A stretch of 64,000 nucleotides of DNA from Bacteroidales bacterium. GTDB taxonomy: Bacteria; Bacteroidota; Bacteroidia; Bacteroidales; P3. The number at the start of each line of letters is the position of its first letter. Within the stretch, counting starts at the first letter, position 1. The notes under the pieces are model-generated. The model saw only the letters and a program-made list of their open reading frames with translations, had not been told where the DNA came from and made no database searches. Position numbers and translations under genes: made by a program. Where the stretch lies: positions 62,001 to 126,000 of the forward strand of contig JAQVXZ010000001.1 in the NCBI GenBank assembly GCA_028708845.1. Direction: 5' to 3'. This document shows, piece by piece, positions 1 to 64,000 of the stretch.

Positions 1-1277
1 GAATCATTCCCTAAGAACATATTAACCTTTCCTTCTAGTCTTTTTCCTGTGCTAAGAATGATTTTGTCTTCACTTTCATATTGTAGTGCAGACTCTTCAG
101 GAAGAATATCTGAATAATTTTTACCGATAAGATTTTTCCAACTACTATAACCAGTAAGTTGTGCAAGACTTTGGCTGCAGAATACTATTTTCCCGTTAAT
201 ATCTTTAAAAATAACATAGTCAGTAATATGCTCCAAGAAGGCTTCGAAGTAACGGTTGAAAACAACCTGTTCTTGTTCCATTTTCTTCTTCTGGGTTAAG
301 TCGTGAAGGGTAAGGAAGACTCCATATCCTTCAATCTTTAGAGGTTCAGAACTAAGGCTAATCCATTTGATTTGGTCCTCTTGTTGTAATCCCACTTCAA
401 AACCAGAGATAGAAACTCCTTTTTCTAATGTTTTTACTCCTGGGCATTCCTCATCAGGAACTGGACTTAGGTTTGGATAGATGAAGCTAAAGTTCTTTGA
501 ATGCAAGTTAACACTTAATAAATCACTTTTTGAAGCTCCTAAAATGTCTTCTGTAGCTTTATTGCAATCAATAATATTACCCTCCTGGTCAGTAAGAATA
601 ACACCTTCATTAAGAGTTTGAAAAATTGCTTTATATTTTCTTTCACTTTCCTCAACCTTAACGAATACATCTTTATAAGAAGAGTTTAATATGTTGAGTT
701 CAATATTGTTTTTATCAAGCTTTTTTACTAAACTAATGAAAGCTTTATTGATATAATTTATTGAACTAATAAGTATTATTGCTGTAATAAATATAGTAAA
801 TAATGCATATATCCAGCTTATGAAATTAGCGTTAAAAGCATTGAAGTCTATTTCTCTAACAAATAGGTTGTTTAATATAATATATTCAATAAAAATATAA
901 CCTAAGAGGGCAATAATAGAATAGATTATTCCTAATTTTTTCCCGTATAAAACAGTAATTATTGCAATACCAATAAGACATAAGAAGTGACCTCCTGAAA
1001 ACCCAAAGAATAAATTCCCAATAAATCCCGAAATAAGGAATAATGAACCGACAATATGAGATTTTAGAATAATGGATAGTTTGTTTCTTAAAAGGAAAAT
1101 AGCCGAAATGAGTATAAACATGCTACAAAACAAAACATAATTAATATCAAATCCATATTTGATAATTTGAATTAAAGAAAAAACAATAGCTGGAATGGCT
1201 AAAATTAATATACTAAGAATAGAATATTTGAATAGTTTGTCTCTAGCTGCATTCATTTCTTGTCTTAATCCGTTCAT
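1..1277 (-). CDS. Membrane PAS-domain sensor protein (partial, C-terminus outside window)
   Basis: An open frame runs from an ATG at 1277 off the left edge, giving about 425 residues. The first half is hydrophobic, with roughly five to six predicted membrane segments starting near residue 15. A linker then leads to two PAS-like sensory domains: the first has the pattern ILTDQEGNIIDCNKAT, and the second has DYVIFKDINGKIVFCSQS. The missing C-terminus would most likely carry a histidine kinase or diguanylate cyclase output domain, but none is visible, so the output is unknown. No upstream ATG lies in frame before a stop at 1335-1337, so 1277 is the start. The tRNA-Cys upstream has its own terminator, so this gene is probably transcribed separately. 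Confidence 0.8.
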   Translation of the reverse strand, partial: MNGLRQEMNAARDKLFKYSILSILILAIPAIVFSLIQIIKYGFDINYVLFCSMFILISAIFLLRNKLSIILKSHIVGSLFLISGFIGNLFFGFSGGHFLCLIGIAIITVLYGKKLGIIYSIIALLGYIFIEYIILNNLFVREIDFNAFNANFISWIYALFTIFITAIILISSINYINKAFISLVKKLDKNNIELNILNSSYKDVFVKVEESERKYKAIFQTLNEGVILTDQEGNIIDCNKATEDILGASKSDLLSVNLHSKNFSFIYPNLSPVPDEECPGVKTLEKGVSISGFEVGLQQEDQIKWISLSSEPLKIEGYGVFLTLHDLTQKKKMEQEQVVFNRYFEAFLEHITDYVIFKDINGKIVFCSQSLAQLTGYSSWKNLIGKNYSDILPEESALQYESEDKIILSTGKRLEGKVNMFLGND

Positions 1278-1356
1278 AAGAAATTGTAATTGTATAGATT
1301 CGAAAATATTAGTAGATAATAATACGTATAAAAGCTAATAAAGTTATACTATAAAA

Positions 1357-1382
1357 GCAAAAAAGCCACCTATAAGGTGGCT
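1357..1382 (-). terminator. Rho-independent terminator of tRNA-Cys
   Basis: An 8-bp perfect stem (AGCCACCT, 1364-1371, with AGGTGGCT, 1375-1382) has a 3-nt loop. On the minus strand it is followed by a run of six T (1359-1364). It lies about 20 nt downstream of the tRNA 3' end. Confidence 0.85.
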
Positions 1383-1400
1383 GAAACGATTATTTTCTTG

Positions 1401-1471
1401 AGGTCTCTTCCAGATTCGAACTGGAGTAGACGGTTTTGCAGACCGGTGCCTAACCGCTCGGCCAAGAGACC
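1401..1471 (-). tRNA. tRNA-Cys (GCA)
   Basis: Read on the minus strand, this 71-nt sequence folds as a cloverleaf. It has a 7-bp acceptor stem (GGTCTCT/AGAGACC), discriminator T, a T-arm loop containing TTCGAAT, and the anticodon loop CTGCAAA, which gives anticodon GCA (cysteine). The outermost anticodon-stem pair appears to be a C-T mismatch. CCA is not encoded. Confidence 0.95.
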
Positions 1472-1566
1472 TTGCTTTAATCAGGGTGCAAAATTACAAC
1501 TTTTTTTCATATTTCCAAAATCACAAGCATTTTTAACTAAAAACTGATTAGGTCTTCGGTTTTTTA

Positions 1567-1574
1567 TATCTTTG
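1567..1574 (+). promoter_or_regulatory. Bacteroidota -7 promoter element of lpxD
   Basis: TATCTTTG matches the TAnnTTTG -7 consensus and lies 26 nt before the lpxD start codon. Confidence 0.7.
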
Positions 1575-1600
1575 CATGAGGAATAAAATTATAAGAAAAT

Positions 1601-2632
1601 ATGGAATTTACTGCAGGACAAATCGCTCAAATGTTGGGAGGAGAGGTAGTAGGAAACGAAAATGCTGTCATTAACACTCTTTGTAAGATTGAAGAGGGCA
1701 TAGAAAAAGGGATGTCTTTCCTTTCAAACCCTAAATACGAACATTATATTTACGACACAAAAGCTTCTGTGGTTATTGTGAATAAAAGCTTTGAGCCAGA
1801 GAAAGACATAAAGACAACTATTATTAAGGTAGATGATGCTTATGCTTGCTTTGCTAAGGTCTTAGATATATATAATGAATATATGCTAAATAAGGAAGGA
1901 GTTTCTTCTCTTTCGTTTATCTCAAAGACTTCCACAATTGAGGGCGAGCCTTATATTGGAGAGTTTGCTTATATTGGAGAAAATGTGAAAATAGGTAAGG
2001 GTGCAAAGATATATCCCCATGTTTATATTGGTGATAATGTTCAAATTGGTGATAATGTGACTTTTTTCTCAGGTGCAAAGGTCTATCATTCTTGCGTAAT
2101 TGGTAATAATTGTAGCATTAACTCAGGAGCAGTAATTGGAGCAGATGGTTTTGGCTTTGCACCTCTTGAAGACGGATCTTTTAAGAAGATAGCTCAAATT
2201 GGAAATGTTATCTTAGAAGATAATGTTGATATTGGAGCAAACACAACAATAGACAGGGCAACAATGGGAAGCACAATAATTAGAAAAGGGGTTAAATTGG
2301 ATAACCTTATTCAAATAGCACATAATGTAATAATTGATGAAAATACGGTTATGGCTGCTCAAGCAGGAGTTTCGGGTACAACAAAAATAGGTAAGAATTG
2401 TTTTATTGGAGGTCAAGTTGGATTTGCAGGACATATAACAATTGGCAATAATGTTAGGATTGGAGCTCAATCGGGCATTATGTCTAATATTGAAGATAAT
2501 TCAAGCGTTCTTGGCTCTCCCTCTTGGGGTGCAAGACCATATATGAAGAGCTATTCTTATTTTAGAAAGCTTCCAGATCTTGCTGATAAGATTAATGAAC
2601 TTGAAAAAAGGATAAAAGAACTAGAGAAATAA
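1601..2632 (+). CDS. lpxD: UDP-3-O-acylglucosamine N-acyltransferase LpxD
   Basis: LpxD transfers a 3-hydroxyacyl chain from acyl carrier protein to the 2-amino group of UDP-3-O-acylglucosamine, the third step of lipid A synthesis, in the cytoplasm. At 343 residues it is of normal family length. Residues 1-105 form the uridine-binding domain. Hexapeptide repeats of the left-handed beta helix (IGENVKIGKGAKIYPH type) run from about 110 to 305, followed by a short charged C-terminal helix. His241, in QIAHNVI, aligns with the catalytic His of the family. The gene has its own promoter and a strong terminator. The lpxC-fabZ gene that often follows lpxD in this phylum is not present here. Confidence 0.95.
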   Translation: MEFTAGQIAQMLGGEVVGNENAVINTLCKIEEGIEKGMSFLSNPKYEHYIYDTKASVVIVNKSFEPEKDIKTTIIKVDDAYACFAKVLDIYNEYMLNKEGVSSLSFISKTSTIEGEPYIGEFAYIGENVKIGKGAKIYPHVYIGDNVQIGDNVTFFSGAKVYHSCVIGNNCSINSGAVIGADGFGFAPLEDGSFKKIAQIGNVILEDNVDIGANTTIDRATMGSTIIRKGVKLDNLIQIAHNVIIDENTVMAAQAGVSGTTKIGKNCFIGGQVGFAGHITIGNNVRIGAQSGIMSNIEDNSSVLGSPSWGARPYMKSYSYFRKLPDLADKINELEKRIKELEK

Positions 2633-2637
2633 AAAAG

Positions 2638-2678
2638 AACAACCCTATGCAGCAAAACATAGGGTTGTTTGTTTTTTT
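2638..2678. terminator. Bidirectional terminator between lpxD and folE
   Basis: A 12-bp perfect stem (2638-2649 with 2658-2669) has an 8-nt loop. It is followed by GTTTTTTT on the plus strand and by CTTTTTT on the minus strand, so it can end both convergent genes. Confidence 0.85.
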
Positions 2679-3285
2679 AAGAAAGTTTTGAACTAATTAG
2701 CTGAAGAAATTCTGCCCTTGTTTCACTTTTAAGAAAAGCACCTGTAAAGTCAGAAGTCGTAGTAACAGAATTTTGTTTCTGAACACCACGCATACTCATA
2801 CAAAGGTGTCTTGCTTCAATCACAACAATAACCCCAAGAGGGTTTAAGGTTTCTTGAATACAATCTTTAATTTGCTTAGTCAAACGTTCTTGAACTTGCA
2901 AACGGCGAGAAAAACACTCCACAACACGAGGAATCTTACTAAGTCCAACAATCTTTCCATTAGGAATATAACCAATATGAGCCTTTCCAATCATAGGAAC
3001 CATATGATGCTCACAAAGAGAATAAATCTCAATCTCCTTAACAATAACCATTTGTTTATAGTCCTCATTAAAGGTTGCAGAGCGAAGAATCTCAACAGGA
3101 TCTTCGTCGTATCCGTGAGTGAAAAACTGCATAGCTTTTGCAACTCTCATCGGAGTATCTAAAAGCCCCTCACGAGAAGAATTCTCCCCAATCAAAGATA
3201 ATATCTCTTTATAGTGGTGAGCTAATTTACTAAGGGTTTCTGGGTTATATCTTTCAGTCTTAGTATAGCCATTATCAATATCCAT
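2677..3285 (-). CDS. folE: GTP cyclohydrolase I FolE
   Basis: This enzyme converts GTP to 7,8-dihydroneopterin triphosphate and formate, the entry to folate (and possibly pterin or queuosine precursor) synthesis. At 202 residues it is of typical length. The zinc ligands are visible as Cys91 and His94 in SLCEHHMVP and Cys162 in HLCMSMRG. The substrate-loop pattern RLQVQERLT is also conserved. It is a single-gene unit convergent with lpxD, and a -7 element sits 40 nt upstream of its start. The next folate gene, folB, lies on the opposite strand 1.7 kb away, separated by a dead insertion element. Confidence 0.95.
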
Positions 3286-3324
3286 AAGAATTATTTTGTC
3301 TGTAAAAATCTAAAAATTAATATG

Positions 3325-3332
3325 CAAAATTA
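3325..3332 (-). promoter_or_regulatory. -7 promoter element of folE
   Basis: The minus-strand sequence TAATTTTG matches TAnnTTTG, 40 nt before the folE ATG. Confidence 0.65.
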
Positions 3333-3436
3333 TAAAAATTAAGCTCACAATCCCTAAAAACCCAATAAATAATTAATAAATAGAAAATCTTTCGCATGGA
3401 AATCAATCTAATTAGTAGAAGTTTAATACCTCATTT

Positions 3437-3470
3437 TAAATTTCTGAATCAAAGAAAGGATTTTGATTCG
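3437..3470 (-). repeat. Dispersed intergenic repeat, short copy a
   Basis: On the minus strand this reads CCTTTCTTTGATTCAG followed by AAATTT. That is the core of the repeat seen in longer form at 21954-22043, 28531-28655, 51433-51565 and 61862-61972. The rest of the 3286-3560 gap holds no recognisable gene. Confidence 0.5.
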
Positions 3471-3622
3471 CCCTGAATAAATTGAAAGGTTTATAATTCT
3501 TAGACAGATGTACCTATTTTGATATAAAAATATAATTCCAATAAATCTAATTTAATTGTCTCCTGACTTTGACAGATTTTTTCATCCCATTTTCTATCAG
3601 TCTATATATCATTATATTGTAA

Positions 3623-3654
3623 ATTTTGCGACACCTTTTTGGGTGTCGCAAAAT
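3623..3654. repeat. 13-bp perfect hairpin in the insertion-sequence leader
   Basis: ATTTTGCGACACC (3623-3635) and its exact complement (3642-3654) flank a 6-nt loop. The same GGTGTCGCA motif recurs at the right end of the element (4626-4634). It could limit transposase expression or form part of the transposon end; the role is inferred only. Confidence 0.6.
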
Positions 3655-3663
3655 AATATTACT

Positions 3664-3671
3664 TACTTTTG
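3664..3671 (+). promoter_or_regulatory. -7 promoter element of the dead transposase
   Basis: TACTTTTG matches TAnnTTTG and sits 5 nt before the transposase start at 3676. Confidence 0.5.
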
Positions 3672-3675
3672 CTGT

Positions 3676-4625
3676 ATGTATGTACGCAGAAAATCAAATA
3701 GATCAAAAAGCACAAGTGTTGTGGTGGTTGAAAAAAGAAACGGAAAGATCTGTTATCTCAAAACAATAGGCGTAAGTTCTGATGAAAATGAAATAAAAGA
3801 ACTTTTGACAAAAGGGAAGCAATGGATAAGTAAACAACTTGGGCAACAAGATATGTTTTTAGAACATATTACTTAACGTCACCCAAATGATATTAAATCC
3901 AGTATTTAGCAATATAGGTTTTGATAAAATAAATGATGACATACTAAAACATTTAGTTATCTCTCGCATATGTCAGCCACAAAGCAAGGTTGCAACAGTA
4001 GATTATTTAAAATCTTATTTTGACGAAGATAAAGAGCTATATAAATCTATCGTTATTTAGATAAGTTAAATGATACAGAGAAGGATTTAATACAAAGCAT
4101 TAGTGTAGAACATACTCGCAAAGTGCTTGGCGGAAAGATTGGGGTGGTATTTTATGAATATCAAAAGTCTGAACAATGCAAATTAATATTAGGGTACTCA
4201 AATCAAGAAAAGATCAATGAAGATATTAAATGGGATGGCTTAAAAGGATATATAACTAATACAAATCTATCAACAAGTGATATTTATCAACAATATAGCG
4301 AACTTTGGCAAGTGGAGAGAGCTTAGAGTAACAAAAGGTGTTAGAGTTAAGACCTATGTTTCATTTTACTAGAAAACGTATTGAAGCACACGTTTGCATA
4401 TATTTTGTAGCATACAAAGTTTATAAGGAGTTGGAACCAATATTAAAAGTCAATAAGATAAATCTTAGTGTAGATAAGGTATTAGACATTGCAAAGACAA
4501 TAATAACAATAAAAGTCAAACTAAAAGAAAGCGATGAAACAATCACTAAAACAATGCTTTTAAACCCAAAACACAAATCGATAGCATGTTTATTTAAAGA
4601 TGACTTTTGGGAAATAAATCGTTAG
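3676..4625 (+). pseudogene. Transposase remnant, IS1634 family (DDE, IS4 superfamily)
   Basis: The N-terminal piece (3676-3876) begins MYVRRKSNRSKSTSVVVV, as in IS1634-type transposases. The reading frame then shifts: a second piece from 3887 continues with LNPVFSNIGFDKIND and KHLVISR, and stops near 4058. After the internal deletion a third piece (about 4123-4326) ends with QYSELWQVERA, the usual start of the C-terminal catalytic motif. A fourth frame (4338-4625) supplies ELRPMFHFTRKRIEAHV. At least two frameshifts or stops plus the deletion make this non-functional. The aspartate residues of the catalytic centre expected in the middle are gone. Confidence 0.8.
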
Positions 4626-4705
4626 GGTGTCGCATAATCAAAGTCAGGAAATAAATAAACAAACTTCTAATATCAAGCCTTAAATTTTTATTTCTTCGTT
4701 TCCAT

Positions 4706-4821
4706 CTCGTGACATACCCATGTCGCACTCGCTGACATACCCATGTCATGATTGTTCACATACCCATGTCAGCGACACTGACATACCCATCTCACGAGGT
4801 GCGACATGGGTATGTCATGAG
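4706..4821. repeat. 23-bp-period palindromic minisatellite with terminal inverted repeats
   Basis: Five copies of a 14-bp near-palindrome, GACATACCCATGTC, start at 4711, 4734, 4757, 4780 and 4803, exactly 23 bp apart. They are separated by four unrelated 9-bp spacers, and the last copy is inverted. Copies 3 and 4 each differ from the others by one base. The outer 23-bp segments 4706-4728 and 4799-4821 are inverted repeats of each other (22 of 23 match). Further self-complementarity (4730-4738 with 4766-4774) would allow hairpin or cruciform structures. The remaining 4650-4980 intergenic sequence shows only the folB promoter. Confidence 0.9.
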
Positions 4822-4939
4822 TTCAATTCTTCGTTTTAAAAGTAGAGACAAGGCATGCGAAAACCTTCCTTAATAGCTTGTTAATTAGCCATATTTAATG
4901 GAGGAAAAGAATAGATAGGGATATTTAGTGAAAAGATTG

Positions 4940-4947
4940 TAATTTTG
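4940..4947 (+). promoter_or_regulatory. -7 promoter element of folB
   Basis: TAATTTTG matches TAnnTTTG, 33 nt upstream of the folB ATG. Confidence 0.65.
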
Positions 4948-4980
4948 TGGATTGAATTTTATGTTTAAATACTATAAGAT

Positions 4981-5349
4981 ATGGCTATTGTTGAGTTAGA
5001 GAATATGAGTTTTTATGGGTTTCATGGTTGTTTTGAGGAAGAACAAAAAATCGGAACCAATTTTAGGGTTGATTTAGAGTTTGAGGCAGATACTTTTAAG
5101 GCTGAAAAATCTGATAATATTAATGATACCGTAAATTATTTAAGCGTTTACCAAACCGTTAAGAGGGTTTTTGAAGTCCCTTCTCATCTTTTGGAACATG
5201 TTGCTAAGAGAATTTGTGAAGCATTGCTTGAAGAATATCCTGCAATTAAATATTCGAAAATCAAGATAACCAAACAAAATCCCCCACTTGGCGGAAAGCT
5301 AGAAGGAGTTAGTGTTTCTTTGGTCTTGCGAAGAAGTGTAGGTAAATAA
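4981..5349 (+). CDS. folB: Dihydroneopterin aldolase FolB
   Basis: FolB cleaves 7,8-dihydroneopterin to 6-hydroxymethyl-7,8-dihydropterin and glycolaldehyde in folate synthesis. At 122 residues it matches the small single-domain tunnelling-fold family. Conserved features are FYGFHGCFEEEQKIG near residues 11-25, with the substrate-binding Glu region, a DTVNYLSVY block, and the C-terminal KITKQNPPLGGKLEGVSV with the catalytic Lys. It is monocistronic with its own promoter. Its 3' end overlaps the convergent exosortase-like gene by about 40 bp, so either transcript can produce antisense RNA to the other. Confidence 0.93.
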   Translation: MAIVELENMSFYGFHGCFEEEQKIGTNFRVDLEFEADTFKAEKSDNINDTVNYLSVYQTVKRVFEVPSHLLEHVAKRICEALLEEYPAIKYSKIKITKQNPPLGGKLEGVSVSLVLRRSVGK

Positions 5350-5914
5350 TCCAGATAAGACCTATAATAACATAGTGAAATAATCTTCCTGCACAGTCGT
5401 GAGCGCACTTATAACTTTCAGGGTGATTTAAGAGGACGGCAGTTAGGCTTACTATTCTTATGATATTGAAGAATAGGACAACGAAGATTGAACATAGGAA
5501 GTAGATCATTCTTTTCCAAAGCTTGTTTGGGAGAACCAACATTATCATTAGAAGTTGGAAGATTTGCTTTATGCCAGAGCAGTCCCCTACTACTTGCATT
5601 ATACAATAGTATTCTTTTTCTTGTAATGCATTTAGGGTATAGAATTTTATGCTTGAATCTACTGCATCAAAAGGACTTGTGAAAAATATATTGGATAGGA
5701 ATTCTGTTCCTTTAAATGCTATTAGGGTAAAGAAGCTAAAGACCTCTTCGGTATAAGGACCAAATAGCCAAGCATTCATATTGGTATTCCAATATAGGCG
5801 ATGAAAGATATAAGTTACAAGGCAAAAAAGAACAAAGTCCTTAATTATAGGATGTTTCTTTATGAATTTGATAATTCTTTTTAGATATTTGATAATTCTT
5901 TTTCCCAGTTCCAT
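5309..5914 (-). CDS. Exosortase/archaeosortase-family membrane transpeptidase-like protein
   Basis: This is a 201-residue protein with a basic N-terminus (residues 1-22) and several hydrophobic segments. The exosortase/archaeosortase catalytic triad is visible: Cys112 in GDCSGIKQ, Arg153 in NIIRIVSL and His172 in AHDCAGRLFHY. Such enzymes cleave C-terminal sorting signals at the membrane and attach the protein to another molecule. No substrate with a recognisable sorting tail was noticed in the window. It is the last gene of the DegT-galE operon: its start overlaps the galE end by 34 bp and its end overlaps folB. The flavobacterial XrtF-like group is a possible relative, but the subfamily cannot be assigned here. 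Confidence 0.75.
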   Translation of the reverse strand: MELGKRIIKYLKRIIKFIKKHPIIKDFVLFCLVTYIFHRLYWNTNMNAWLFGPYTEEVFSFFTLIAFKGTEFLSNIFFTSPFDAVDSSIKFYTLNALQEKEYYCIMQVVGDCSGIKQIFQLLMIMLVLPNKLWKRMIYFLCSIFVVLFFNIIRIVSLTAVLLNHPESYKCAHDCAGRLFHYVIIGLIWIIYLHFFARPKKH

Positions 5915-6900
5915 GCGCTAAGTGTCATTTCATCTAATGTCTTTCTTGCTTTCCAGCCAAGTTCTTGTTCTGCGTATGTTGTATCTGCCCATATTTGGAT
6001 TATGTCGCCTGCTCTTCTTTTTCCAATTACGTAGTTTAGTTTTACGCCTGAGGTCTTTTCAAAGCTCTTTATTACTTCTAAGACTGAGAATCCATTACCT
6101 GTTCCTATATTAAAGAACTCAAGGTTGGCTTTATTCTTATTATCGAAGAATCTATCCATTGCAACGACATGTGCTTCTGCTAAGTCAACAACATGGATAT
6201 AGTCTCTAATGCAAGTTCCGTCAGGAGTTGGGTAATCATTTCCGAAGACTGTTAGGGCTTTTCTTTTTCCTATTCCTGTTTGAGTAATAAATGGCATAAG
6301 GTTATTTGGTACCCCATTAGGAAGTTCTCCAATTATACCACTTTTATGAGCTCCAATTGGATTGAAATATCTTAAGGCTATTGCTTTTATTCCTGTCCTC
6401 TGGGTGGTGAAGTGAAGTATATCTTCTGCCATTTGTTTGGTGTTTCCATAAGGTGACTCTGCAAATTGTGTTGGTGAGTCTTCTTTAATTGGGAGCTTGT
6501 CTGGCTGACCATAAACGGTGCAAGATGAGGAATGAACAATGTATTTAATATTGTGTTTCTTCATATTATCAAGTACATTTAATAGAATCCCTATATTGTT
6601 TTTATAGTATTCGATTGGCTTTTCGCAACTTTCTCCAACTGCTTTAAAGGCTGCAAAATTTATTATCCCTTCAATATCATCATGGGTGTTGAAAAGGAGG
6701 TTGCATTCTGCCTCATTGCTTAAATCAACTTTGATAAACTCTGGCCTAATGCCTGTTATCTTTTCTATTCTATCAACAGAGTCTATGTTTGAGTTTGAAA
6801 GGTCGTCTGCAATTACTACATTATATCCTTTTTCTTGAAGTGCAACAACGGTGTGGCTGCCAATAAATCCTGTTCCTCCTGTTACTAATATTGTTCTCAT
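5881..6900 (-). CDS. galE: UDP-glucose 4-epimerase GalE
   Basis: GalE interconverts UDP-glucose and UDP-galactose (some members also use the N-acetyl sugars) and feeds surface glycan synthesis. At 339 residues it has full family length. The NAD-binding Rossmann motif GGTGFIGSH is at residues 8-16, and the catalytic pair is Tyr151 and Lys155 in SPYGNTKQ, preceded by the Ser-rich HSSSCTVYG. It lies 6 bp downstream of a DegT aminotransferase and overlaps the exosortase-like gene, which indicates one operon. Which acetylated or plain sugars it uses cannot be decided by eye. Confidence 0.94.
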   Translation of the reverse strand: MRTILVTGGTGFIGSHTVVALQEKGYNVVIADDLSNSNIDSVDRIEKITGIRPEFIKVDLSNEAECNLLFNTHDDIEGIINFAAFKAVGESCEKPIEYYKNNIGILLNVLDNMKKHNIKYIVHSSSCTVYGQPDKLPIKEDSPTQFAESPYGNTKQMAEDILHFTTQRTGIKAIALRYFNPIGAHKSGIIGELPNGVPNNLMPFITQTGIGKRKALTVFGNDYPTPDGTCIRDYIHVVDLAEAHVVAMDRFFDNKNKANLEFFNIGTGNGFSVLEVIKSFEKTSGVKLNYVIGKRRAGDIIQIWADTTYAEQELGWKARKTLDEMTLSAWNWEKELSNI

Positions 6901-6906
6901 AATATT

Positions 6907-8037
6907 TTACTTATTAAAGAATTGTAATACTTTAGAAATTATATATGCTATTGTTTTATAGTCAAGTTCTGTGTGCATTGGAAGTGAAAGAACTTCATTG
7001 CTCAACTTATCCGAAACGCTCATATCTCCATTTTGATTTGCTATTTGAAGAAAGGCTTCTTGTTTGTGTAGAGGAATTGGATAGTAAACCATTGACGGGA
7101 TTCCATTTTCTTCTAAGTAGTTTTTAAGTTCATCTCTTCTTCCGTCCAATACTTTAAGAGTGTATTGATGATAGGCATGTGTGGAGAAGGAAGACTCTTT
7201 TGGTGTAATTAAACCTTTGATATCTTTGAATGCATATGAGTATTTTGTTGCTGCTTCGTATCTAAGCTTGCAATACTTATCAAGTTGTTTTAGTTTAACA
7301 TCTAATATTGCAGCTTGAATTGTATCTAAACGAGAATTAACTCCTAAGACTTGGTGGTGATATCTTATCTTCATTCCGTGATTACATATCATCCTTATCT
7401 TTTCTGCTAGCTCATCGTCATTAGTAAAGATTGCTCCACCATCGCCATAGCATCCAAGGTTCTTTGAAGGAAAGAATGAAGTGCAACCTATATGACCAAT
7501 TGTTCCAAGCTTTTGAGTCTTTCCATTACTAAACTTATAGTCAGCTCCTATTGCTTGTGCATTATCTTCAATAACAAATAAATCGTATTTCTTTGCAATT
7601 TCCATTATCGCTTCCATCTCACATCCTTGTCCAAAAAGATGGACTGGAATAATTGCTTTGGTGTTAATTGTAATTGCTTTCTCAATATTCTTTGCTGTTG
7701 CATTGAAACTATCATAGTCAACATCAACCATAACAGGACGGAAACCTAAAAGTCCAATAACTTCTGCAGATGCAATAAAGGTAAAGGCTGGAACAATTAT
7801 TTCATCATTTGGTTTAAGATTTAGAGACATTAAAGCAATTTGTAGAGCGTCAGTTCCATTGCCACAAGTGATAACGTGCTTTGCTCCCATATAAGAAGAA
7901 AGGTTTTGAGAAAAAGAGCCAACTTGCTGTCCATTAATGAATGCAGTATTATCTATAACTTCTTGAATTGCTGCATCTATTTCGGGTTTAATATTGTTAT
8001 ATTGAGTTCTAAGATCAACCATTTGAATCTTCTTCAT
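6907..8037 (-). CDS. DegT/DnrJ/EryC1/StrS-family sugar aminotransferase
   Basis: This is a PLP-dependent aminotransferase acting on a keto-sugar nucleotide, of the type that makes amino sugars for O-antigen or protein glycans. At 376 residues it has typical length. Lys192 in FFPSKNLGCYGDGGA is the expected Schiff-base lysine, and the cofactor-binding segments GNGTDALQIAL and VIEDNAQAIGA are present. It resembles the WbpE-like subgroup, but the exact sugar is not determinable. It is the first gene of a three-gene minus-strand operon with galE and the exosortase-like gene, with a -7 element 30 nt upstream of its start codon. Confidence 0.88.
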   Translation of the reverse strand: MKKIQMVDLRTQYNNIKPEIDAAIQEVIDNTAFINGQQVGSFSQNLSSYMGAKHVITCGNGTDALQIALMSLNLKPNDEIIVPAFTFIASAEVIGLLGFRPVMVDVDYDSFNATAKNIEKAITINTKAIIPVHLFGQGCEMEAIMEIAKKYDLFVIEDNAQAIGADYKFSNGKTQKLGTIGHIGCTSFFPSKNLGCYGDGGAIFTNDDELAEKIRMICNHGMKIRYHHQVLGVNSRLDTIQAAILDVKLKQLDKYCKLRYEAATKYSYAFKDIKGLITPKESSFSTHAYHQYTLKVLDGRRDELKNYLEENGIPSMVYYPIPLHKQEAFLQIANQNGDMSVSDKLSNEVLSLPMHTELDYKTIAYIISKVLQFFNK

Positions 8038-8066
8038 CGTAAAAATATTTTGTAGTTTCTATTATG

Positions 8067-8074
8067 CAAAGATA
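8067..8074 (-). promoter_or_regulatory. -7 promoter element of the DegT-galE-exosortase operon
   Basis: The minus-strand sequence TATCTTTG matches TAnnTTTG and lies 30 nt from the aminotransferase ATG. Confidence 0.65.
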
Positions 8075-8238
8075 AGATGTTTCTATTCATATGCAAAACT
8101 TATTTATTTGAGAATATAGAAAAAACAACCCACTAAAATGTACGTAGGATAAGAGCTTTGGGACTTTAATAACATTTGATTGTTGAAAACTTCAATTTAA
8201 AATTCAAAAGAGGTGCCGTTATATTAGGATAGTTTTTG

Positions 8239-8246
8239 TAATTTCG
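8239..8246 (+). promoter_or_regulatory. Likely -7 element of nrdJ
   Basis: TAATTTCG is one base off the TAnnTTTG consensus, 22 nt before the start. No cobalamin riboswitch signature is evident in the 8038-8267 gap. Confidence 0.4.
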
Positions 8247-8267
8247 CAGAACATATAAAATATTACT

Positions 8268-10952
8268 ATGATGTCTATAGATTTATTTTCTATGGTTGAT
8301 AACCAGGCTGATGATGATAAAGGGCTTACTCCTCATAACGTAGACGTTAAAAGGGTTGAGGAGCTTTCTCTTGCCAATAAGTCCTTAGATAATATGAATA
8401 AAGAATACAATAAAACGGAAAAAGAAATGGCGATGAAAGCATATACAAGGGAAGAAATCTTAAAATCATCTACTGAATATTTTGCAGGAGATTCGTTAGC
8501 AGCAGATGTATGGATGAATAAGTATGCTTTGCGTGATGGTGATAAAATCTATGAGCTAAACCCTAATGATATGCATAAAAGGTTAGCCTCAGAGTTTGCT
8601 CGTATTGAAAAGAAATACCCTAACCCAATGTCTAAAGAAGAGATATTTGAGTTATTGAAGGATTTTAAATATATAGTACCACAAGGAAGTCCGATGTCAG
8701 GAATTGGTAATGACTTTCAAATAGTATCATTATCAAATTGCTTTGTTATTGGTAACTCTGGCGATTCGGATTCTTATGGTGGTATTCTGAAAATTGACGA
8801 AGAGCAAGTTCAATTAATGAAACGTAGAGGAGGAGTTGGACATGACCTTTCACATATAAGACCAAAAGCATCTCCAGTTAAGAATTCTGCACTTACCTCA
8901 ACAGGAATAGTTCCTTTTATGGAGAGATATTCCAATACTACAAGAGAGGTTGCCCAAGGAGGAAGAAGAGGAGCTTTAATGCTTTCTATTTCGGTTAAGC
9001 ATCCTGATGCAGAAGAATTCATTGACGCAAAGTTGGAACAAGGAAAGATAACAGGTGCAAATGTTTCTGTTAAGATTGATGATGAATTTATGCGTTGTGT
9101 TGCAAGTGGAAAACCATATAAACAACGTTTCCCTATTGAAGGAGAAAACTCTAAGGTTGTAAAAGAAATTGATGCAAGGGCTTTATGGAATAAAATAATC
9201 CATAATGCTTGGAAGAGTGCCGAGCCTGGTGTCTTGTTTTGGGATACTGTGATTAGGGAATCTGTTCCTGACTGTTATTCTGACTTTGGATTTAAAACGG
9301 TTTCAACAAACCCATGCGGAGAGATTCCTCTTTGTCCTTATGATAGCTGCCGTTTACTTGCAATAAATCTTTATTCTTATGTTGAGAATCCTTTTACCGA
9401 TAAGGCTAAATTTAATTTTGAATTATTCAGAGACCACGTTCGTAAGGGACAAAGGTTAATGGATGATTTAATTGATTTGGAATTAGAGAAGATTGATAAG
9501 GTTCTTGCTAAGATTGACAAAGATCCAGAGGAAGAAGAAATTAAAAGAGTTGAAAGAAATCTTTGGCTTAATATTAAACTTAAATGCTTAGAAGGAAGAA
9601 GAACAGGCTTTGGTATAACTGCAGAGGGAGATATGTTAGCTGCTCTTAACCTTCGTTATGGAACAGATAAGGCTAATGAAGTTGCAGCAACGGTTCAAAA
9701 AGAACTTGCTTGCTCTGCTTACGGCTCAAGTGTTGAAATGGCAAAAGAAAGAGGTGCTTTCCCTATTTTTGATTATAAATTGGAAGTAAACAATCCTTTA
9801 ATTAATCGTATTAAGGAAGCTGAGCCTAAAATATATGAGGATATGGTTAAATATGGAAGAAGAAATATAGCTCTTCTAACCATTGCACCAACAGGAAGTG
9901 TTAGTATCTGCACTCAAACAACTTCTGGCATTGAGCCAGCTTTCCAAATAGCATATAAGAGAAGAAGAAAAGTAAATCATAATGATGGCTCTGACAAAAC
10001 AAACTTTGTAGATAGCGAAGGACAGTCTTGGGAAGAATACACTGTTTTCCATCATAAGTTTGCAGAATGGGCAGTAATTAATGGTTACGATATTGAAGAT
10101 ATAAAAAAGAACTATTCTCAGGAAGAACTAGATGAGCTTGTAGCTAAGTCTCCATATCATAAAGCAACTGCAAATGATATTGACTGGGTTAATAAGGTTA
10201 AGATGCAGGGAGATGTTCAGAAATGGGTTGACCATTCAATAAGTGTTACCGTTAATATCCCTAAAGAAACACCTGAGGATGTTGTTAGTCAGATTTATCA
10301 AACAGCATGGGAAAGCGGATGTAAGGGAATGACAATTTACCGTGAAGGTTCTCGTGAGGGAGTGTTAATTTCTAATTCTGAGTCAAAACAATCAGCCTTT
10401 ACAGAAACTCAAGCACCTAAAAGACCTAAGAAACTTGAAGCTGATGTTATTAGATTCCAAAACGATAAGGAGAAATGGGTTGCTGTTGTTGGTATTTATG
10501 AAGGTAGACCTTATGAAATATTTACCGGTAAGGCAGATCCTGAAAGGCTTAATTTGCCAGAAACAATTACAAAGGGATGGGTTGTTAAGGTTAAAGAAAA
10601 AGAAACATCAAGATACGACTTTGTTTACCTAGATAAAGATGGTTACGAAAACACAATTGGAGGTTTGTCTCGACTTTTCGATAAAGAATTCTGGAACTAT
10701 GCAAAACTTATTTCAGGGATACTTCGTCATGGAATGCCACTTAATAATGTTATTGACCTAGTTTCAAAGCTTACTTTAGACAACGACACCATTAACACCT
10801 GGAAAAACGGAGTTGCAAGAGCCCTTAAGAGATATATACAAGATGGAACAAAGGCAAAAGGAGAAACCTGTCCTACTTGTAAACACGAAACAATAATTTA
10901 TTCGGGGGGTTGTAAGAATTGCACAAACTGTGGTTGGAGTAAATGTAGTTAA
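8268..10952 (+). CDS. nrdJ: Adenosylcobalamin-dependent (class II) ribonucleotide reductase
   Basis: NrdJ reduces ribonucleotides to deoxyribonucleotides, using adenosylcobalamin to make the thiyl radical, so it works with or without oxygen. The protein has 894 residues. Cys158, in SLSNCFVIGNS, is a redox cysteine, and NPCGEIPL carries Cys350 and Glu352 of the radical site. GRRGALML and the late block APTGSVS are also typical. The last 27 residues form a Cys-rich tail (CPTC, GGCKNC, NCGW) like the zinc-binding tail of the NrdJ_Z subgroup, used for re-reduction. The N-terminal ~60 residues are poorly conserved and could be trimmed to a later Met. It appears to be monocistronic. Confidence 0.93.
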   Translation: MMSIDLFSMVDNQADDDKGLTPHNVDVKRVEELSLANKSLDNMNKEYNKTEKEMAMKAYTREEILKSSTEYFAGDSLAADVWMNKYALRDGDKIYELNPNDMHKRLASEFARIEKKYPNPMSKEEIFELLKDFKYIVPQGSPMSGIGNDFQIVSLSNCFVIGNSGDSDSYGGILKIDEEQVQLMKRRGGVGHDLSHIRPKASPVKNSALTSTGIVPFMERYSNTTREVAQGGRRGALMLSISVKHPDAEEFIDAKLEQGKITGANVSVKIDDEFMRCVASGKPYKQRFPIEGENSKVVKEIDARALWNKIIHNAWKSAEPGVLFWDTVIRESVPDCYSDFGFKTVSTNPCGEIPLCPYDSCRLLAINLYSYVENPFTDKAKFNFELFRDHVRKGQRLMDDLIDLELEKIDKVLAKIDKDPEEEEIKRVERNLWLNIKLKCLEGRRTGFGITAEGDMLAALNLRYGTDKANEVAATVQKELACSAYGSSVEMAKERGAFPIFDYKLEVNNPLINRIKEAEPKIYEDMVKYGRRNIALLTIAPTGSVSICTQTTSGIEPAFQIAYKRRRKVNHNDGSDKTNFVDSEGQSWEEYTVFHHKFAEWAVINGYDIEDIKKNYSQEELDELVAKSPYHKATANDIDWVNKVKMQGDVQKWVDHSISVTVNIPKETPEDVVSQIYQTAWESGCKGMTIYREGSREGVLISNSESKQSAFTETQAPKRPKKLEADVIRFQNDKEKWVAVVGIYEGRPYEIFTGKADPERLNLPETITKGWVVKVKEKETSRYDFVYLDKDGYENTIGGLSRLFDKEFWNYAKLISGILRHGMPLNNVIDLVSKLTLDNDTINTWKNGVARALKRYIQDGTKAKGETCPTCKHETIIYSGGCKNCTNCGWSKCS

Positions 10953-10974
10953 GTTAATAATGAAATAAAAAGTA

Positions 10975-13008
10975 ATGGCTATAAGAAAAGTAATATACTC
11001 TATAATAATATTTATCTTTTCTTCTGTCAATGCAATTGCTCAAATTGAAATAAATAATCAAATATCCTCTATTGAAGAAAGCGAAATCTCAGAACAAGAT
11101 AAGCAGAATTTAATAGAGGATTTGTATTATCTAAGCCTTAATCCTGTCAATATTAACTCTGCTGACGAAAACACCCTCCAACTTATGGGGCTTGATGCTT
11201 TTCAAATTCTTTCCTTAAAACATTATATTAAAGAAACACATCAAATTCTAACCATTTACGAAATCCCTCTTATCAATGGATTTTCAGAAGAAGTGCTAAA
11301 TCAAATCCTACCTTATATTTATGTTGCTCCAGTTAAATACAAACCCTCACTCCGTATAGATTCCGTTTTCTCCAAATCAATTTATGATATAAGGCTACAA
11401 TATAAAAAAGTATTGGAAAAAGCGTGGGGATACCAAAGAGATGACGATAAAGGATATCAAGGTAAGAATTTCTCAACCTCCCTTCGCTATAACCAAAACT
11501 ATTATAATAGATTATCCTTTTCAATTCTTGCTGATAATGATGCAGGAGAACCTTTTTTCAATTCCAAACAAAAGCTAGGCTATGACTATCTTAGTGCTCA
11601 ATTTACACTAAGAGACATTTCAATAATAGAACAAATAACAATTGGTGACTATCGTTTGGGTTTTGGCGAAGGACTTGCAATGAATCAAAGTCTTAACTTC
11701 GGACATTTCACCCAAGATGCCAAAAGCAAAAAGAATTATAGCGGAATAAAACCCAACCGTTCCATTACAGAATACAATTCAATGAGAGGAATTGCAACAA
11801 AGATAAGACTAAAGGATATATCAGTTTATTTATTTGGTTCTTACAATAAGAGAGACTATTCAGGAAGCCTTCTAACAACAGGACTTCATAGAACAAATTC
11901 CGAACTACAAAGAAAAGATTCGAATATAGAGGCTGTATATGGAACGCATATTGAGTTTAATAGAAAAGGAGTGGAACTTGGAGTAAGTCTTTTCAATTAC
12001 CATTATAAATATCCTATTACCCACCAAAACCAAGCCTATATGCAATATTATTTTGAAGGGAAAAGCAATAGCATATATAGTTTTAACGCAAGTCTACCCG
12101 TGCATAGAAGAGTTAGAGCCTTTGGAGAAATTGCTATGAGTAGGAATAAAGGATACGCCCTTATAACAGGCGTAGATATAAACTTAGGATATAAAAGAAA
12201 CCTTAGTTTTAATTATAGAAATTACCAAAACCAGTATCAAAACAATTTCGCCTCAGCCATCGGAGCCCAGAGTAGAAATGCCAACGAGAGAGGATTATAT
12301 TCTGCTTTTTCCGCAAGAATAGACAAGTACTTTAATTGTTTTATTGGTGTTGATTATTTTAATTTCCCAGACCAAAGCTATAGAGCAAACGTTGCAGTAA
12401 ATGGTTATAAAATTCGCTCAGAAATAAATTATATACCAACACTAAGCAATCAATTCACCCTAATATACAAAATGAATAATCGTCCTTATAATGAGAAACA
12501 TCCAAATGGAGAAACCTTTCCTGAAGATAATATCTTAAATCAAATACAACTACGATACACATATAGCAAAACTCAAAATCTAATCCTCAAAACAAGGATA
12601 GGATATTCTAGAACAAGAAACTATCAATCTGACGAAAACCAAGGAATGTTTATTTCTCAAGACATAATCCTAAGTCCAAAATCAACATCATTAAGTTTAA
12701 ATATGAGAATAGCCTATTTCAATACCGATGATTATGATAATGCTTTCTATATTTATGAATATTCATTACCCTTAACCTATTCTTCTGCTCAGCTATACGA
12801 TAGAGGGTTAAGATCATATATTATTTTAAGATATGATTTCAAAAAAAACCTATACTTCACAGCAAGATACAGTATTACCTTTTATAAAGATAAAACAGAA
12901 ATCCACTCTGGAAATGACAAAATACAGGGAAGCCACAAGCAAGAAATAGCATTCCAATTCTATTGGTTAATCAATAAAACAAAAAAACGTTTCATCAATT
13001 ATTATTAG
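10975..13008 (+). CDS. Secreted helix-hairpin-helix protein with C-terminal outer-membrane barrel
   Basis: The 677-residue protein starts with a signal peptide (to about residue 22, ending NAIAQ). Residues 45-120 contain two helix-hairpin-helix units of the ComEA type, with NPVNINSADENTLQLMGL and PLINGFSEEVLNQILPYI. The rest is rich in alternating aromatic and polar residues, as in outer-membrane beta strands. This architecture is common in Bacteroidota, and its function has not been established to my knowledge. DNA binding or uptake is conceivable from the HhH part but is only inference. The gene begins 22 bp after nrdJ and may be co-transcribed. Confidence 0.7.
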   Translation: MAIRKVIYSIIIFIFSSVNAIAQIEINNQISSIEESEISEQDKQNLIEDLYYLSLNPVNINSADENTLQLMGLDAFQILSLKHYIKETHQILTIYEIPLINGFSEEVLNQILPYIYVAPVKYKPSLRIDSVFSKSIYDIRLQYKKVLEKAWGYQRDDDKGYQGKNFSTSLRYNQNYYNRLSFSILADNDAGEPFFNSKQKLGYDYLSAQFTLRDISIIEQITIGDYRLGFGEGLAMNQSLNFGHFTQDAKSKKNYSGIKPNRSITEYNSMRGIATKIRLKDISVYLFGSYNKRDYSGSLLTTGLHRTNSELQRKDSNIEAVYGTHIEFNRKGVELGVSLFNYHYKYPITHQNQAYMQYYFEGKSNSIYSFNASLPVHRRVRAFGEIAMSRNKGYALITGVDINLGYKRNLSFNYRNYQNQYQNNFASAIGAQSRNANERGLYSAFSARIDKYFNCFIGVDYFNFPDQSYRANVAVNGYKIRSEINYIPTLSNQFTLIYKMNNRPYNEKHPNGETFPEDNILNQIQLRYTYSKTQNLILKTRIGYSRTRNYQSDENQGMFISQDIILSPKSTSLSLNMRIAYFNTDDYDNAFYIYEYSLPLTYSSAQLYDRGLRSYIILRYDFKKNLYFTARYSITFYKDKTEIHSGNDKIQGSHKQEIAFQFYWLINKTKKRFINYY

Positions 13009-13032
13009 AATAAAACATCAACTCTTTATTGC

Positions 13033-13629
13033 TTACCATTTATTCCAATGGATGTTTTCTTCTTTGTATTTTTGTTTTGGTTTTTCCTTGCCAGTTTGCC
13101 AGCCAATTGGAATAACACATAGAGGAATGATATGTGAAGGAAGTTGAATCTCTTTTTGAACAATTTCTATTCTTTCTTTCTTTGGATAAACTCCTGTCCA
13201 AACAGCTCCAAGTCCTAAACCCTCTGCTGCTAATAATATATTTTGAGTTGCAGCACTACAATCCTGAATCCAATATTCTTGTCCCTCGCCTTCCAATGCC
13301 TTTTCCATATTTCCACATACAATAATTGCTGCTTGTGCTTGTTTTAACATCTTTGCATAAGGAAGTAAGTTTCCAAGATTATCAAGTGTTTCTCTGTCGT
13401 TTATTGCTATAAAAGCCCATGGCTGAGCATTAACTGCTGAGGGTGCAGACATTGCGGCCCTAAGTAGCTTTTCTAAATCTTCTTTTTCAACTTTTTGGTC
13501 GGTGTATGTTCTGACACTTTTACGTTCTGATATGTTTTTAAGGACTATTTCTGATTTATCAATATTTTGTGCAAAGCTTGCCTGACCTGCTAATAGCAAA
13601 GTAATTAATAATAGTTTGATTGATCTCAT
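13033..13629 (-). CDS. Nitroreductase-family protein with signal peptide
   Basis: The protein has 198 residues. Residues 1-21 are a clear signal peptide ending in QASFAQ, and the rest is a compact FMN-dependent nitroreductase fold. It has RKSVRTYTDQKVEKEDLEKLLRAA near residues 35-60, SAPSAVNAQPWAFI for FMN binding, and GLGLGAVWTGVYP near the C-terminal half. FMN enzymes of this family normally act in the cytoplasm with NAD(P)H, so an exported member would need cofactor loading before or after export and another electron donor. It stands alone with its own promoter and is convergent with the upstream HhH protein gene. Confidence 0.85.
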   Translation of the reverse strand: MRSIKLLLITLLLAGQASFAQNIDKSEIVLKNISERKSVRTYTDQKVEKEDLEKLLRAAMSAPSAVNAQPWAFIAINDRETLDNLGNLLPYAKMLKQAQAAIIVCGNMEKALEGEGQEYWIQDCSAATQNILLAAEGLGLGAVWTGVYPKKERIEIVQKEIQLPSHIIPLCVIPIGWQTGKEKPKQKYKEENIHWNKW

Positions 13630-13681
13630 ATTAATGTGTTTTTAGTTTATATTCTTTCTTAATTTCTATTTTCTTCATCGG

Positions 13682-13689
13682 CAAATATA
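13682..13689 (-). promoter_or_regulatory. -7 promoter element of the nitroreductase gene
   Basis: The minus-strand sequence TATATTTG matches TAnnTTTG, 53 nt before the start codon. Confidence 0.6.
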
Positions 13690-13762
13690 GAATTTATTTT
13701 TAATTTCTCGTGTTTATAGCTACGATTTTCTATTCTCTTTTCAAATAATGAAAATAAATATG

Positions 13763-13770
13763 TACTTTTG
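13763..13770 (+). promoter_or_regulatory. -7 promoter element of the M14 peptidase gene
   Basis: TACTTTTG matches TAnnTTTG, 18 nt before the ATG at 13789. Confidence 0.65.
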
Positions 13771-13788
13771 TAAGTTATAAATTTTAAT

Positions 13789-15480
13789 ATGAAAAGGTTA
13801 ATTCTATTTTTTCTAGGCATTTTGTTCGTAAATCTTACTTATTCTCAGGATATTGTTATTGAGAAAGTGAGAAACGAAATATCTATTTGGGGTGAGGCTA
13901 AAATCCTTATTCCAATGGCGGAGATAAAAAACCTAGACTTACTAGCAAACACAATTAACTTAGACTATCCTAAGGGAAACAGTTGGCTAGGCTATGTTAA
14001 TGAAAAAGAATATAATAACTTCCTTAAATTAAATCTTAAACATAGTTTTTTTGAAGAAGAGAACTCTCCAAAGAATCTAACTATGGCAACAAATATGTTT
14101 CAAATGAACAATTGGGATAAGTATCCTACGTACGAGGTTTATGATTCCTTGATGAGGAGATTTGCTCAAACCTATCCAACAATTTGCAAATTAGATACTA
14201 TTGGCTTTTCGGTACAAAATAGATTAATACTTTCTCTAAAGATTTCATCTAACCCTAACCAAGATATTGATAAGCCTAAGTTTTTTTATTCTTCAACGAT
14301 GCATGGTGATGAACTTGCGGGATATGTCTTTATGCTCCGTTTGAGCGATTGGCTTTTGTCAAGCTATGGCGTAGATCAGAGAGCTACAGATATAATAAAT
14401 AACACACAAGTCTTTATTAATCCTCTTGCTAATCCTGATGGTACTTATGCAGGAGGTAACTCAACAGTAAGTTATTCTACTAGATATAATGCTAATTATT
14501 ATGATTTGAATAGGGATTTCCCAGACCCAATAAAAGGACTAGCTTATAATGCAAACCAAAGACAGAAAGAAACCTTAGCTTTTATGGCTTATGCTGATAG
14601 TAACGATTTCTCAATTTCTGCAAATCTTCATTCAGGAGCTGAGGTTTTGAACTACCCTTACGATTGTTATAAATCTTCAGAAAGAAACCATGCAGACGCT
14701 AATTGGTTTATTAAAGTATGTAAGGATTTTCTTGATTCCATTCCTTCATCTGCTCCTTCATCGTTGTTTACTGATATAACAAATTCAGGATATACTAATG
14801 GGGGTGACTGGTATAAGATTCCTGGTGGAAGACAAGATTATCAAACTTATTTTAAATATGGAAGAGAAATTACATTTGAAATTTCTAAGGAGAAAAAACT
14901 TGAAACCGAAATCTTAAATAATTATTGGGGATATTTAAGAGGTGGGTTAATCTATTATATTGAAAACTGTCAACGTGGATTAGAGGGATATATTAGAGAT
15001 AGTGCAACAAACGAGCCAATTCGGGCAAAGATATGGGTTGAAAATCATGATAAATTTAACTCTGAAGTATATTCAAAAACAAGCACAGGATATTATTATC
15101 GTCCAATATTAAATGGAAACTACACAATTACGTTTAGTGCCGAAGGATATATAGCAAAAACAATTCCAAATATTCAAGTAAATAATGGTGGAATGACTAT
15201 TCAAGATGTTATTCTTACAAAAGATAATATTGGTTTGGAAAGAATTATAGAGGAAAGCCAGTTTAATATATATCCTAACCCTGCAAAGGATGTTCTTATG
15301 GTTAGTCTTAAAAATACCAATGGCAGTGAAAACACTTATTCCATTAAGAATGCCTTAGGAGTTGAAGTTATAAAAGGAAGAATTGCAAATAAAACAACTA
15401 ATATAGATATATCTAATCTTAATACCGGTATATATTTTATTGGTATTGGAACAAAAGTCATTAAGTTTATTAAAGAATAA
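13789..15480 (+). CDS. Secreted M14-family zinc carboxypeptidase with T9SS C-terminal domain
   Basis: A 563-residue exported metallopeptidase. Residues 1-19 are a signal peptide. The M14 zinc ligands are His172 and Glu175 (MHGDELAGY) and His281 (ANLHSGAEV), and Glu364 in YGREITFEIS is the expected catalytic base. A carboxypeptidase-regulatory-like beta domain (LEGYIRDSATNEPIRAKI) follows from about 400. Residues from about 488 form a type IX secretion sorting domain (FNIYPNPAKDVLMVSL, ending IYFIGIGTKVIKFIKE). It should therefore be secreted by the Por system or anchored on the cell surface, trimming C-terminal residues from peptides. It probably starts a unit including the next gene. Confidence 0.93.
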   Translation: MKRLILFFLGILFVNLTYSQDIVIEKVRNEISIWGEAKILIPMAEIKNLDLLANTINLDYPKGNSWLGYVNEKEYNNFLKLNLKHSFFEEENSPKNLTMATNMFQMNNWDKYPTYEVYDSLMRRFAQTYPTICKLDTIGFSVQNRLILSLKISSNPNQDIDKPKFFYSSTMHGDELAGYVFMLRLSDWLLSSYGVDQRATDIINNTQVFINPLANPDGTYAGGNSTVSYSTRYNANYYDLNRDFPDPIKGLAYNANQRQKETLAFMAYADSNDFSISANLHSGAEVLNYPYDCYKSSERNHADANWFIKVCKDFLDSIPSSAPSSLFTDITNSGYTNGGDWYKIPGGRQDYQTYFKYGREITFEISKEKKLETEILNNYWGYLRGGLIYYIENCQRGLEGYIRDSATNEPIRAKIWVENHDKFNSEVYSKTSTGYYYRPILNGNYTITFSAEGYIAKTIPNIQVNNGGMTIQDVILTKDNIGLERIIEESQFNIYPNPAKDVLMVSLKNTNGSENTYSIKNALGVEVIKGRIANKTTNIDISNLNTGIYFIGIGTKVIKFIKE

Positions 15481-15498
15481 AAATATTAATCATATATT

Positions 15499-16281
15499 AT
15501 GAAACAACTAATCATCATAATTACTCTTTTTCTTGGCACAACGGGATCAATTATGGCTCAAGATATTGGAGAGAAAATTGTTGGACAAGACAACGCAATA
15601 TCAACTCCTTTCTGCACGGCAGCTATAGGATGGACATTCCCTGATGCAGATATGGCACTTAAATACCAAAGTTTTATTACTCTTAATGCTAATCTTGGAT
15701 GGAAGACAAAACAAAACTGGTTATGGATGGTGGAGTTTGGTTTTGGATTTGGTAGCGATAATGCCAAAGGGAAAAATGATATACTTGCAAATCTAATGAC
15801 TCGTGAGGGGGATCCTTTTGTGATTTCAAGGGAAGGTTCCGATGCAGGAGTTGTTGCGTATAATAGAAATTTGAGTTTGATGGGTAAGATTGGCAAGGTA
15901 ATCCCTATTTCTAGTAAAAGACCAAATTCAGGTATAATGCTAACCTTAGGACTTGGAGCAATTCAACATCAAATTATATATCAATCGACCTTAGAAGTTG
16001 CAGAGCAACTTGAAGGTGACTATGCTTATTTGTATGATAGGCAAATGAGAGGCGTTATGGCTTCTGGCTTTATTGGGTATTTGCATATGAGTAAGAAAAG
16101 TTATACTAATTTCTATATAGGATTGGAATTAGACCAGGCATGGACAAAGTTAACAAGAGATTATCAAATTAACTATAATCTATCTCCAAATAAGATTTTT
16201 TCAGACAGAATGTTGACAGTAAAGGTTGGTTGGATGTTCCCTTTCTTTGGTCGTGACGCAGATAAGATTTATTATTTTTAA
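15499..16281 (+). CDS. Probable outer-membrane beta-barrel protein
   Basis: 260 residues with a signal peptide ending IMAQD near residue 21. The rest is rich in Gly and aromatic residues in alternating patterns and ends in Phe, as in small outer-membrane barrels. I do not recognise a named family. It lies 18 bp after the peptidase gene and 3 bp before the Kdo transferase gene, so it is likely co-transcribed with both. A role in the outer membrane fits the context but is inferred. Confidence 0.65.
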   Translation: MKQLIIIITLFLGTTGSIMAQDIGEKIVGQDNAISTPFCTAAIGWTFPDADMALKYQSFITLNANLGWKTKQNWLWMVEFGFGFGSDNAKGKNDILANLMTREGDPFVISREGSDAGVVAYNRNLSLMGKIGKVIPISSKRPNSGIMLTLGLGAIQHQIIYQSTLEVAEQLEGDYAYLYDRQMRGVMASGFIGYLHMSKKSYTNFYIGLELDQAWTKLTRDYQINYNLSPNKIFSDRMLTVKVGWMFPFFGRDADKIYYF

Positions 16282-16284
16282 AGT

Positions 16285-17532
16285 ATGAACTGTATTTATT
16301 CTTTTTTTATTTCATTCTACACATTCCTAATATTATTAGTTTCTCCTTTTAATAAGAAGGCTAAGCTGATTTTGGAGGGACGTAAGCATAGTTTTAAAAA
16401 ACTTGATGAAGGAATAAACAAAGATGATAAAGTTGCTTGGTTTCATGCAGCTTCACTTGGTGAATTTGAACAAGGCAGACCATTAATTGAAGACTTTAAG
16501 AAGGAAAACCCAAACTATAAGATATTATTAACTTTTTTTTCTTCCTCTGGCTACGAAATAAGAAAGAACTACGACAAAGCAGATATTGTTATTTATCTTC
16601 CTAGCGACACAAAACGAAATGCTAAACGCTTCCTTAAGCTTGCGCATCCTAGCTATGTATTTTTCATTAAGTATGAGTTTTGGTATAACTTTATTAAAGA
16701 AGCAAAGCAATCTGGCTCTAAGGTCTTTCAAGTTTCATTAATACTTCGTCCTAATCAATATTTCTTTTCCTCTTTTGGTGCTTGGTATAGGAAACAGCTA
16801 AAGAACTTTGACTATTTCTTTGTTCAAAATAACCAAACAAAAGATCTATTACTATCAATTGGGTTTGAAAATGCTAAGGTTACGGGTGATACTCGTTTCG
16901 ATAGGGTTGCTCAAATTGCATCGGAGGCTAAAGACTTTGAAAAGATTTTAGAGTTTTGCCAAAACGATAAAGTAGTTCTTATGGGTAGTAGTTGGCAAAA
17001 GGATGAACAGTTAATGAAGGAAGCAAAAGACAAAACAAAATCAGAGTTCAAGTTAATTATTGCTCCACATGAAATACACTCTTCTCATATAGAACAAATA
17101 AAATCTCTTTTCCCTAATGCAATAAAGTATTCTGAAATTGAAAAAACAGATTATTCAAATTCTGAAAACAAAGATAATATATTAATAATTGACTGCATTG
17201 GAATTCTGTCTTCACTCTATAAATACGCAACTCTAGCCTATATTGGAGGAGGATTTGGAGAGGGAATACATAATATTTTGGAAGCAGCAACATTTGGTAA
17301 GCCAATTTTGTTTGGACCAAACTACAAGAAATTTAAAGAAGCCATTGACTTGGTTGAAAGACAAGGAGCATTTAGCTTTACGGATAGCAGTAAACTATCT
17401 GAGTTAATTGATTATTTATTGTCAGATAGCGATTATTATAAAAAAAGTTCAGATATTTGTCTAAGATATATTTCAGATAATAAGGGTTCTTGCAAAAGAA
17501 TTTTATCTGAGATAAAGAATTTTGAAAACTAG
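16285..17532 (+). CDS. waaA: 3-deoxy-D-manno-octulosonic acid transferase WaaA (KdtA)
   Basis: WaaA adds Kdo from CMP-Kdo to the lipid A precursor at the inner membrane. At 415 residues it has family length. It has an N-terminal membrane anchor (about residues 5-21) and the N-terminal domain motif FHAASLGEFEQGRPLIE with catalytic Glu60. The C-terminal glycosyltransferase B-type domain has the CMP-Kdo pocket GGGFGEGIHNILEAATFGKPILFGP. It sits between two outer-membrane protein genes, and the next start codon lies 4 bp after its stop, indicating an operon. Confidence 0.94.
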   Translation: MNCIYSFFISFYTFLILLVSPFNKKAKLILEGRKHSFKKLDEGINKDDKVAWFHAASLGEFEQGRPLIEDFKKENPNYKILLTFFSSSGYEIRKNYDKADIVIYLPSDTKRNAKRFLKLAHPSYVFFIKYEFWYNFIKEAKQSGSKVFQVSLILRPNQYFFSSFGAWYRKQLKNFDYFFVQNNQTKDLLLSIGFENAKVTGDTRFDRVAQIASEAKDFEKILEFCQNDKVVLMGSSWQKDEQLMKEAKDKTKSEFKLIIAPHEIHSSHIEQIKSLFPNAIKYSEIEKTDYSNSENKDNILIIDCIGILSSLYKYATLAYIGGGFGEGIHNILEAATFGKPILFGPNYKKFKEAIDLVERQGAFSFTDSSKLSELIDYLLSDSDYYKKSSDICLRYISDNKGSCKRILSEIKNFEN

Positions 17533-17536
17533 AGGG

Positions 17537-19972
17537 ATGACACTAAAAAAGCTATTAAATATAAAAACTTTTTTTCTTATTGCCACATTGCTATTTGTGG
17601 GATGTAGCCCATATAAGCATATATCTGAGAATGGCTACTTGCTTTCAAAACATAAAGTATTAATTGATTCAAAAACTTTGCCTAAGTCTGACTTTGCAAA
17701 TCTAATTAAACAAGACCCTAATAGCTCTATTTTAGGAGTTAAGTTAGGGATGTATATATATTCTCTTTCTCCAAGAGGCGAGGACTCAACTGTTAGTTTT
17801 ATTTCTCGTAATATTTACAGGAAGCTAGGTCAAAAACCTGTTGAGTTTGAAAAGGATTACGCCCATCGTTCAACTGAAAACATGAAAAGCTATTTGAAAA
17901 ACAAGGGTTGTTTTGATGGAACGGTTTCTGATAGCATATTTTATCATAAGAAAAAAGCTAAAGTGTATTACTATGTTCATATTGGTGAAAGGTATAAGGT
18001 CGATACATTTTTTGTTACATCCCAAGACAAAGGTATATTGAGTTCTGCCATTGAGATTATGGCAAACTCCCCCATTAAGAAAAATATCTTCTACGATGAA
18101 GACTTATTTGATCAGGAAAGAGATAGACTCGCACTAGAATTAAATAAAAGCGGATACTACGATTTCGCAAAAGAATACATACTATTCAATATTGACACAA
18201 ATAATAATAACTACGTAGCAAAGGTTAATTTAGAAATTCAAAGCAAGGAAGACTTCAAATCAAAAAATAACGAGGATAGTTTGGCAAATTCAACCACTAA
18301 TATATCCTCTGTTTTCAGAAAATTTAAGCTTAGGAATATATATATATATCCCGATATTGCTTATCAACAAGCTATAGATACTAATTCAGTTATAGATACT
18401 AACATAATATTTCATCGTCAAAAAGATAAATATGGATTAAATAAATACTATGTTATCTATTCTCCACCTCAGTCAATGAATATTAAAACAATACTTAGGA
18501 CAGTGATGTTTCAAAGGGATAGCTTATACTCTCCTATCTATGCTGAAAGAACTTATAGCGCCCTTAATCAGCTAAAAAATTATAAATTTATTGATATTTC
18601 ATATGACCCAATCCTTTTTGATAATAAACAAGAGGTATTAGATACGTCGCTTTTAGATTGTTTTATTAAGCTATCTTTAACCAAACCTGTCTTATTCAGT
18701 ACATCTTTGGAGGCTAACTTCTCTGCGGTTAATAATTCACTAATCTCCAATAATACTTCTAATTTTGGTATGGAGTTAAACGCTGGAATTCAACATAAAA
18801 ACATATTTAAGGGAGCTGAAATCTTTTCTTTTAATGGGAAAACTGCCTTTGAACTTAAGAGCGATATATTTAACAATAAAGTAGATACAATTAATAAATG
18901 GTCATTAGTTAATGCCTTTGAGGCAGGGTTTGATTTTGGAATAGAGATTCCTCGTTTCCTAATGCCTTTCGGAACAAAACTATACTCAATGCAGTTCCTC
19001 CCCCACACAACAATTAAAACGGGGTATAACTTCCAGAAAAGGAATTATTTCGAACGTTCTATTTTTAATCTAAACTTTGGATATAGCTGGAACTACCTAA
19101 CAAAATATAATCACGCCATCATCCCTATTGAAATAAATCTTGTTAAAATGAATGTTACTAGCCAATATTATGTTGACTATATAAAAACCCTGGACAAGAG
19201 AATTAGATATCAATATTCCGACCACTTAGTTTCTGACTCTCGTTATAGCTTTATGTATAATGGTCAGGATGCTAACAAAAAAACTGACTTCACTTACGTA
19301 CGTTTTAATATAGAATCGGCAGGTAATCTTTTTTATCTTACTAGTAACTTGTCGAATGCATCAAAGAATGATTTACATCAGTACACTATTTTTGAAATCC
19401 CCTATGCACAATACCTAAGAACAGATATTGACATTAAGAGATATCATTATATTGGTGAAAACCAAGTTTTAGTTTTTAGAGCTTATGGCGGTATTGGTAT
19501 GCCTTATGGAAATTCAAGTGGCTTACCTTATGAGAAAAGCTTCTTCTCCGGAGGTAATAACAATCATAGGGCGTGGGAACTTAGAGAAATTGGTCCTGGC
19601 TCATCTAAAATTGACGACACAAAGCTTAGATACGACCGCTCTGGAGACGTTCAACTTGGAGGAAACATTGAATATAGATTCCCTATCATAAGTGTTTTGG
19701 AAGGGGCTGCCTTTGTTGATGTGGGAAACATTTGGAATCTTCACGAACAAAAGGATATGGCAGGAGGACAAATGCTGTTAAAGAGTTTCTATAAGGAGTT
19801 TGCAACTGGTCTTGGTCTTGGTATTAGATTAAATATTCAATTCCTTATCATACGTTTTGACCTTGCAGTTAAGGTATGGGATCCTTCAAAACCAGTGAAT
19901 GAAAGATGGGTTATTCCTCAAACTACTTTCAACAAAATCAACATGAATGTCGGTATAGGTTACCCATTCTAA
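17537..19972 (+). CDS. BamA/TamA-family outer-membrane lipoprotein
   Basis: An 811-residue protein with POTRA-like repeats in the first half and a 16-strand surface-antigen barrel in the second (FSGGNNNHRAWE and GNIEYRFPI are typical). The N-terminus carries a lipoprotein signal with lipobox LFVGC near residue 23, unlike classical BamA. I chose the ATG at 17537, preceded by AGAGGG, rather than the in-frame TTG at 17522 that overlaps waaA. Bacteroidota encode several such TamL-like proteins; a role in outer-membrane protein or lipid transport is inferred from the family. Its end overlaps the convergent phosphotransferase gene by 4 bp. Confidence 0.85.
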   Translation: MTLKKLLNIKTFFLIATLLFVGCSPYKHISENGYLLSKHKVLIDSKTLPKSDFANLIKQDPNSSILGVKLGMYIYSLSPRGEDSTVSFISRNIYRKLGQKPVEFEKDYAHRSTENMKSYLKNKGCFDGTVSDSIFYHKKKAKVYYYVHIGERYKVDTFFVTSQDKGILSSAIEIMANSPIKKNIFYDEDLFDQERDRLALELNKSGYYDFAKEYILFNIDTNNNNYVAKVNLEIQSKEDFKSKNNEDSLANSTTNISSVFRKFKLRNIYIYPDIAYQQAIDTNSVIDTNIIFHRQKDKYGLNKYYVIYSPPQSMNIKTILRTVMFQRDSLYSPIYAERTYSALNQLKNYKFIDISYDPILFDNKQEVLDTSLLDCFIKLSLTKPVLFSTSLEANFSAVNNSLISNNTSNFGMELNAGIQHKNIFKGAEIFSFNGKTAFELKSDIFNNKVDTINKWSLVNAFEAGFDFGIEIPRFLMPFGTKLYSMQFLPHTTIKTGYNFQKRNYFERSIFNLNFGYSWNYLTKYNHAIIPIEINLVKMNVTSQYYVDYIKTLDKRIRYQYSDHLVSDSRYSFMYNGQDANKKTDFTYVRFNIESAGNLFYLTSNLSNASKNDLHQYTIFEIPYAQYLRTDIDIKRYHYIGENQVLVFRAYGGIGMPYGNSSGLPYEKSFFSGGNNNHRAWELREIGPGSSKIDDTKLRYDRSGDVQLGGNIEYRFPIISVLEGAAFVDVGNIWNLHEQKDMAGGQMLLKSFYKEFATGLGLGIRLNIQFLIIRFDLAVKVWDPSKPVNERWVIPQTTFNKINMNVGIGYPF

Positions 19973-21891
19973 TACATAAGCATAGAGAATGCATATTTCT
20001 GCATATCATTTGCCTTGGCTCTATTTTGATTTATGTAATTTGTTTTATCGTTTTCCCTGTATTTATAAAGATACTGCTCTCCGTTTTTATTCCAAATATA
20101 AAAGTATTCCTCATCTATAACTCCTAGCTTATCGTCTGCTGAAAAATATCCGTATTTTCTAGGATATGTCTCAAAGTCAATTCCAAGTGTTTTATTGTTT
20201 TCAATGCCTAAATACGCAGAAATCATCGCAGCAATATCAATTTGAAGTCCTATATTCTCAACCTTCTTTGCCTTAAGTCTTGAAGGGCTATGGAAAATTA
20301 ACGGACTATGGTGATAAGAAAGCGGGAGCTCATAATTGGTTGTCCCTTTATATGCTCCATGATCTGCAATAAAAACAAAAACTGTATTATCATACCAATC
20401 ACTCTTCTTTGCCTTTTCCATAAAATGCCCAATTGCCCAATCGGAATACTCAATAATTTTATCTTTTATATCTTTCGATTTTGTTTTAAAAGGAATATCC
20501 TCTGGCAATATGTATGGTCCGTGATTGGATGAAGTTAGTAGTGTTGCAAAAAAGGGTTTTGTTTTATCCATTTTACCAATTTCTTCAATTACCCTATTAA
20601 ACATAATATGGTCAGGAACACCTAATGTACTTTTAACTTCGCTTTTGGGATAATTCTTAACCGATACAATTCTTTCGATGCCATTTGCAGAAAGGAAGCC
20701 TCCAATATTATCAAACTGGTCATCATGTGTTGTGAAATAAATTGTGGAATATCCATTTTCTCTTAGCAAACTTGGCAAGCCGCCTTCCATCTTAGGTATA
20801 ATGGTAGTGTTCATAGAATGTTTATCTAAAAGAGCAGGCTGACCAAATAAGGTTGAATATACTCCATTATAGGTATGAATTCCTGCAGTATAAACATTCT
20901 CATAAGAAACAGAGGTATTTAATAAATTATCCAAATTAGGAGTCAGGTTTTGGGTGTTTCCAAAATGACCAATATTGCAAGTACCCATAGCTTCCATGAT
21001 AATAAGAACAACATTAGTGTTTTTATCTAAAACAACCTCTCTTTTCTCTCCAGAGGCTCTCATTCTCCTAAATTCATCTTCCACAAAACGCTTAGCTTCA
21101 TTCTTATCCATTAAATTAAGTGGCTTGTTTTTCTCTTTCATCTTCTCTTCAATGCTCTTAATAAATGTAAAGTTTGGATTAAGTCCCATTTGATTTATTA
21201 GAGGATTATTAGAAAAATAAGCAGTTCCAACTTTCATTGGTGATTTCTTTTCAATCCTTCCTCTCATTCCCAAAAAACAAAGTCCAATTAATATGATAAA
21301 GACAAGAGAATTAATAATATATGTGTTTAAAGGTGTTTTTCTGTCAGTCTTTTCTTTGTTAAATATTAGAAATCGTTTATATATTTTCAGCATTAACCAA
21401 GAGTAAAGAACGATAATACCTATAAAAGCAATAACAAATATAATATAGGTAGGCTCTTCTAAAATCATTTTAAATACAAACAAAGGGTTATCCATCCACA
21501 TTAGAGCCTGAATATTGAACCTATTAAAAAAATACTTGAAATAAGGAATGTCAACACAGGAAATGGAGAATAAAATGGAGAATAAGACGACAAGAAAATA
21601 ATGATTAACCTTATAGAATATCCTACTTTTTATATTAAAATAGTAGGCTATTATAAAACTAATAAGGATTGGGGAGATTGCAAAACAAGAGATTAAGGTG
21701 TCGAACCTAAAGCCCATAAAGAAAGCCTTCAATAAAAGAACAAAACCTCCTTTTTGGCTTAAAACCTCACTTACAGAGTCTATATTTAGGGGTAGAATAA
21801 CAAGCCTAAACAGGAAAAAGAATAAAATACCAATTAAATAAGCCCAAAACAAATAGAGAACTTGCTTAGGAAAAGAGTATATCTTAGTCAT
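19969..21891 (-). CDS. LTA-synthase/sulfatase-family membrane phosphotransferase
   Basis: 640 residues with five membrane segments in the first ~215, then a periplasmic alkaline-phosphatase-superfamily domain. NVVLIIMEAMG holds the first metal-binding Glu, HTYNGVYSTLFG carries a candidate nucleophile Thr, and FIADHGAYKG and SYHHSPLIFHSP supply later metal ligands. Gram-positive LtaS polymerises glycerol phosphate; in Gram-negative bacteria relatives add phosphoglycerol or phosphoethanolamine to glycans or lipid A. The substrate here cannot be told from sequence. It is a single-gene unit with its own promoter. Confidence 0.88.
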   Translation of the reverse strand: MTKIYSFPKQVLYLFWAYLIGILFFFLFRLVILPLNIDSVSEVLSQKGGFVLLLKAFFMGFRFDTLISCFAISPILISFIIAYYFNIKSRIFYKVNHYFLVVLFSILFSISCVDIPYFKYFFNRFNIQALMWMDNPLFVFKMILEEPTYIIFVIAFIGIIVLYSWLMLKIYKRFLIFNKEKTDRKTPLNTYIINSLVFIILIGLCFLGMRGRIEKKSPMKVGTAYFSNNPLINQMGLNPNFTFIKSIEEKMKEKNKPLNLMDKNEAKRFVEDEFRRMRASGEKREVVLDKNTNVVLIIMEAMGTCNIGHFGNTQNLTPNLDNLLNTSVSYENVYTAGIHTYNGVYSTLFGQPALLDKHSMNTTIIPKMEGGLPSLLRENGYSTIYFTTHDDQFDNIGGFLSANGIERIVSVKNYPKSEVKSTLGVPDHIMFNRVIEEIGKMDKTKPFFATLLTSSNHGPYILPEDIPFKTKSKDIKDKIIEYSDWAIGHFMEKAKKSDWYDNTVFVFIADHGAYKGTTNYELPLSYHHSPLIFHSPSRLKAKKVENIGLQIDIAAMISAYLGIENNKTLGIDFETYPRKYGYFSADDKLGVIDEEYFYIWNKNGEQYLYKYRENDKTNYINQNRAKANDMQKYAFSMLMY

Positions 21892-21910
21892 AAAACAACG
21901 TATTAATCAA

Positions 21911-21918
21911 CAAAATTA
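21911..21918 (-). promoter_or_regulatory. -7 promoter element of the LTA-synthase-like gene
   Basis: The minus-strand sequence TAATTTTG matches TAnnTTTG, 20 nt before the ATG. Confidence 0.65.
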
Positions 21919-21953
21919 CTAATTTCTTTGATTAAATCGCAGTATTAGGATAT

Positions 21954-22043
21954 AGAAAAATGAATCGCTGAAAGAATTTCCTAGATCTTTGATCTAATTT
22001 TTTATTCCTTTGATTCAGTAAATTGTTTCAATGATTCATTTTC
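21954..22043 (+). repeat. Dispersed intergenic repeat, copy b (palindromic)
   Basis: The 64-nt segment 21980-22043 matches 61908-61971 without gaps at 55 of 64 positions. Left and right ends (GAAAAATGAATCGCTGAAAG against the complement of CAATGATTCATTTTC) form an imperfect terminal inverted repeat, like a small MITE. Confidence 0.7.
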
Positions 22044-23264
22044 TTAATTTCCCTCTATTGCAGGAACTGTTCCTGAAGAATATTGGAAGGCTTTGAGGTT
22101 GAATAATTCCATAACGGCAAAGACATGGTCAAAGATGTCAGACTGAACCCTTTCATATTCTATCCAACTTTGCTTTGCTGAGAAACAGTAAATTTCTATC
22201 GGAACGCCTGTTGGTCCAGGTTGAAGTTGCCTTACCATATGTGTCATATCTAGGTTTAGATCGGAGTGAGAATTTAGATAAGATTCAAGGTATTCTCTAA
22301 ATGTGCCTATATTTGTTAGTTGGCGTTTGTCAAGTGGGGTCTCATGTGAGGCATTATATTCTTCAATATACTTTAATTTTTCTTCAAGATAGTTTTTAAG
22401 TAGTTCAGATTTCTTCAACATTTCTATTTCTTCTTCTTTCAAATAGTGGATAGTGTTTATATCTATATTTATTGAACGCTTTATCCTCCTACCCTTCGAT
22501 TCCTCCATTCCTCTCCAGTTAGTGAAAGATTCTGATACTAGTTTATGGGTTGGGATGGTGGTAATGGTTTTGTCCCAGTTTTGAACCTTAACGGTGGTTA
22601 GGTTTATTTCCAAAACATCTCCATCAACTCCCCTATTTTGCATAACTATCCAATCACCTATTTTGACCATATTATTTGCACTTAGCTGTATTCCTGCCAC
22701 AAATCCAAGAATGGAGTCTTGGAAAATTAAGATAAGAACTGCTGCAAAAGCTGTTAGTCCTCCTAGTAATATAAGTAGGGATTTTCCTGTAAATATGCTG
22801 ATTACTACAATAAAAGCAACGCACCATATAAATATCATTAATACTTGTGTAAATATTTTTAGGGGTTTTTCTTTCGATATTGGGTAGCTTTCCCATATTC
22901 TATTAACTCCATCTAAAATAGAACCAAAGAGTAGAACTGATGCAAAGGTTATCCAAGCAGAAATAAACTTGTGTATAATGTTCATATGTTCCCAGTTAAG
23001 TGAGGAAAGCCCTATTTGAATTACAATTGCTGAGATTAGGTATCCCAGGCGGCGGAAGAATTTCTTATCGAAAAGCAGGTTATCCCAGTCGGATGAAGTA
23101 TGTCCTGCTATTTTAATTATTAGATGTGCAAGGTATTTTCTTGCTATCATATATGCTATCCAGCCAAATAACCCAATAAGAAAAAGGCTTACTATGGTGT
23201 TTAGGAAGATTAGCAACCCCTCTGATTGAAGTCCAATATTCTGTAGAATTGGTTTGAAATCCAT
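22044..23264 (-). CDS. MscS-family mechanosensitive ion channel (YbdG-like)
   Basis: 406 residues with five hydrophobic segments. The last is the Gly/Ala-rich pore helix GGLTAFAAVLILIFQDSILGFVAG (about residues 167-190), followed by the beta domain with VKIGDWIVM and LTTVKVQNWDKTITTIPTH. The extended cytoplasmic part with NWRGMEESKGRRIKRSI is typical of the YbdG group of miniconductance channels, which release osmolytes on membrane stretch. It is one gene with its own -7 element, downstream of a palindromic intergenic repeat. Confidence 0.92.
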   Translation of the reverse strand: MDFKPILQNIGLQSEGLLIFLNTIVSLFLIGLFGWIAYMIARKYLAHLIIKIAGHTSSDWDNLLFDKKFFRRLGYLISAIVIQIGLSSLNWEHMNIIHKFISAWITFASVLLFGSILDGVNRIWESYPISKEKPLKIFTQVLMIFIWCVAFIVVISIFTGKSLLILLGGLTAFAAVLILIFQDSILGFVAGIQLSANNMVKIGDWIVMQNRGVDGDVLEINLTTVKVQNWDKTITTIPTHKLVSESFTNWRGMEESKGRRIKRSINIDINTIHYLKEEEIEMLKKSELLKNYLEEKLKYIEEYNASHETPLDKRQLTNIGTFREYLESYLNSHSDLNLDMTHMVRQLQPGPTGVPIEIYCFSAKQSWIEYERVQSDIFDHVFAVMELFNLKAFQYSSGTVPAIEGN

Positions 23265-23296
23265 ATTATTCTAGTGTTTTATAAATTTTGTATTTG

Positions 23297-23304
23297 CAAA
23301 GATA
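23297..23304 (-). promoter_or_regulatory. -7 promoter element of the MscS gene
   Basis: The minus-strand sequence TATCTTTG matches TAnnTTTG, 33 nt before the start. Confidence 0.65.
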
Positions 23305-23333
23305 AGGAATTCTATGCTTTTTTCAAAATTGGT

Positions 23334-24464
23334 CTATTGTAGACCTTTATCAGATTTTAGTTTAAGTATTTTGCCGTAGGAGTTATTTATTTTGCTCTTA
23401 TCAACTCTGCCTTGTTTAACTAATTGGAATATTGTTTCTATTGCTTTATAGCCTATTTCCTTATCGTATTTATCTCCATTATTTGAAAATATAAACATAT
23501 CAACTCCTGCATTTATTGCTTTTTCCAAACAAGTCTCCAGGTCATATTCTTTTGCAATAGCACCCATTGCCATATCGTCCGAAACTATTATTCCCTTAAA
23601 ACCCATTTGTACTTTTAGCATATTGGTTAAGGTATTATAGGACATTGTTGAAGGATATTGGTCATCGAAATTTGCATTAAAGACATGAGAGGTCATAACA
23701 ACATCAACATAACCCTCTTCTATTAGTTCTTTAAAAGGAACAAGCTCTTTTGGATCGTAGGTATTTGTTATATCTGATATTCCTTTGTGAGTGTCAGCCT
23801 TAGAGGAGCCATGACCAGGGAAGTGTTTTATTGTTGTTATTATTCCTTGTTTATTATGTTCTTCTATTACTATTTTTGCGTGCTTAACTACTTGTTCTAC
23901 ATCCTCACCAAAGCTTCTCTCTAGTTTGCCTATAATTGGACAATCTGGGTTAGTGTTTACATCAACAGAAGGTGTGAAGTTAAGGTTTATGCCTAAGGAT
24001 TTAAGGTTACTTGCAGAGCGTGATGCCCATTCTTTTGTAATTAATGGGTTATTATTATCTCCTAAGAATTGTTGGGAAACGCTTGGAGGAAACCCGTATT
24101 TTTCTTTTAACCTACTTACCTTTCCTCCTTCTTGATCTATTGAAATAAACAAACGGTTGTTCCCAAGCTTTTGCATTTCAGCACATAATGTCCTTAGCTG
24201 GTCGGGGTTTTCTATATTACGTTTAGCTTTCTTACTAGGTACATCGTAGTCAAATAATATAACTCCTCCTATCTTTTCTTTTGCAATTAGGTCGTAAATC
24301 TCATTCTTGGGGCTAAGCTCCATACCTCTAAACCCAATAATAAGCATTTGTGATATTTTCTCTCTTAGCTCTTTATCCTCTTTTGAATTGTTTTGTGCAC
24401 TAAGGTAAAAAGGAAGCGAGATAATGCTTATTAGTATAAATATTAGGCTTATTCTCTTTATCAT
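23334..24464 (-). CDS. Glycoside hydrolase family 3 protein (beta-N-acetylhexosaminidase-like), exported
   Basis: 376 residues with a signal peptide (to about residue 23, LSAQ). A single TIM-barrel GH3 domain carries KHFPGHGSSKADTHKGI, the NagZ-type motif supplying the Asp-His catalytic dyad, and VSDDMAMGAI with the nucleophile Asp. NagZ enzymes remove N-acetylglucosamine from muropeptides or other glycans; an exported form would act in the periplasm. The C-terminal GH3 sandwich domain is absent, as in NagZ. It is divergent from a sugar transporter gene whose promoter is about 40 bp away, which suggests shared use of sugars. Confidence 0.9.
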   Translation of the reverse strand: MIKRISLIFILISIISLPFYLSAQNNSKEDKELREKISQMLIIGFRGMELSPKNEIYDLIAKEKIGGVILFDYDVPSKKAKRNIENPDQLRTLCAEMQKLGNNRLFISIDQEGGKVSRLKEKYGFPPSVSQQFLGDNNNPLITKEWASRSASNLKSLGINLNFTPSVDVNTNPDCPIIGKLERSFGEDVEQVVKHAKIVIEEHNKQGIITTIKHFPGHGSSKADTHKGISDITNTYDPKELVPFKELIEEGYVDVVMTSHVFNANFDDQYPSTMSYNTLTNMLKVQMGFKGIIVSDDMAMGAIAKEYDLETCLEKAINAGVDMFIFSNNGDKYDKEIGYKAIETIFQLVKQGRVDKSKINNSYGKILKLKSDKGLQ

Positions 24465-24506
24465 TATATTGTCTTATTTGGTTGATATATGTTCTTTTAT
24501 TGTTGG

Positions 24507-24514
24507 CAAAATTA
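24507..24514 (-). promoter_or_regulatory. -7 promoter element of the GH3 gene
   Basis: The minus-strand sequence TAATTTTG matches TAnnTTTG, 43 nt before the GH3 start codon. Confidence 0.6.
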
Positions 24515-24545
24515 AGAAAATTCTCCTTTACATCATTGTTTTTCC

Positions 24546-24553
24546 TATATTTG
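24546..24553 (+). promoter_or_regulatory. -7 promoter element of the sugar transporter gene
   Basis: TATATTTG matches TAnnTTTG, 24 nt before the transporter ATG. Confidence 0.65.
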
Positions 24554-24577
24554 CATCTTCAAAAAATATAAATTCTT

Positions 24578-25849
24578 ATGAAAGAGAAAAAAAATAGCTT
24601 GATTTTTAGCCTATCAATTATTGGTATCCTTTATTTTATATTTGGGTTTATTACTTGGCTAAATAGTGTTTTAATTCCCTTTCTTCGTGAGGCTTGCGAG
24701 TTAAGCGATTCTCAGGCTTATTTAGTTACCTTTGCTTTCTATATATCCTATTTTGTGATGGCACTTCCTTCATCTTGGGTTTTGAAAAAGACTGGATTTG
24801 CAAAAGGAATGGCTATTGGACTAATTGTTATGGCTATTGGCTCCTTAGTTTTTATTCCTGCTGCCAAAGAAAGAAATTACGTTATTTTTCTTATCGGGCT
24901 CTTCCTACAAGGAACTGGTCTAGCTCTTTTGCAAACTGCCGTTAACCCTTATGTTACTATTCTTGGCCCTATTGAATCGGCTGCAAAAAGGATGAGCATT
25001 ATGGGGCTTTTCAATAAAATCGCTGGAATGATAGGTATTCTTTGGCTTTCAAAGGTTTTGTTTTCAGATATGACTGCCCTAAGTCAGCATATTCAAACCC
25101 TAACAGGAGATGCAAGAGTTTCAGAACTTAATCTTCTTACTCAAAGAATAATACCTCCTTATATTGGAATTGCAATTGGATTATTCCTATTAGCTATTAT
25201 GGTTCTTTTGGCAAAACTTCCAGAAGTTAAGACTGAGGATGAAGATGATTACAATCAGCATACTCATAAATCAAGGAGTATATTTTCTTATTCATATATG
25301 TGGTTAGGAGTTCTAACTCTTTTCCTTTATGTAGGAGTTGAGGTTATTGCAATTGACACTCTTGGACTATATGCAGTAAGTCAGGGAATAGCAAAAGATA
25401 TTGCTCCTATGCTTGGAACACTTAGTCTTATTGCCCTAACTATTGGTTATATATTAGGAATAATACTTGTACCAAAATACATATCCCAAAGTAAGACCCT
25501 AACAATATGCTCAGCCTTAGGACTTGCTTTTGCTATTGCAGCTATTACAACTCAGGGCGTAACTTCAATAGTATTTATTATCCTTCTTAGCTTTGCTCAT
25601 TCACTAATGTGGCCAGGAATTTGGCCTTTAGCAATTGACAAGCTTGGAAAACATACCCCTGTTGCATCTGCCCTTCTAATTATGGCAATTGCAGGAGGAG
25701 CAGTAATGCCACTAATCTATGGAGCTTGGGCTACAGAAATTGGCAATAGACAAATACCTTATTTAATATTAATACCTTGCTATCTATTTATTGCCTTCTA
25801 TTCAATTAAAGGTCATAAGATAGGAAAGAAAATTACAGAAAAAAGATAA
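24578..25849 (+). CDS. Sugar MFS transporter, FHS (FucP/GluP-like) family
   Basis: 423 residues with about twelve membrane helices. [15 protein letters not shown] at the start and [14 protein letters not shown] near residue 125 are hallmarks of the fucose/glucose-galactose:H+ symporter group. In Bacteroidota, members close to this group import glucose, galactose or N-acetylglucosamine. Divergence from a GH3 hexosaminidase-like gene makes an amino sugar a reasonable guess, but only that. The clpX start lies 4 bp after its stop, so the two are probably co-transcribed. Confidence 0.88.
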
Positions 25850-25853
25850 ATCA

Positions 25854-27098
25854 ATGGCAAAAACAAAGATACATTGTTCATTTTGTGGAAAAGGAGAACA
25901 TGAAGTAGATTTTATGGTCAATGCTTACGAGGCAAACATTTGCGATACTTGTATTGATAAGGTTCACGAAATGAAAAAAGAGGATAAGCAAACTAAAAAC
26001 TCTAAATACGTTGCAAGCCTTGAGGTAAAGAGACCAAAAGAAATAAAAGAATACTTAGACCAATACGTTATTGGACAGGAGGATGCTAAGAAGGTTCTTT
26101 CAGTTGCTGTATATAACCATTACAAAAGACTTAACCACACAATAAGCAGTGAAAAGGATTCAGAAGAAATAGAGATAGATAAATCCAATATTATCATTGT
26201 TGGAAAAACAGGAACAGGTAAGACCCTTTTAGCAAGAACTGTTGCAAGGATGTTAAACGTTCCATTTGCAATTGCCGATGCTACAGTTCTAACCGAAGCA
26301 GGATATGTTGGAGAAGATGTTGAAACTATATTAACTAGACTTCTTCAAGCTGCCGACTACGATGTTGAAAAAGCAGAAAAAGGAATAGTATTTATTGATG
26401 AAATAGATAAGATAGCACGCAAGAGCGATAACCCTTCGATAACCAGAGATGTTAGTGGAGAAGGAGTTCAGCAAGCACTTCTAAAACTATTGGAGGGAAG
26501 CATTGTTCACGTTCCACCACAAGGAGGAAGGAAGCATCCAGACCAAAAACTAACTGCTGTAAATACTAAAAACATACTTTTTATATCTGCAGGAGCGTTC
26601 AATAACATAGATAGAATAATAACAACACGCCTAAAGTCTAATGCAATAGGGTTTAAGCTTAATAAAAACTTAGATGAGGATGTTGATAAAGAGAATATCT
26701 TAAAATATATACAGCCACAGGATATTAGGAAATTTGGTTTAATACCTGAGCTTGTAGGAAGATTCCCCGTTCTAACTCATCTTGACCCACTAAATGCACC
26801 AGCTCTAAAGAGAATACTTACCGAACCAAAGAATGCGATAGTAAAGCAATATAAGAAACTCTTTGAAATGGATGGAGTTAAGCTTAAATTCTCATCTGAT
26901 GCATTAGATTTCTTTGTTGAAAAAGCAATTGAATACGAACTTGGAGCAAGAGGACTAAGAGGTTTAATTGAAAACGTTATGACCGACCTTATGTATGAAA
27001 CTCCAGAAACCGATAAAAAGGAAATAACCATAACCCAAAAGTTTGCACAAAAAGAGTTTGCAAGGTTTGAAGGGAAGTTCAATAGTATGGAAAAATAA
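25854..27098 (+). CDS. clpX: ATP-dependent Clp protease ATP-binding subunit ClpX
   Basis: ClpX unfolds tagged proteins and feeds them to ClpP. At 414 residues it is complete. The N-terminal zinc domain has Cys8, Cys11, Cys30 and Cys33. The AAA+ domain has Walker A GKTGTGKT, Walker [10 protein letters not shown], the pore loop YVGEDVE and the RKH loop GGRKHPDQ, and ends with the arginine-finger/sensor-2 block [10 protein letters not shown]. clpP and tig, which usually precede it, are not here; instead it follows a sugar transporter gene and precedes a DUF4294 gene. Confidence 0.96.
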
Positions 27099-27148
27099 AC
27101 TTTGGCATAGTTATTGTTAAACTAAAAATAGAAATAAAAAATATAGAT

Positions 27149-27733
27149 ATGAAAAAGCTTAGTTTAATAATAATACTCTTATTTACCCTTCCAATTATAG
27201 GATTTAGCCAACAAAATAGAATAGTAACCTTTGCAACCGTAATGGATGGCGACACTATTCCTAAGAGTTACCTAAAGGAAGTAACTATTTCGGGATATAT
27301 TGCAGCCCTAACCGATGCAGAGAAAGCAAAGTATGCTAAGCTTATTCGCAATGTAAAGAAGACCTACCCCTTTGCAAAACAAGCAGGGCATCTTCTTGAA
27401 TCCTATAGTTTAGCTATGAAGGACAAGCCAGAGAAACAAAGAAAGAACCTAATGAAACAAGCCGAAGAAGAAATTAATCTTAAGTTTGGGAACACTCTAA
27501 AGAAACTTTCTAGGAGCCAAGGCAAAGTTTTAATAAGACTGGTTGACAGGGAAACAGGAAGCGACTCCTATACCATAGTAAAAGAATTAAGAGGTAGTTT
27601 CAGAGCATTCTTCTACCAATCCTTAGGAAAACTATTTGGATACAACCTACGTTCTAAATACAACCCACAAACCAACGAAGAAGATAGGATAATAGAAAAA
27701 ATCATCTACGCAATAGAAACAAATAATATATAG
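27149..27733 (+). CDS. DUF4294-family exported protein
   Basis: 194 residues with a signal peptide (to about residue 20, IGFSQ). The rest is predicted mostly alpha-helical and basic, with ISGYIAALTDAEKAKYAKLIRNVKKTYPFAK as the characteristic family block, and a C-terminal NPQTNEEDRIIEKII. It matches the Bacteroidota-specific DUF4294 pattern; no biochemical role is established to my knowledge. It lies 50 bp after clpX and 2 bp before an NlpC/P60 peptidase gene, so it is likely co-expressed with the peptidase and perhaps linked to the cell envelope. Confidence 0.8.
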   Translation: MKKLSLIIILLFTLPIIGFSQQNRIVTFATVMDGDTIPKSYLKEVTISGYIAALTDAEKAKYAKLIRNVKKTYPFAKQAGHLLESYSLAMKDKPEKQRKNLMKQAEEEINLKFGNTLKKLSRSQGKVLIRLVDRETGSDSYTIVKELRGSFRAFFYQSLGKLFGYNLRSKYNPQTNEEDRIIEKIIYAIETNNI

Positions 27734-27735
27734 AA

Positions 27736-28518
27736 ATGCGATACGGATTTTGTCATATAGCAATTGCACCACTTAGGAAAGAAAACAGCGAAAGAAGTGA
27801 AATGATAAGCCAACTAATCTTTGGCGACTGCTTTAAGATTCTTGAGCAAATAGAAGACAAAATCCTAATCGAGAACTTTGATGACCAATACGTGGGTTGG
27901 GTTGACCAAAAACAAACCACCGAAATAAGTCAGGCCGACTACAATGCCTACACTTCAACATCCAAACAAATAGTTACCCTCGACCAAACTTATATCAGTC
28001 AAACCAATCAAAAGACAAAGCAGAGAATAATTTATCCTATATATTTAGGTTCCCAGCTTATAGGAGAGAAATTCCAATTAGGTGATATCCTTTTTCAAAT
28101 ATTAGAACCTAAATCTATAAATAAACCAAAAACCAATATACTTTCTCTTATTACTATAGCCCTCAAATACGTTTCTGCTCCTTATTTATGGGGAGGGAAA
28201 AGCCTTTATGGAATAGATTGTTCAGGTCTAACTCAAATGTGTTATAAACAAATTGGAGTAAATATTCTAAGAGACGCAAAAGACCAAATAACCCAAGGAG
28301 AAGATGTCCTTTCAATAGAAGAGGCAGAAAAAGGCGACCTTTGTTTTTTTCATAACCAAGAAGGTAAAATCACTCATGTAGGAATATATATAGGATCCAA
28401 TCTAATCATTCATGCATCTGGTCAAGTAAGAATAGATACAATAGATCAAAAAGGAATACTCCCTCAGCATTCTTCCACATATACCCACCATTTAAATAAA
28501 ATCAAAAGATATTTATAA
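27736..28518 (+). CDS. NlpC/P60 (C40) cell-wall peptidase with N-terminal SH3 domain
   Basis: 260 residues. An SH3-like domain (residues 1-60, with SEMISQLIFGDCFKIL and YVGWVDQKQ) and a linker precede the papain-like NlpC/P60 domain. The catalytic residues are Cys162 (IDCSGLTQM), His214 (THVGIYIG) and His226 (IIHASGQV). Such enzymes cut gamma-D-Glu-diamino acid bonds of peptidoglycan stem peptides. No signal peptide is visible from this start, so it may recycle muropeptides in the cytoplasm, like dipeptidyl-peptidase VI types. It follows the DUF4294 gene directly. Confidence 0.9.
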   Translation: MRYGFCHIAIAPLRKENSERSEMISQLIFGDCFKILEQIEDKILIENFDDQYVGWVDQKQTTEISQADYNAYTSTSKQIVTLDQTYISQTNQKTKQRIIYPIYLGSQLIGEKFQLGDILFQILEPKSINKPKTNILSLITIALKYVSAPYLWGGKSLYGIDCSGLTQMCYKQIGVNILRDAKDQITQGEDVLSIEEAEKGDLCFFHNQEGKITHVGIYIGSNLIIHASGQVRIDTIDQKGILPQHSSTYTHHLNKIKRYL

Positions 28519-28530
28519 GGTTTTGTATTA

Positions 28531-28655
28531 TTAGATCTTCGTTTCAGTAAATTCTTTCTTCGTTTTAATTATTTATTTCTTTGTTTCAGTAAATTCTTTC
28601 TTCGTTTCATTTTGCTAGATCTTCGTTCTAATTTCTTCTTTCTTTGATTCAGCTC
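28531..28655 (+). repeat. Dispersed intergenic repeat, copy c (tandemly expanded)
   Basis: Contains TAGATCTTCGT twice, CAGTAAATTCTTTCTTCGTTT twice in slightly different forms, and CTTTCTTTGATTCAGC at the end. These are the same modules as at 21980-22043 and 61908-61971. It lies directly after the NlpC/P60 gene. Confidence 0.65.
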
Positions 28656-28675
28656 ATCTTTTTGTACTTGCCTTA

Positions 28676-28693
28676 GCATGGAAATGCTTTTTA
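28676..28693 (+). terminator. Possible weak terminator
   Basis: A 5-bp stem AGCAT/ATGCT with a GGAA loop is followed by TTTT. It could end transcripts coming from the clpX-NlpC side, but the short stem makes this uncertain. Confidence 0.3.
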
Positions 28694-28722
28694 ACTCTAC
28701 AGATTTTTCTATGCATTTCGCT

Positions 28723-28887
28723 GGTTTTTAGAAATAGTCTCACCCTTTTCTTGTAAAAGGTTGAAAATGAATCAATGTTCACCGTATCACACCCCTTAGT
28801 ACAGTGAGACTGTGAGACTATCACTATGTACTTTAATAGGTACGGAGTTGCACTAAGACAAGTTAGCTTAGTGCCAACACCTAAACC
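28723..28887 (+). ncRNA. Candidate structured RNA with multi-helix junction (unknown family)
   Basis: Complementary segments suggest a branched fold. P1 pairs 28723-28731 with 28881-28887 (two-base bulge). P2 is a perfect 9-bp helix, TAGTCTCAC 28735-28743 with GTGAGACTA 28812-28820. P2a is CCTTTT/AAAAGG at 28744-28749 and 28755-28760 with a 5-nt loop. P3 is a 6-bp hairpin 28828-28843 with one G-T wobble. P4 is an 11-bp hairpin 28847-28857 with 28867-28878, with one bulged base. No long reading frame covers it. It matches no riboswitch consensus I know. It ends about 100 bp upstream of the predicted hydrogenase promoter, so it may be a separate small RNA. The strand cannot be fixed from complementarity alone. 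Confidence 0.45.
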
Positions 28888-28988
28888 TTGATTTATTAAA
28901 AAATTATTTTTGATTATTCTACCTATTCTATTGATGAAAATATCTGAACATCAACTAATAAAAATTTAACTCTTTATTTTTATATATT

Positions 28989-28996
28989 TATATTTG
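28989..28996 (+). promoter_or_regulatory. -7 promoter element of the hydrogenase operon
   Basis: TATATTTG matches TAnnTTTG. It predicts a leader of about 150 nt before the first gene. The leader ends in a 6-bp hairpin (AGAACT 29107-29112 with AGTTCT 29128-29133) just upstream of the ribosome site. Confidence 0.6.
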
Positions 28997-29140
28997 CAGT
29001 TTCCAATAAAATATTGTATCATTGGGGTCTCAATACTAAGCTATTGATTGGCATATCTTTGAGGTTTAAAAGGCAATTTAGAATAATTAATTATATTTAT
29101 AAACGCAGAACTTTAACTTTTTTTTAGAGTTCTCTTAAAT

Positions 29141-29150
29141 GGAGGGATGA
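29141..29150 (+). promoter_or_regulatory. Strong Shine-Dalgarno site of the hydrogenase operon
   Basis: GGAGGGATGA lies 4 nt before the ATG at 29155. Nearly the same block recurs before the second gene (GGAGGGATGA, 29653-29662), and GAAAGGAGATAA precedes the third. Most other genes in the window lack such sites. Confidence 0.75.
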
Positions 29151-29154
29151 CATT

Positions 29155-29649
29155 ATGAATGAAACCCAATCCGATAATTGCCTAGATAATAAGGGAATTA
29201 GTAAATTAGAGCAGATTGATAATATTATTGATTTGTATGGAGGAAAGCCAAGCAATTTAATTCAAATTCTTCACGTCTCTCAGCAGATTTATGGCTATTT
29301 GCCTCTCGATGTTCAACAATTCATTGCCTCTAAAATGAAGATGCATATTAGCGAGGTTTCTGGTGTTGTTTCTTTCTATTCTTTCTTTTCCACTAAGCCA
29401 AGAGGTGAGCATACGATTTTGATTTGTATGGGCACTGCTTGTTATGTTAGGGGAGGAAAGAAACTGGTTGATGAGCTAAGAAAACAACTTTCAATTGAGG
29501 TTGGAGAGACTACATCTGATGGGAAGTTTAGTTTAGAAATTGCTCGCTGCATTGGGGCTTGTGGTTTGGCTCCCGCAATGATGATTGATAAAAAGGTTTA
29601 CAAGTCAGTTAATCCAAACAGACTCAAATCAATTTTGGCTACATATTAA
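29155..29649 (+). CDS. hydC: [FeFe]-hydrogenase gamma subunit, NuoE-like [2Fe-2S] protein (HydC)
   Basis: 164 residues of the NuoE/HndA/HydC family. A helical N-terminal bundle (LIQILHVSQQIYGYLPLDVQQFIA) precedes a thioredoxin-like [2Fe-2S] domain. Its ligands are CMGTACYVRGG near residue 96 and CIGACGLAPAM near residue 137. In trimeric hydrogenases this subunit carries one cluster close to the flavin of the NuoF-like subunit. It starts a three-gene operon; the next gene begins 16 bp downstream. A strong Shine-Dalgarno sequence fixes the start. Confidence 0.93.
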   Translation: MNETQSDNCLDNKGISKLEQIDNIIDLYGGKPSNLIQILHVSQQIYGYLPLDVQQFIASKMKMHISEVSGVVSFYSFFSTKPRGEHTILICMGTACYVRGGKKLVDELRKQLSIEVGETTSDGKFSLEIARCIGACGLAPAMMIDKKVYKSVNPNRLKSILATY

Positions 29650-29665
29650 ATTGGAGGGATGAATT

Positions 29666-32600
29666 ATGAATAAAATTAAAGATATAAATCAGTTAGATGA
29701 TATTAAGAATAATTATTTGGCTGAATATGGCAAGTATAGGTATAATGTTTTGGTTTGTGGCGGTGGCGGTTGCATTTCTTCAAATTGCCAAGAGGTGGAT
29801 GATGCAATTAGAGAGGAACTAAGTGTTTTGGGTCTTGATGATAAGGTTAATGTAATTCAAACGGGTTGTATGGGAATTTGTGCAGAGGGACCTGTTGCTC
29901 TAATACTTCCTCAAAGAATTTTCTACACTCGACTTGACCCAAAGAAGGCAAAAGATATTGTTAATCGTCATTTGGTTAACGATGAAATTTGTAACGAATA
30001 CACTTTTTTTGATAAATCTCTACAACGCTTTGTCCCTTGCATGGATGATATAGAATTCTTTAAACTTCAAACTAAGATTGTTTTAGAAAATTGTGGTCTG
30101 ATTGAGTTTAAGAATATTGATGCATATATTGCAAAGGATGGATATATTGCAGCATTTAACTCAATCACAAATCAAGACCCCGAAAAGGTAATCCAGGAGG
30201 TTGAGAAATCAGGTCTTAGAGGAAGAGGAGGGGCAGGTTTCTTGACAGGCATAAAGCTAAGGAGTGGTTTTATGCAAAAGAGCAATCAGAAATATATGGT
30301 TTGTAATGCAGATGAGGGTGACCCAGGGGCTTTTATGGACAGAAGTGTTATTGAGGGCGACCCCCATTCTATTATAGAAGGAATGATATTAGCAGCTTTT
30401 GCAATAGGTGCATCACAGGGATACGTATATATAAGAGCAGAGTATCCAATTGCAATAGATAGATTGAAAGAAGCAATAAATCAAGCAAGAGAATATGGAT
30501 TATTAGGAGATAATATATTTGGAACCATATTTAGCTTTGATTTAGATATAAGAATAGGTGCAGGAGCCTTTGTATGTGGAGAAGAAACCGCACTCCTAGC
30601 TTCAATTGAGGGGCAAAGAGGAGAACCAAAACAAAAACCTCCTTTCCCATTCCAAAAAGGGTTATTTAATTGTCCAACAATAATAAATAATGTAGAAACC
30701 TTAGCCAATATACCCAAAATAATTAGAAAAGGTGGGGAATGGTATTCAGGCTTTGGGCTGCCAAATGCAACAGGAACAAAAGTCTTTGCATTGGCTGGAG
30801 ATGTTGTAAATACTGGAATTGTTGAAGTTCCAATTGGCACAACCATTGGCACAATTATTTATAGTATAGGTGGAGGAATACCTAATAAGAAGCAATTTAA
30901 AGCGGCTCAAATAGGAGGTCCATCGGGAGGATGTGTTACAAAAGAGAATCTAAACACACCTGCAGACTATGAATCTCTCAATAAAATAGGAGCAATTATG
31001 GGTTCGGGAGGATTGATTATTATGAATGAAGACGCATGCATGGTCGATACTGCACGTTTCTTTATGGACTTCATCTGTGACGAATCATGTGGAAAATGCT
31101 TAGCCTGTAGGGTTGGAACCAAAAGAATGTTAGAAATACTTGAAAGAATAACTCAAGGAGAAGGCAAAAAAGGAGATATCGAACTCTTAGAAGAAATAGG
31201 AGAAACCATTAAACTAACAGCAATGTGTGGATTAGGACAAACAGCACCTAACCCAATTCTTTCAACAATAAGATTTTTTAGACAAGAGTATGAAGAACAT
31301 ATAAATAAAAAATATTGTAGGGCAGGAGTTTGCTCGGCTATGTTTACCTCTCCTTGCGAAAACACTTGTCCAGCCAATATTAATATATCTGGATATGTGT
31401 CTTTGGTTTCAGTTGGAAGATTCCAAGATGCCTATAATTTAATTATGCAAGAAAATCCATTCCCAGCCGTATGTGGAAGAATATGTACTCGTCCTTGCGA
31501 ATCCAAATGTAGGAGAGGAGCTGTGGATGAATCAGTTGCAATAAGAGACCTTAAACGTTTTGTTACCGACTATGCTTTCAAAAACGAAATGCCTTGGAAG
31601 GTAAAGATGACATTCCCAAAGAAAAAAGACAAGAAAGTAGCAATAATTGGAGCAGGAGCATCGGGTTTAACCTGCGCACATTATTTAGTAAACATAGGCT
31701 ATGATGTTGATGTATACGAATCGGAATCAAAACCAGGAGGAGTATTGGCTTATGGAATACCTGAATATCGCCTACCTAAAGATATGCTACAACACGAAAT
31801 AAGCCTAATTGAAAAAGAAGGAGTGAAAATCCACCTTAATACAGAAATTGGAAAGGATATTAGCTTTAAACAACTAAGAGAAGATTATCAAGCAACCTAT
31901 GTTTCAACTGGTACACAATTTCCACAAAAAATAAATATAAAAGGAGAAAATTTAGAAGGTGTAATACATGGAATAACATTCTTAAAACAAATTCACTTAG
32001 ACCCTGATTTCAAACTCCATGGCAGAGTAGCTGTTATTGGTGGAGGAAACACAGCAATAGACTCCGCCCGAACAGCCTTGAGAATAGGAGCAGAAAGAGT
32101 TATTGTATTGTATAGAAGAACCATAAATCAAATGCCAGCATATTATGAAGAGATAGTTGAAGCAGTAGAAGAGGGCATAGAAATTTTGGAACTAACGGCT
32201 CCTTTGCGATTTGTTGAAGATGAAAACAACAGAGTAAAATCCATAGAATGCATAATGATGGCATTGTCAGAATTTGACTCCTCAGGAAGGAGGAAGTCTG
32301 TTGAGGTCAAAGGCTCTAATTTTATCTTAGATGTTGATTTTGTTATCCCAGCTGTCAGCCAGTATGCCGACTTACCTTTTATTGGGAAAAATGAAATTGG
32401 ACAAACAAAATGGGGAACATTTGTAATTAATCCTGAGACAATGATGACAACTATGGAAGGAGTCTTTGCAGGAGGAGATATTGTTAGAGGCCCTGAAGAT
32501 GTTATTAATGCAATTGCTGATGGAAAGAAGGCTGCATCTTCCATTGATTTATTCTTAGGAGGGAATGGACTATTAAATAAAGGACAAAAAATAGAAATCC

Positions 32601-32764
32601 CTTTGGTTTATGATGATGACGAAATAGTCTATCACAAACAATTTGAAAAAGATATGTTGCCACCAAAAAACAGAAAGAATTCTTTTGATGAGGTGGTTAT
32701 AGGTTTCCATAAATTAAATGCAATTGCAGAATCAATGCGTTGCTTACATTGTGAAAGGAGATAA
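29666..32764 (+). CDS. hydB: Hydrogenase beta subunit: NuoF-like NADH/FMN module fused to GltD/NfnB-like flavoprotein
   Basis: 1,032 residues, about 400 more than a usual HydB/HndC. Order: thioredoxin-like [2Fe-2S] domain (Cys31, Cys36, Cys68, Cys72); NuoF core with GRGGAG (185-190) and GAGAFVCGEETAL near 298-309 for FMN and NADH; [4Fe-4S] ligands Cys474, Cys477, Cys480 and Cys520. Then, in place of the C-terminal ferredoxin domain, comes a GltD-type module. It has a two-cluster Cys region (Cys555-Cys567 and Cys602-Cys614), an FAD Rossmann motif IIGAGASG (659-666), a second nucleotide-binding motif VIGGGNTAID near 790, AGGDIVRGPED near the end, and a C-terminal RCLHC. The core should oxidise or reduce NADH; the extra module resembles the NADPH-binding NfnB/GltD proteins. 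Single reading frame, no sign of a frameshift join. Confidence 0.92.
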   Translation: MNKIKDINQLDDIKNNYLAEYGKYRYNVLVCGGGGCISSNCQEVDDAIREELSVLGLDDKVNVIQTGCMGICAEGPVALILPQRIFYTRLDPKKAKDIVNRHLVNDEICNEYTFFDKSLQRFVPCMDDIEFFKLQTKIVLENCGLIEFKNIDAYIAKDGYIAAFNSITNQDPEKVIQEVEKSGLRGRGGAGFLTGIKLRSGFMQKSNQKYMVCNADEGDPGAFMDRSVIEGDPHSIIEGMILAAFAIGASQGYVYIRAEYPIAIDRLKEAINQAREYGLLGDNIFGTIFSFDLDIRIGAGAFVCGEETALLASIEGQRGEPKQKPPFPFQKGLFNCPTIINNVETLANIPKIIRKGGEWYSGFGLPNATGTKVFALAGDVVNTGIVEVPIGTTIGTIIYSIGGGIPNKKQFKAAQIGGPSGGCVTKENLNTPADYESLNKIGAIMGSGGLIIMNEDACMVDTARFFMDFICDESCGKCLACRVGTKRMLEILERITQGEGKKGDIELLEEIGETIKLTAMCGLGQTAPNPILSTIRFFRQEYEEHINKKYCRAGVCSAMFTSPCENTCPANINISGYVSLVSVGRFQDAYNLIMQENPFPAVCGRICTRPCESKCRRGAVDESVAIRDLKRFVTDYAFKNEMPWKVKMTFPKKKDKKVAIIGAGASGLTCAHYLVNIGYDVDVYESESKPGGVLAYGIPEYRLPKDMLQHEISLIEKEGVKIHLNTEIGKDISFKQLREDYQATYVSTGTQFPQKINIKGENLEGVIHGITFLKQIHLDPDFKLHGRVAVIGGGNTAIDSARTALRIGAERVIVLYRRTINQMPAYYEEIVEAVEEGIEILELTAPLRFVEDENNRVKSIECIMMALSEFDSSGRRKSVEVKGSNFILDVDFVIPAVSQYADLPFIGKNEIGQTKWGTFVINPETMMTTMEGVFAGGDIVRGPEDVINAIADGKKAASSIDLFLGGNGLLNKGQKIEIPLVYDDDEIVYHKQFEKDMLPPKNRKNSFDEVVIGFHKLNAIAESMRCLHCERR

Positions 32765-32769
32765 TAAAA

Positions 32770-34530
32770 ATGGTAAATTTATCAATTAACAATAAGATTA
32801 TAGTAGCATCTGAGGACACTACTATATTAAAGGCAGCAAAGGATAATGGCATAATGATACCTAATTTATGCTATTTAGAAGGAGTTCATGAATTTGGTTC
32901 CTGTAGGATTTGTTCGGTTGAGGTTATTGGAGCTAAAACTCTTATGGTTGCTTGTATGACAAAGGTAAAAGAAGGAATGGTTGTTTATACCCATAGTTCA
33001 AAAGTTATTAAGGCAAGAAAAGTTCTTTACGAGCTAATGCTTTCCGACCATGCAAAGGCTTGTTTGAGTTGCAATCGTAACCTAAGCTGTGAGCTTCAAA
33101 AACTAGGAGAGACTCTCGGCATTGAGGGTAATAGGTTTGAAACAACATCATGCAGGACACAAATAGATAGGTCAATTTCCATAACAAGAGATTTATCTAA
33201 GTGTATCCTTTGCCGTAGGTGTATCACAATTTGTAATGAGGTTCAAGGGGTGGGAATATTGAATGCTCAAAATAGAGGATTTGACACCCTTATTTCACCT
33301 ACTATGGATTTACCAATAGGGAGTGTAAAGTGTACCTACTGTGGTCAATGTACTGTGGTTTGCCCAACTGGAGCATTAAAAGAAACTGATTCGATTGAAG
33401 ATGTATGGAAAGCAATAAACGACCCAAATATAAGAGTTGTCTTTCAAACCGCACCTGCAGTTAGAATAGCTCTTGGAGAATTGTTTGGATATCCAGTAGG
33501 GACATCAGTAACAGGGAAAATGGCAGCAGCAATTAGAGCCTTAGGAGTTGATGATGTTTTTGACACCGATTGGGGAGCAGATCTAACAATTATGGAAGAG
33601 GGGATGGAACTATTGCATAGATTAACAGATTTTGTTTCTGGCAAAAAAACAACACTACCAATGATAACAAGTTGTTCTCCTGGTTGGATTAAATATATTG
33701 AGAGCTATTATCCAGAGCAGATACCAAATCTTTCAACTTGCAAGTCCCCACATATGATGCTTGGAGCATTAGCAAAATCATTTTATGCAGAATCAAAGGG
33801 TTTGGATGCCAAGAAAATGTTTGTAGTTTCTGTTATGCCCTGCACTGCAAAGAAATTTGAATGCTCAAGAGAAGAGATGCAAAACGATGGAATGATGAAT
33901 GTTGATGCAGTTTTAACAACAAGAGAGCTTGGGTCAATCATTAAGCAAGCAGGGATTGATTTTGTGAACCTAAAGGATGAAAAATTTGATGAGCCAATGG
34001 GATTTTCAACTGGAGCTGCTGATATTTTTGGACTAACAGGAGGAGTTATGGAGGCTGCCCTAAGAACTGTCTATGCAATCCTTATGGGTAAAAACCTACC
34101 TTTCGACAATCTTCATATCGCTCCTATTGTTGGTTTAGACAAAATTAAGGAAGCAACAATTAAACTTGAAGGGGTTCTGCCGCAATACAAAAAATTTGAA
34201 GGCATAGAGCTTAGAGTTGCAGTAACAAGTGGGCTTTCTGGAGCAAAAATACTAACAGAGCAAATAAAGAACGGAACTTCTCCATATCACTTTATCGAAA
34301 TTATGGGCTGTCCAAGTGGCTGCATATGTGGAGGTGGTCAACCAAGAAGCCATGATCCAGAGGTTAGAGAAAAACGAATGAGTATTCTATACAAAGAAGA
34401 TGAAAATAAAAACTTACGTCAATCTCATGAAAACCCATCAATTGCAAGATTCTATGAATTGTGGGGCTCACCAGGTTGTTTTAAGTCCCATGAATACCTC
34501 CATACACACTATTTTGATAGAAGTAAATAA
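32770..34530 (+). CDS. hydA: [FeFe]-hydrogenase catalytic subunit HydA (trimeric, NAD(P)-linked type)
   Basis: 586 residues catalysing H2 evolution or uptake. The N-terminal [2Fe-2S] domain has Cys34, Cys45, Cys48 and Cys62. Next comes a His-Cys3 [4Fe-4S] site (His94, Cys98, Cys101, Cys107), then two [4Fe-4S] clusters (Cys145-148-151-155 and Cys188-191-194-198). The H-cluster loops are L1 TSCSPGW (300-306), L2 MPCTAKKFE (356-364) and L3 EIMGCPSGCICGGGQP (510-525). The small-subunit-like tail FYELWGSPGCFKSHEYLHTHY closes the protein. L1 has Ser303 where the textbook motif has a second Cys. It ends the operon; no maturase genes (hydE, hydF, hydG) are in the window. Confidence 0.95.
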   Translation: MVNLSINNKIIVASEDTTILKAAKDNGIMIPNLCYLEGVHEFGSCRICSVEVIGAKTLMVACMTKVKEGMVVYTHSSKVIKARKVLYELMLSDHAKACLSCNRNLSCELQKLGETLGIEGNRFETTSCRTQIDRSISITRDLSKCILCRRCITICNEVQGVGILNAQNRGFDTLISPTMDLPIGSVKCTYCGQCTVVCPTGALKETDSIEDVWKAINDPNIRVVFQTAPAVRIALGELFGYPVGTSVTGKMAAAIRALGVDDVFDTDWGADLTIMEEGMELLHRLTDFVSGKKTTLPMITSCSPGWIKYIESYYPEQIPNLSTCKSPHMMLGALAKSFYAESKGLDAKKMFVVSVMPCTAKKFECSREEMQNDGMMNVDAVLTTRELGSIIKQAGIDFVNLKDEKFDEPMGFSTGAADIFGLTGGVMEAALRTVYAILMGKNLPFDNLHIAPIVGLDKIKEATIKLEGVLPQYKKFEGIELRVAVTSGLSGAKILTEQIKNGTSPYHFIEIMGCPSGCICGGGQPRSHDPEVREKRMSILYKEDENKNLRQSHENPSIARFYELWGSPGCFKSHEYLHTHYFDRSK

Positions 34531-34542
34531 AACTATTAATTA

Positions 34543-34566
34543 TATCTTATTACTTCACAATCAATC
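34543..34566 (+). repeat. Direct repeat, left copy, bordering the metal-efflux segment
   Basis: This 24-nt sequence (TATCTTATTACTTCACAATC plus AATC) recurs at 43297-43320 with one change (C to T at position 14). The left copy lies 12 bp after hydA and directly before a dead IS5-type element. Confidence 0.75.
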
Positions 34567-34635
34567 TAAGACCGTTGCAGGGTAAAAGTCAACATTAAAT
34601 ACTAATATACAGCTTGTTAAGTCATATATTTTGCG

Positions 34636-34643
34636 TATTTTTG
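34636..34643 (+). promoter_or_regulatory. -7 promoter element of the dead IS5 transposase
   Basis: TATTTTTG matches TAnnTTTG, only 4 nt before the transposase ATG. Confidence 0.45.
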
Positions 34644-34647
34644 CACT

Positions 34648-35490
34648 ATGAATAAGATAGAACTCACAAGTTTTGCAGACCTTGCAGCAGATAAAAGAAA
34701 AGTCAAAGAAGTATTCTTCAATCAAATCAATTCAATAATAAATTGGGAGAAGATAGATCAACTTATCAAAAAACATTATAATAAAGGCTTTAGTGCAGTA
34801 GGCAGACCATCCTATAGTGGTTTGTTATTATTCAAAATAACATTACTACAAACATGGTATAACCTAAGTGACTATGAAGTAGAAGACCAAGTAAATGATA
34901 GGATATCTTTCAGTAAATTCTTAGGCTTGAGTTTAGAAGACAATTGTCCAGACCATAGTGTTATAAGTCGCTTTCGTACAGAAGTGACAAAAAGAAAAGC
35001 CTACGACAAACTCCTTAAAGAGATAAACAAACAATTAGTAATACATGGCATCCTAGTAAAGCAAGGGATTTTATTAGATGCAAGTGTAGTAGATACATTA
35101 AGAAAGCCAAAAGGCAAGACGGAATATGAGGTTGTTATAGATAGAGAAGAAGAGTCACAAGAAGAGCAATCAGAATCAGAATCAGAATCAGAACAAGAGA
35201 ATAGAAGTAAGCTAGTAAAGAAAGTAAAGTCAGGCGTTGATAAAGAAGCAAGGTGAGTGAAGAAGAGGGGTCGTTTACATTATGGATACAAACAACATAC
35301 AGCAACCAACGAAGAAGGATTAGTATTAGCATTAATCACAACCCCAGCCAATGAAAGCGATACAAAACATGTAGAATACGTATTAGATAAGATAGACACA
35401 GAGAACTACAAAAGCCTAAAAGCAGATAAAGGATAGAATGTAAAAGAAAAACTAAGTATTTGAGGGTTTAAACATCTTTTTAAGTCAGAA
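34648..35490 (+). pseudogene. IS5-family transposase, interrupted and truncated
   Basis: The first frame (34648-35256, 202 residues) holds the N-terminal DUF772-like domain (RPSYSGLLLFKITLLQTWYNLSDYEVEDQV) and the first part of the DDE domain (GILLDASVVDT). A low-complexity Glu/Ser stretch near residues 170-185 is encoded by a 6-bp microsatellite. A TGA at 35254 replaces the usual Trp codon of the ARWVKKRG-type motif. The same frame then continues with KKRGRLHYGYK and TTPANESDTKH until a TAG in the ADKGY region. The C-terminal third of the transposase is missing, so the gene is dead. Confidence 0.85.
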
Positions 35491-35591
35491 AAAACTTATT
35501 TATAGAGTGGGTTGGATTTTGCAACGGTCTTGAATTTCCCTTTTTTCAGACTACCCTAATGTCTATATGTTTTTTATACAAAACATCTTCG

Positions 35592-35599
35592 TATATTTG
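35592..35599 (+). promoter_or_regulatory. -7 promoter element of the response-regulator/kinase pair
   Basis: TATATTTG matches TAnnTTTG. Its position supports the response-regulator start at 35627 rather than the earlier in-frame ATG at 35567, which lies upstream of it. Confidence 0.6.
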
Positions 35600-35626
35600 C
35601 AAAAGACTAAACAAATATTATTTTTA

Positions 35627-36313
35627 ATGAAGATTCTTATAGTTGAAGATGAACAAAATATAAGTTCGTTTATAAAGCGCGGTTTAAATATTAGTGGATA
35701 TCATTCTGAAATATGTAATAATGGCTTGGAGGCTTGGGAGAGACTTCAGAAGCTGGATTTTGATTTGATTATTGCTGATATAATTATGCCTTTTATGTCT
35801 GGCCTAGAGCTATGTAAGGCCTATCGTCAAAAGTTTGGTTATACTACCCCAGTAATTTTACTTACTGCTTTGTCTTCAACTGATGATATTGTAAAAGGAC
35901 TTAATGCGGGCGCAGACGATTACTTGACTAAACCATTTAAATTAGTAGAGCTTGAAGCAAGAATCAATGCACTTGTTAGGCGTTCGAATATTGTTTCTGA
36001 GACATACCCTAATGTTATAATAGAATTTTCTGATTTAGAATTAAATACTAATACAAAACAGGCAACACGTCGAAATACAATAATTAATCTTACTGCTAAA
36101 GAGTATCTTCTATTGGAATATTTTATGAAGAATCCCGATAAGGTGTTATCAAGACAGACAATACTTGAAAATGTATGGGATATTAATTTTGATACTAATA
36201 CTAATATTGTTGATGTTTATATCAATTATATACGTAATAAGATTCAACCTATTGGTACAAGCAAACTAATACACACTGTTGTGGGATTAGGATATATCTT
36301 GAAAGAAGAATGA
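35627..36313 (+). CDS. OmpR-family response regulator (CusR-like)
   Basis: 228 residues from the ATG at 35627, where MKILIVEDEQN is the canonical beginning of a receiver domain. Asp51 (DLIIADIIMP) is the phosphorylation site, with the usual Thr/Ser (LLTALSS) and Lys (LTKPF) switch residues. The C-terminal half is an OmpR/PhoB winged helix (LTAKEYLLLEYFMKNPDKVLSR, ending VVGLGYIL). The kinase gene overlaps its stop by 4 bp. Four 11-bp-spaced half-sites upstream of the neighbouring efflux operon are the probable target. Confidence 0.92.
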   Translation: MKILIVEDEQNISSFIKRGLNISGYHSEICNNGLEAWERLQKLDFDLIIADIIMPFMSGLELCKAYRQKFGYTTPVILLTALSSTDDIVKGLNAGADDYLTKPFKLVELEARINALVRRSNIVSETYPNVIIEFSDLELNTNTKQATRRNTIINLTAKEYLLLEYFMKNPDKVLSRQTILENVWDINFDTNTNIVDVYINYIRNKIQPIGTSKLIHTVVGLGYILKEE

Positions 36314-37647
36314 AGATAAAAACTAAACTAGCATTATTATTCACATCAATCACTATAAGTATATTCATAATTGTTTTTAGTTTTGTATATATTATTACCT
36401 CAAAAACTATTGACAATAATTACTATACATTATTACTTGATAAGGCTTTAATTACTGCTCAAAAGAATTTTGAAAAAGATGAGCTCAACAAGTTTTTATA
36501 TCAAAAAATACTTGATACATATCAGAGTTTATTACCTGAAACATCTGAAAGGATAATTGTGGCTAATGATAAACAAGAAGCAATATTAGAGCTTATAACC
36601 TTCTTAGATAGAGAACAAGCAGAAAAGTTATTAAGTGAAACCCAAATAAAATTTGAACTTGATGACCTCTATGGGGTTGGTATTTATTATCCTGATAATG
36701 AAGGTAATTTTATTATAATTGTTACAGCTCAAAACCTTCAAGGTGAGTATATTAAAGCTAAGCTTAAGAACATATTATTAGTAGTACTTTTAATTAGTAG
36801 TTTGTTGATTTTTGGACTCCTTTGGTGGAATGCAAGCATTATAACTAAGCCATTGCAAGAAATGGTTGTTCGTATGCAAGAAATAAGTGCAAAAGACTTA
36901 CATCTTAGGTTGAAGGAAAGAAAAGGAAATGATGAATTAGCACAAACTATCAATTATTTTAACCGAATGATTGAGAGGTTGGAAGTCAGCTTTAATTCAC
37001 AAAAGAGTTTTATAGCTAATGCTTCACATGAACTGAGAAACCCTTTAACTGCTATAATTGGAGAATGCGAAGTGATGCAGTTAAAAGGCTTTAGTGTAAT
37101 CGAATATAAAGATTCAATTAAGCGTATTGAATATGAAATAGACCGTTTAAACAAATTGGTAAATAACCTATTACAACTTGCTCAAACAGACTTGGATATT
37201 TCAGAATCCTATATAGAAGAGTTAGATGTTGTTCAGGAGCTTCAAGAGTTGGTAAATTATTTTGAATTAACGAAATACAAAGGACGAATACATTTTCTGC
37301 CTAATTACTCATTTAATATTAATGCCAATAAACACTTGTTATTTATTGCTATTGAAAACATTATTGATAATGCTTGTAAATACTCTGATAAACAGGTTGT
37401 AGTCGAAACACTAATAAATAAACACAGGTTTGAGGCTATTATTAGAGACCAAGGGATAGGAATACCAGAGGATGAAAAAGAAAAAATATTCAATACCTTC
37501 TATCGTGCAAAAAACACTTTTAACTATGAAGGTTCAGGGATAGGTCTATCACTTTCTTATAAAATAATAAAACTTTTTGGAGCAGAATTAAAAATAGAAT
37601 CATCTATCAACAAGGGAACTATTGCCTCTATTTTATGGGTTAAATAA
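36310..37647 (+). CDS. Sensor histidine kinase, metal-sensing type (CusS-like)
   Basis: 445 residues. Two membrane helices (about residues 8-30 and 153-175) flank a periplasmic sensor domain of about 120 residues, followed by a HAMP domain (180-230). His240 in ASHELRNPLT is the phospho-accepting residue. The ATPase domain has the N box NIIDNACKYS, G1 DQGIGIP and G2 GSGIGLSLSY. Its genetic linkage to an RND metal pump suggests it senses a metal such as copper, silver, zinc or cobalt in the periplasm; which one is not visible. Confidence 0.92.
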   Translation: MKIKTKLALLFTSITISIFIIVFSFVYIITSKTIDNNYYTLLLDKALITAQKNFEKDELNKFLYQKILDTYQSLLPETSERIIVANDKQEAILELITFLDREQAEKLLSETQIKFELDDLYGVGIYYPDNEGNFIIIVTAQNLQGEYIKAKLKNILLVVLLISSLLIFGLLWWNASIITKPLQEMVVRMQEISAKDLHLRLKERKGNDELAQTINYFNRMIERLEVSFNSQKSFIANASHELRNPLTAIIGECEVMQLKGFSVIEYKDSIKRIEYEIDRLNKLVNNLLQLAQTDLDISESYIEELDVVQELQELVNYFELTKYKGRIHFLPNYSFNINANKHLLFIAIENIIDNACKYSDKQVVVETLINKHRFEAIIRDQGIGIPEDEKEKIFNTFYRAKNTFNYEGSGIGLSLSYKIIKLFGAELKIESSINKGTIASILWVK

Positions 37648-37648
37648 A

Positions 37649-37688
37649 TTCTAATCAAATTCTAATATCGCATTAATCTTGTTCTAAT
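37649..37688 (+). promoter_or_regulatory. Predicted response-regulator operator: four half-sites phased at 11 bp
   Basis: TTCTAAT occurs at 37649, 37660 and 37682, and the degenerate CATTAAT at 37671, exactly 11 bp apart. This is the spacing of PhoB/OmpR-type half-sites. The array ends 10 bp before the -7 element of the efflux operon, a position suited to activation. Confidence 0.65.
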
Positions 37689-37698
37689 ACCGCAACTC

Positions 37699-37706
37699 TA
37701 CCTTTG
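37699..37706 (+). promoter_or_regulatory. -7 promoter element of the efflux operon
   Basis: TACCTTTG matches TAnnTTTG, 20 nt before the ATG of the outer-membrane factor. Confidence 0.65.
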
Positions 37707-37726
37707 CATCAAAATAGAAAAAATGT

Positions 37727-38974
37727 ATGCAAAGACTAGTCTTTATTCTTTTAGTTATAATATCTCCTGTATCAGTTTGTGGACAAACCACCTTATCTCT
37801 AACCATTTCTGAGGCTGACAATATCTTTTTATCTCAAAATCTTAACCTTTTATCTCAAGAATATAATATAAGCAAGGCTGAAGCTATGCTTATTCAGGCA
37901 GGTTTATTTGAAAATCCTACCATTAACTTTGAGCAAACAGGCTATAATAAAGATACTAAAGATTATTTTAATGCTAGTTTACAAAATCTTATTGAAGTTG
38001 AACAAGTAATTAGCCTATCTGGAAAACGATCTAAGCGAAAAAAAATTGAGAAATACAATATTGAGATTGCCAAACAAGAGTTTGATAAGTTGTTAAGGGA
38101 ATTAAAATATGCCCTGCATATTAATATAATTGATGCAGAATATACTCAAAAATCAATTTCAATTTTTAATAAAGAGCTTGAGCAACTTGAAAGGTTGGTA
38201 AAAGTCTATAATGCACAATATACTAAAGGTAATGTGTCGTTTATTGAAAAAAGTAGATTAGAGGCATTGCTTTTCACATTAAAAATAGAGCAACTAGAAT
38301 ATATCAGTAAGTTAAATGATATTCAGAAAAACTTACGACTACTATTAAATCTTAAACAAGATGTTAGAGTTGTTCCAAACTTAGGAAGCTTTGAAATAAA
38401 CCCGAGTCTCTTAGTAATCAATCAACTTGAAGGCTTTGTGAAGAATAATCCACAAATTAAAATAGCTGAAATACAAACCAAGCAAGAAGAAGTAGCGCTT
38501 TCTCTAGAAAAGAGATCACGAGTGCCCGACATTGCTATAAAAGGAATATTTGATAGAACAACCATCCCTTCGTATTGTTATTTTGGGATAGGAGCTTCTG
38601 TTGGACTACCATTTTTCAATCGCAACCAAGGAAACATTAAGGAAGTAAAAGCGCAATTAGAACAGAGCAAAGTAAATTACGAATATAAATTAAATGAAGC
38701 AAATGCAGAAATAGCATCAAGCTTAACTAATCTTAAACTTATATATGACTTCTATAAGAGCATTGATAAATCCTTAGAAAATGACTTTGCAAACTTGATA
38801 GAAGGAGTAAACACGAGCTTTGAAAAACGAAATATAAATATGTTAGAGTTTATCGATTATTATGAAACGTATAAGGAAACATGTCTTAAGCTCTATGAAA
38901 GTGAGATGAAATTACTTTCTGAAGTAGAAAAAATAAATATGCTTATTGGTAGCGATTATATTAAACTATGGTAA
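37727..38974 (+). CDS. Outer-membrane efflux factor, TolC/CusC-like
   Basis: 415 residues with a signal peptide (to about residue 19, SVCGQ). The body is long alpha-helical hairpins typical of the outer-membrane efflux family (for example IYNAQYTKGNVSFIEKSRLEALLF and GASVGLPFFNRNQGNIKEVKAQLEQSK). It would form the outer-membrane channel of a tripartite pump. It is the first gene of an operon with the adaptor and the RND pump. No Cys lipobox is apparent, so it may not be lipidated. Confidence 0.88.
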   Translation: MQRLVFILLVIISPVSVCGQTTLSLTISEADNIFLSQNLNLLSQEYNISKAEAMLIQAGLFENPTINFEQTGYNKDTKDYFNASLQNLIEVEQVISLSGKRSKRKKIEKYNIEIAKQEFDKLLRELKYALHINIIDAEYTQKSISIFNKELEQLERLVKVYNAQYTKGNVSFIEKSRLEALLFTLKIEQLEYISKLNDIQKNLRLLLNLKQDVRVVPNLGSFEINPSLLVINQLEGFVKNNPQIKIAEIQTKQEEVALSLEKRSRVPDIAIKGIFDRTTIPSYCYFGIGASVGLPFFNRNQGNIKEVKAQLEQSKVNYEYKLNEANAEIASSLTNLKLIYDFYKSIDKSLENDFANLIEGVNTSFEKRNINMLEFIDYYETYKETCLKLYESEMKLLSEVEKINMLIGSDYIKLW

Positions 38975-40089
38975 AAATAATTTTAAAACAAATGAAATAT
39001 ATAGTATCAAATTCTTTATTATTGGTTTTCACTATTTTACTGTTTTCTTGCAAGCAAAATGTAAAATCTGAAAAAATAGAACAGCAACTTATCTTGACAG
39101 ATAGCCTACAAAACTTAATAAGTGTTGACACTGCTATAATGAGATATATTACCACTCCTTTAAATTTAAGTGGACAAGTAGCTTTTGTTGAGGATAAAAT
39201 GGTTGAAATCTTTCCTTTATTTGGAGGAAATGTAGTAGAAATATATGCTGAATTGGGTAGCTATGTAAAAAAAGGATCACCTCTTGCAACTATACGTAGC
39301 AGTGAAGTCGCCGATTTTCAACAACAGGAAATTGAGGCTCAAGCCAATCTTGAAATAGCAGAAAAAGATTTAGATGTAGCAAATGATATGGCTAAGTCAG
39401 GACTAAGCTCACGAAAGGAAATTCTTTTTGCTCAAAAGAAACTTGATAATGCAAGAGCTCAACTTAAAAAAATCAAAGAGATTATTTCAATATATAATAT
39501 ATCTGGTAATTCATTATACTCATTAAAGTCACCTGTATCTGGTTTTGTTGTTAAAAAAAATATTACAAGAGAAATGCAACTACGCTCAGACAATAATCAC
39601 AACGTTTTCACAATATCAGGACTAGATGAGGTTTGGATAATCGCTAATGTTTATGAGAGCGATATAAGTAAAATAAAATTGAATAATCCTGCACAAGTAA
39701 AAATTTCTGCATTTCCAAAAAAAATATGGAATACTAAAATTGAAAAGATATATAATATACTTGATCCAGAAAGTAAGACAATGATGGTGAGAATGAAATT
39801 ATCAAACCATGACTATAAACTGAAACCAGGTATGTTTGCGCAAGTTCAAACAACAAACTCTCAACTTAAAGCAGAAAGAGAAGTATCTATAAATAAAAAT
39901 GCTCTGATATTTAATAACAACAATCAATATGTAGTAATCATAAAACCTGATAATACATTTGAAGTGAAAGAAATAAAAGTTAAAACTATTACAGGCGATT
40001 ACGCAGCTATTATGTCTGGATTAAATGAAAATGACAGAGTTGTTAATGAAAATGCTCTCTTAATATTCAATGCTATAACAGCAAATTAG
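38968..40089 (+). CDS. Periplasmic adaptor (HlyD/CusB-like membrane fusion lipoprotein)
   Basis: 373 residues; the start overlaps the previous gene by 7 bp. An alternative ATG at 38992 would leave a shorter signal. Either way a lipobox, LLFSC, lies near the N-terminus. The order is barrel-sandwich (VEIFPLFGGNVVEIYAELGSYVKKGSPL), a coiled-coil hairpin (AEKDLDVANDMAKSGLSSRKEILF), lipoyl return, beta barrel (DEVWIIANVYESDISKI) and membrane-proximal domain. It bridges the RND pump and the outer-membrane channel. It lacks the Met-rich N-terminal metal-binding stretch seen in E. coli CusB. Confidence 0.9.
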   Translation: MVKIILKQMKYIVSNSLLLVFTILLFSCKQNVKSEKIEQQLILTDSLQNLISVDTAIMRYITTPLNLSGQVAFVEDKMVEIFPLFGGNVVEIYAELGSYVKKGSPLATIRSSEVADFQQQEIEAQANLEIAEKDLDVANDMAKSGLSSRKEILFAQKKLDNARAQLKKIKEIISIYNISGNSLYSLKSPVSGFVVKKNITREMQLRSDNNHNVFTISGLDEVWIIANVYESDISKIKLNNPAQVKISAFPKKIWNTKIEKIYNILDPESKTMMVRMKLSNHDYKLKPGMFAQVQTTNSQLKAEREVSINKNALIFNNNNQYVVIIKPDNTFEVKEIKVKTITGDYAAIMSGLNENDRVVNENALLIFNAITAN

Positions 40090-40103
40090 AACTATAAAAA
40101 TTT

Positions 40104-43100
40104 ATGAATAAATTTATTGATAATATAATATCTTTTTCACTTAAGTACAAGTTTTTTATCTTTTTCTGTACTATATTAATCGTTTTATTTGGTGTTTATG
40201 CAGTAAAGCATACTCCAATTGATGCATTTCCAGATATTACCAATACCAAAGTAACCATAATAACTCAGTGGCAAGGTCGAAGTACAGAAGAGATAGAAAA
40301 GTTTATCACCATACCAATTGAAGTGGTAATGAATTCAGTTCAAAAGAAGACAGATATCCGATCTATTAGTTTATTTGGACTTTCAGTAGTATCAATATTG
40401 TTTGATGATAACGTAAGTGATGATTACGCACGACAACAGGTGTTCAACGCACTCATAAGTGCTGAATTACCTGATGGTATTATTCCTTCAGTGCAACCAT
40501 TAATTGGAGCCACTTCAGAAATATTCCGTTACACATTGAAAAGTGAAACAAAATCAGTAAGAGAACTTAAAACTCTTCAAGATTGGGTTGTAGATAGGAA
40601 TATCCGCAGTGTATCGGGCGTTGCTGATATAGTGAGTTTTGGTGGTGAAGTACGTTCATTTGAAGTTAGTGTTAATCCTAACCAATTGATAAGTTATAAT
40701 ATTCAACCACTCGAACTATACGAAGCTATATCTAAAAGTAATTTGAATGTTGGTGGAGATGTTATTTCTAAAAGTTCGCAAGCCTATGTTGTTAGAGGTA
40801 TAGGACTTATTAATGATATTGAAGAATTGGAGAATGTTGTTGTTAAAAACATTAACGGAACACCAATACTAGTAAAGCATCTGGCTGATGTAAAAGAATC
40901 GTGTCTACCTCGTTTAGGACAGGTAGGGAGGAATGGTGAGAATGATGTAGTTGAAGGCATTGTTGTGATGCTTAAGGGTGAAAATCCAGGAGAAGTAATT
41001 GACCGTTTAAAGCTAAAGATAGAAGAGCTAAATACAACCATATTACCAGATGATGTTACAATAGAAACCTTTTACGACCGTGAAGATTTAGTTAACTTAG
41101 CTGTCAGAACAGTTAGTAAAAACTTGACTGAAGGTATATTGTTTGTAATATTTATTGTATTGATATTTATGGCAGACTGGCGTACTACTTTCATTGTATC
41201 CATAATAATTCCATTAGCATTGCTATTTGCTTTTATATGTCTATTCCTAAAGGGTATGTCAGCAAACCTACTTTCATTAGGTGCAATAGATTTTGGAATT
41301 ATTATTGACGGTGCCGTTGTGATGGTTGAGGGTATTTTTGTTGCACTCGATAAGCAGGCCAGAAAGTTGGGGATGAATAAATTCAATCTTAAAGCAAAAT
41401 CAGGAATAATTCGTAACAAAGCCAAAGAAATGGGAAAGCCTGTATTCTTTGCTAAACTTATAATAATAACTGCTCTAATGCCGATATTTGCTTTTCAAAA
41501 AGTTGAGGGTATGATGTTCTCTCCTTTGGCATACACATTAGGTTTTGCATTACTCGGCGCATTAATATTTACATTAACTCTTGTCCCTGTACTCTCAAAC
41601 TTGCTATTAAAGAAAAACATAAATGAAAAGTCAAACTTCTTTGTGAAATTTATTACTGATAAGTCTATGGCTTTCTTTAAGCTATGTTATAATTATAAGA
41701 GAATATCATTAACTGTTGCTGTTTCCGCAGTAGCATTTGGACTAATTATGTTTAGTTTTTTAGGCTCAGAGTTTTTACCACAACTAAACGAAGGATCTAT
41801 TTATATAAGAGCCACTTTGCCACAAAGCATATCTTTTGAAGAGTCAGTTAATACTGCCAATAAAATACGAAAGGAATTGTCTCAATATCAGGAAGTAAAA
41901 CAAGTGCTATCACAAACCGGGCGACCTAATGACGGAACAGATGCTACAGGTTTTTACAATATTGAATTTCATGTTGATTTACATCCTCAGAAAAATTGGA
42001 TAAGTAAATTATCAAAGGCAAGTTTAATTGAAGATATGAATACAAAATTAAAGACCTACCCAGGAATTGATTTTAATTTCTCTCAACCAATTACTGATAA
42101 TGTAGAAGAAGCTGCCTCAGGGGTGAAAGGTTCTATTGCAGTAAAAGTATATGGGACTGATCTTAATTTAACAGAAAATAAAGCTAATGAAGTTTATAAT
42201 ATTCTTAAGACTGTGGAAGGGATTGAAGATTTAGGATTAATACGTAATATAGGTCAGTCTGAGATTCGCATTGAACTTAAAGAAGATAAACTAGCCTTAT
42301 ATGGAGTGAAAAAAGAAGAAGCACAGTCAATAATTGAGATGGCTATTGGAGGTAAAACAGCTTCATTCCTATACGAAGATGAAAAGAAATTTGATATTGT
42401 TGTACGTTATAAAGAAGAGTTTAGGTTAAGTGAAAAAGAAATAGGTGAAATTATTGTACCTACGATGAATGGAAGTTATGTCCAAATAAATGAACTAGCA
42501 GATATTAAAATAATAACTGGACCATTAATTATTTTCCGTGATAATCATATACGTTTTTGTGCTGTCAAGTTTTCAATCCGTGGTCGCGATATGGGTGGCG
42601 CTATTGCAGAGGCTCAAGAAAAGGTAAATGCTTCTGTAAGTTTGCCCAAAGGATATACAATGAAATGGACAGGCGATTTTGAAAATCAACAACGGGCAAA
42701 CAAACGATTACAACAAGTTGTTCCTATTAGCATTTTACTAATATTCCTAATCCTGTTTACTCTATTTGGAAATGTACGCGATACAGGACTAGTTTTGGTT
42801 AATGTGTTTTTTGCAGCTATTGGAGGGATAATGGCTTTATTAATAACGAACACAAACTTTAGCATATCAGCAGGAATTGGATTTATTGCATTATTTGGAA
42901 TTTGTATTCAGAATGGGGTGATTATGATATCTGTAATAAAATCCAACCTTCTAAAAAAAATATCCTTAAAAGAATCATTAATAGAGGGAGTACGCTCACG
43001 AGTTCGCCCAATAATTATGACTGCAATGATGGCAGCCATAGGATTGTTACCTGCAGCGTTATCAACAGGCATAGGTTCTGAAGCTCAAAAGCCTCTTGCT

Positions 43101-43232
43101 ATTGTCATTATTGGAGGATTAATTACAGCAACTATTCTAACTTTATTTATATTTCCTCTTATAGTCGAAGTAACTTACAAAAAGGTATTATTTACAGATG
43201 GAGTTCTAAATACAAGGAAATTAGACAGGTAA
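40104..43232 (+). CDS. Heavy-metal efflux RND transporter (CusA/CzcA family)
   Basis: 1,042 residues with the RND layout: helix 1 (FSLKYKFFIFFCTILIVLFGVY), a large periplasmic loop, helices 2-6, a second loop, and helices 8-12. The heavy-metal signature PIDAFPDITNTKV follows helix 1. GAIDFGIIIDGAVVMVEG in helix 4 carries the acidic residues for proton relay. GFIALFGICIQNGVIM and RVRPIIMTAMMAAIGLLPAA mark the C-terminal half. It exports divalent or monovalent metal ions using the proton motive force. Substrate (Cu/Ag versus Zn/Co/Cd) is not assigned. It ends the efflux operon. Confidence 0.93.
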   Translation: MNKFIDNIISFSLKYKFFIFFCTILIVLFGVYAVKHTPIDAFPDITNTKVTIITQWQGRSTEEIEKFITIPIEVVMNSVQKKTDIRSISLFGLSVVSILFDDNVSDDYARQQVFNALISAELPDGIIPSVQPLIGATSEIFRYTLKSETKSVRELKTLQDWVVDRNIRSVSGVADIVSFGGEVRSFEVSVNPNQLISYNIQPLELYEAISKSNLNVGGDVISKSSQAYVVRGIGLINDIEELENVVVKNINGTPILVKHLADVKESCLPRLGQVGRNGENDVVEGIVVMLKGENPGEVIDRLKLKIEELNTTILPDDVTIETFYDREDLVNLAVRTVSKNLTEGILFVIFIVLIFMADWRTTFIVSIIIPLALLFAFICLFLKGMSANLLSLGAIDFGIIIDGAVVMVEGIFVALDKQARKLGMNKFNLKAKSGIIRNKAKEMGKPVFFAKLIIITALMPIFAFQKVEGMMFSPLAYTLGFALLGALIFTLTLVPVLSNLLLKKNINEKSNFFVKFITDKSMAFFKLCYNYKRISLTVAVSAVAFGLIMFSFLGSEFLPQLNEGSIYIRATLPQSISFEESVNTANKIRKELSQYQEVKQVLSQTGRPNDGTDATGFYNIEFHVDLHPQKNWISKLSKASLIEDMNTKLKTYPGIDFNFSQPITDNVEEAASGVKGSIAVKVYGTDLNLTENKANEVYNILKTVEGIEDLGLIRNIGQSEIRIELKEDKLALYGVKKEEAQSIIEMAIGGKTASFLYEDEKKFDIVVRYKEEFRLSEKEIGEIIVPTMNGSYVQINELADIKIITGPLIIFRDNHIRFCAVKFSIRGRDMGGAIAEAQEKVNASVSLPKGYTMKWTGDFENQQRANKRLQQVVPISILLIFLILFTLFGNVRDTGLVLVNVFFAAIGGIMALLITNTNFSISAGIGFIALFGICIQNGVIMISVIKSNLLKKISLKESLIEGVRSRVRPIIMTAMMAAIGLLPAALSTGIGSEAQKPLAIVIIGGLITATILTLFIFPLIVEVTYKKVLFTDGVLNTRKLDR

Positions 43233-43296
43233 TAGAGTTAATCTTGTCTTATGGATATATTATTTTATGCATAGGACTTTTTTATAGATGGGTGAT

Positions 43297-43320
43297 TTAT
43301 CTTATTACTTTACAATCAAT
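43297..43320 (+). repeat. Direct repeat, right copy, bordering the metal-efflux segment
   Basis: Matches 34543-34566 at 23 of 24 positions. It lies between the RND pump gene and the rnf operon promoter. Together the copies bracket about 8.8 kb. Confidence 0.75.
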
Positions 43321-43419
43321 CAGTAAAATAAGGAAGATAAAGGCTAGTCTTTTAACTTTAATACACATACTTATAGGCAATTAAAAGTAGTTTTTAGAGG
43401 AATTAATATTATTTTATTG

Positions 43420-43427
43420 TAATTTTG
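43420..43427 (+). promoter_or_regulatory. -7 promoter element of the rnf operon
   Basis: TAATTTTG matches TAnnTTTG, 37 nt before the rnfB ATG. Confidence 0.65.
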
Positions 43428-43464
43428 CATCTTGTAATTTTATCTACATAAAGTTTAAGATATT

Positions 43465-44310
43465 ATGTCAACTATTATTTTCTCAATTTTGGTTTTAGTC
43501 TTGACTGCAACCTTAGCAGCTATAATTCTTTATTTTGTTGCCCAAAAGTTTAAAGTAATTGAAGACCCGCGAATAGATACCCTAACAGATATGCTTCCCG
43601 GAGCTAATTGTGGGGGATGTGGTTATGCAGGTTGCCGTTCAATGGCAGAGACCATTGTAAGGAACAATTCCCTTGAAGGAATGAAATGTCCGGTTGGAGG
43701 CAATAAGGTTATGGAAGACATAGCTGTGCTAATGGGCTTAGAGGCTTCTGAGGCTGCTCCTCAAATTGCAGTAATTCGTTGTAATGGAGGAAAAATCAAC
43801 ACAACACCTAAGATTAAGTATGAAGGCGTACAAGACTGCTTGTATGCTCATCTAAATATGGCATCAGAGGGTGGTTGTCCTAATTCTTGTTTGGGTTTAG
43901 GAAACTGCGAGGCTGTTTGTCCTTTCGATGCAATTCATATTGACCCAATTACCCTTCTTCCAGTTGTAGATGAAGAGAAATGTGTTGCTTGCGGAGCTTG
44001 TGTAAAGGAATGTCCTAGAAAGATAATCGAGTTAAGGAACAAAGGAATAAAGAATAGAAGAGTATTTGTAAGTTGTGTAAACACTGAAAAGGGAGTTGTT
44101 TCAAAGAAAAACTGTAATGTAAGCTGTATTGGGTGTGGTCTTTGTGTAAAGGCATGTCCTTTTGAAGCAATAACCCTAACAAACAATCTTGCATATATTG
44201 ATTATAATAAATGTAAGCTTTGTCGCAAATGTGTTGAGGTATGTCCAACAGGAGCTATTCACGAAATTAACTTTCCTCCAAAGAAAGAAAAAGCAAGTGT
44301 TGAGGCTTAA
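43465..44310 (+). CDS. rnfB: Rnf complex subunit B (multi-cluster ferredoxin)
   Basis: 281 residues. An N-terminal membrane helix (about 3-25) is followed by a [4Fe-4S] domain (MLPGANCGGCGYAGC with the later EGMKCPVGG) and several ferredoxin-type clusters (CEAVCPFDAI, CVACGACVKECPRKII, CIGCGLCVKACPFEAI, CKLCRKCVEVCPTGAI). RnfB is the expected entry point for electrons from ferredoxin into the complex that pumps Na+ or H+. It opens the rnf operon, and rnfC follows after 35 bp. Confidence 0.95.
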   Translation: MSTIIFSILVLVLTATLAAIILYFVAQKFKVIEDPRIDTLTDMLPGANCGGCGYAGCRSMAETIVRNNSLEGMKCPVGGNKVMEDIAVLMGLEASEAAPQIAVIRCNGGKINTTPKIKYEGVQDCLYAHLNMASEGGCPNSCLGLGNCEAVCPFDAIHIDPITLLPVVDEEKCVACGACVKECPRKIIELRNKGIKNRRVFVSCVNTEKGVVSKKNCNVSCIGCGLCVKACPFEAITLTNNLAYIDYNKCKLCRKCVEVCPTGAIHEINFPPKKEKASVEA

Positions 44311-44345
44311 AACAAATCAAATAAATTAACCAAACTATCAAAGCA

Positions 44346-45677
44346 ATGAAGACATTCCGTAGGGGTGGAGCTCACCCAGAAGAAAATAAGTTAACTAATG
44401 ATTGTTCAATAGAAGTTTTTCCTTTACCAAAACAAGGAGTAGTATTTGTTTCTCAACATTTGGGAGCACCAGCAACACTTATTGTTCAAAAAGGCGATAG
44501 GGTAAAGACAGGACAATTGATTGCTAAGGCAGAACAGTTTATTTGTGCCAATACACATTCACCATATACCGGAATAATATCTAAGATTGATTTTGCAACC
44601 GACTTCACAGGCTATAAGAAACAAGCTGTTTTCATTGAAGTTGAAGAAGACGAATGGATGGAAGGAATTGATACTTCACCCGATATTATTAGAGATATTA
44701 AGCTTGACTCAAAAGAGATAATTGAAAAAATAAAAGAAATGGGTATTGTGGGTTTAGGCGGAGCTGCCTTCCCTACTCATATCAAATATATGGTTCCTCA
44801 GGGCAGAACAGCAGAATTTTTAATTATAAATGCAGCTGAATGTGAGCCTTACCTAACATCTGACTATAGATTAATGTCTGAAAGTGCTGAAGAATCCTTA
44901 ATTGGTATTCAAATAATGAAAAAGGCATTAGGTGTTGAGAAAGCATTGGTTGGAATTGAAGAAAATAAGCCAGTAGCTATTCATAGGATGACCGAATTGG
45001 CTAAGAATTTTACAGGTATTGAGATTGTTCCACTTAAAACAAAATATCCTCAAGGAGCAGAAAAGCAATTAATATATGCACTAACCAAGAGAGAGGTTCC
45101 AAGTGGAAAGCTCCCAATTGAAGTTGGATGTGTTGTGAATAATATTGGTACAGCTGAGGCAATATACCACGCTGTTCAAAAGAATAAACCCCTAATTGAA
45201 AACGTCTTAACCCTAACGGGAAAGAGCGTTAAGGAAAGAAAAAACTTATTGGTTAGGGTGGGAACTCCAATGCAATCGATAATTGATGCCTTTGGAGGAC
45301 TTCCAGAAGATACAGGCAAGGTTGTTAGTGGAGGACCAATGATGGGAAAAGCAATTAGCGACCTATCAGCTCCAACCGTAAAAACCACTTCTGCAATCTT
45401 AGTTATGTCAAATAAGGAATCTTCTCGTAAGGAAGAAACTAATTGTTTGCGTTGTGGAAAATGTATAACTGTTTGCCCAATGGGACTTGAGCCTATTCTT
45501 ATTGCCCAACTAGCAGAAAACCGCCTTTGGGAAGAAACAGAGAAAGAATTTGCAATGGACTGCATAGAATGTGGAACTTGCTTGTATACTTGTCCTGCTG
45601 GAAGACCACTTCTTGATATGCTTCGTCTATCAAAAAACAATATTTCAGAACTAAGAAGAAAAAGAACACAAAAGTAA
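44346..45677 (+). CDS. rnfC: Rnf complex subunit C (NADH/FMN, Fe-S)
   Basis: 443 residues, peripheral membrane. The RnfC N-terminal domain starts MKTFRRGGAHPEENK, followed by the NuoF-like NADH/FMN domain (GLGGAAFPTHIKY and INAAECEPYLTSDYRLM), an SLBB domain, and two C-terminal [4Fe-4S] clusters (CLRCGKCITVCPMGLEP and CIECGTCLYTCPAGRP). It reduces NAD+ with electrons from the complex. A secreted-protein gene, not rnfD, begins 7 bp after its stop. Confidence 0.95.
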   Translation: MKTFRRGGAHPEENKLTNDCSIEVFPLPKQGVVFVSQHLGAPATLIVQKGDRVKTGQLIAKAEQFICANTHSPYTGIISKIDFATDFTGYKKQAVFIEVEEDEWMEGIDTSPDIIRDIKLDSKEIIEKIKEMGIVGLGGAAFPTHIKYMVPQGRTAEFLIINAAECEPYLTSDYRLMSESAEESLIGIQIMKKALGVEKALVGIEENKPVAIHRMTELAKNFTGIEIVPLKTKYPQGAEKQLIYALTKREVPSGKLPIEVGCVVNNIGTAEAIYHAVQKNKPLIENVLTLTGKSVKERKNLLVRVGTPMQSIIDAFGGLPEDTGKVVSGGPMMGKAISDLSAPTVKTTSAILVMSNKESSRKEETNCLRCGKCITVCPMGLEPILIAQLAENRLWEETEKEFAMDCIECGTCLYTCPAGRPLLDMLRLSKNNISELRRKRTQK

Positions 45678-45684
45678 TCAATCA

Positions 45685-46260
45685 ATGAAACCTAATAAGA
45701 TATTATTATTGATAGCCTTTGTTTTTTGTTGCTCACATGTTTTTGCACAACAAATAGGGAAAGAATTATATATCGATAAGGTTAATGATTTTATGGTTTC
45801 TTATCCTGATGATTGGCAATTGGAAGAGGGTCAAGATGGAGAGATTACGCTTTATAGTCCATTTTCAGAAGAGTATTCAGAAGATGAAATAGATTCTGAG
45901 AGCGATGAAGAGATTATTGAAGAGAAAATACAAATCATTCCAATCCGTTGGGACGAAGGAAGCTTAGAGGATTACCTTGAAGCAAACTTTCATTCAATTG
46001 ATTGGACTGAGTTTTTCAGTGATTTTAATATTTACAAAGAAGGAAAAGAAGCTATTAATGGAAAAGAAGCTATTTGGTTTCTAGCAAAATACTATATTGG
46101 CGATGAACCTTGCGTTAGCTATTTCTATTTCATTAAGATGTTTAACAAGGTTATATCCTTTACTTCATTTTGTAAGGAGGAGGATTTCGAATTAAATTAT
46201 AAGATAAAATATTTAGAAATAATACGTTCCACAAGGTCTTATTTAGACTCCAAGAGATAG
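45685..46260 (+). CDS. Exported hypothetical protein embedded in the rnf operon
   Basis: 191 residues with a signal peptide (to about residue 21, HVFAQ). The mature part begins with a PsbP/Mog1-like pattern (VNDFMVSYPDDWQLEEGQDGEITLYSP), contains an acidic stretch (EEYSEDEIDSESDEE, about 58-75), and then an alpha/beta region ending FEL-N-YKIKYLEIIRS. I do not recognise a named family. It sits 7 bp after rnfC and 30 bp before rnfD, so it must be co-transcribed with the Rnf genes. A role in folding or stabilising the periplasmic side of Rnf is possible but purely contextual. Confidence 0.7.
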   Translation: MKPNKILLLIAFVFCCSHVFAQQIGKELYIDKVNDFMVSYPDDWQLEEGQDGEITLYSPFSEEYSEDEIDSESDEEIIEEKIQIIPIRWDEGSLEDYLEANFHSIDWTEFFSDFNIYKEGKEAINGKEAIWFLAKYYIGDEPCVSYFYFIKMFNKVISFTSFCKEEDFELNYKIKYLEIIRSTRSYLDSKR

Positions 46261-46290
46261 AACAATATATATTAAATAAACTTTTAAGAT

Positions 46291-47250
46291 ATGGCATTAT
46301 TAACTGTTTCGGGTTCACCACACGTTCAGAGCAAACAAACCACAAAAAGCATAATGTGGACCGTTGTTATAGCCCTTTTGCCTGCCCTATTGGTAGGTGT
46401 ATATTATTTTGGATTACCAGCCTTAGTGGTAACTCTAAGCTCAGTTTTTCTATGTGTGTTATTTGAATGGCTTATTCAGAAATACGTTCTTAAAGTTACA
46501 CCAACAATTAAAGATGGCTCAGCTGTAATAACAGGAGTTCTTCTTGCTTTCAATCTTCCTGCAAGTGTTCCTCTTTGGATTCTTGCAATAGGGGCCTTGG
46601 TAGCAATAGGAGTTGCAAAGATGTCTTATGGTGGCTTAGGAAAAAACCCTTTCAATCCAGCACTTGTTGGTAGGGTGTTTCTTTTTATTTCCTTCCCTTC
46701 AAAGGTTGCAATGTCCGACTGGCCTCTGCCAAAAGCACTATTCTATAGTTCTAGTGTAACCGATGCAGTAACAGGACCAACTCCACTTCTTGCCTTTAAA
46801 AACGGTCAAGCAGCTGATCTTTTTAATATGTTTATTGGTAATATAGGCGGATCCCTTGGAGAGGTTTCTGCTCTTGCTCTTATTATAGGAGGTCTTATTC
46901 TATTATTTAGAAAAGTAATAACTTGGCATATACCAGTATCTTTCCTACTTAGTGCAGCAGCATTTGCTCTTGTTCTTTGGCTCGTTGACCCTAGTCAATA
47001 TATGAATCCTGCATATCACATGCTAGCAGGAGGAATGATGTTAGGAGCAATTTTTATGGCAACAGATATGGTAACATCACCCATAACCTATAAAGGACAA
47101 TTAGTCTTTGGTTGTGGTTGTGGTGTTCTAACAATTATATTCCGTAGCTTTGGACCTATGCCAGAGGGAGTCTCGTTTGCAATTCTTATTATGAACGCAG
47201 TAACTCCACTTATCAACAAAGGCTTCAAACCAAAACCTTTTGGCTACTAA
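46291..47250 (+). CDS. rnfD: Rnf complex subunit D (membrane flavoprotein)
   Basis: 319 residues with about nine to ten membrane helices, of the NqrB/RnfD family. It starts with the typical SGSPHVQSKQTTKSIMW. DAVTGPTPLLAFK, near residue 155, corresponds to the region of the covalent FMN-binding Thr (usually SGATPL). GGMMLGAIFMATDMVTSP near residue 250 is highly conserved. It takes part in ion translocation. Confidence 0.94.
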   Translation: MALLTVSGSPHVQSKQTTKSIMWTVVIALLPALLVGVYYFGLPALVVTLSSVFLCVLFEWLIQKYVLKVTPTIKDGSAVITGVLLAFNLPASVPLWILAIGALVAIGVAKMSYGGLGKNPFNPALVGRVFLFISFPSKVAMSDWPLPKALFYSSSVTDAVTGPTPLLAFKNGQAADLFNMFIGNIGGSLGEVSALALIIGGLILLFRKVITWHIPVSFLLSAAAFALVLWLVDPSQYMNPAYHMLAGGMMLGAIFMATDMVTSPITYKGQLVFGCGCGVLTIIFRSFGPMPEGVSFAILIMNAVTPLINKGFKPKPFGY

Positions 47251-47274
47251 ACCAATTTTAAAGAAAGAAAAACT

Positions 47275-47925
47275 ATGGCAAAATTAGAATCGTCTTTAAA
47301 AAATATGATATTATCTTTAAGTATAATATCTCTTATCTCCTCTTCTTTGTTGGCAGGAATCTACACTGTAACAAAAGAACCTATTGCAATAGCTCAAAGC
47401 AAAAAGCAAAAAGATGCAATAAAAGATGTGCTTCCAAATAAGAATGCAAAGGTAGGAGAGCCAGTTGAAATTAAACTTGAAGGAAAAGACTTACCCTTTA
47501 TAATATATCCAGCAGAAGAAAATGGAGAGCTTGTTGGAGCGGCGATCCAAACATATTCCACAGATGGATATGCAGGCACAATTGAAATTATGGTAGGAAT
47601 TGATAATAAAGGAGAAGTTTCAAACTACACAATACTCTCTTCAGCAGAAACACCAGGCTTAGGCTCAAAAATAGACCTCTGGTTTAAGTCCCCAAAAGCT
47701 AACCAAACCATTATAGGAAAGAATCCAGATAAAGTAAACTTCACCGTAAGCAAAGATGGAGGAGATATTGATGCAATAACAGCCTCTACAATATCCTCAA
47801 GAGCCTTTCTTTCTTCAATAAGAGATGCCTTCGAAGCGTATAAGACCTATAAAGCAGACAATAGTCCACAGCAAGAAGACCCAGAATCAGAGCAGCAACC
47901 ACAAAACACCAATAGCCATGAGTAA
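47275..47925 (+). CDS. rnfG: Rnf complex subunit G (covalent FMN)
   Basis: 216 residues. One membrane helix (about 14-33) anchors a periplasmic FMN-binding domain; DAITASTISSRAF, near residue 165, is the flavinylation motif whose Thr takes FMN from the ApbE transferase. The last ~20 residues are Gln/Glu-rich and low complexity. The stop codon overlaps rnfE by 8 bp. No apbE gene is in the window. Confidence 0.93.
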   Translation: MAKLESSLKNMILSLSIISLISSSLLAGIYTVTKEPIAIAQSKKQKDAIKDVLPNKNAKVGEPVEIKLEGKDLPFIIYPAEENGELVGAAIQTYSTDGYAGTIEIMVGIDNKGEVSNYTILSSAETPGLGSKIDLWFKSPKANQTIIGKNPDKVNFTVSKDGGDIDAITASTISSRAFLSSIRDAFEAYKTYKADNSPQQEDPESEQQPQNTNSHE

Positions 47926-48511
47926 GTTAAGTATATTATCAAAGGGAATAATAAAAGAGAATCCAATATTTGTACTCTTAGTTGGGATGTGCCCAACACT
48001 TGGAACAACAACCTCTGCAATAAATGGCTTAGGAATGGGCTTATCAACAGCCTTCGTTCTAATATGTTCAAATGTTGTAATCTCAGCAATCAAAAGCTAT
48101 ATACCAGATAAGGTAAGAATACCAGCCTTTATTGTAGTTATAGCATCATTTGTAACCATCTTACAATTATCAATGCAAGCATATGTTCCAGCATTATATG
48201 CAAGCTTAGGAATCTTCATACCTCTTATTGTAGTTAACTGTTTAATTCTTGCAAGAGCAGAAGCCTATGCCAACAAAAACACAGTATTCGACTCAATGCT
48301 TGACGGAATGGGAATGGGACTTGGTTTCACCCTAGCCCTAACAATCCTTGGATCAGTAAGAGAAATTTTAGGAGCAGGCTCAATCTTCAACTACAAATTT
48401 ATTGGCGACCACGACGGCATCCTAATCTTTGTCTTAGCACCAGGAGCATTCATTGCACTTGGATACTTGATAGCAATCATAAACAAGCTAAAGACCAAGA
48501 GAGCGCATTAA
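47918..48511 (+). CDS. rnfE: Rnf complex subunit E
   Basis: 197 residues, six membrane helices, RnfE/NqrD family. ENPIFVLLVGMCPTLGTTTSA carries the conserved Cys-Pro turn that binds a buried Fe-S centre with its partner RnfA. IRIPAFIVVIASFVTI and GIFIPLIVVNCLILARAEAYA are diagnostic of RnfE rather than RnfA. I placed the start at 47918, where the RnfE-type N-terminus begins; an in-frame ATG at 47825 would add 31 unrelated residues inside rnfG. rnfA should follow but does not. Confidence 0.93.
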   Translation: MSKLSILSKGIIKENPIFVLLVGMCPTLGTTTSAINGLGMGLSTAFVLICSNVVISAIKSYIPDKVRIPAFIVVIASFVTILQLSMQAYVPALYASLGIFIPLIVVNCLILARAEAYANKNTVFDSMLDGMGMGLGFTLALTILGSVREILGAGSIFNYKFIGDHDGILIFVLAPGAFIALGYLIAIINKLKTKRAH

Positions 48512-48512
48512 T

Positions 48513-49121
48513 ATGCGTATACTTCATATTTCCGACACTCATAATAAGCATAGGCAGGTTAAAAACTTACCTTCAGCCGATCTAATAATCCACTCGGGAG
48601 ATGTTTCTTTTGCAGGAACAGAAGATGAGCTTATAAATTTTATCGATTGGTTTAGGTCTTTAGATTATAAATATAAAATCTTTATTGGAGGTAACCACGA
48701 CTTTTATTTAGAAGAGACTAAGAAAGAAACCATACAAAGCTTATTACCTAATAACTGTTACTATCTTGACAAAAGCGAAATAACTATTGAAAATATAAAC
48801 TTCTTTGGACTACCATTCTTCGTCTCAGAATCTATGTCTGGCGACTACGAACAATCAATAAAACTTATCCCCAAAGACACCAATATCCTAATCACCCATC
48901 GCCCACCCTACGGCATATTAGATTATTCAGGCACAATAAACTACGGTTGCCAAGACTTACTAAAAGCAATCTCAAAAATCAAGCCTCGCTACAATCTCTT
49001 TGGTCATATCCACGATGCATACGGAGTAAAAGAAACTCCTCACACAACCTTTGCCAACACCGCCCTAGTCGATGAACATTATCACCTAATCAACAAACCT
49101 TTTGTATTTGATTATAAGTAG
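48513..49121 (+). CDS. Calcineurin-like metallophosphoesterase
   Basis: 202 residues. The metallophosphoesterase motifs are complete: DTH (ISDTHNKHR), GDV (HSGDVSF), GNHD (GGNHDFYL), the late ITHRPP and GHIHD (NLFGHIHDAYG). No signal peptide, so cytoplasmic. The substrate is unknown; relatives hydrolyse phosphodiesters or phosphoproteins. It begins 1 bp after the rnfE stop codon, in the place where rnfA normally lies, and is presumably co-transcribed with rnf. Confidence 0.9.
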   Translation: MRILHISDTHNKHRQVKNLPSADLIIHSGDVSFAGTEDELINFIDWFRSLDYKYKIFIGGNHDFYLEETKKETIQSLLPNNCYYLDKSEITIENINFFGLPFFVSESMSGDYEQSIKLIPKDTNILITHRPPYGILDYSGTINYGCQDLLKAISKIKPRYNLFGHIHDAYGVKETPHTTFANTALVDEHYHLINKPFVFDYK

Positions 49122-49199
49122 GATTATAAAGGATACTACCCTCTTTTATATTTCTTTGAATTATAGTTTTGCAGGTTTGAATTTTTGATATACTGAAGA

Positions 49200-49424
49200 C
49201 TATAAGCTTAGGAGATAAGTCCTATCTAACTCAACCACTCCTAACTCAGCACCAAATAATCTGAGAACTTGATTTACCTTATCCATTCTTAGGGTAGGTT
49301 TTTCTTGTTCAAGTTCTCTAATAAACCTTAGCCCAACACCTGATTTCTCTGCAAGCTCTTGCTGAGTTAAACCAGATTCTTTTCTCTTTGCTTTCACAAA
49401 TTCCTTTAACGATAATCTTTCCAT
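49200..49424 (-). CDS. HipB-like XRE-family regulator without a partner toxin
   Basis: 74 residues from the ATG at 49422-49424. A longer in-frame start at 49460 would add 12 residues, but these run through the operator DNA. A Cro/C1-type helix-turn-helix (LTQQELAEKSGVGLRFIREL) is followed by EKPTLRMDKVNQVLRLFGAELGV, the pattern of HipB-like antitoxins. No hipA-like kinase lies on either side; downstream is the convergent metallophosphoesterase gene. Three palindromic operators upstream imply autorepression. It may be a solitary regulator or the remnant of a toxin-antitoxin pair. Confidence 0.85.
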   Translation of the reverse strand: MERLSLKEFVKAKRKESGLTQQELAEKSGVGLRFIRELEQEKPTLRMDKVNQVLRLFGAELGVVELDRTYLLSL

Positions 49425-49426
49425 AA

Positions 49427-49526
49427 TATACCTTTTAGGGTATAAACTCCATACTATCATAGCATATTATACCCTTTCGGGTGCAAAAATACAACATTTA
49501 TACTAATTCGTACCTGATAGGGTATA
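49427..49526. promoter_or_regulatory. Three operators for the HipB-like regulator, 41 bp apart
   Basis: The sites follow TATACC-N6-GGTATA. Site 1, 49427-49444, is perfect. Site 2, 49468-49485, is TATACC then GGTGCA. Site 3, 49509-49526, is CGTACC then GGTATA. Starts are exactly 41 bp apart, about four helical turns, so bound dimers face the same side. Site 1 begins 3 bp upstream of the start codon, and site 2 touches the -7 element. Confidence 0.75.
49484..49491 (-). promoter_or_regulatory. -7 promoter element of the HipB-like gene
   Basis: The minus-strand sequence TATTTTTG matches TAnnTTTG. It lies between operators 2 and 3, consistent with repression by bound regulator. Confidence 0.6.
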
Positions 49527-49577
49527 AATAAATGTAAAAGTATCAATTAAAACTTTTATTTCTGTCTTTTTGCTTTC

Positions 49578-51149
49578 TTATATATTCCTATACGCATCAT
49601 CTATTATCTCTTGTGGGTAGTTGTTTAGTTCCAATATCTTTATGGCATTGGTGTCGTAGCTTTTTCCTATGTTGAGGGTGTAGTTAAATGATATTTCACC
49701 CTCACTAACGCTTTCTGTGAAATATCCTCTTTCAAAATCATCGTCAAGAAGTTCTATTAATTCTAAATCGTGGGTTGAAAACAATATTATATTATCTGTT
49801 TTATTCAAGTAATGAAGAATAGATTTCGATGTAGCTATCCTTTCTCTTGTATTGGTTCCTTTGAATAGCTCATCAATAATAAAAAGATGTCTCTCCTCTT
49901 TTGTGGATGCGTCCACTAAGGTTTTTATTAGAGAAACCTCTTCAAAGAAAAAGCTCTTAGACGAAAGAAGGTCATCTTTAACACGTATTGAAGTTAGGGT
50001 TTTCATTCTTGATACTTCAAATCTCTTAGCAAAACAAGTATTTATGGTGTTTGCAAGTATATTATTTATTGCAATTGTTCTAAGAAATGTTGTCTTACCT
50101 GACATATTAGAACCTGTAATAATAAGGCTTTCGTTATTCAAATTAATGCTATTAGGTACGCAGTGTTCAAGCAAAGGATGTATAATATCTTCACAAACTA
50201 AGGTCTTGCTATCCTTCAAAATCTTTGGTTTACAGAAATAAAGCATATCTTCTCTTAGCTGCAAAATTGATAAATAGAGGTCAACCTTTCCTATTGAATT
50301 ATATAATATACTTATATGTTCTCTCTTATGATCAATGCCAGATAAGACCTTTTGCATTGCGATTAACTCTATAAGAAAGCAACCCTTTAAGAGTTCAAAA
50401 GGATACCAAAAAACAAACATAAGCTCGTTTGCTTCCAAATAATTCCCTGAGCTTATCATTTTTTGCCAATGCCTTATGCCTGATAATGCTCTAATACTCT
50501 CTCTTCTATTATCTTGATTTATAAAACTTATAGATGTTTTTTCTATGCTAAGTGATGTCTTATATAAGGTTTCTAACTGAGATAATGAATCTATATATAC
50601 TAGTAGTTTCTTTTTATTATTATAATGAATTGCAAGGTTCGCTATCCCAATAAATATAAATAATAGGAGAAATGAAGGGTTGAAAAATGATAATATAAGT
50701 GATAAGAGAGCTGAGAAAGACAGTAGGTAGTAAAGATTTATAAACTTGTCTAAAGGGAATGAAGAGCCTAAGAACAAATGTGGTAGCTGCAACAGTTTAA
50801 TGGATTTCGTCTTTTCCAATATCTTTTTCAGACTATCTCTTTCCCTAATATTTTTACTCAGATAGTCAATATTCTTTTCAATTATCTCAATATCTTTTTC
50901 TCTCGCCTCTTGACTAATTATATGATTATAAAGATACTGCTTACCTATAATAGAATTTGCCCTATCAACCTTATAGAAGACATCATTCAAATCCAAATCA
51001 AGAACAACTTGCTTATTTGCCTCCTTAAACTCCTTATCATTCTTAAGCTCATAAAACAAAGATAAATCCAAAATATCAATATCCTGAGAGTCAATCTCTT
51101 CTTTCTCTTTTCTAAAGAACCCCTTTATATATGTAATAAGACTATTCAT
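49578..51149 (-). CDS. MutS-related ATPase with central membrane segments
   Basis: 523 residues. The C-terminal ~180 residues are a MutS-type ABC ATPase: Walker A GSNMSGKTTFLR near residue 345, Walker B HLFIIDELFKGTNTRER, and the switch His in FSTHDLEL. The N-terminal half has a helical clamp-like region interrupted by two hydrophobic segments (about 135-175). The mismatch-recognition domain I with its Phe-X-Glu is absent. So it is unlikely to do classical mismatch repair; Bacteroidota carry such membrane MutS-like proteins of unknown role. A -7 element lies 55 nt upstream of the start. Confidence 0.8.
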   Translation of the reverse strand: MNSLITYIKGFFRKEKEEIDSQDIDILDLSLFYELKNDKEFKEANKQVVLDLDLNDVFYKVDRANSIIGKQYLYNHIISQEAREKDIEIIEKNIDYLSKNIRERDSLKKILEKTKSIKLLQLPHLFLGSSFPLDKFINLYYLLSFSALLSLILSFFNPSFLLLFIFIGIANLAIHYNNKKKLLVYIDSLSQLETLYKTSLSIEKTSISFINQDNRRESIRALSGIRHWQKMISSGNYLEANELMFVFWYPFELLKGCFLIELIAMQKVLSGIDHKREHISILYNSIGKVDLYLSILQLREDMLYFCKPKILKDSKTLVCEDIIHPLLEHCVPNSINLNNESLIITGSNMSGKTTFLRTIAINNILANTINTCFAKRFEVSRMKTLTSIRVKDDLLSSKSFFFEEVSLIKTLVDASTKEERHLFIIDELFKGTNTRERIATSKSILHYLNKTDNIILFSTHDLELIELLDDDFERGYFTESVSEGEISFNYTLNIGKSYDTNAIKILELNNYPQEIIDDAYRNI

Positions 51150-51204
51150 AATTCTTTTATTTCAAGTAACTAATTCAACCTTAATCGTCGAATCTTTCAC
51201 GCTT

Positions 51205-51212
51205 CAAAGATA
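51205..51212 (-). promoter_or_regulatory. -7 promoter element of the MutS-like gene
   Basis: The minus-strand sequence TATCTTTG matches TAnnTTTG, 55 nt from the ATG. Confidence 0.55.
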
Positions 51213-51351
51213 GGAAATTGTTTTGGATTCCTTATAGGTTTAAGGCTTGAATTAGCAAGAAATTGAATATGATAGATAATGAGAGTTGAAATATCAAGTA
51301 ATAATATTGCAAATCAAAGATTTAGCTTTGTAAAACAAAGACTTATTTGAG

Positions 51352-51432
51352 TAAGGTGGCAGGTTACTCATAGTAAGGTGGCAGGTTACTATGTGTAAGG
51401 TGGCAGGTTACTATGTGTAAGGTGGCACCTTA
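51352..51432. repeat. 22-bp-period tandem repeat ending in a palindrome
   Basis: TAAGGTGGCAGGTTACT starts at 51352, 51374 and 51396, and a fourth unit at 51418 changes into TAAGGTGGCACCTTA, a 7+7-bp palindrome. The period is exactly 22 bp with 5-bp spacers CATAG, ATGTG and ATGTG. No reading frame uses it. It occupies the 51150-51665 gap with the repeats described next. Confidence 0.9.
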
Positions 51433-51565
51433 GTGAAATGAAACGCTGTTTTAGGAAATCCTTTCTTTGATCTAGAAAATTATTATGGCGTTTTATTTTT
51501 CTCTTTCTTTGTTTCAGTTAATCGGTTTACCGCTTGCATTAGCAAGACATTCTTTCAGCGTATTA
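51433..51565 (+). repeat. Dispersed intergenic repeat, divergent copy d
   Basis: Contains GAAATGAAACGCTG, AATCCTTTCTTTGATCTAGAAA, CTCTTTCTTTGTTTCAGTTAA and ATTCTTTCAGCG in the order seen at 61862-61972, with insertions. It directly follows the 22-bp tandem repeat. Confidence 0.55.
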
Positions 51566-51595
51566 ATTTAGAGGAAATGCATTTTGATTTTTTGA

Positions 51596-51626
51596 AAAAG
51601 AAAGAGACGCGATAAATCGCGTCTCT
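51596..51626 (-). terminator. Terminator of the TonB-receptor gene, a 10-bp palindrome
   Basis: AGAGACGCGA (51603-51612) and its exact complement (51617-51626) have a 4-nt loop. On the minus strand the hairpin is followed by a T-rich run. This GC-rich palindrome stands out in an AT-rich gap and resembles a repeat well known from other phyla, notably cyanobacteria. Confidence 0.65.
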
Positions 51627-51665
51627 ACGGTATTTTTGTTATAATTATATATTTATCCTCTCTTT

Positions 51666-54005
51666 TTATTTGCTAAACAATTTCAACGATATGAATATGG
51701 TGCGAGGTAGCATTGGGCCATATATATAACCTGCATCTCTGTCTATGCCTTGGTCGAAGTCTCTTTGGTAGGCGTTGAATATGTTTTTTATGCCTCCTGC
51801 AATTTGAAACATTAGGTCTTCTTTTAGTTTGAAGTCGTAGGATGCTACTAGATTTAAGTCAAAGAAATGGGGTGTTGTTTCTAATTTGTCTGCTGGTATG
51901 TAGCCTGCATAGTGTGGGACTAGCATTTGACCGGTATAGGTTCCTGATAGTGATATGTTCATTGGCTTGACTGGTGCTAGGTTTAGGGTTGCGTAGGCGT
52001 AGTTGTCGGGGGTTCTTAGCATTTTCCTTGTTGCTTCTACTGATGGTTCTTCTGACCATTTCTCTTTATCGTTATACTTGCTTTGTTGGTAGGTGTAGCC
52101 AAGTGTTAGGGTGTATTTGGCTTGGTATGAAAGTTTGGCGGTTATGCTTAGTCCTCCTATTTTTGCTCCTGATGCGTTGTAGCGGAGTTGGGTTAGAGTG
52201 TTAGAATCTGAGCCTGGGTCTGAGTCAATTACTTTTAGGGCAAAGATATCTTTTAGGTTGGTGTAGAAGCCTTCAACTAAGAAGTTTGCTTGGTAGTTAT
52301 CGCTTAGTTGTACGTAATAGTCGGAGGATAGGCTGAAGCTATGTGAGTATTCTGGTCTGAGATTAGGGTCTAGTTTTGTTCTTAGAGATTGTCCTCCAAC
52401 TTGGGTTACATGAAGGTCTTCATCATAGGCTTGCGGTGCTCTGTAGCCCGAGCCATAAGATGCTCTAACTTGTAGGTCTTCGCTTGGGGTGTACATTATG
52501 TTTAGCCTTGGTGAGAATATTGGTGCTTTTATTAGGTTGTGTTTGTCAAGGCGTCCTCCTACTACAAATCTAAAGTATTTGGCTGTCCATTCTGATTGAA
52601 GAAATGCTCCAATAACATTGGTTGATTGTTTTGTTCCTGTATTATAACAAACTATGCTGTCTTCTAAGCTATTAGTACTATATTCTATTCCATAGACTAT
52701 GCTTGCTGGAAGGAAGATTAGTTTTTCTATTTTATTATAGCCCTGTGTTCCGAGTAAGAAGGTCATATCATTGCTTCTTCCATAAGCTTTTGGGTCTTTG
52801 TTTGATCCAAAATAAGATTCTCTATCAATATATTGTGCTGAGCTATAGACAGAGTATTTATTGTTTCCATCAAGGCTGATATAGTCGTAGTTGAGTCCTC
52901 CTGAATGGATTTTATGGTCTGTCATCTCTGTTATATCTGATAGGTGTGGTGGTTGTTCAAACGCATTTCCTCCACGACGGGTTTCTTGCATTGTGTGGTA
53001 TTCCAAAGTTAGTTTTTGGGTATTGGATAGTTTGTAGAATGATCTTGTTCCAAATGAGAATGCATCTAATTTACCTATTTCAGAGAATCCGTCATCATCA
53101 TGGTCATATGGTGATTTCTTTCTAAATGTTTGGTAGAATGAGGCTCCTGATTTATTGTTTTTTCCAATAACTACGGCGTTTGCATTGAAGTTTTGAGCAT
53201 AGGCTTTCATTCCTACTGCTTGAAGGTCTGTGCCTATTGAGTAGGAAGGGGTAAGGGGTTCTTTGGTTATTATGTTTATTGTTCCTGCTATTGCATTTGA
53301 GCCATAGAGTGCTGAGCCTGCTCCTTTTATTACTTCAATTCTTTCAACCATATTAACTGGCATTTGCTCTAAGCCATAAACTCCACCAAGGGCAGACATT
53401 ATTGGTTTGGAGTCTATTAGTATTTGAGAGTAAGGACCATCCATACCATTAATTCTTACCTGAGAAAAGCCGCAGTTTTGACAGCTATATTCAACTCTTA
53501 CTCCTGATTGGAAAGGTAGGGCTTGAGAAAGGTCTTGTGCGTTTGTTTGTTGGAAGGTCTTTTCAGACATAACATTAACAATTACTGGAGCCTCCTTCTT
53601 ACTTGTTTCAATCCTACTTGCTGATATAACAACCTCATCCATCATAACTTTAGTTTCCTTTAGCTCTATATGGGCGTGAACTGGTCGGTTTCTAACAACT
53701 CTTACCTCTTGTTCGTATCGCTCATAACCAACAAATGTTATAACTAAGGTATATGTGCCAGGTTGAAGTTTCCTTAAAATAAAATCCCCTTCTCTATCGG
53801 TTACAGTACCTATGGAAGTTCCCTTAATTCCAATTGAGGCAAAAGCTATAGGGTCTTTTGTCCTTGCATCAAATACATGACCCTCTATGCTTGCTTGGTC
53901 ATCTTTTGGATTTCCACCTCCTTGTCCTTTGCCATGTCCACCACCTTGTTGTGCATAAGTACTAAAGCTTGTTAATAAGGCTATGATAAAGAGTATTTTT
54001 CTCAT
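51666..54005 (-). CDS. TonB-dependent outer-membrane receptor with carboxypeptidase-like N-terminal domain
   Basis: 779 residues. Signal peptide to about residue 18 (STYAQ), then a Gly/His-rich stretch (GGGHGKGQGGGNP). A carboxypeptidase-regulatory-like domain (IEGHVFDARTKDPIAFASI) covers about 40-120, a plug domain with GGVYGLEQMPVNMVERIEVIKGAGSALYGSNAIAG about 125-245, and a 22-strand barrel ends in FISLKLFSK. It imports a ligand using TonB energy; CirA/BtuB-like vitamin, metal or siderophore uptake is possible. No SusD partner is adjacent, which argues against polysaccharide uptake. Confidence 0.92.
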   Translation of the reverse strand: MRKILFIIALLTSFSTYAQQGGGHGKGQGGGNPKDDQASIEGHVFDARTKDPIAFASIGIKGTSIGTVTDREGDFILRKLQPGTYTLVITFVGYERYEQEVRVVRNRPVHAHIELKETKVMMDEVVISASRIETSKKEAPVIVNVMSEKTFQQTNAQDLSQALPFQSGVRVEYSCQNCGFSQVRINGMDGPYSQILIDSKPIMSALGGVYGLEQMPVNMVERIEVIKGAGSALYGSNAIAGTINIITKEPLTPSYSIGTDLQAVGMKAYAQNFNANAVVIGKNNKSGASFYQTFRKKSPYDHDDDGFSEIGKLDAFSFGTRSFYKLSNTQKLTLEYHTMQETRRGGNAFEQPPHLSDITEMTDHKIHSGGLNYDYISLDGNNKYSVYSSAQYIDRESYFGSNKDPKAYGRSNDMTFLLGTQGYNKIEKLIFLPASIVYGIEYSTNSLEDSIVCYNTGTKQSTNVIGAFLQSEWTAKYFRFVVGGRLDKHNLIKAPIFSPRLNIMYTPSEDLQVRASYGSGYRAPQAYDEDLHVTQVGGQSLRTKLDPNLRPEYSHSFSLSSDYYVQLSDNYQANFLVEGFYTNLKDIFALKVIDSDPGSDSNTLTQLRYNASGAKIGGLSITAKLSYQAKYTLTLGYTYQQSKYNDKEKWSEEPSVEATRKMLRTPDNYAYATLNLAPVKPMNISLSGTYTGQMLVPHYAGYIPADKLETTPHFFDLNLVASYDFKLKEDLMFQIAGGIKNIFNAYQRDFDQGIDRDAGYIYGPMLPRTIFISLKLFSK

Positions 54006-54046
54006 TATATCTATTTTTATTATTTTATTTCTTCTAAATCTTCTAA

Positions 54047-54088
54047 AGAAAAAAGAGGCATTGTTATTTTATTAACAATTGCCTCTTT
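54047..54088 (-). terminator. Terminator of the C69 dipeptidase gene
   Basis: A 15-bp stem with one bulged base (54052-54066 with 54073-54088) is followed on the minus strand by TTTTTTC. Confidence 0.8.
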
Positions 54089-54111
54089 AATTTTATCTTA
54101 AAAATTATAGA

Positions 54112-55866
54112 CTAGTGACCTTCTGAACCAGCAGGTACTCTGATAATATCTCCATGGTCTTTTACAATCATCTCTAACCATTTTGTTGGATATGGTTTTT
54201 GATCAGGGAAAACGTTTTGTCCTTGACGGTATGGGCTTTCTAAGAATTTACCATTCTTTTCTGGTTTAGTGTTACCATCCATATACTTAACTAATAAGTA
54301 TTGGCTTAGTTTTTTCCAAGTTTTAAATGTTTGGTCTGACTTTGCAATTGAGAATCTTGTTATATCACTTCTCATTTGCTCTGGTGAGGCTGATTTTAAT
54401 TTATTATCAAGTTCTTCAACTTCTTTAATAAAACCTTCTTCCAAGTCTTTTTGTACTTTTCTAATATCTCCAATCATATCTGAATATCTTAAATATGCAA
54501 AGTTTGAAACTTGATTGAATAACCAGAAAGCAGATGTTTCAGAGTAAGTTACCATATCTCCGTTTCCTTCACGTAAGTGTTCAGGTGCTCTTGTTATGTT
54601 AGTGTACATTGGCATATAAACTGATGTATAGCTATCATCAACTCCAAACCAAAGAATTCCTTTTGCTCCCTCTGGCATCCAGCTTCTTGACTGTGCAACT
54701 AAAGAGAAACCTGTTTGTTGTGTTGAAATTGCTCTTTCATGAACATAGCTAACTCCATTAACTTCAAATCCCATTGGTCTCCAACGATAAGGACAAGCAT
54801 GAGGACCTGCTCCAAGATCTTTTGTCATATCCATTGGTGTTCCTTGGTAATGATCACGCATTAATTCCATAACATCTCTAACAGATAATTTGTTTTCTGG
54901 CTTAATCCAAAGTGGCATACGATTCTTTAGGTTATGTCCCATTGCGTAGTCTTCGTATTGAAGCATTGATTTGTTGCAACGTAGGAAACCAGCATAAACT
55001 CTAGCCTCACATGCTCTTGCAGCACTAAAAGTTATAGGTGCATAAGTATCGCTAAATGAAAAATCTGCATCTGTTCCATCATAATATCCTTTTAGTCTTG
55101 CAAATGTTATTACGTCATGAGCATAAACAACTTCTACCTCTGGGCGGAATATTTCTTTTAAGTTCTTTGAAGAAATTGATTTAAAGCTTTTCTTTACTTC
55201 TTGAGGAAATTGTGTTATACGAGCATGGTTTGCATGTCCTGAGATATAACCATCTGGGACTCTCATCGCTACCCAAACAGCTCCTTTTTTCCAATCCTTA
55301 TGTACTTTTCCTTTTTTGTTAAGATCTGGATATCCTTTACCAATCATTTCAAGTATCCAAACCTCATTAGCATCAGCTATTGAGAAAGATTCTCCACTTG
55401 AAAAATAACCATAAGTGTCAACTAATTCAGCCATTTGTTTTATTGCCTCACGAGCATTTTTAGCTCTTTGTAGGGTTAAATAAATTAATGTACCATAGTC
55501 AATTCCTCCTGTTGAGTCTTGTAGTTCAGCTCTTCCACCGTAGGTTGTTTCTGTAATAGACAATCCCCACTCATTTGAGTTACCAACTGTTGTGTAAGAT
55601 TTAGCAACTTGAGGAATCTTGATAAGTTTCTTTCCTGAATCCCAATCAACAATTTGTAGCATTGTGCCTTCTGGATATGTTGCTGCAGCTCTATAATATA
55701 ATTCACCATATAAGGTATGTGAATCTGCTGCATATGTAATCATTGTTGAACCGTCTTTTGAAGCTCCTTTTGTTACTAAGAAGCTTGTGCAAGCAAAAGC
55801 CGAAATCGATGAGCCTGCCAAAACAACAGCAAGCATCACTGATAATAGTTTTCTGAATTTGTTCAT
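54112..55866 (-). CDS. Secreted C69-family dipeptidase (PepD-like)
   Basis: 584 residues of the Ntn-hydrolase dipeptidase family. A signal peptide ends at Ala25, and Cys26 in ACTSFLVTKGASKDGS becomes the N-terminal catalytic nucleophile, so signal cleavage itself would activate the enzyme. Conserved NEWGLSITETTYGG and the ACPYRWRPMGF region follow. It releases dipeptides or amino acids in the periplasm or outside, fitting a proteolytic anaerobe together with the M14 peptidase. Single gene with its own promoter and terminator. Confidence 0.93.
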   Translation of the reverse strand: MNKFRKLLSVMLAVVLAGSSISAFACTSFLVTKGASKDGSTMITYAADSHTLYGELYYRAAATYPEGTMLQIVDWDSGKKLIKIPQVAKSYTTVGNSNEWGLSITETTYGGRAELQDSTGGIDYGTLIYLTLQRAKNAREAIKQMAELVDTYGYFSSGESFSIADANEVWILEMIGKGYPDLNKKGKVHKDWKKGAVWVAMRVPDGYISGHANHARITQFPQEVKKSFKSISSKNLKEIFRPEVEVVYAHDVITFARLKGYYDGTDADFSFSDTYAPITFSAARACEARVYAGFLRCNKSMLQYEDYAMGHNLKNRMPLWIKPENKLSVRDVMELMRDHYQGTPMDMTKDLGAGPHACPYRWRPMGFEVNGVSYVHERAISTQQTGFSLVAQSRSWMPEGAKGILWFGVDDSYTSVYMPMYTNITRAPEHLREGNGDMVTYSETSAFWLFNQVSNFAYLRYSDMIGDIRKVQKDLEEGFIKEVEELDNKLKSASPEQMRSDITRFSIAKSDQTFKTWKKLSQYLLVKYMDGNTKPEKNGKFLESPYRQGQNVFPDQKPYPTKWLEMIVKDHGDIIRVPAGSEGH

Positions 55867-55910
55867 TTTTCTTTCTATTTATTATTAATATGTTTCGATA
55901 TTTAAGTGCG

Positions 55911-55918
55911 CAAAAATA
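55911..55918 (-). promoter_or_regulatory. -7 promoter element of the C69 dipeptidase gene
   Basis: The minus-strand sequence TATTTTTG matches TAnnTTTG, 45 nt before the start codon. Confidence 0.6.
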
Positions 55919-55978
55919 AGGAAAAAAACTCTAATACACAAGTATTTCCAAATTGCTGTTTTATTTATTTCTTAATTT

Positions 55979-56683
55979 CTATTTGATTATTGTGCCTATA
56001 TGTTCTCCAAAAACTACCTTTTGAAGGTTGCCTTCTTTATTCATATCGAAAACATAGATAGGTAGATTATTTTCTTGACAAAGTGCAAAAGCGGTTAGAT
56101 CCATTATTTTTAATTGCTTTGTAAGTGCTTCTTGAAAACTTAGTTCAGAATACTTAGTTGCTTTTGAGTCTTTTTCAGGGTCTGCGGTATAGACTCCGTC
56201 AACTCTTGTTCCTTTAAGGATTACATCAGCTTTAATTTCAATTGCTCTAAGCGAAGAAGCAGTGTCGGTGGTGAAATAAGGGTTGCCTGTTCCTCCGCCA
56301 ATAATAACTACCTTTCCTTCTTCTAAGGCTTCAATAGAACGACGACGTGAATGTTCCTTACAAATAGGTTCTATCGCAAGTCCAGACAATAATTCGGTTC
56401 TAACTCCTTGTTTTTCTAGTTCTCCTTGCAAAGCCATTGAGTTAATAATTGTTGCAAGCATTCCCATATAGTCGCCTTGAACTCTATCGGTTCCTTGTGC
56501 TACTCCTTGAAGTCCTCTAAATATATTTCCTCCTCCAATCACAATTGCAATTTCACATCCTTTTTCTTTCACTTCCTTTATTTCTCTTGCATACTGAGAA
56601 AGCATTAATGGAGATATTCCGTATTCTTGCTCTCCCATAAGAGACTCTCCACTAAGTTTTAATAATATTCTTTTGTATTTCAT
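55979..56683 (-). CDS. pyrH: UMP kinase PyrH
   Basis: PyrH phosphorylates UMP to UDP with ATP, in pyrimidine nucleotide synthesis. 234 residues, amino-acid-kinase fold: KRILLKLSGESLMG at the start, VIGGGNIFRG near residue 50, GTGNPYFTTDTASSLRA near 130, and KGTRVDGVYTADPEK near 158. It is the last gene of a minus-strand set pssA-purS-queA-pyrH, 21 bp after queA. Confidence 0.96.
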   Translation of the reverse strand: MKYKRILLKLSGESLMGEQEYGISPLMLSQYAREIKEVKEKGCEIAIVIGGGNIFRGLQGVAQGTDRVQGDYMGMLATIINSMALQGELEKQGVRTELLSGLAIEPICKEHSRRRSIEALEEGKVVIIGGGTGNPYFTTDTASSLRAIEIKADVILKGTRVDGVYTADPEKDSKATKYSELSFQEALTKQLKIMDLTAFALCQENNLPIYVFDMNKEGNLQKVVFGEHIGTIIK

Positions 56684-56704
56684 AATCTATTATTCTTTTC
56701 TTGT

Positions 56705-57916
56705 TTATGGTTCAAAATAACATGCATCACCAAATGATAGAAATCTAAAATCATTTTCTAAGGCAAAATTATAACATTCTTTCCATTTCTCACCTATCAT
56801 TGCCGAGACTAATAATAATAATGTGCTTTTAGGTTGGTGAAAATTAGTTATCATTGCCGTTACTATTCTGTATTTATAAGATGGTGCAATAATGATTTGG
56901 GTCTGTCCACAAATTAAGTCCTCCTCTCCCATTTTTTCTAGAATTGCTTCTAAGGATTGTTTTGGGCTTATGTTGGTTTCTTTTTGGTAGGGTTCCCATT
57001 GTTGAATATCAATTTCTAAGTCAGCATCTTTATTTTCAATTAACTTAACTCCATGCCAATATAGGCTTTCGATTGTTCTAACAGAGGTTGTGCCAACGCA
57101 TACAATCTTCTTGTCGATATGCTTGATTAAATCATGAATAACTTCTTTTGTTATTGTGATTTTTTCAGTATGCATTACGTGCTCAGAAATTGAGTCGGTG
57201 CTAACTGGCTTAAAGGTTCCAGCTCCAACATGTAGGGTAACAAAGCCTGATTTTATTTGTTTCTCTTCAAGGTCTAAGAATGTTTTTTCTGTGAAATGTA
57301 ATCCAGCAGTAGGTGCCGCAACTGAGCCTTCCTCATTTGCATAAATTGTTTGGTAATCATCGTTATCCTCTTTCCTTGCTTCTCTGTTTAAGTAGGGAGG
57401 TAGTGGAATAACTCCCATAAGTGCCAATACCTCAGCAAAAGAATATTCCTTAGTCCAAGTAAACTTAACTATAAAGGCATTATCAACCTGCTCTTCTCTT
57501 TCTGCACAAAGCTCAATTGTCTTTCCTTCAAATTCAATAGTCTTTCTTAGAATACTATTCTTCCATCTCTTGTTATTGCCAACAAAACACTTCCATCTTC
57601 CTAATCCCTTTTGAGCAAAAGCTATTTGAATTTCATTTGGGTCTGTTGGTTCAAGACAAAAGACTTCAATAACTGAACCAGTATCTTTTTTGAAGAAAAG
57701 CCTTGCATGAACAACCTTTGTGTCGTTATATATTAATAGGCTATCCTTATCTAAAAGTTGAGGCAACTCAAAGAATGGTATCTCTGAAATTGCCTCATTT
57801 TTTAAAACTAAAAGCTTAGCCTTATCTCTTTCCTTTAGAGGGAACTTTGCAATTCTATAATCTGGCAAAGGATAATCAAAGTCAGCAATAGCAATGTCTA
57901 GTGACTTGCTTATCAT
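56705..57916 (-). CDS. queA: S-adenosylmethionine:tRNA ribosyltransferase-isomerase QueA
   Basis: QueA transfers and rearranges the ribosyl part of S-adenosylmethionine onto preQ1-tRNA, making epoxyqueuosine at the wobble base. 403 residues, somewhat longer than many QueA (about 340-360). FDYPLPDYRIAKFPLKERDKAKLL at the start, SVAAPTAGLHFT near 200, VTLHVGAGTFKPV near 232, and MITNFHQPKSTLLLLVSAMIG near the end are diagnostic. It directly abuts purS. Confidence 0.95.
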   Translation of the reverse strand: MISKSLDIAIADFDYPLPDYRIAKFPLKERDKAKLLVLKNEAISEIPFFELPQLLDKDSLLIYNDTKVVHARLFFKKDTGSVIEVFCLEPTDPNEIQIAFAQKGLGRWKCFVGNNKRWKNSILRKTIEFEGKTIELCAEREEQVDNAFIVKFTWTKEYSFAEVLALMGVIPLPPYLNREARKEDNDDYQTIYANEEGSVAAPTAGLHFTEKTFLDLEEKQIKSGFVTLHVGAGTFKPVSTDSISEHVMHTEKITITKEVIHDLIKHIDKKIVCVGTTSVRTIESLYWHGVKLIENKDADLEIDIQQWEPYQKETNISPKQSLEAILEKMGEEDLICGQTQIIIAPSYKYRIVTAMITNFHQPKSTLLLLVSAMIGEKWKECYNFALENDFRFLSFGDACYFEP

Positions 57917-58168
57917 TTATGCCTCAATAAGTTTAAATTCGTAATGCTCCATTACTGGATTATGAAGCAATTGGTTACAAGCACTATCAACTAAAGAACT
58001 TGCTTCTTCTTTTGTGGAAGCTTCAACCTCCAAAGTTATATGTTTACCAATTCTAACATTAGATATTTGTTCTAGTCCTATATTCCCCATTGAAGAGGTT
58101 ACAGCTTTTCCTTGAGGGTCTAATAAAGCCTTTAATGGCATTACATCGATTTCAGCAATAAATTTCAT
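57917..58168 (-). CDS. purS: PurS-like small subunit of phosphoribosylformylglycinamidine synthase
   Basis: 83 residues, single PurS domain: an MxxKALLDPQGKAVTSSMGNIG block, then IGKHITLEVEASTKEEA and a helical end (LLHNPVMEHYEFKLIE). In PurSQL-type organisms it links PurQ and PurL in purine synthesis step 4. PurQ and PurL are not nearby, and many Bacteroidota use a single long PurL. It overlaps the pssA stop by 4 bp and abuts queA, so the genes are co-transcribed. Confidence 0.88.
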   Translation of the reverse strand: MKFIAEIDVMPLKALLDPQGKAVTSSMGNIGLEQISNVRIGKHITLEVEASTKEEASSLVDSACNQLLHNPVMEHYEFKLIEA

Positions 58169-58938
58169 TTCTTTATTTTGTTAATGATTAGTGATTCTAT
58201 TATATAAACTATTATTATAAGCGGAATTGAATATAAATTAAATGCAAATATAAGTAATAATGCAATTATTAGGAAGATAAACTTCTCTTTATTGTCTTTC
58301 CATCTAAAGTTTTTAAACTTTAAGGCAAAAAGAGGTAGCTCTGCAACAAGCAAGAAAGACATTAGGATTGACCCAAAAAGAATAACTATTGGGTTTAATA
58401 AAACTGCTGTGAAGTTTGTGTAAAACGCTTGATTGCCTATACCCCAAAGGTGAATTGAATTGGCTTCAAGATAATACATTATCGGTAGAGAAATCCAGAT
58501 AAGAGCATTTGCAGGAGTAGGAACACCAATAAATCCCATTGTTTGGCGAGTATCTATATTAAATTTTGCTAATCTATATGCAGACATTAGAGCCATAAAA
58601 AGAGGAATAAAAACTAAGAAAGGGTATTTTGATAAAAAAGGATTTAATATGGCAAACTCTTTAAGCAAATCAACCGTTATTAAACTTGGAGCTACTCCAA
58701 ATGTTACAGCATCCGCCAAAGAGTCTAGCTGCTTCCCAAGTTCGGAATACGCTTTTAATGCTCTTGCAGCCATGCCATCCATAAAGTCAAACACAGCTCC
58801 GAGAATAACCAAAACAGAAGGTATGATTAGACTTTCGGTTGTGTATAGGGTGTAGATAGACATTATCCCACATAGCAAGTTTAGGAGAGTAATTGTATTA
58901 GGAATTTGTTTTTTTATCATCTTTCTTTCTTTTTTCAA
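58165..58938 (-). CDS. pssA: CDP-diacylglycerol-serine O-phosphatidyltransferase PssA
   Basis: Makes phosphatidylserine from CDP-diacylglycerol and serine at the membrane, leading to phosphatidylethanolamine. 257 residues; a later ATG at 58920 (MIKKQIPN) could be the true start. About seven membrane helices. The CDP-alcohol phosphotransferase motif lies around residues 47-72: DGMAARALKAYSELGKQLDS followed by LAD. It is the first gene of pssA-purS-queA-pyrH; the usual partner psd is not here. Confidence 0.92.
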   Translation of the reverse strand: MKKERKMIKKQIPNTITLLNLLCGIMSIYTLYTTESLIIPSVLVILGAVFDFMDGMAARALKAYSELGKQLDSLADAVTFGVAPSLITVDLLKEFAILNPFLSKYPFLVFIPLFMALMSAYRLAKFNIDTRQTMGFIGVPTPANALIWISLPIMYYLEANSIHLWGIGNQAFYTNFTAVLLNPIVILFGSILMSFLLVAELPLFALKFKNFRWKDNKEKFIFLIIALLLIFAFNLYSIPLIIIVYIIESLIINKIKK

Positions 58939-58942
58939 GCCT

Positions 58943-58950
58943 CAAAATTA
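58943..58950 (-). promoter_or_regulatory. -7 promoter element of the pssA-purS-queA-pyrH operon
   Basis: The minus-strand sequence TAATTTTG matches TAnnTTTG. It lies only 4 nt above the longest pssA start and 22 nt above the start at 58920, which favours the shorter start. Confidence 0.55.
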
Positions 58951-59014
58951 CTCAAATATTACATATCATCGAATTATTTCAACACTTTTTGTATATGAAT
59001 TAGGGTTATATTCT

Positions 59015-59022
59015 TATATTTG
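59015..59022 (+). promoter_or_regulatory. -7 promoter element of the lipoprotein-frr unit
   Basis: TATATTTG matches TAnnTTTG, 29 nt before the lipoprotein ATG. Confidence 0.65.
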
Positions 59023-59051
59023 CACATTAAAACAATATTAGAACAAAAGAA

Positions 59052-59486
59052 ATGAAAAATAAAATTATTATCCTACTCTCTGTCTTATTTGCTTTTATAT
59101 CACTAAGCTTTGTGTCTTGTCAAGATGATAAATCATTGGCATCTGAGGATTGGAATGGTAACTGGCAACTTAACGAGAGTGTTAATTTTCCTCAAGCTAA
59201 AAATAACGAAAATCCTAGAAAGTCCAATAGCGGTACAATTCAGATTGACCCTAACGATAATAGACAAATAATAATAAATGGTGATTTATTTGGACTTTAT
59301 TCAAGTCTTAAAATAAAAGCAAAAGTAGTTTCCACAACAGCTTCTTTTGAGGAAACAATAGGTAAAGATAAAATGAAAGGGACTGGAGTTTTAGTAAACA
59401 AGGATAAGATTAACTTTAGCTTTACTATCACAACCGAAAATAATCAAGTAGAATCCTACAAAAGAACAGCAACAAGAATTAAATAA
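59052..59486 (+). CDS. Small lipoprotein of unknown function
   Basis: 144 residues with a lipoprotein signal (lipobox FVSC, Cys24), followed by an acidic linker (QDDKSLASED). The rest looks like a small beta-rich, lipocalin-like fold (WNGNWQLNESVNF, SGTIQIDPNDNRQIIINGD, ending ESYKRTATRIK). It lies 13 bp before frr and is likely co-transcribed with it, which may be incidental. I do not recognise a named family. Confidence 0.7.
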   Translation: MKNKIIILLSVLFAFISLSFVSCQDDKSLASEDWNGNWQLNESVNFPQAKNNENPRKSNSGTIQIDPNDNRQIIINGDLFGLYSSLKIKAKVVSTTASFEETIGKDKMKGTGVLVNKDKINFSFTITTENNQVESYKRTATRIK

Positions 59487-59499
59487 AAAACAATATATT

Positions 59500-60063
59500 A
59501 TGACAGATTCATCAAAAAATTTGATACAAGAGTGTACAACGAATATGAAATCGGCAGTAAAATTCCTTGAAGGCTCATTACATAAAATTAAAGCAGGTAA
59601 AGCATCTCCTTCTATGCTTGAAGGGATAAAAGTAGATTATTACGGTAATATGACTGATTTATCTCAGGTTGCAAACATTTCTACTCCTGATGCAAAACAA
59701 ATCATTGTACAACCATGGGAAAAAGCAATGTTATCTCCAATTGATAAAGCAATTTTAGCAGCTAACCTTGGTTTTACTCCAAAGTTTGAAGGAGATATGT
59801 TGCGTATAACTCTTCCTCCTGTAACAGAAGAAAGACGAAGAGAGCTTGTTAAGATAGCAAAAGCAGAAGTTGAGGATGCAAAAGTAAGCATAAGAAATGT
59901 TAGAAGAGGAATAATTGATAAGATAAAAAAATCAAAAGACCAAGGAGTTTCAGAGGATGAAATAAAGGTTGTTGAAAAAGAAATAGAAGCAATTACTGAG
60001 AAAGAAATCAAAAGCACAGAGGAGTTATTTGTTATGAAGGAAAAAGAAATAATGTCAATTTAA
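59500..60063 (+). CDS. frr: Ribosome recycling factor
   Basis: Splits post-termination ribosomes together with EF-G. 187 residues, the normal length. Typical segments are LHKIKAGKASPSMLEGIKVDYYG near residue 28, QIIVQPWEKAML near 68, LRITLPPVTEERRRELVKIAK near 107, and the long helices to the C-terminus. It is commonly next to pyrH, but here pyrH lies 2.8 kb away on the other strand. Confidence 0.96.
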   Translation: MTDSSKNLIQECTTNMKSAVKFLEGSLHKIKAGKASPSMLEGIKVDYYGNMTDLSQVANISTPDAKQIIVQPWEKAMLSPIDKAILAANLGFTPKFEGDMLRITLPPVTEERRRELVKIAKAEVEDAKVSIRNVRRGIIDKIKKSKDQGVSEDEIKVVEKEIEAITEKEIKSTEELFVMKEKEIMSI

Positions 60064-60067
60064 GCTG

Positions 60068-61279
60068 ATGAATATTCCTTTTGCACCTCCATACATTGAC
60101 GAAGATGTTATTAAAGAGGTAACCGATAGCCTTAATTCTGGCTGGATAACAACAGGTCCAAAAGTTGCAGCCTTAGAACAGGGCCTACAAGAATATTGCA
60201 AGGCTAAGAAAGTGAACTGTGTTAACTCATGGACAAGTGGCACAATTCTAATGCTTCGTTGGTTAGGACTTAAAGAAGGAGACGAAGTAATTGTTCCTTC
60301 ATATACGTATTGTGCAACAGCAATGGCAGTTATGGATGCTAATGCAAGACCTATTATGGTTGATATAACAAGAAACCTTACAATAGATGTTGAGAAAATA
60401 AGACAAGCCATAACTCCAAGAACAAAAGCTATAATCCCAGTAGATTTAGGAGGAGTTCCTTGTGATTACGAAAAGATTATGGAGCTGATTTGTTCTAAAG
60501 AAATCAAAGAAAAATTCGTTGCAGAGTCTGAAAATCAAGAGAGGCTAGGAAGAATAATGGTTCTTTCCGATTCTGCACATTCTCTAGGGGCTACACTTAA
60601 CGACAAAACAATTGCTCAATTGGTTGATGTAAGTGTTCTTTCACTTCATGCTGTTAAAAACCTAACCTCAGCAGAGGGAGGAGCAATTTGCTTAAACCTT
60701 CCAGAGCCTTTTGATAATGACGAGACCTATAAAGAACTAAGAATATTATCGCTTAACGGTCAAACAAAAGATGCTTTCACCAAAACCAAAGCAGGAGCAT
60801 GGCGTTATGATATTATTGCTCACGGTATGAAAATTAATATGCCTGATGTAAATGCAGCAATAGCCTTAGCTCAACTTAGGAAATACGATTATCTTCTTGG
60901 AGAAAGGAAAAGGGTGTATGAAAGATACTCAGAACTATTGAAGGAGTATCATTGGGCTATACTCCCTCAACAAGACAAAGATAATTTAACAACGTCTTAT
61001 CACCTATATGCTTTAAGAATTAACCCAATAACAGAAGACCAAAGGGATAAGCTTATTCAATATATGGCAGATAAAGGTATAGCAACCAATGTTCATTATA
61101 TTCCTATGCCAATGCTAACTCTTTTCAAAAACATGGGTTATAAGATAGAAGACCATCCTATTGCATACGAAACATATAAAAGAGAAATTTCTTTGCCAAT
61201 CTATCCTCAGTTAACCAATCAAGAAATAGATTATGTGGTTAAGAACCTTGTAGAGGGATATTATGAAATAACTCTTTAA
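60068..61279 (+). CDS. DegT/DnrJ/EryC1/StrS-family aminotransferase (second copy)
   Basis: 403 residues, PLP-dependent sugar aminotransferase. The N-terminus FAPPYIDEDVIKEVTDSLNSGWITTGP is typical of ArnB/PglE-like enzymes. VLSDSAHSLGA binds the cofactor, and HAVKNLTSAEGGAI holds the Schiff-base Lys. It starts 4 bp after frr, and the next gene, a sugar-phosphate transferase, starts 1 bp after its stop. The pair resembles a core for making and loading an amino sugar onto a lipid carrier for O-antigen, capsule or protein glycosylation. Confidence 0.9.
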   Translation: MNIPFAPPYIDEDVIKEVTDSLNSGWITTGPKVAALEQGLQEYCKAKKVNCVNSWTSGTILMLRWLGLKEGDEVIVPSYTYCATAMAVMDANARPIMVDITRNLTIDVEKIRQAITPRTKAIIPVDLGGVPCDYEKIMELICSKEIKEKFVAESENQERLGRIMVLSDSAHSLGATLNDKTIAQLVDVSVLSLHAVKNLTSAEGGAICLNLPEPFDNDETYKELRILSLNGQTKDAFTKTKAGAWRYDIIAHGMKINMPDVNAAIALAQLRKYDYLLGERKRVYERYSELLKEYHWAILPQQDKDNLTTSYHLYALRINPITEDQRDKLIQYMADKGIATNVHYIPMPMLTLFKNMGYKIEDHPIAYETYKREISLPIYPQLTNQEIDYVVKNLVEGYYEITL

Positions 61280-61280
61280 A

Positions 61281-61862
61281 ATGAAAAGGTTATTTGATTT
61301 TCTTACATCTTTGTTTGGCCTAATCATTCTTAGCCCTTTATTTATTATTATAGCATTAATAATAGGTCTAGGAACTAAAGGCGGAGTATTTTACAAACAA
61401 ACAAGGGTTGGTAAAAACAATAAAGACTTTAAGGTTTATAAGTTTCGCTCAATGGTAGTTGATGCAGATAAAAAAGGCTTATTGTCGATTGGTAAAGACG
61501 GAAGAGACCCAAGAGTGACAAAGATAGGATATGCACTTAGGAAATATAAATTAGATGAGTTACCCCAGTTAATTAATGTTATTAAAGGCGAAATGTCCTT
61601 AGTAGGTCCAAGACCAGAGGTTAGGAAATACGTTGATTTGTACACAGATGAAGAAAAGCAGGTTTTAGAAGTAAGGCCAGGCATAACCGATATAGCATCT
61701 ATAACTTATAGAAACGAAAACGACCTTCTTTCACAAAGTGATAATCCAGAGGAATATTATATAAAAGAGATTATGCCAAAGAAGCTTGCACTAAGCCTAA
61801 AATATATAAAAACAAGAAGTTTCTTGGGAGATATAAATTTAATATTCAAAACAATATTCTAG
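61281..61862 (+). CDS. Undecaprenyl-phosphate sugar-phosphate transferase (bacterial sugar transferase family)
   Basis: 193 residues, small PglC/WcaJ-C-terminal type. One hydrophobic re-entrant helix (FDFLTSLFGLIILSPLFIII, about 4-24), then KTRVGKN-like VGKNNKDFKVYKFRSM with the basic phosphate-binding motif. The catalytic block has LRKYKLDELPQLINVIKGEMSLVGPRPE. It moves a sugar phosphate from a UDP-sugar to undecaprenyl phosphate, starting glycan assembly. With the preceding aminotransferase it probably acts on an amino sugar. Confidence 0.93.
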   Translation: MKRLFDFLTSLFGLIILSPLFIIIALIIGLGTKGGVFYKQTRVGKNNKDFKVYKFRSMVVDADKKGLLSIGKDGRDPRVTKIGYALRKYKLDELPQLINVIKGEMSLVGPRPEVRKYVDLYTDEEKQVLEVRPGITDIASITYRNENDLLSQSDNPEEYYIKEIMPKKLALSLKYIKTRSFLGDINLIFKTIF

Positions 61863-61972
61863 GATTTTCTTTCGCTGTTTCACCAAATCCTTTCTTTGTT
61901 TTAATTTCCTAGATCTTCGTATTAATTTTTTCTTTCTTTGATTCAGTAAATTCTTTCAGCGATTCATTTTCC
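61862..61972 (+). repeat. Dispersed intergenic repeat, copy e
   Basis: Lies between the convergent sugar transferase and dnaG genes. Positions 61908-61971 align without gaps with 21980-22043 (55 of 64 identical). The first part (TTTCGCTGTTTCACC) is roughly the inverse of the last (TTTCAGCGATTC). Confidence 0.7.
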
Positions 61973-61992
61973 CCTTACTTAGTCTTGTGTTT

Positions 61993-64000
61993 TTACCTTG
62001 TAATTATTCGGTTTAATTCGGTAGAAATGATTTGTTTTATCTTCTCAAGAGTTCTTTGCTCCGATAATAAAATAAATTGATTGTCAAGGTCATCTTCTAT
62101 TCTTAGCTTTTCCTTTACAGCATTTATTTTCTTTTCTAACTTGTTTATCTTTAAGCTCAAAAGACTTTCCTTTACATCTAAATTAAGTCTTTCAGAAGAC
62201 TCTGGATCAGGTGTTAGTATTCTCCATTTCGTTTCCCATAAACCACTAATGCAATAGTTATTAATTAGAAGGGTGGTTGCAAGGTATTGAATCTCTTTGT
62301 CCTGATTATTGGTAAATATATTCAATTCAGGGATTTCTCCTTTTTCAAGAATATATTCTTTATATATATCGAATATCTTTTGGTATAATTGATTATCAAA
62401 GCAGATTTGGTCTGTTGTAATATCTCCAACTATGTATGCTGCAACTAAGTAAGTTTCATCTTTCTTCTCCCCATCTTCTCCAATAATTGTTTGTGTTGTT
62501 TCTTTATCTGCATGATTAAGAAGTAATGCTATTATTTTTCTTTCTTGTGCTTCATCAGGGAAGATTGATGCAAGAATTTGCCTTTCTGCTTTTGGAGAGG
62601 AAATATAATTAGATCCATCATCATTTGGCATAAAGAAATCATCAGGAGGAAGGTCGGTTTTGGGCTGGTCAAGTTTTGGTTTATCTTCTTTTCTTTGCTT
62701 GAAATATCTTTCTCTTAATACCTTATTGAGTTCATTATTAATCTCTTCTTCCTTCATTTTAAGAATTGAAGATAATTGTTGAACATAACCTGATCTCTCA
62801 ACAATCTCTGGAATAAAGCTAATCGTATTTAGGATTTCTTTTATTAAAGCACTTCTTTTGAAAGGGTCATCCTTTGCCTCATCTAATAGGAGATGTGTTT
62901 TGAATAAGATAAAATTCTTTGCCTCATCTCTTATATATGCTTTAAACTCTTCTTGAGGTAGTCTCTTACAATAGGAATCTGGGTCTTCTCCCTCTGGAAA
63001 CAAAACAATCTTTACGTTTAATCCATTTTCAACAAAAAGGTCAATTGCTCGAAATGCAGCTTTAATTCCTGCCGAGTCGCCATCGTATAGTATTGTTACG
63101 TTTTTGGTATAGCGTTTTATTAGTCTTATTTGCTCAATTGTTAGGGATGTTCCTGATGTTGCAACAACATTTTCAACATTGTTTTGAGAAAGCATAACAG
63201 CATCCATATTCCCTTCTACCAAATAGCAAAGGTCTTGTTTAACTATTGCATTCTTTGCCAAATGAAGCCCAAACAGAACCTTACTTTTAGAATATATATC
63301 TGTTTCTGGAGAGTTTACATATTTTGCTTTAGTTTTTTCTGAGCTAAGAACCCTTCCGGTAAAACCTAAGGGGCGTCCTCCAATATTATATATAGGGAAC
63401 ATTATCCTAGAACGAAACCTGTCATATTGAACATGTGATTCCTCTTTCGCTATTGTTAATCCTGCCTTAATCAATATGTCTTCGGTATATCCATTCTTTT
63501 TCGCATGCTCAGTAAATTCAGACCATTTATCTTTAGAGTATCCTAAACCCCAACGTTTAATTGTTTCTTCTGTGAGTTCTCTTTCACGAAAATAAGTTAA
63601 TCCAATATTTCGTCCCTCTTGGTCATTAAAAAGAATATCTGCAAAATACTTTTGAGCAAATTCAGTAACGTGGAAAAGAGCTTCTTTCTCATCTTGAAGT
63701 ATTTTTGCTTCGCTTGTTAATTCTTCTTCCTGAATTTCTATTCCATACTTGTTTGCAAGGAATCGTAAGGCCTCAGGATAAGAGTAATGCTCATGCTTCA
63801 TTAAGAAATTAACTGAATTTCCTGCCTCTCCACATCCAAAACACTTAAAAATTCCTTTTGAAGGGCTAACCGTAAAAGAAGGTGTTTTTTCATTATGGAA
63901 AGGACAATTACCAATATAGTTTACACCTCTCTTCCTTAATGGTACAAAGGCATTTATAACATCAACTATTTCAGTTGCATCGAGTATTTTCGATATATCT
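61993..64000 (-). CDS. dnaG: DNA primase DnaG (5' end cut by window edge)
   Basis: DnaG makes RNA primers at the replication fork. About 669 residues are visible; only a few N-terminal residues lie beyond 64000. Translation continues upstream of the internal Met at 63801 through the CHC2 zinc domain (CPFHNEKTPSFTVSP and FKCFGCGEAGN). The TOPRIM domain shows VEGNMDAVMLSQ, NVVATSGTSL and LYDGDSAGIKAA. The C-terminal ~250 residues form the helicase-interacting part, with a lysine- and glutamate-rich end. A palindromic intergenic repeat separates it from the convergent sugar transferase. Confidence 0.96.
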   Translation of the reverse strand, partial: DISKILDATEIVDVINAFVPLRKRGVNYIGNCPFHNEKTPSFTVSPSKGIFKCFGCGEAGNSVNFLMKHEHYSYPEALRFLANKYGIEIQEEELTSEAKILQDEKEALFHVTEFAQKYFADILFNDQEGRNIGLTYFRERELTEETIKRWGLGYSKDKWSEFTEHAKKNGYTEDILIKAGLTIAKEESHVQYDRFRSRIMFPIYNIGGRPLGFTGRVLSSEKTKAKYVNSPETDIYSKSKVLFGLHLAKNAIVKQDLCYLVEGNMDAVMLSQNNVENVVATSGTSLTIEQIRLIKRYTKNVTILYDGDSAGIKAAFRAIDLFVENGLNVKIVLFPEGEDPDSYCKRLPQEEFKAYIRDEAKNFILFKTHLLLDEAKDDPFKRSALIKEILNTISFIPEIVERSGYVQQLSSILKMKEEEINNELNKVLRERYFKQRKEDKPKLDQPKTDLPPDDFFMPNDDGSNYISSPKAERQILASIFPDEAQERKIIALLLNHADKETTQTIIGEDGEKKDETYLVAAYIVGDITTDQICFDNQLYQKIFDIYKEYILEKGEIPELNIFTNNQDKEIQYLATTLLINNYCISGLWETKWRILTPDPESSERLNLDVKESLLSLKINKLEKKINAVKEKLRIEDDLDNQFILLSEQRTLEKIKQIISTELNRIITR

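Follow-up and report, generated by a model that had tools for sequence, protein, structure and literature searches.

The hipB gene and its probable operator array

The window, which is the whole stretch of 64,000 nucleotides of Bacteroidales DNA analyzed here, carries at positions 49200 to 49424 of the minus strand a solitary hipB gene for a 74-amino-acid helix-turn-helix antitoxin/repressor, assigned to the Y4mF (couple_hipB) family by TIGR03070 and by its fold. The protein reached 82.6 bits with TIGR03070 (NCBIfam), above the curated cut-off of 71.65, and 23 of 23 aligned relatives matched this model, too. An AlphaFold model (pLDDT of 89.8) had the HipB(Lp) structure 8ezt as best Foldseek match in the PDB and the E. 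coli HipB structures 4yg1 and 3dnv in the top ten, although the E values were weak (1e−3 at best), which is no surprise for a protein of 74 residues. A sequence search of the PDB likewise placed the Legionella HipB first. The proposal of the sequence-only reading that the regulator is HipB-like agrees with the TIGR03070 result and with the structural similarity to HipB(Lp) and E. coli HipB-O1-O2. An alternative in-frame ATG is present at position 49460, but the ATG at 49424 is taken here as the start of hipB because the relatives start there and because a start at 49460 would put the first operator inside the coding region.

Three palindromes on the gene (minus) strand precede hipB. O1 is located at positions 49427 to 49444 (TATACCTTTTAGGGTATA on the forward strand, TATACCCTAAAAGGTATA on the gene strand), O2 at 49468 to 49485 (TATACCCTTTCGGGTGCA and TGCACCCGAAAGGGTATA, respectively), and O3, upstream of the core promoter, at 49509 to 49526 (CGTACCTGATAGGGTATA and TATACCCTATCAGGTACG, respectively). 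A pattern search recovered them exactly where the sequence-only reading had placed them, with start-to-start distances of 41 and 41 bp and 23-bp gaps separating neighboring operators. That reading had described all three as TATACC-N6-GGTATA, which holds for O1 with zero mismatches and perfect 6-bp arms; O2 and O3 each deviate at two positions, and the family consensus is a different one, on the gene strand about TATACCCGA(A/T)(A/C)GGGTATA, with variation. The operator type of E. coli HipB was rejected for these sites, which are of the TATACC-N6-GGTATA and not of the TATCC-N8-GGATA type.

O1 ends two bases upstream of the ATG at 49424, and O2 shares 2 bp with a −7 promoter box of the Bacteroidota type TAnnTTTG, predicted from the sequence at positions 49484 to 49491 of the minus strand (TATTTTTG); both contacts had been noticed before and are correct. 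The mismatches of O2 fall into this overlap, which explains the deviation of this end of O2 from the consensus. In relatives from the same genus, the box is kept as TATCTTTG or TATATTTG. The arrangement of O2 and the box is found again in many relatives, and 66 of the 93 upstream regions introduced below show such an overlap of an operator with a −7-like box. With O2 reaching into the −7 box and O1 lying right beside the start codon, autorepression of hipB is the natural reading of this promoter.

Single sites with up to three mismatches occurred 34 times in the window, compared to 28.8 expected, and sites with up to two mismatches 121 times in the genome, compared to 154 for a reversed control pattern. 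A genome search for further targets, as had been suggested earlier, thus yielded single sites at chance frequency, the outcome that the sequence-only reading had named as refuting its proposal, while the array itself is not a chance event: pairs of ACC-N6-GGT with a gap of 20 to 40 bp were found in the whole 2.43-Mb genome only as O1/O2 and O2/O3, two places compared to one for a control pattern. O1 to O3 are the sole such operator cluster of this genome. A genome-wide HipB regulon was considered and rejected, with near matches at chance level and the three one-mismatch sites that were checked all inside coding regions; such a regulon is unlikely because the motif is local to the array. The decisive evidence that the array is real comes from its conservation in relatives.

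Operator spacing in relatives

In four genomes of the same genus, G175, G177, G176, and G172, of which the last two are near-identical to each other, the operators are located at −20, −61, and −102 from the ATG, and spacers and flanks differ. Homology of the window with its closest relative, G175, starts at about O3, and the flanks beyond this point are unrelated. Between the window and G175, 0 of 54 operator positions but 5 of 48 spacer positions differ (Fisher P = 0.02), with part of this divergence belonging to the branch of the complete system. Five operator differences stand against 19 spacer differences in the comparison with G177 (P = 0.0004) and against 27 in that with G176 (P = 4e−7).

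The set of relatives was extended to 93 non-redundant upstream regions, mostly from Bacteroidota, with some from Chlorobiota and Ignavibacteria. An analysis of repeat lags that did not use any motif gave a lag of 41 in 59 and a lag of 40 in 30 of these 93 loci, which are not independent of each other since the promoters are homologous; any other lag between 22 and 79 appeared in five or fewer, and shuffled sequences yielded 11 hits in 1,860 at lag 41. When neighboring operators were scored, the spacing was 41 bp in 85 cases, 40 bp in 44, 42 bp in 5, 43 bp in 2, and another value in 4, so that 129 of 140 pairs were 40 to 41 bp apart. Bacteroidota plasmid loci, left aside at first and examined afterwards, had this spacing in 7 of 7 cases. 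A rare exception is locus L096, with successive spacings of 41 and 32 bp, the last two operators being those 32 bp apart. In locus L078, from a bin labeled as a planctomycete, two operators are 73 bp apart, which is close to the approximately 71 bp of Legionella.

Between loci, the spacers were 38% identical, compared to 33% for shuffled spacers and to 73% for the operators, and the length of the stretch from the last operator to the ATG had a standard deviation of 20 bp. Almost unrelated spacers together with a variable distance between operator and ATG indicate that length is held only between the operators. This variable distance argues against mere evolutionary inertia as the origin of the spacing, without excluding it. 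The conserved equal spacing suggests a functional constraint and would fit a cooperative assembly on the array.

In one variant clade of this taxonomic family, GLRFVRE/D in the recognition helix is replaced by GLCFVRN. The operators of the clade resemble TATATGCGAAATGATATA and not TATACCCGAAAGGGTATA, with the CCC/GGG core lost, and the spacing was 40 to 41 bp in 9 of 9 members examined. The protein of locus L111 is otherwise like those of this clade but has the arginine, and its sites are canonical. As far as sequence comparison reaches, the co-variation of operator and helix shows a link of HipB to these sites and a spacing independent of the site sequence; being confined to one GLCFVRN clade, it probably represents one evolutionary event.

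Probable loss of hipS and hipT

Downstream of hipB, the position occupied by hipS-hipT in relatives is taken by a short non-coding gap of 78 bp (49122 to 49199, no strand assigned) that leads to a convergent phosphoesterase gene. Neither hipS nor hipT was found directly downstream of hipB in the window, and no remnant of hipS was seen. Both this orphan state and the occurrence of the spacing throughout the family had escaped the sequence-only reading. A search for HipA_C and Couple_hipA domains in this genome, which is an incomplete assembly (97.9%), gave no match other than a single fused HipA, which is encoded on contig C33 next to another helix-turn-helix partner gene. The genomes compared within the genus are also incomplete. 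In G177, a hipB 85% identical to that in the window is directly followed by a hipS-like gene (HipA N-terminal domain, TIGR03071) and a hipT-like kinase gene, a complete hipBST. The hipB-hipS junction of G175 is at a contig end, and hipS-hipT begins another contig. G176 possesses a solitary hipB with a 7-codon hipS stump, and G172 a solitary hipB with a replaced C terminus. These comparisons suggest more than one loss of hipST within this genus.

A hipS and a hipT gene were located directly 3' of hipB in 73 of the 93 loci. Seven solitary loci kept the 40- to 41-bp spacing (L014, L026, L027, L031, L035, L064, and L088, with 2.6 kb downstream scanned) and, together with the one in the window, make eight. 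Retention of the spacing by these orphans means that either the losses are recent or the kinase is not needed for the spacing. Family members are carried by plasmids; a phage collection contained no match.

A synteny comparison for an empty site showed that genus relatives lack the phosphoesterase gene or have it elsewhere and that other neighbors flank their MutS-like gene. The latter gene (49578 to 51149, minus strand) encodes an ATPase with MutS domain V but no other MutS domain; its best NCBIfam matches were MutS and KamC reactivase, all below cut-off, and orthologues in three genus relatives were 68 to 69% identical. A short tandem repeat of the type taaggtggcaggttactatgtg, with about three to four copies, is located at 51350 to 51430 between the MutS-like and TonB receptor genes. 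In G176 (L119, 2362 to 5994), a cassette with HNH, GNAT-PIN, and ASCH-like genes separates ispG from the solitary hipB. Another 3' hipB fragment adjoins the distal end of this cassette, which thus looks like an insertion into a former hipB-hipST locus. The solitary hipB genes with intact arrays in L035, L026, and L027 adjoin genes on the opposite strand that look like AbiEii-type nucleotidyltransferase genes. The gene names in these last two observations were judged by eye.

Proposed assembly on the array and comparison with other HipB systems

Systems of the HipB/HipA type control growth arrest and persistence. In E. coli, neighboring operators are bridged by HipA dimerization between them. 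Only for very few species is it known how HipB and kinase partners assemble on promoters with several operators.

O1 to O3 very probably form the operator array through which a solitary Y4mF-family hipB, descended from a hipB-hipS-hipT toxin-antitoxin operon, is controlled by its own product, with HipB binding and repression being what we infer rather than what can be read from the DNA. HipB dimers would occupy O1, O2, and O3. The dimer at O2 would keep RNA polymerase out by masking the −7 box together with the probable transcript start, that at O1 would cover the leader beside the start codon, and that at O3 would be located behind the promoter. In complete operons, kinase-containing HipB-HipS-HipT complexes on neighboring operators may touch each other across the 23-bp gaps, and a spacing of 40 to 41 bp would set the rotation and distance of the bridging surfaces. 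By a geometric argument, HipB without the kinase subunits would probably not reach across these gaps. Since gaps of 23 bp suggest a lack of contact between neighboring HipB dimers, and since HipA is the bridge in E. coli, the spacing may have evolved to allow HipS/HipT to make the connection, a proposal for which confidence and doubt are evenly balanced. In the genome of the window, from which hipST is gone, HipB alone would probably still repress its own gene, and the spacing may have been inherited or kept by weaker HipB-only effects.

A possible but doubtful alternative follows the sequence-only reading, which had proposed looping or wrapping by this small regulator. It assumes cooperative binding of HipB without any toxin subunit, with the DNA bent or wrapped and the spacing set by the curvature between bent sites. 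Orphan loci including that of the window keep the spacing, a helical phase common to the lineages (see below) would agree, and in E. coli, HipA-HipB2-HipA bends the operator by 70 degrees and cooperative binding of HipB to the four sites has been reported (PMC3376134). However, gaps of 23 bp look too long for a direct contact of 74-amino-acid dimers, most loci contain hipST, and gel shifts with the Legionella HipB suggested intermediate occupancy and not clear cooperativity (PMC10653801).

It is rather unlikely that the array is only a vestige, with hipB decaying after the loss of hipST and the operators surviving only because this loss was recent. Three window-specific amino acid changes near the C terminus compared to G175 and G177, and the hipS stump still kept by the likewise solitary G176, would be compatible with decay. 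On the other hand, neither the reading frame nor the recognition helix is damaged, the −7 box and the three operators are likewise preserved, and the differences from G175 spared the operators and not the spacers.

Geometry of RNA polymerase is an improbable cause of the spacing. One operator would have to cover the −7 box, and the upstream contact region and the leader would be chance positions of the others. The frequent overlap of an operator with a −7-like box speaks for this; but the operator that carries the box ranges from the first to the fourth between loci with the spacing unchanged, and the group L090 to L098 has the box apart from the array. A role of O1 as RNA hairpin near the ribosome-binding site instead of as DNA operator, which its palindromic nature and its position beside the start codon might imply, is hardly credible, since the predicted leader fold is only modestly stable (z = −1.97) and does not use the O1 hairpin, two further copies of the palindrome are located at the probable transcript start or farther upstream, and relatives differ widely in how far their last operator is from the ATG.

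A near-invariant spacing across the phylum, with site, spacer, and promoter position varying, is a strong and directly testable constraint on the assembly of HipB and kinase, and the natural orphans separate HipB-only from kinase-dependent effects. Regular arrays upstream of hipB are already known from Legionella and have been noted for Caulobacter. A literature search with limited coverage of subscription papers did not reveal the 40- to 41-bp rule for the phylum, the joint change of helix and operator with the spacing unchanged, an orphan whose array is intact, or a possible helical-phase rule.

Like the window locus, HipBST of Legionella pneumophila has multiple evenly spaced 18-nucleotide operators upstream of a small HipB, the one with the closest structure (8ezt). 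Its three operators have 53-bp gaps (approximately 71 bp start to start) and were bound by HipB in gel shifts, O1 is 24 nucleotides from the start codon, and no other sites exist in the genome except at a related locus (PMC10653801). The gaps in the family of the window HipB are 22 to 23 bp instead, and the order hipB-hipS-hipT of Legionella is that of the complete relatives, while the window is without hipS and hipT. E. coli K-12 hipBA shares 18-bp palindromes upstream of an autorepressed HipB operon and the helix-turn-helix fold (4yg1, 3dnv), but has four sites, O1 to O4, spaced by 28, 39, and 28 bp, with another half-site sequence (TATCC-N8-GGATA) and a fused HipA toxin.

The rhizobial Y4mF/HipA system (y4mF of pNGR234a) and proteobacterial TIGR03070-like operons belong to the same family and likewise have evenly spaced palindromic arrays, but with an operator of the CCCGATCGGG type and a fused HipA. 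Among twenty such loci, three of which had no signal above shuffles, the spacing was 38 to 39 bp in Agrobacterium, S. medicae, Martelella, and Methylobacterium and 49 to 51 bp in Acidovorax, Sphingobium, Novosphingobium, Delftia, Tistrella, Acidiphilium, Rhizobium, Brevundimonas, NGR234, Skermanella, Devosia, and Acetobacter. With a period of 10.5 bp, the six class values gave R = 0.91 (Rayleigh P of about 0.003; 0.01 to 0.02 when one class was left out), which is only suggestive of a clustering of HipB spacings at one helix phase because the classes are few and were picked after seeing the data. Tentatively, the spacing may jump by whole turns (28, 38 to 41, 49 to 51, and approximately 71 bp) at a nearly constant rotational offset, as for one conserved higher-order assembly of HipB and toxin on DNA that tolerates different gap lengths, and solitary HipBs keeping the array may silence incoming related hipBST operons. 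For the promoters of hipBA1 and hipBA2 in Caulobacter, a series of identical inverted repeats at regular intervals was noted, and HipA dimerization within HipA/HipB/operator complexes was mentioned (PMC7029023); these are similarly regular repeats, but they belong to complete hipBA systems, and their spacing was not quantified across lineages.
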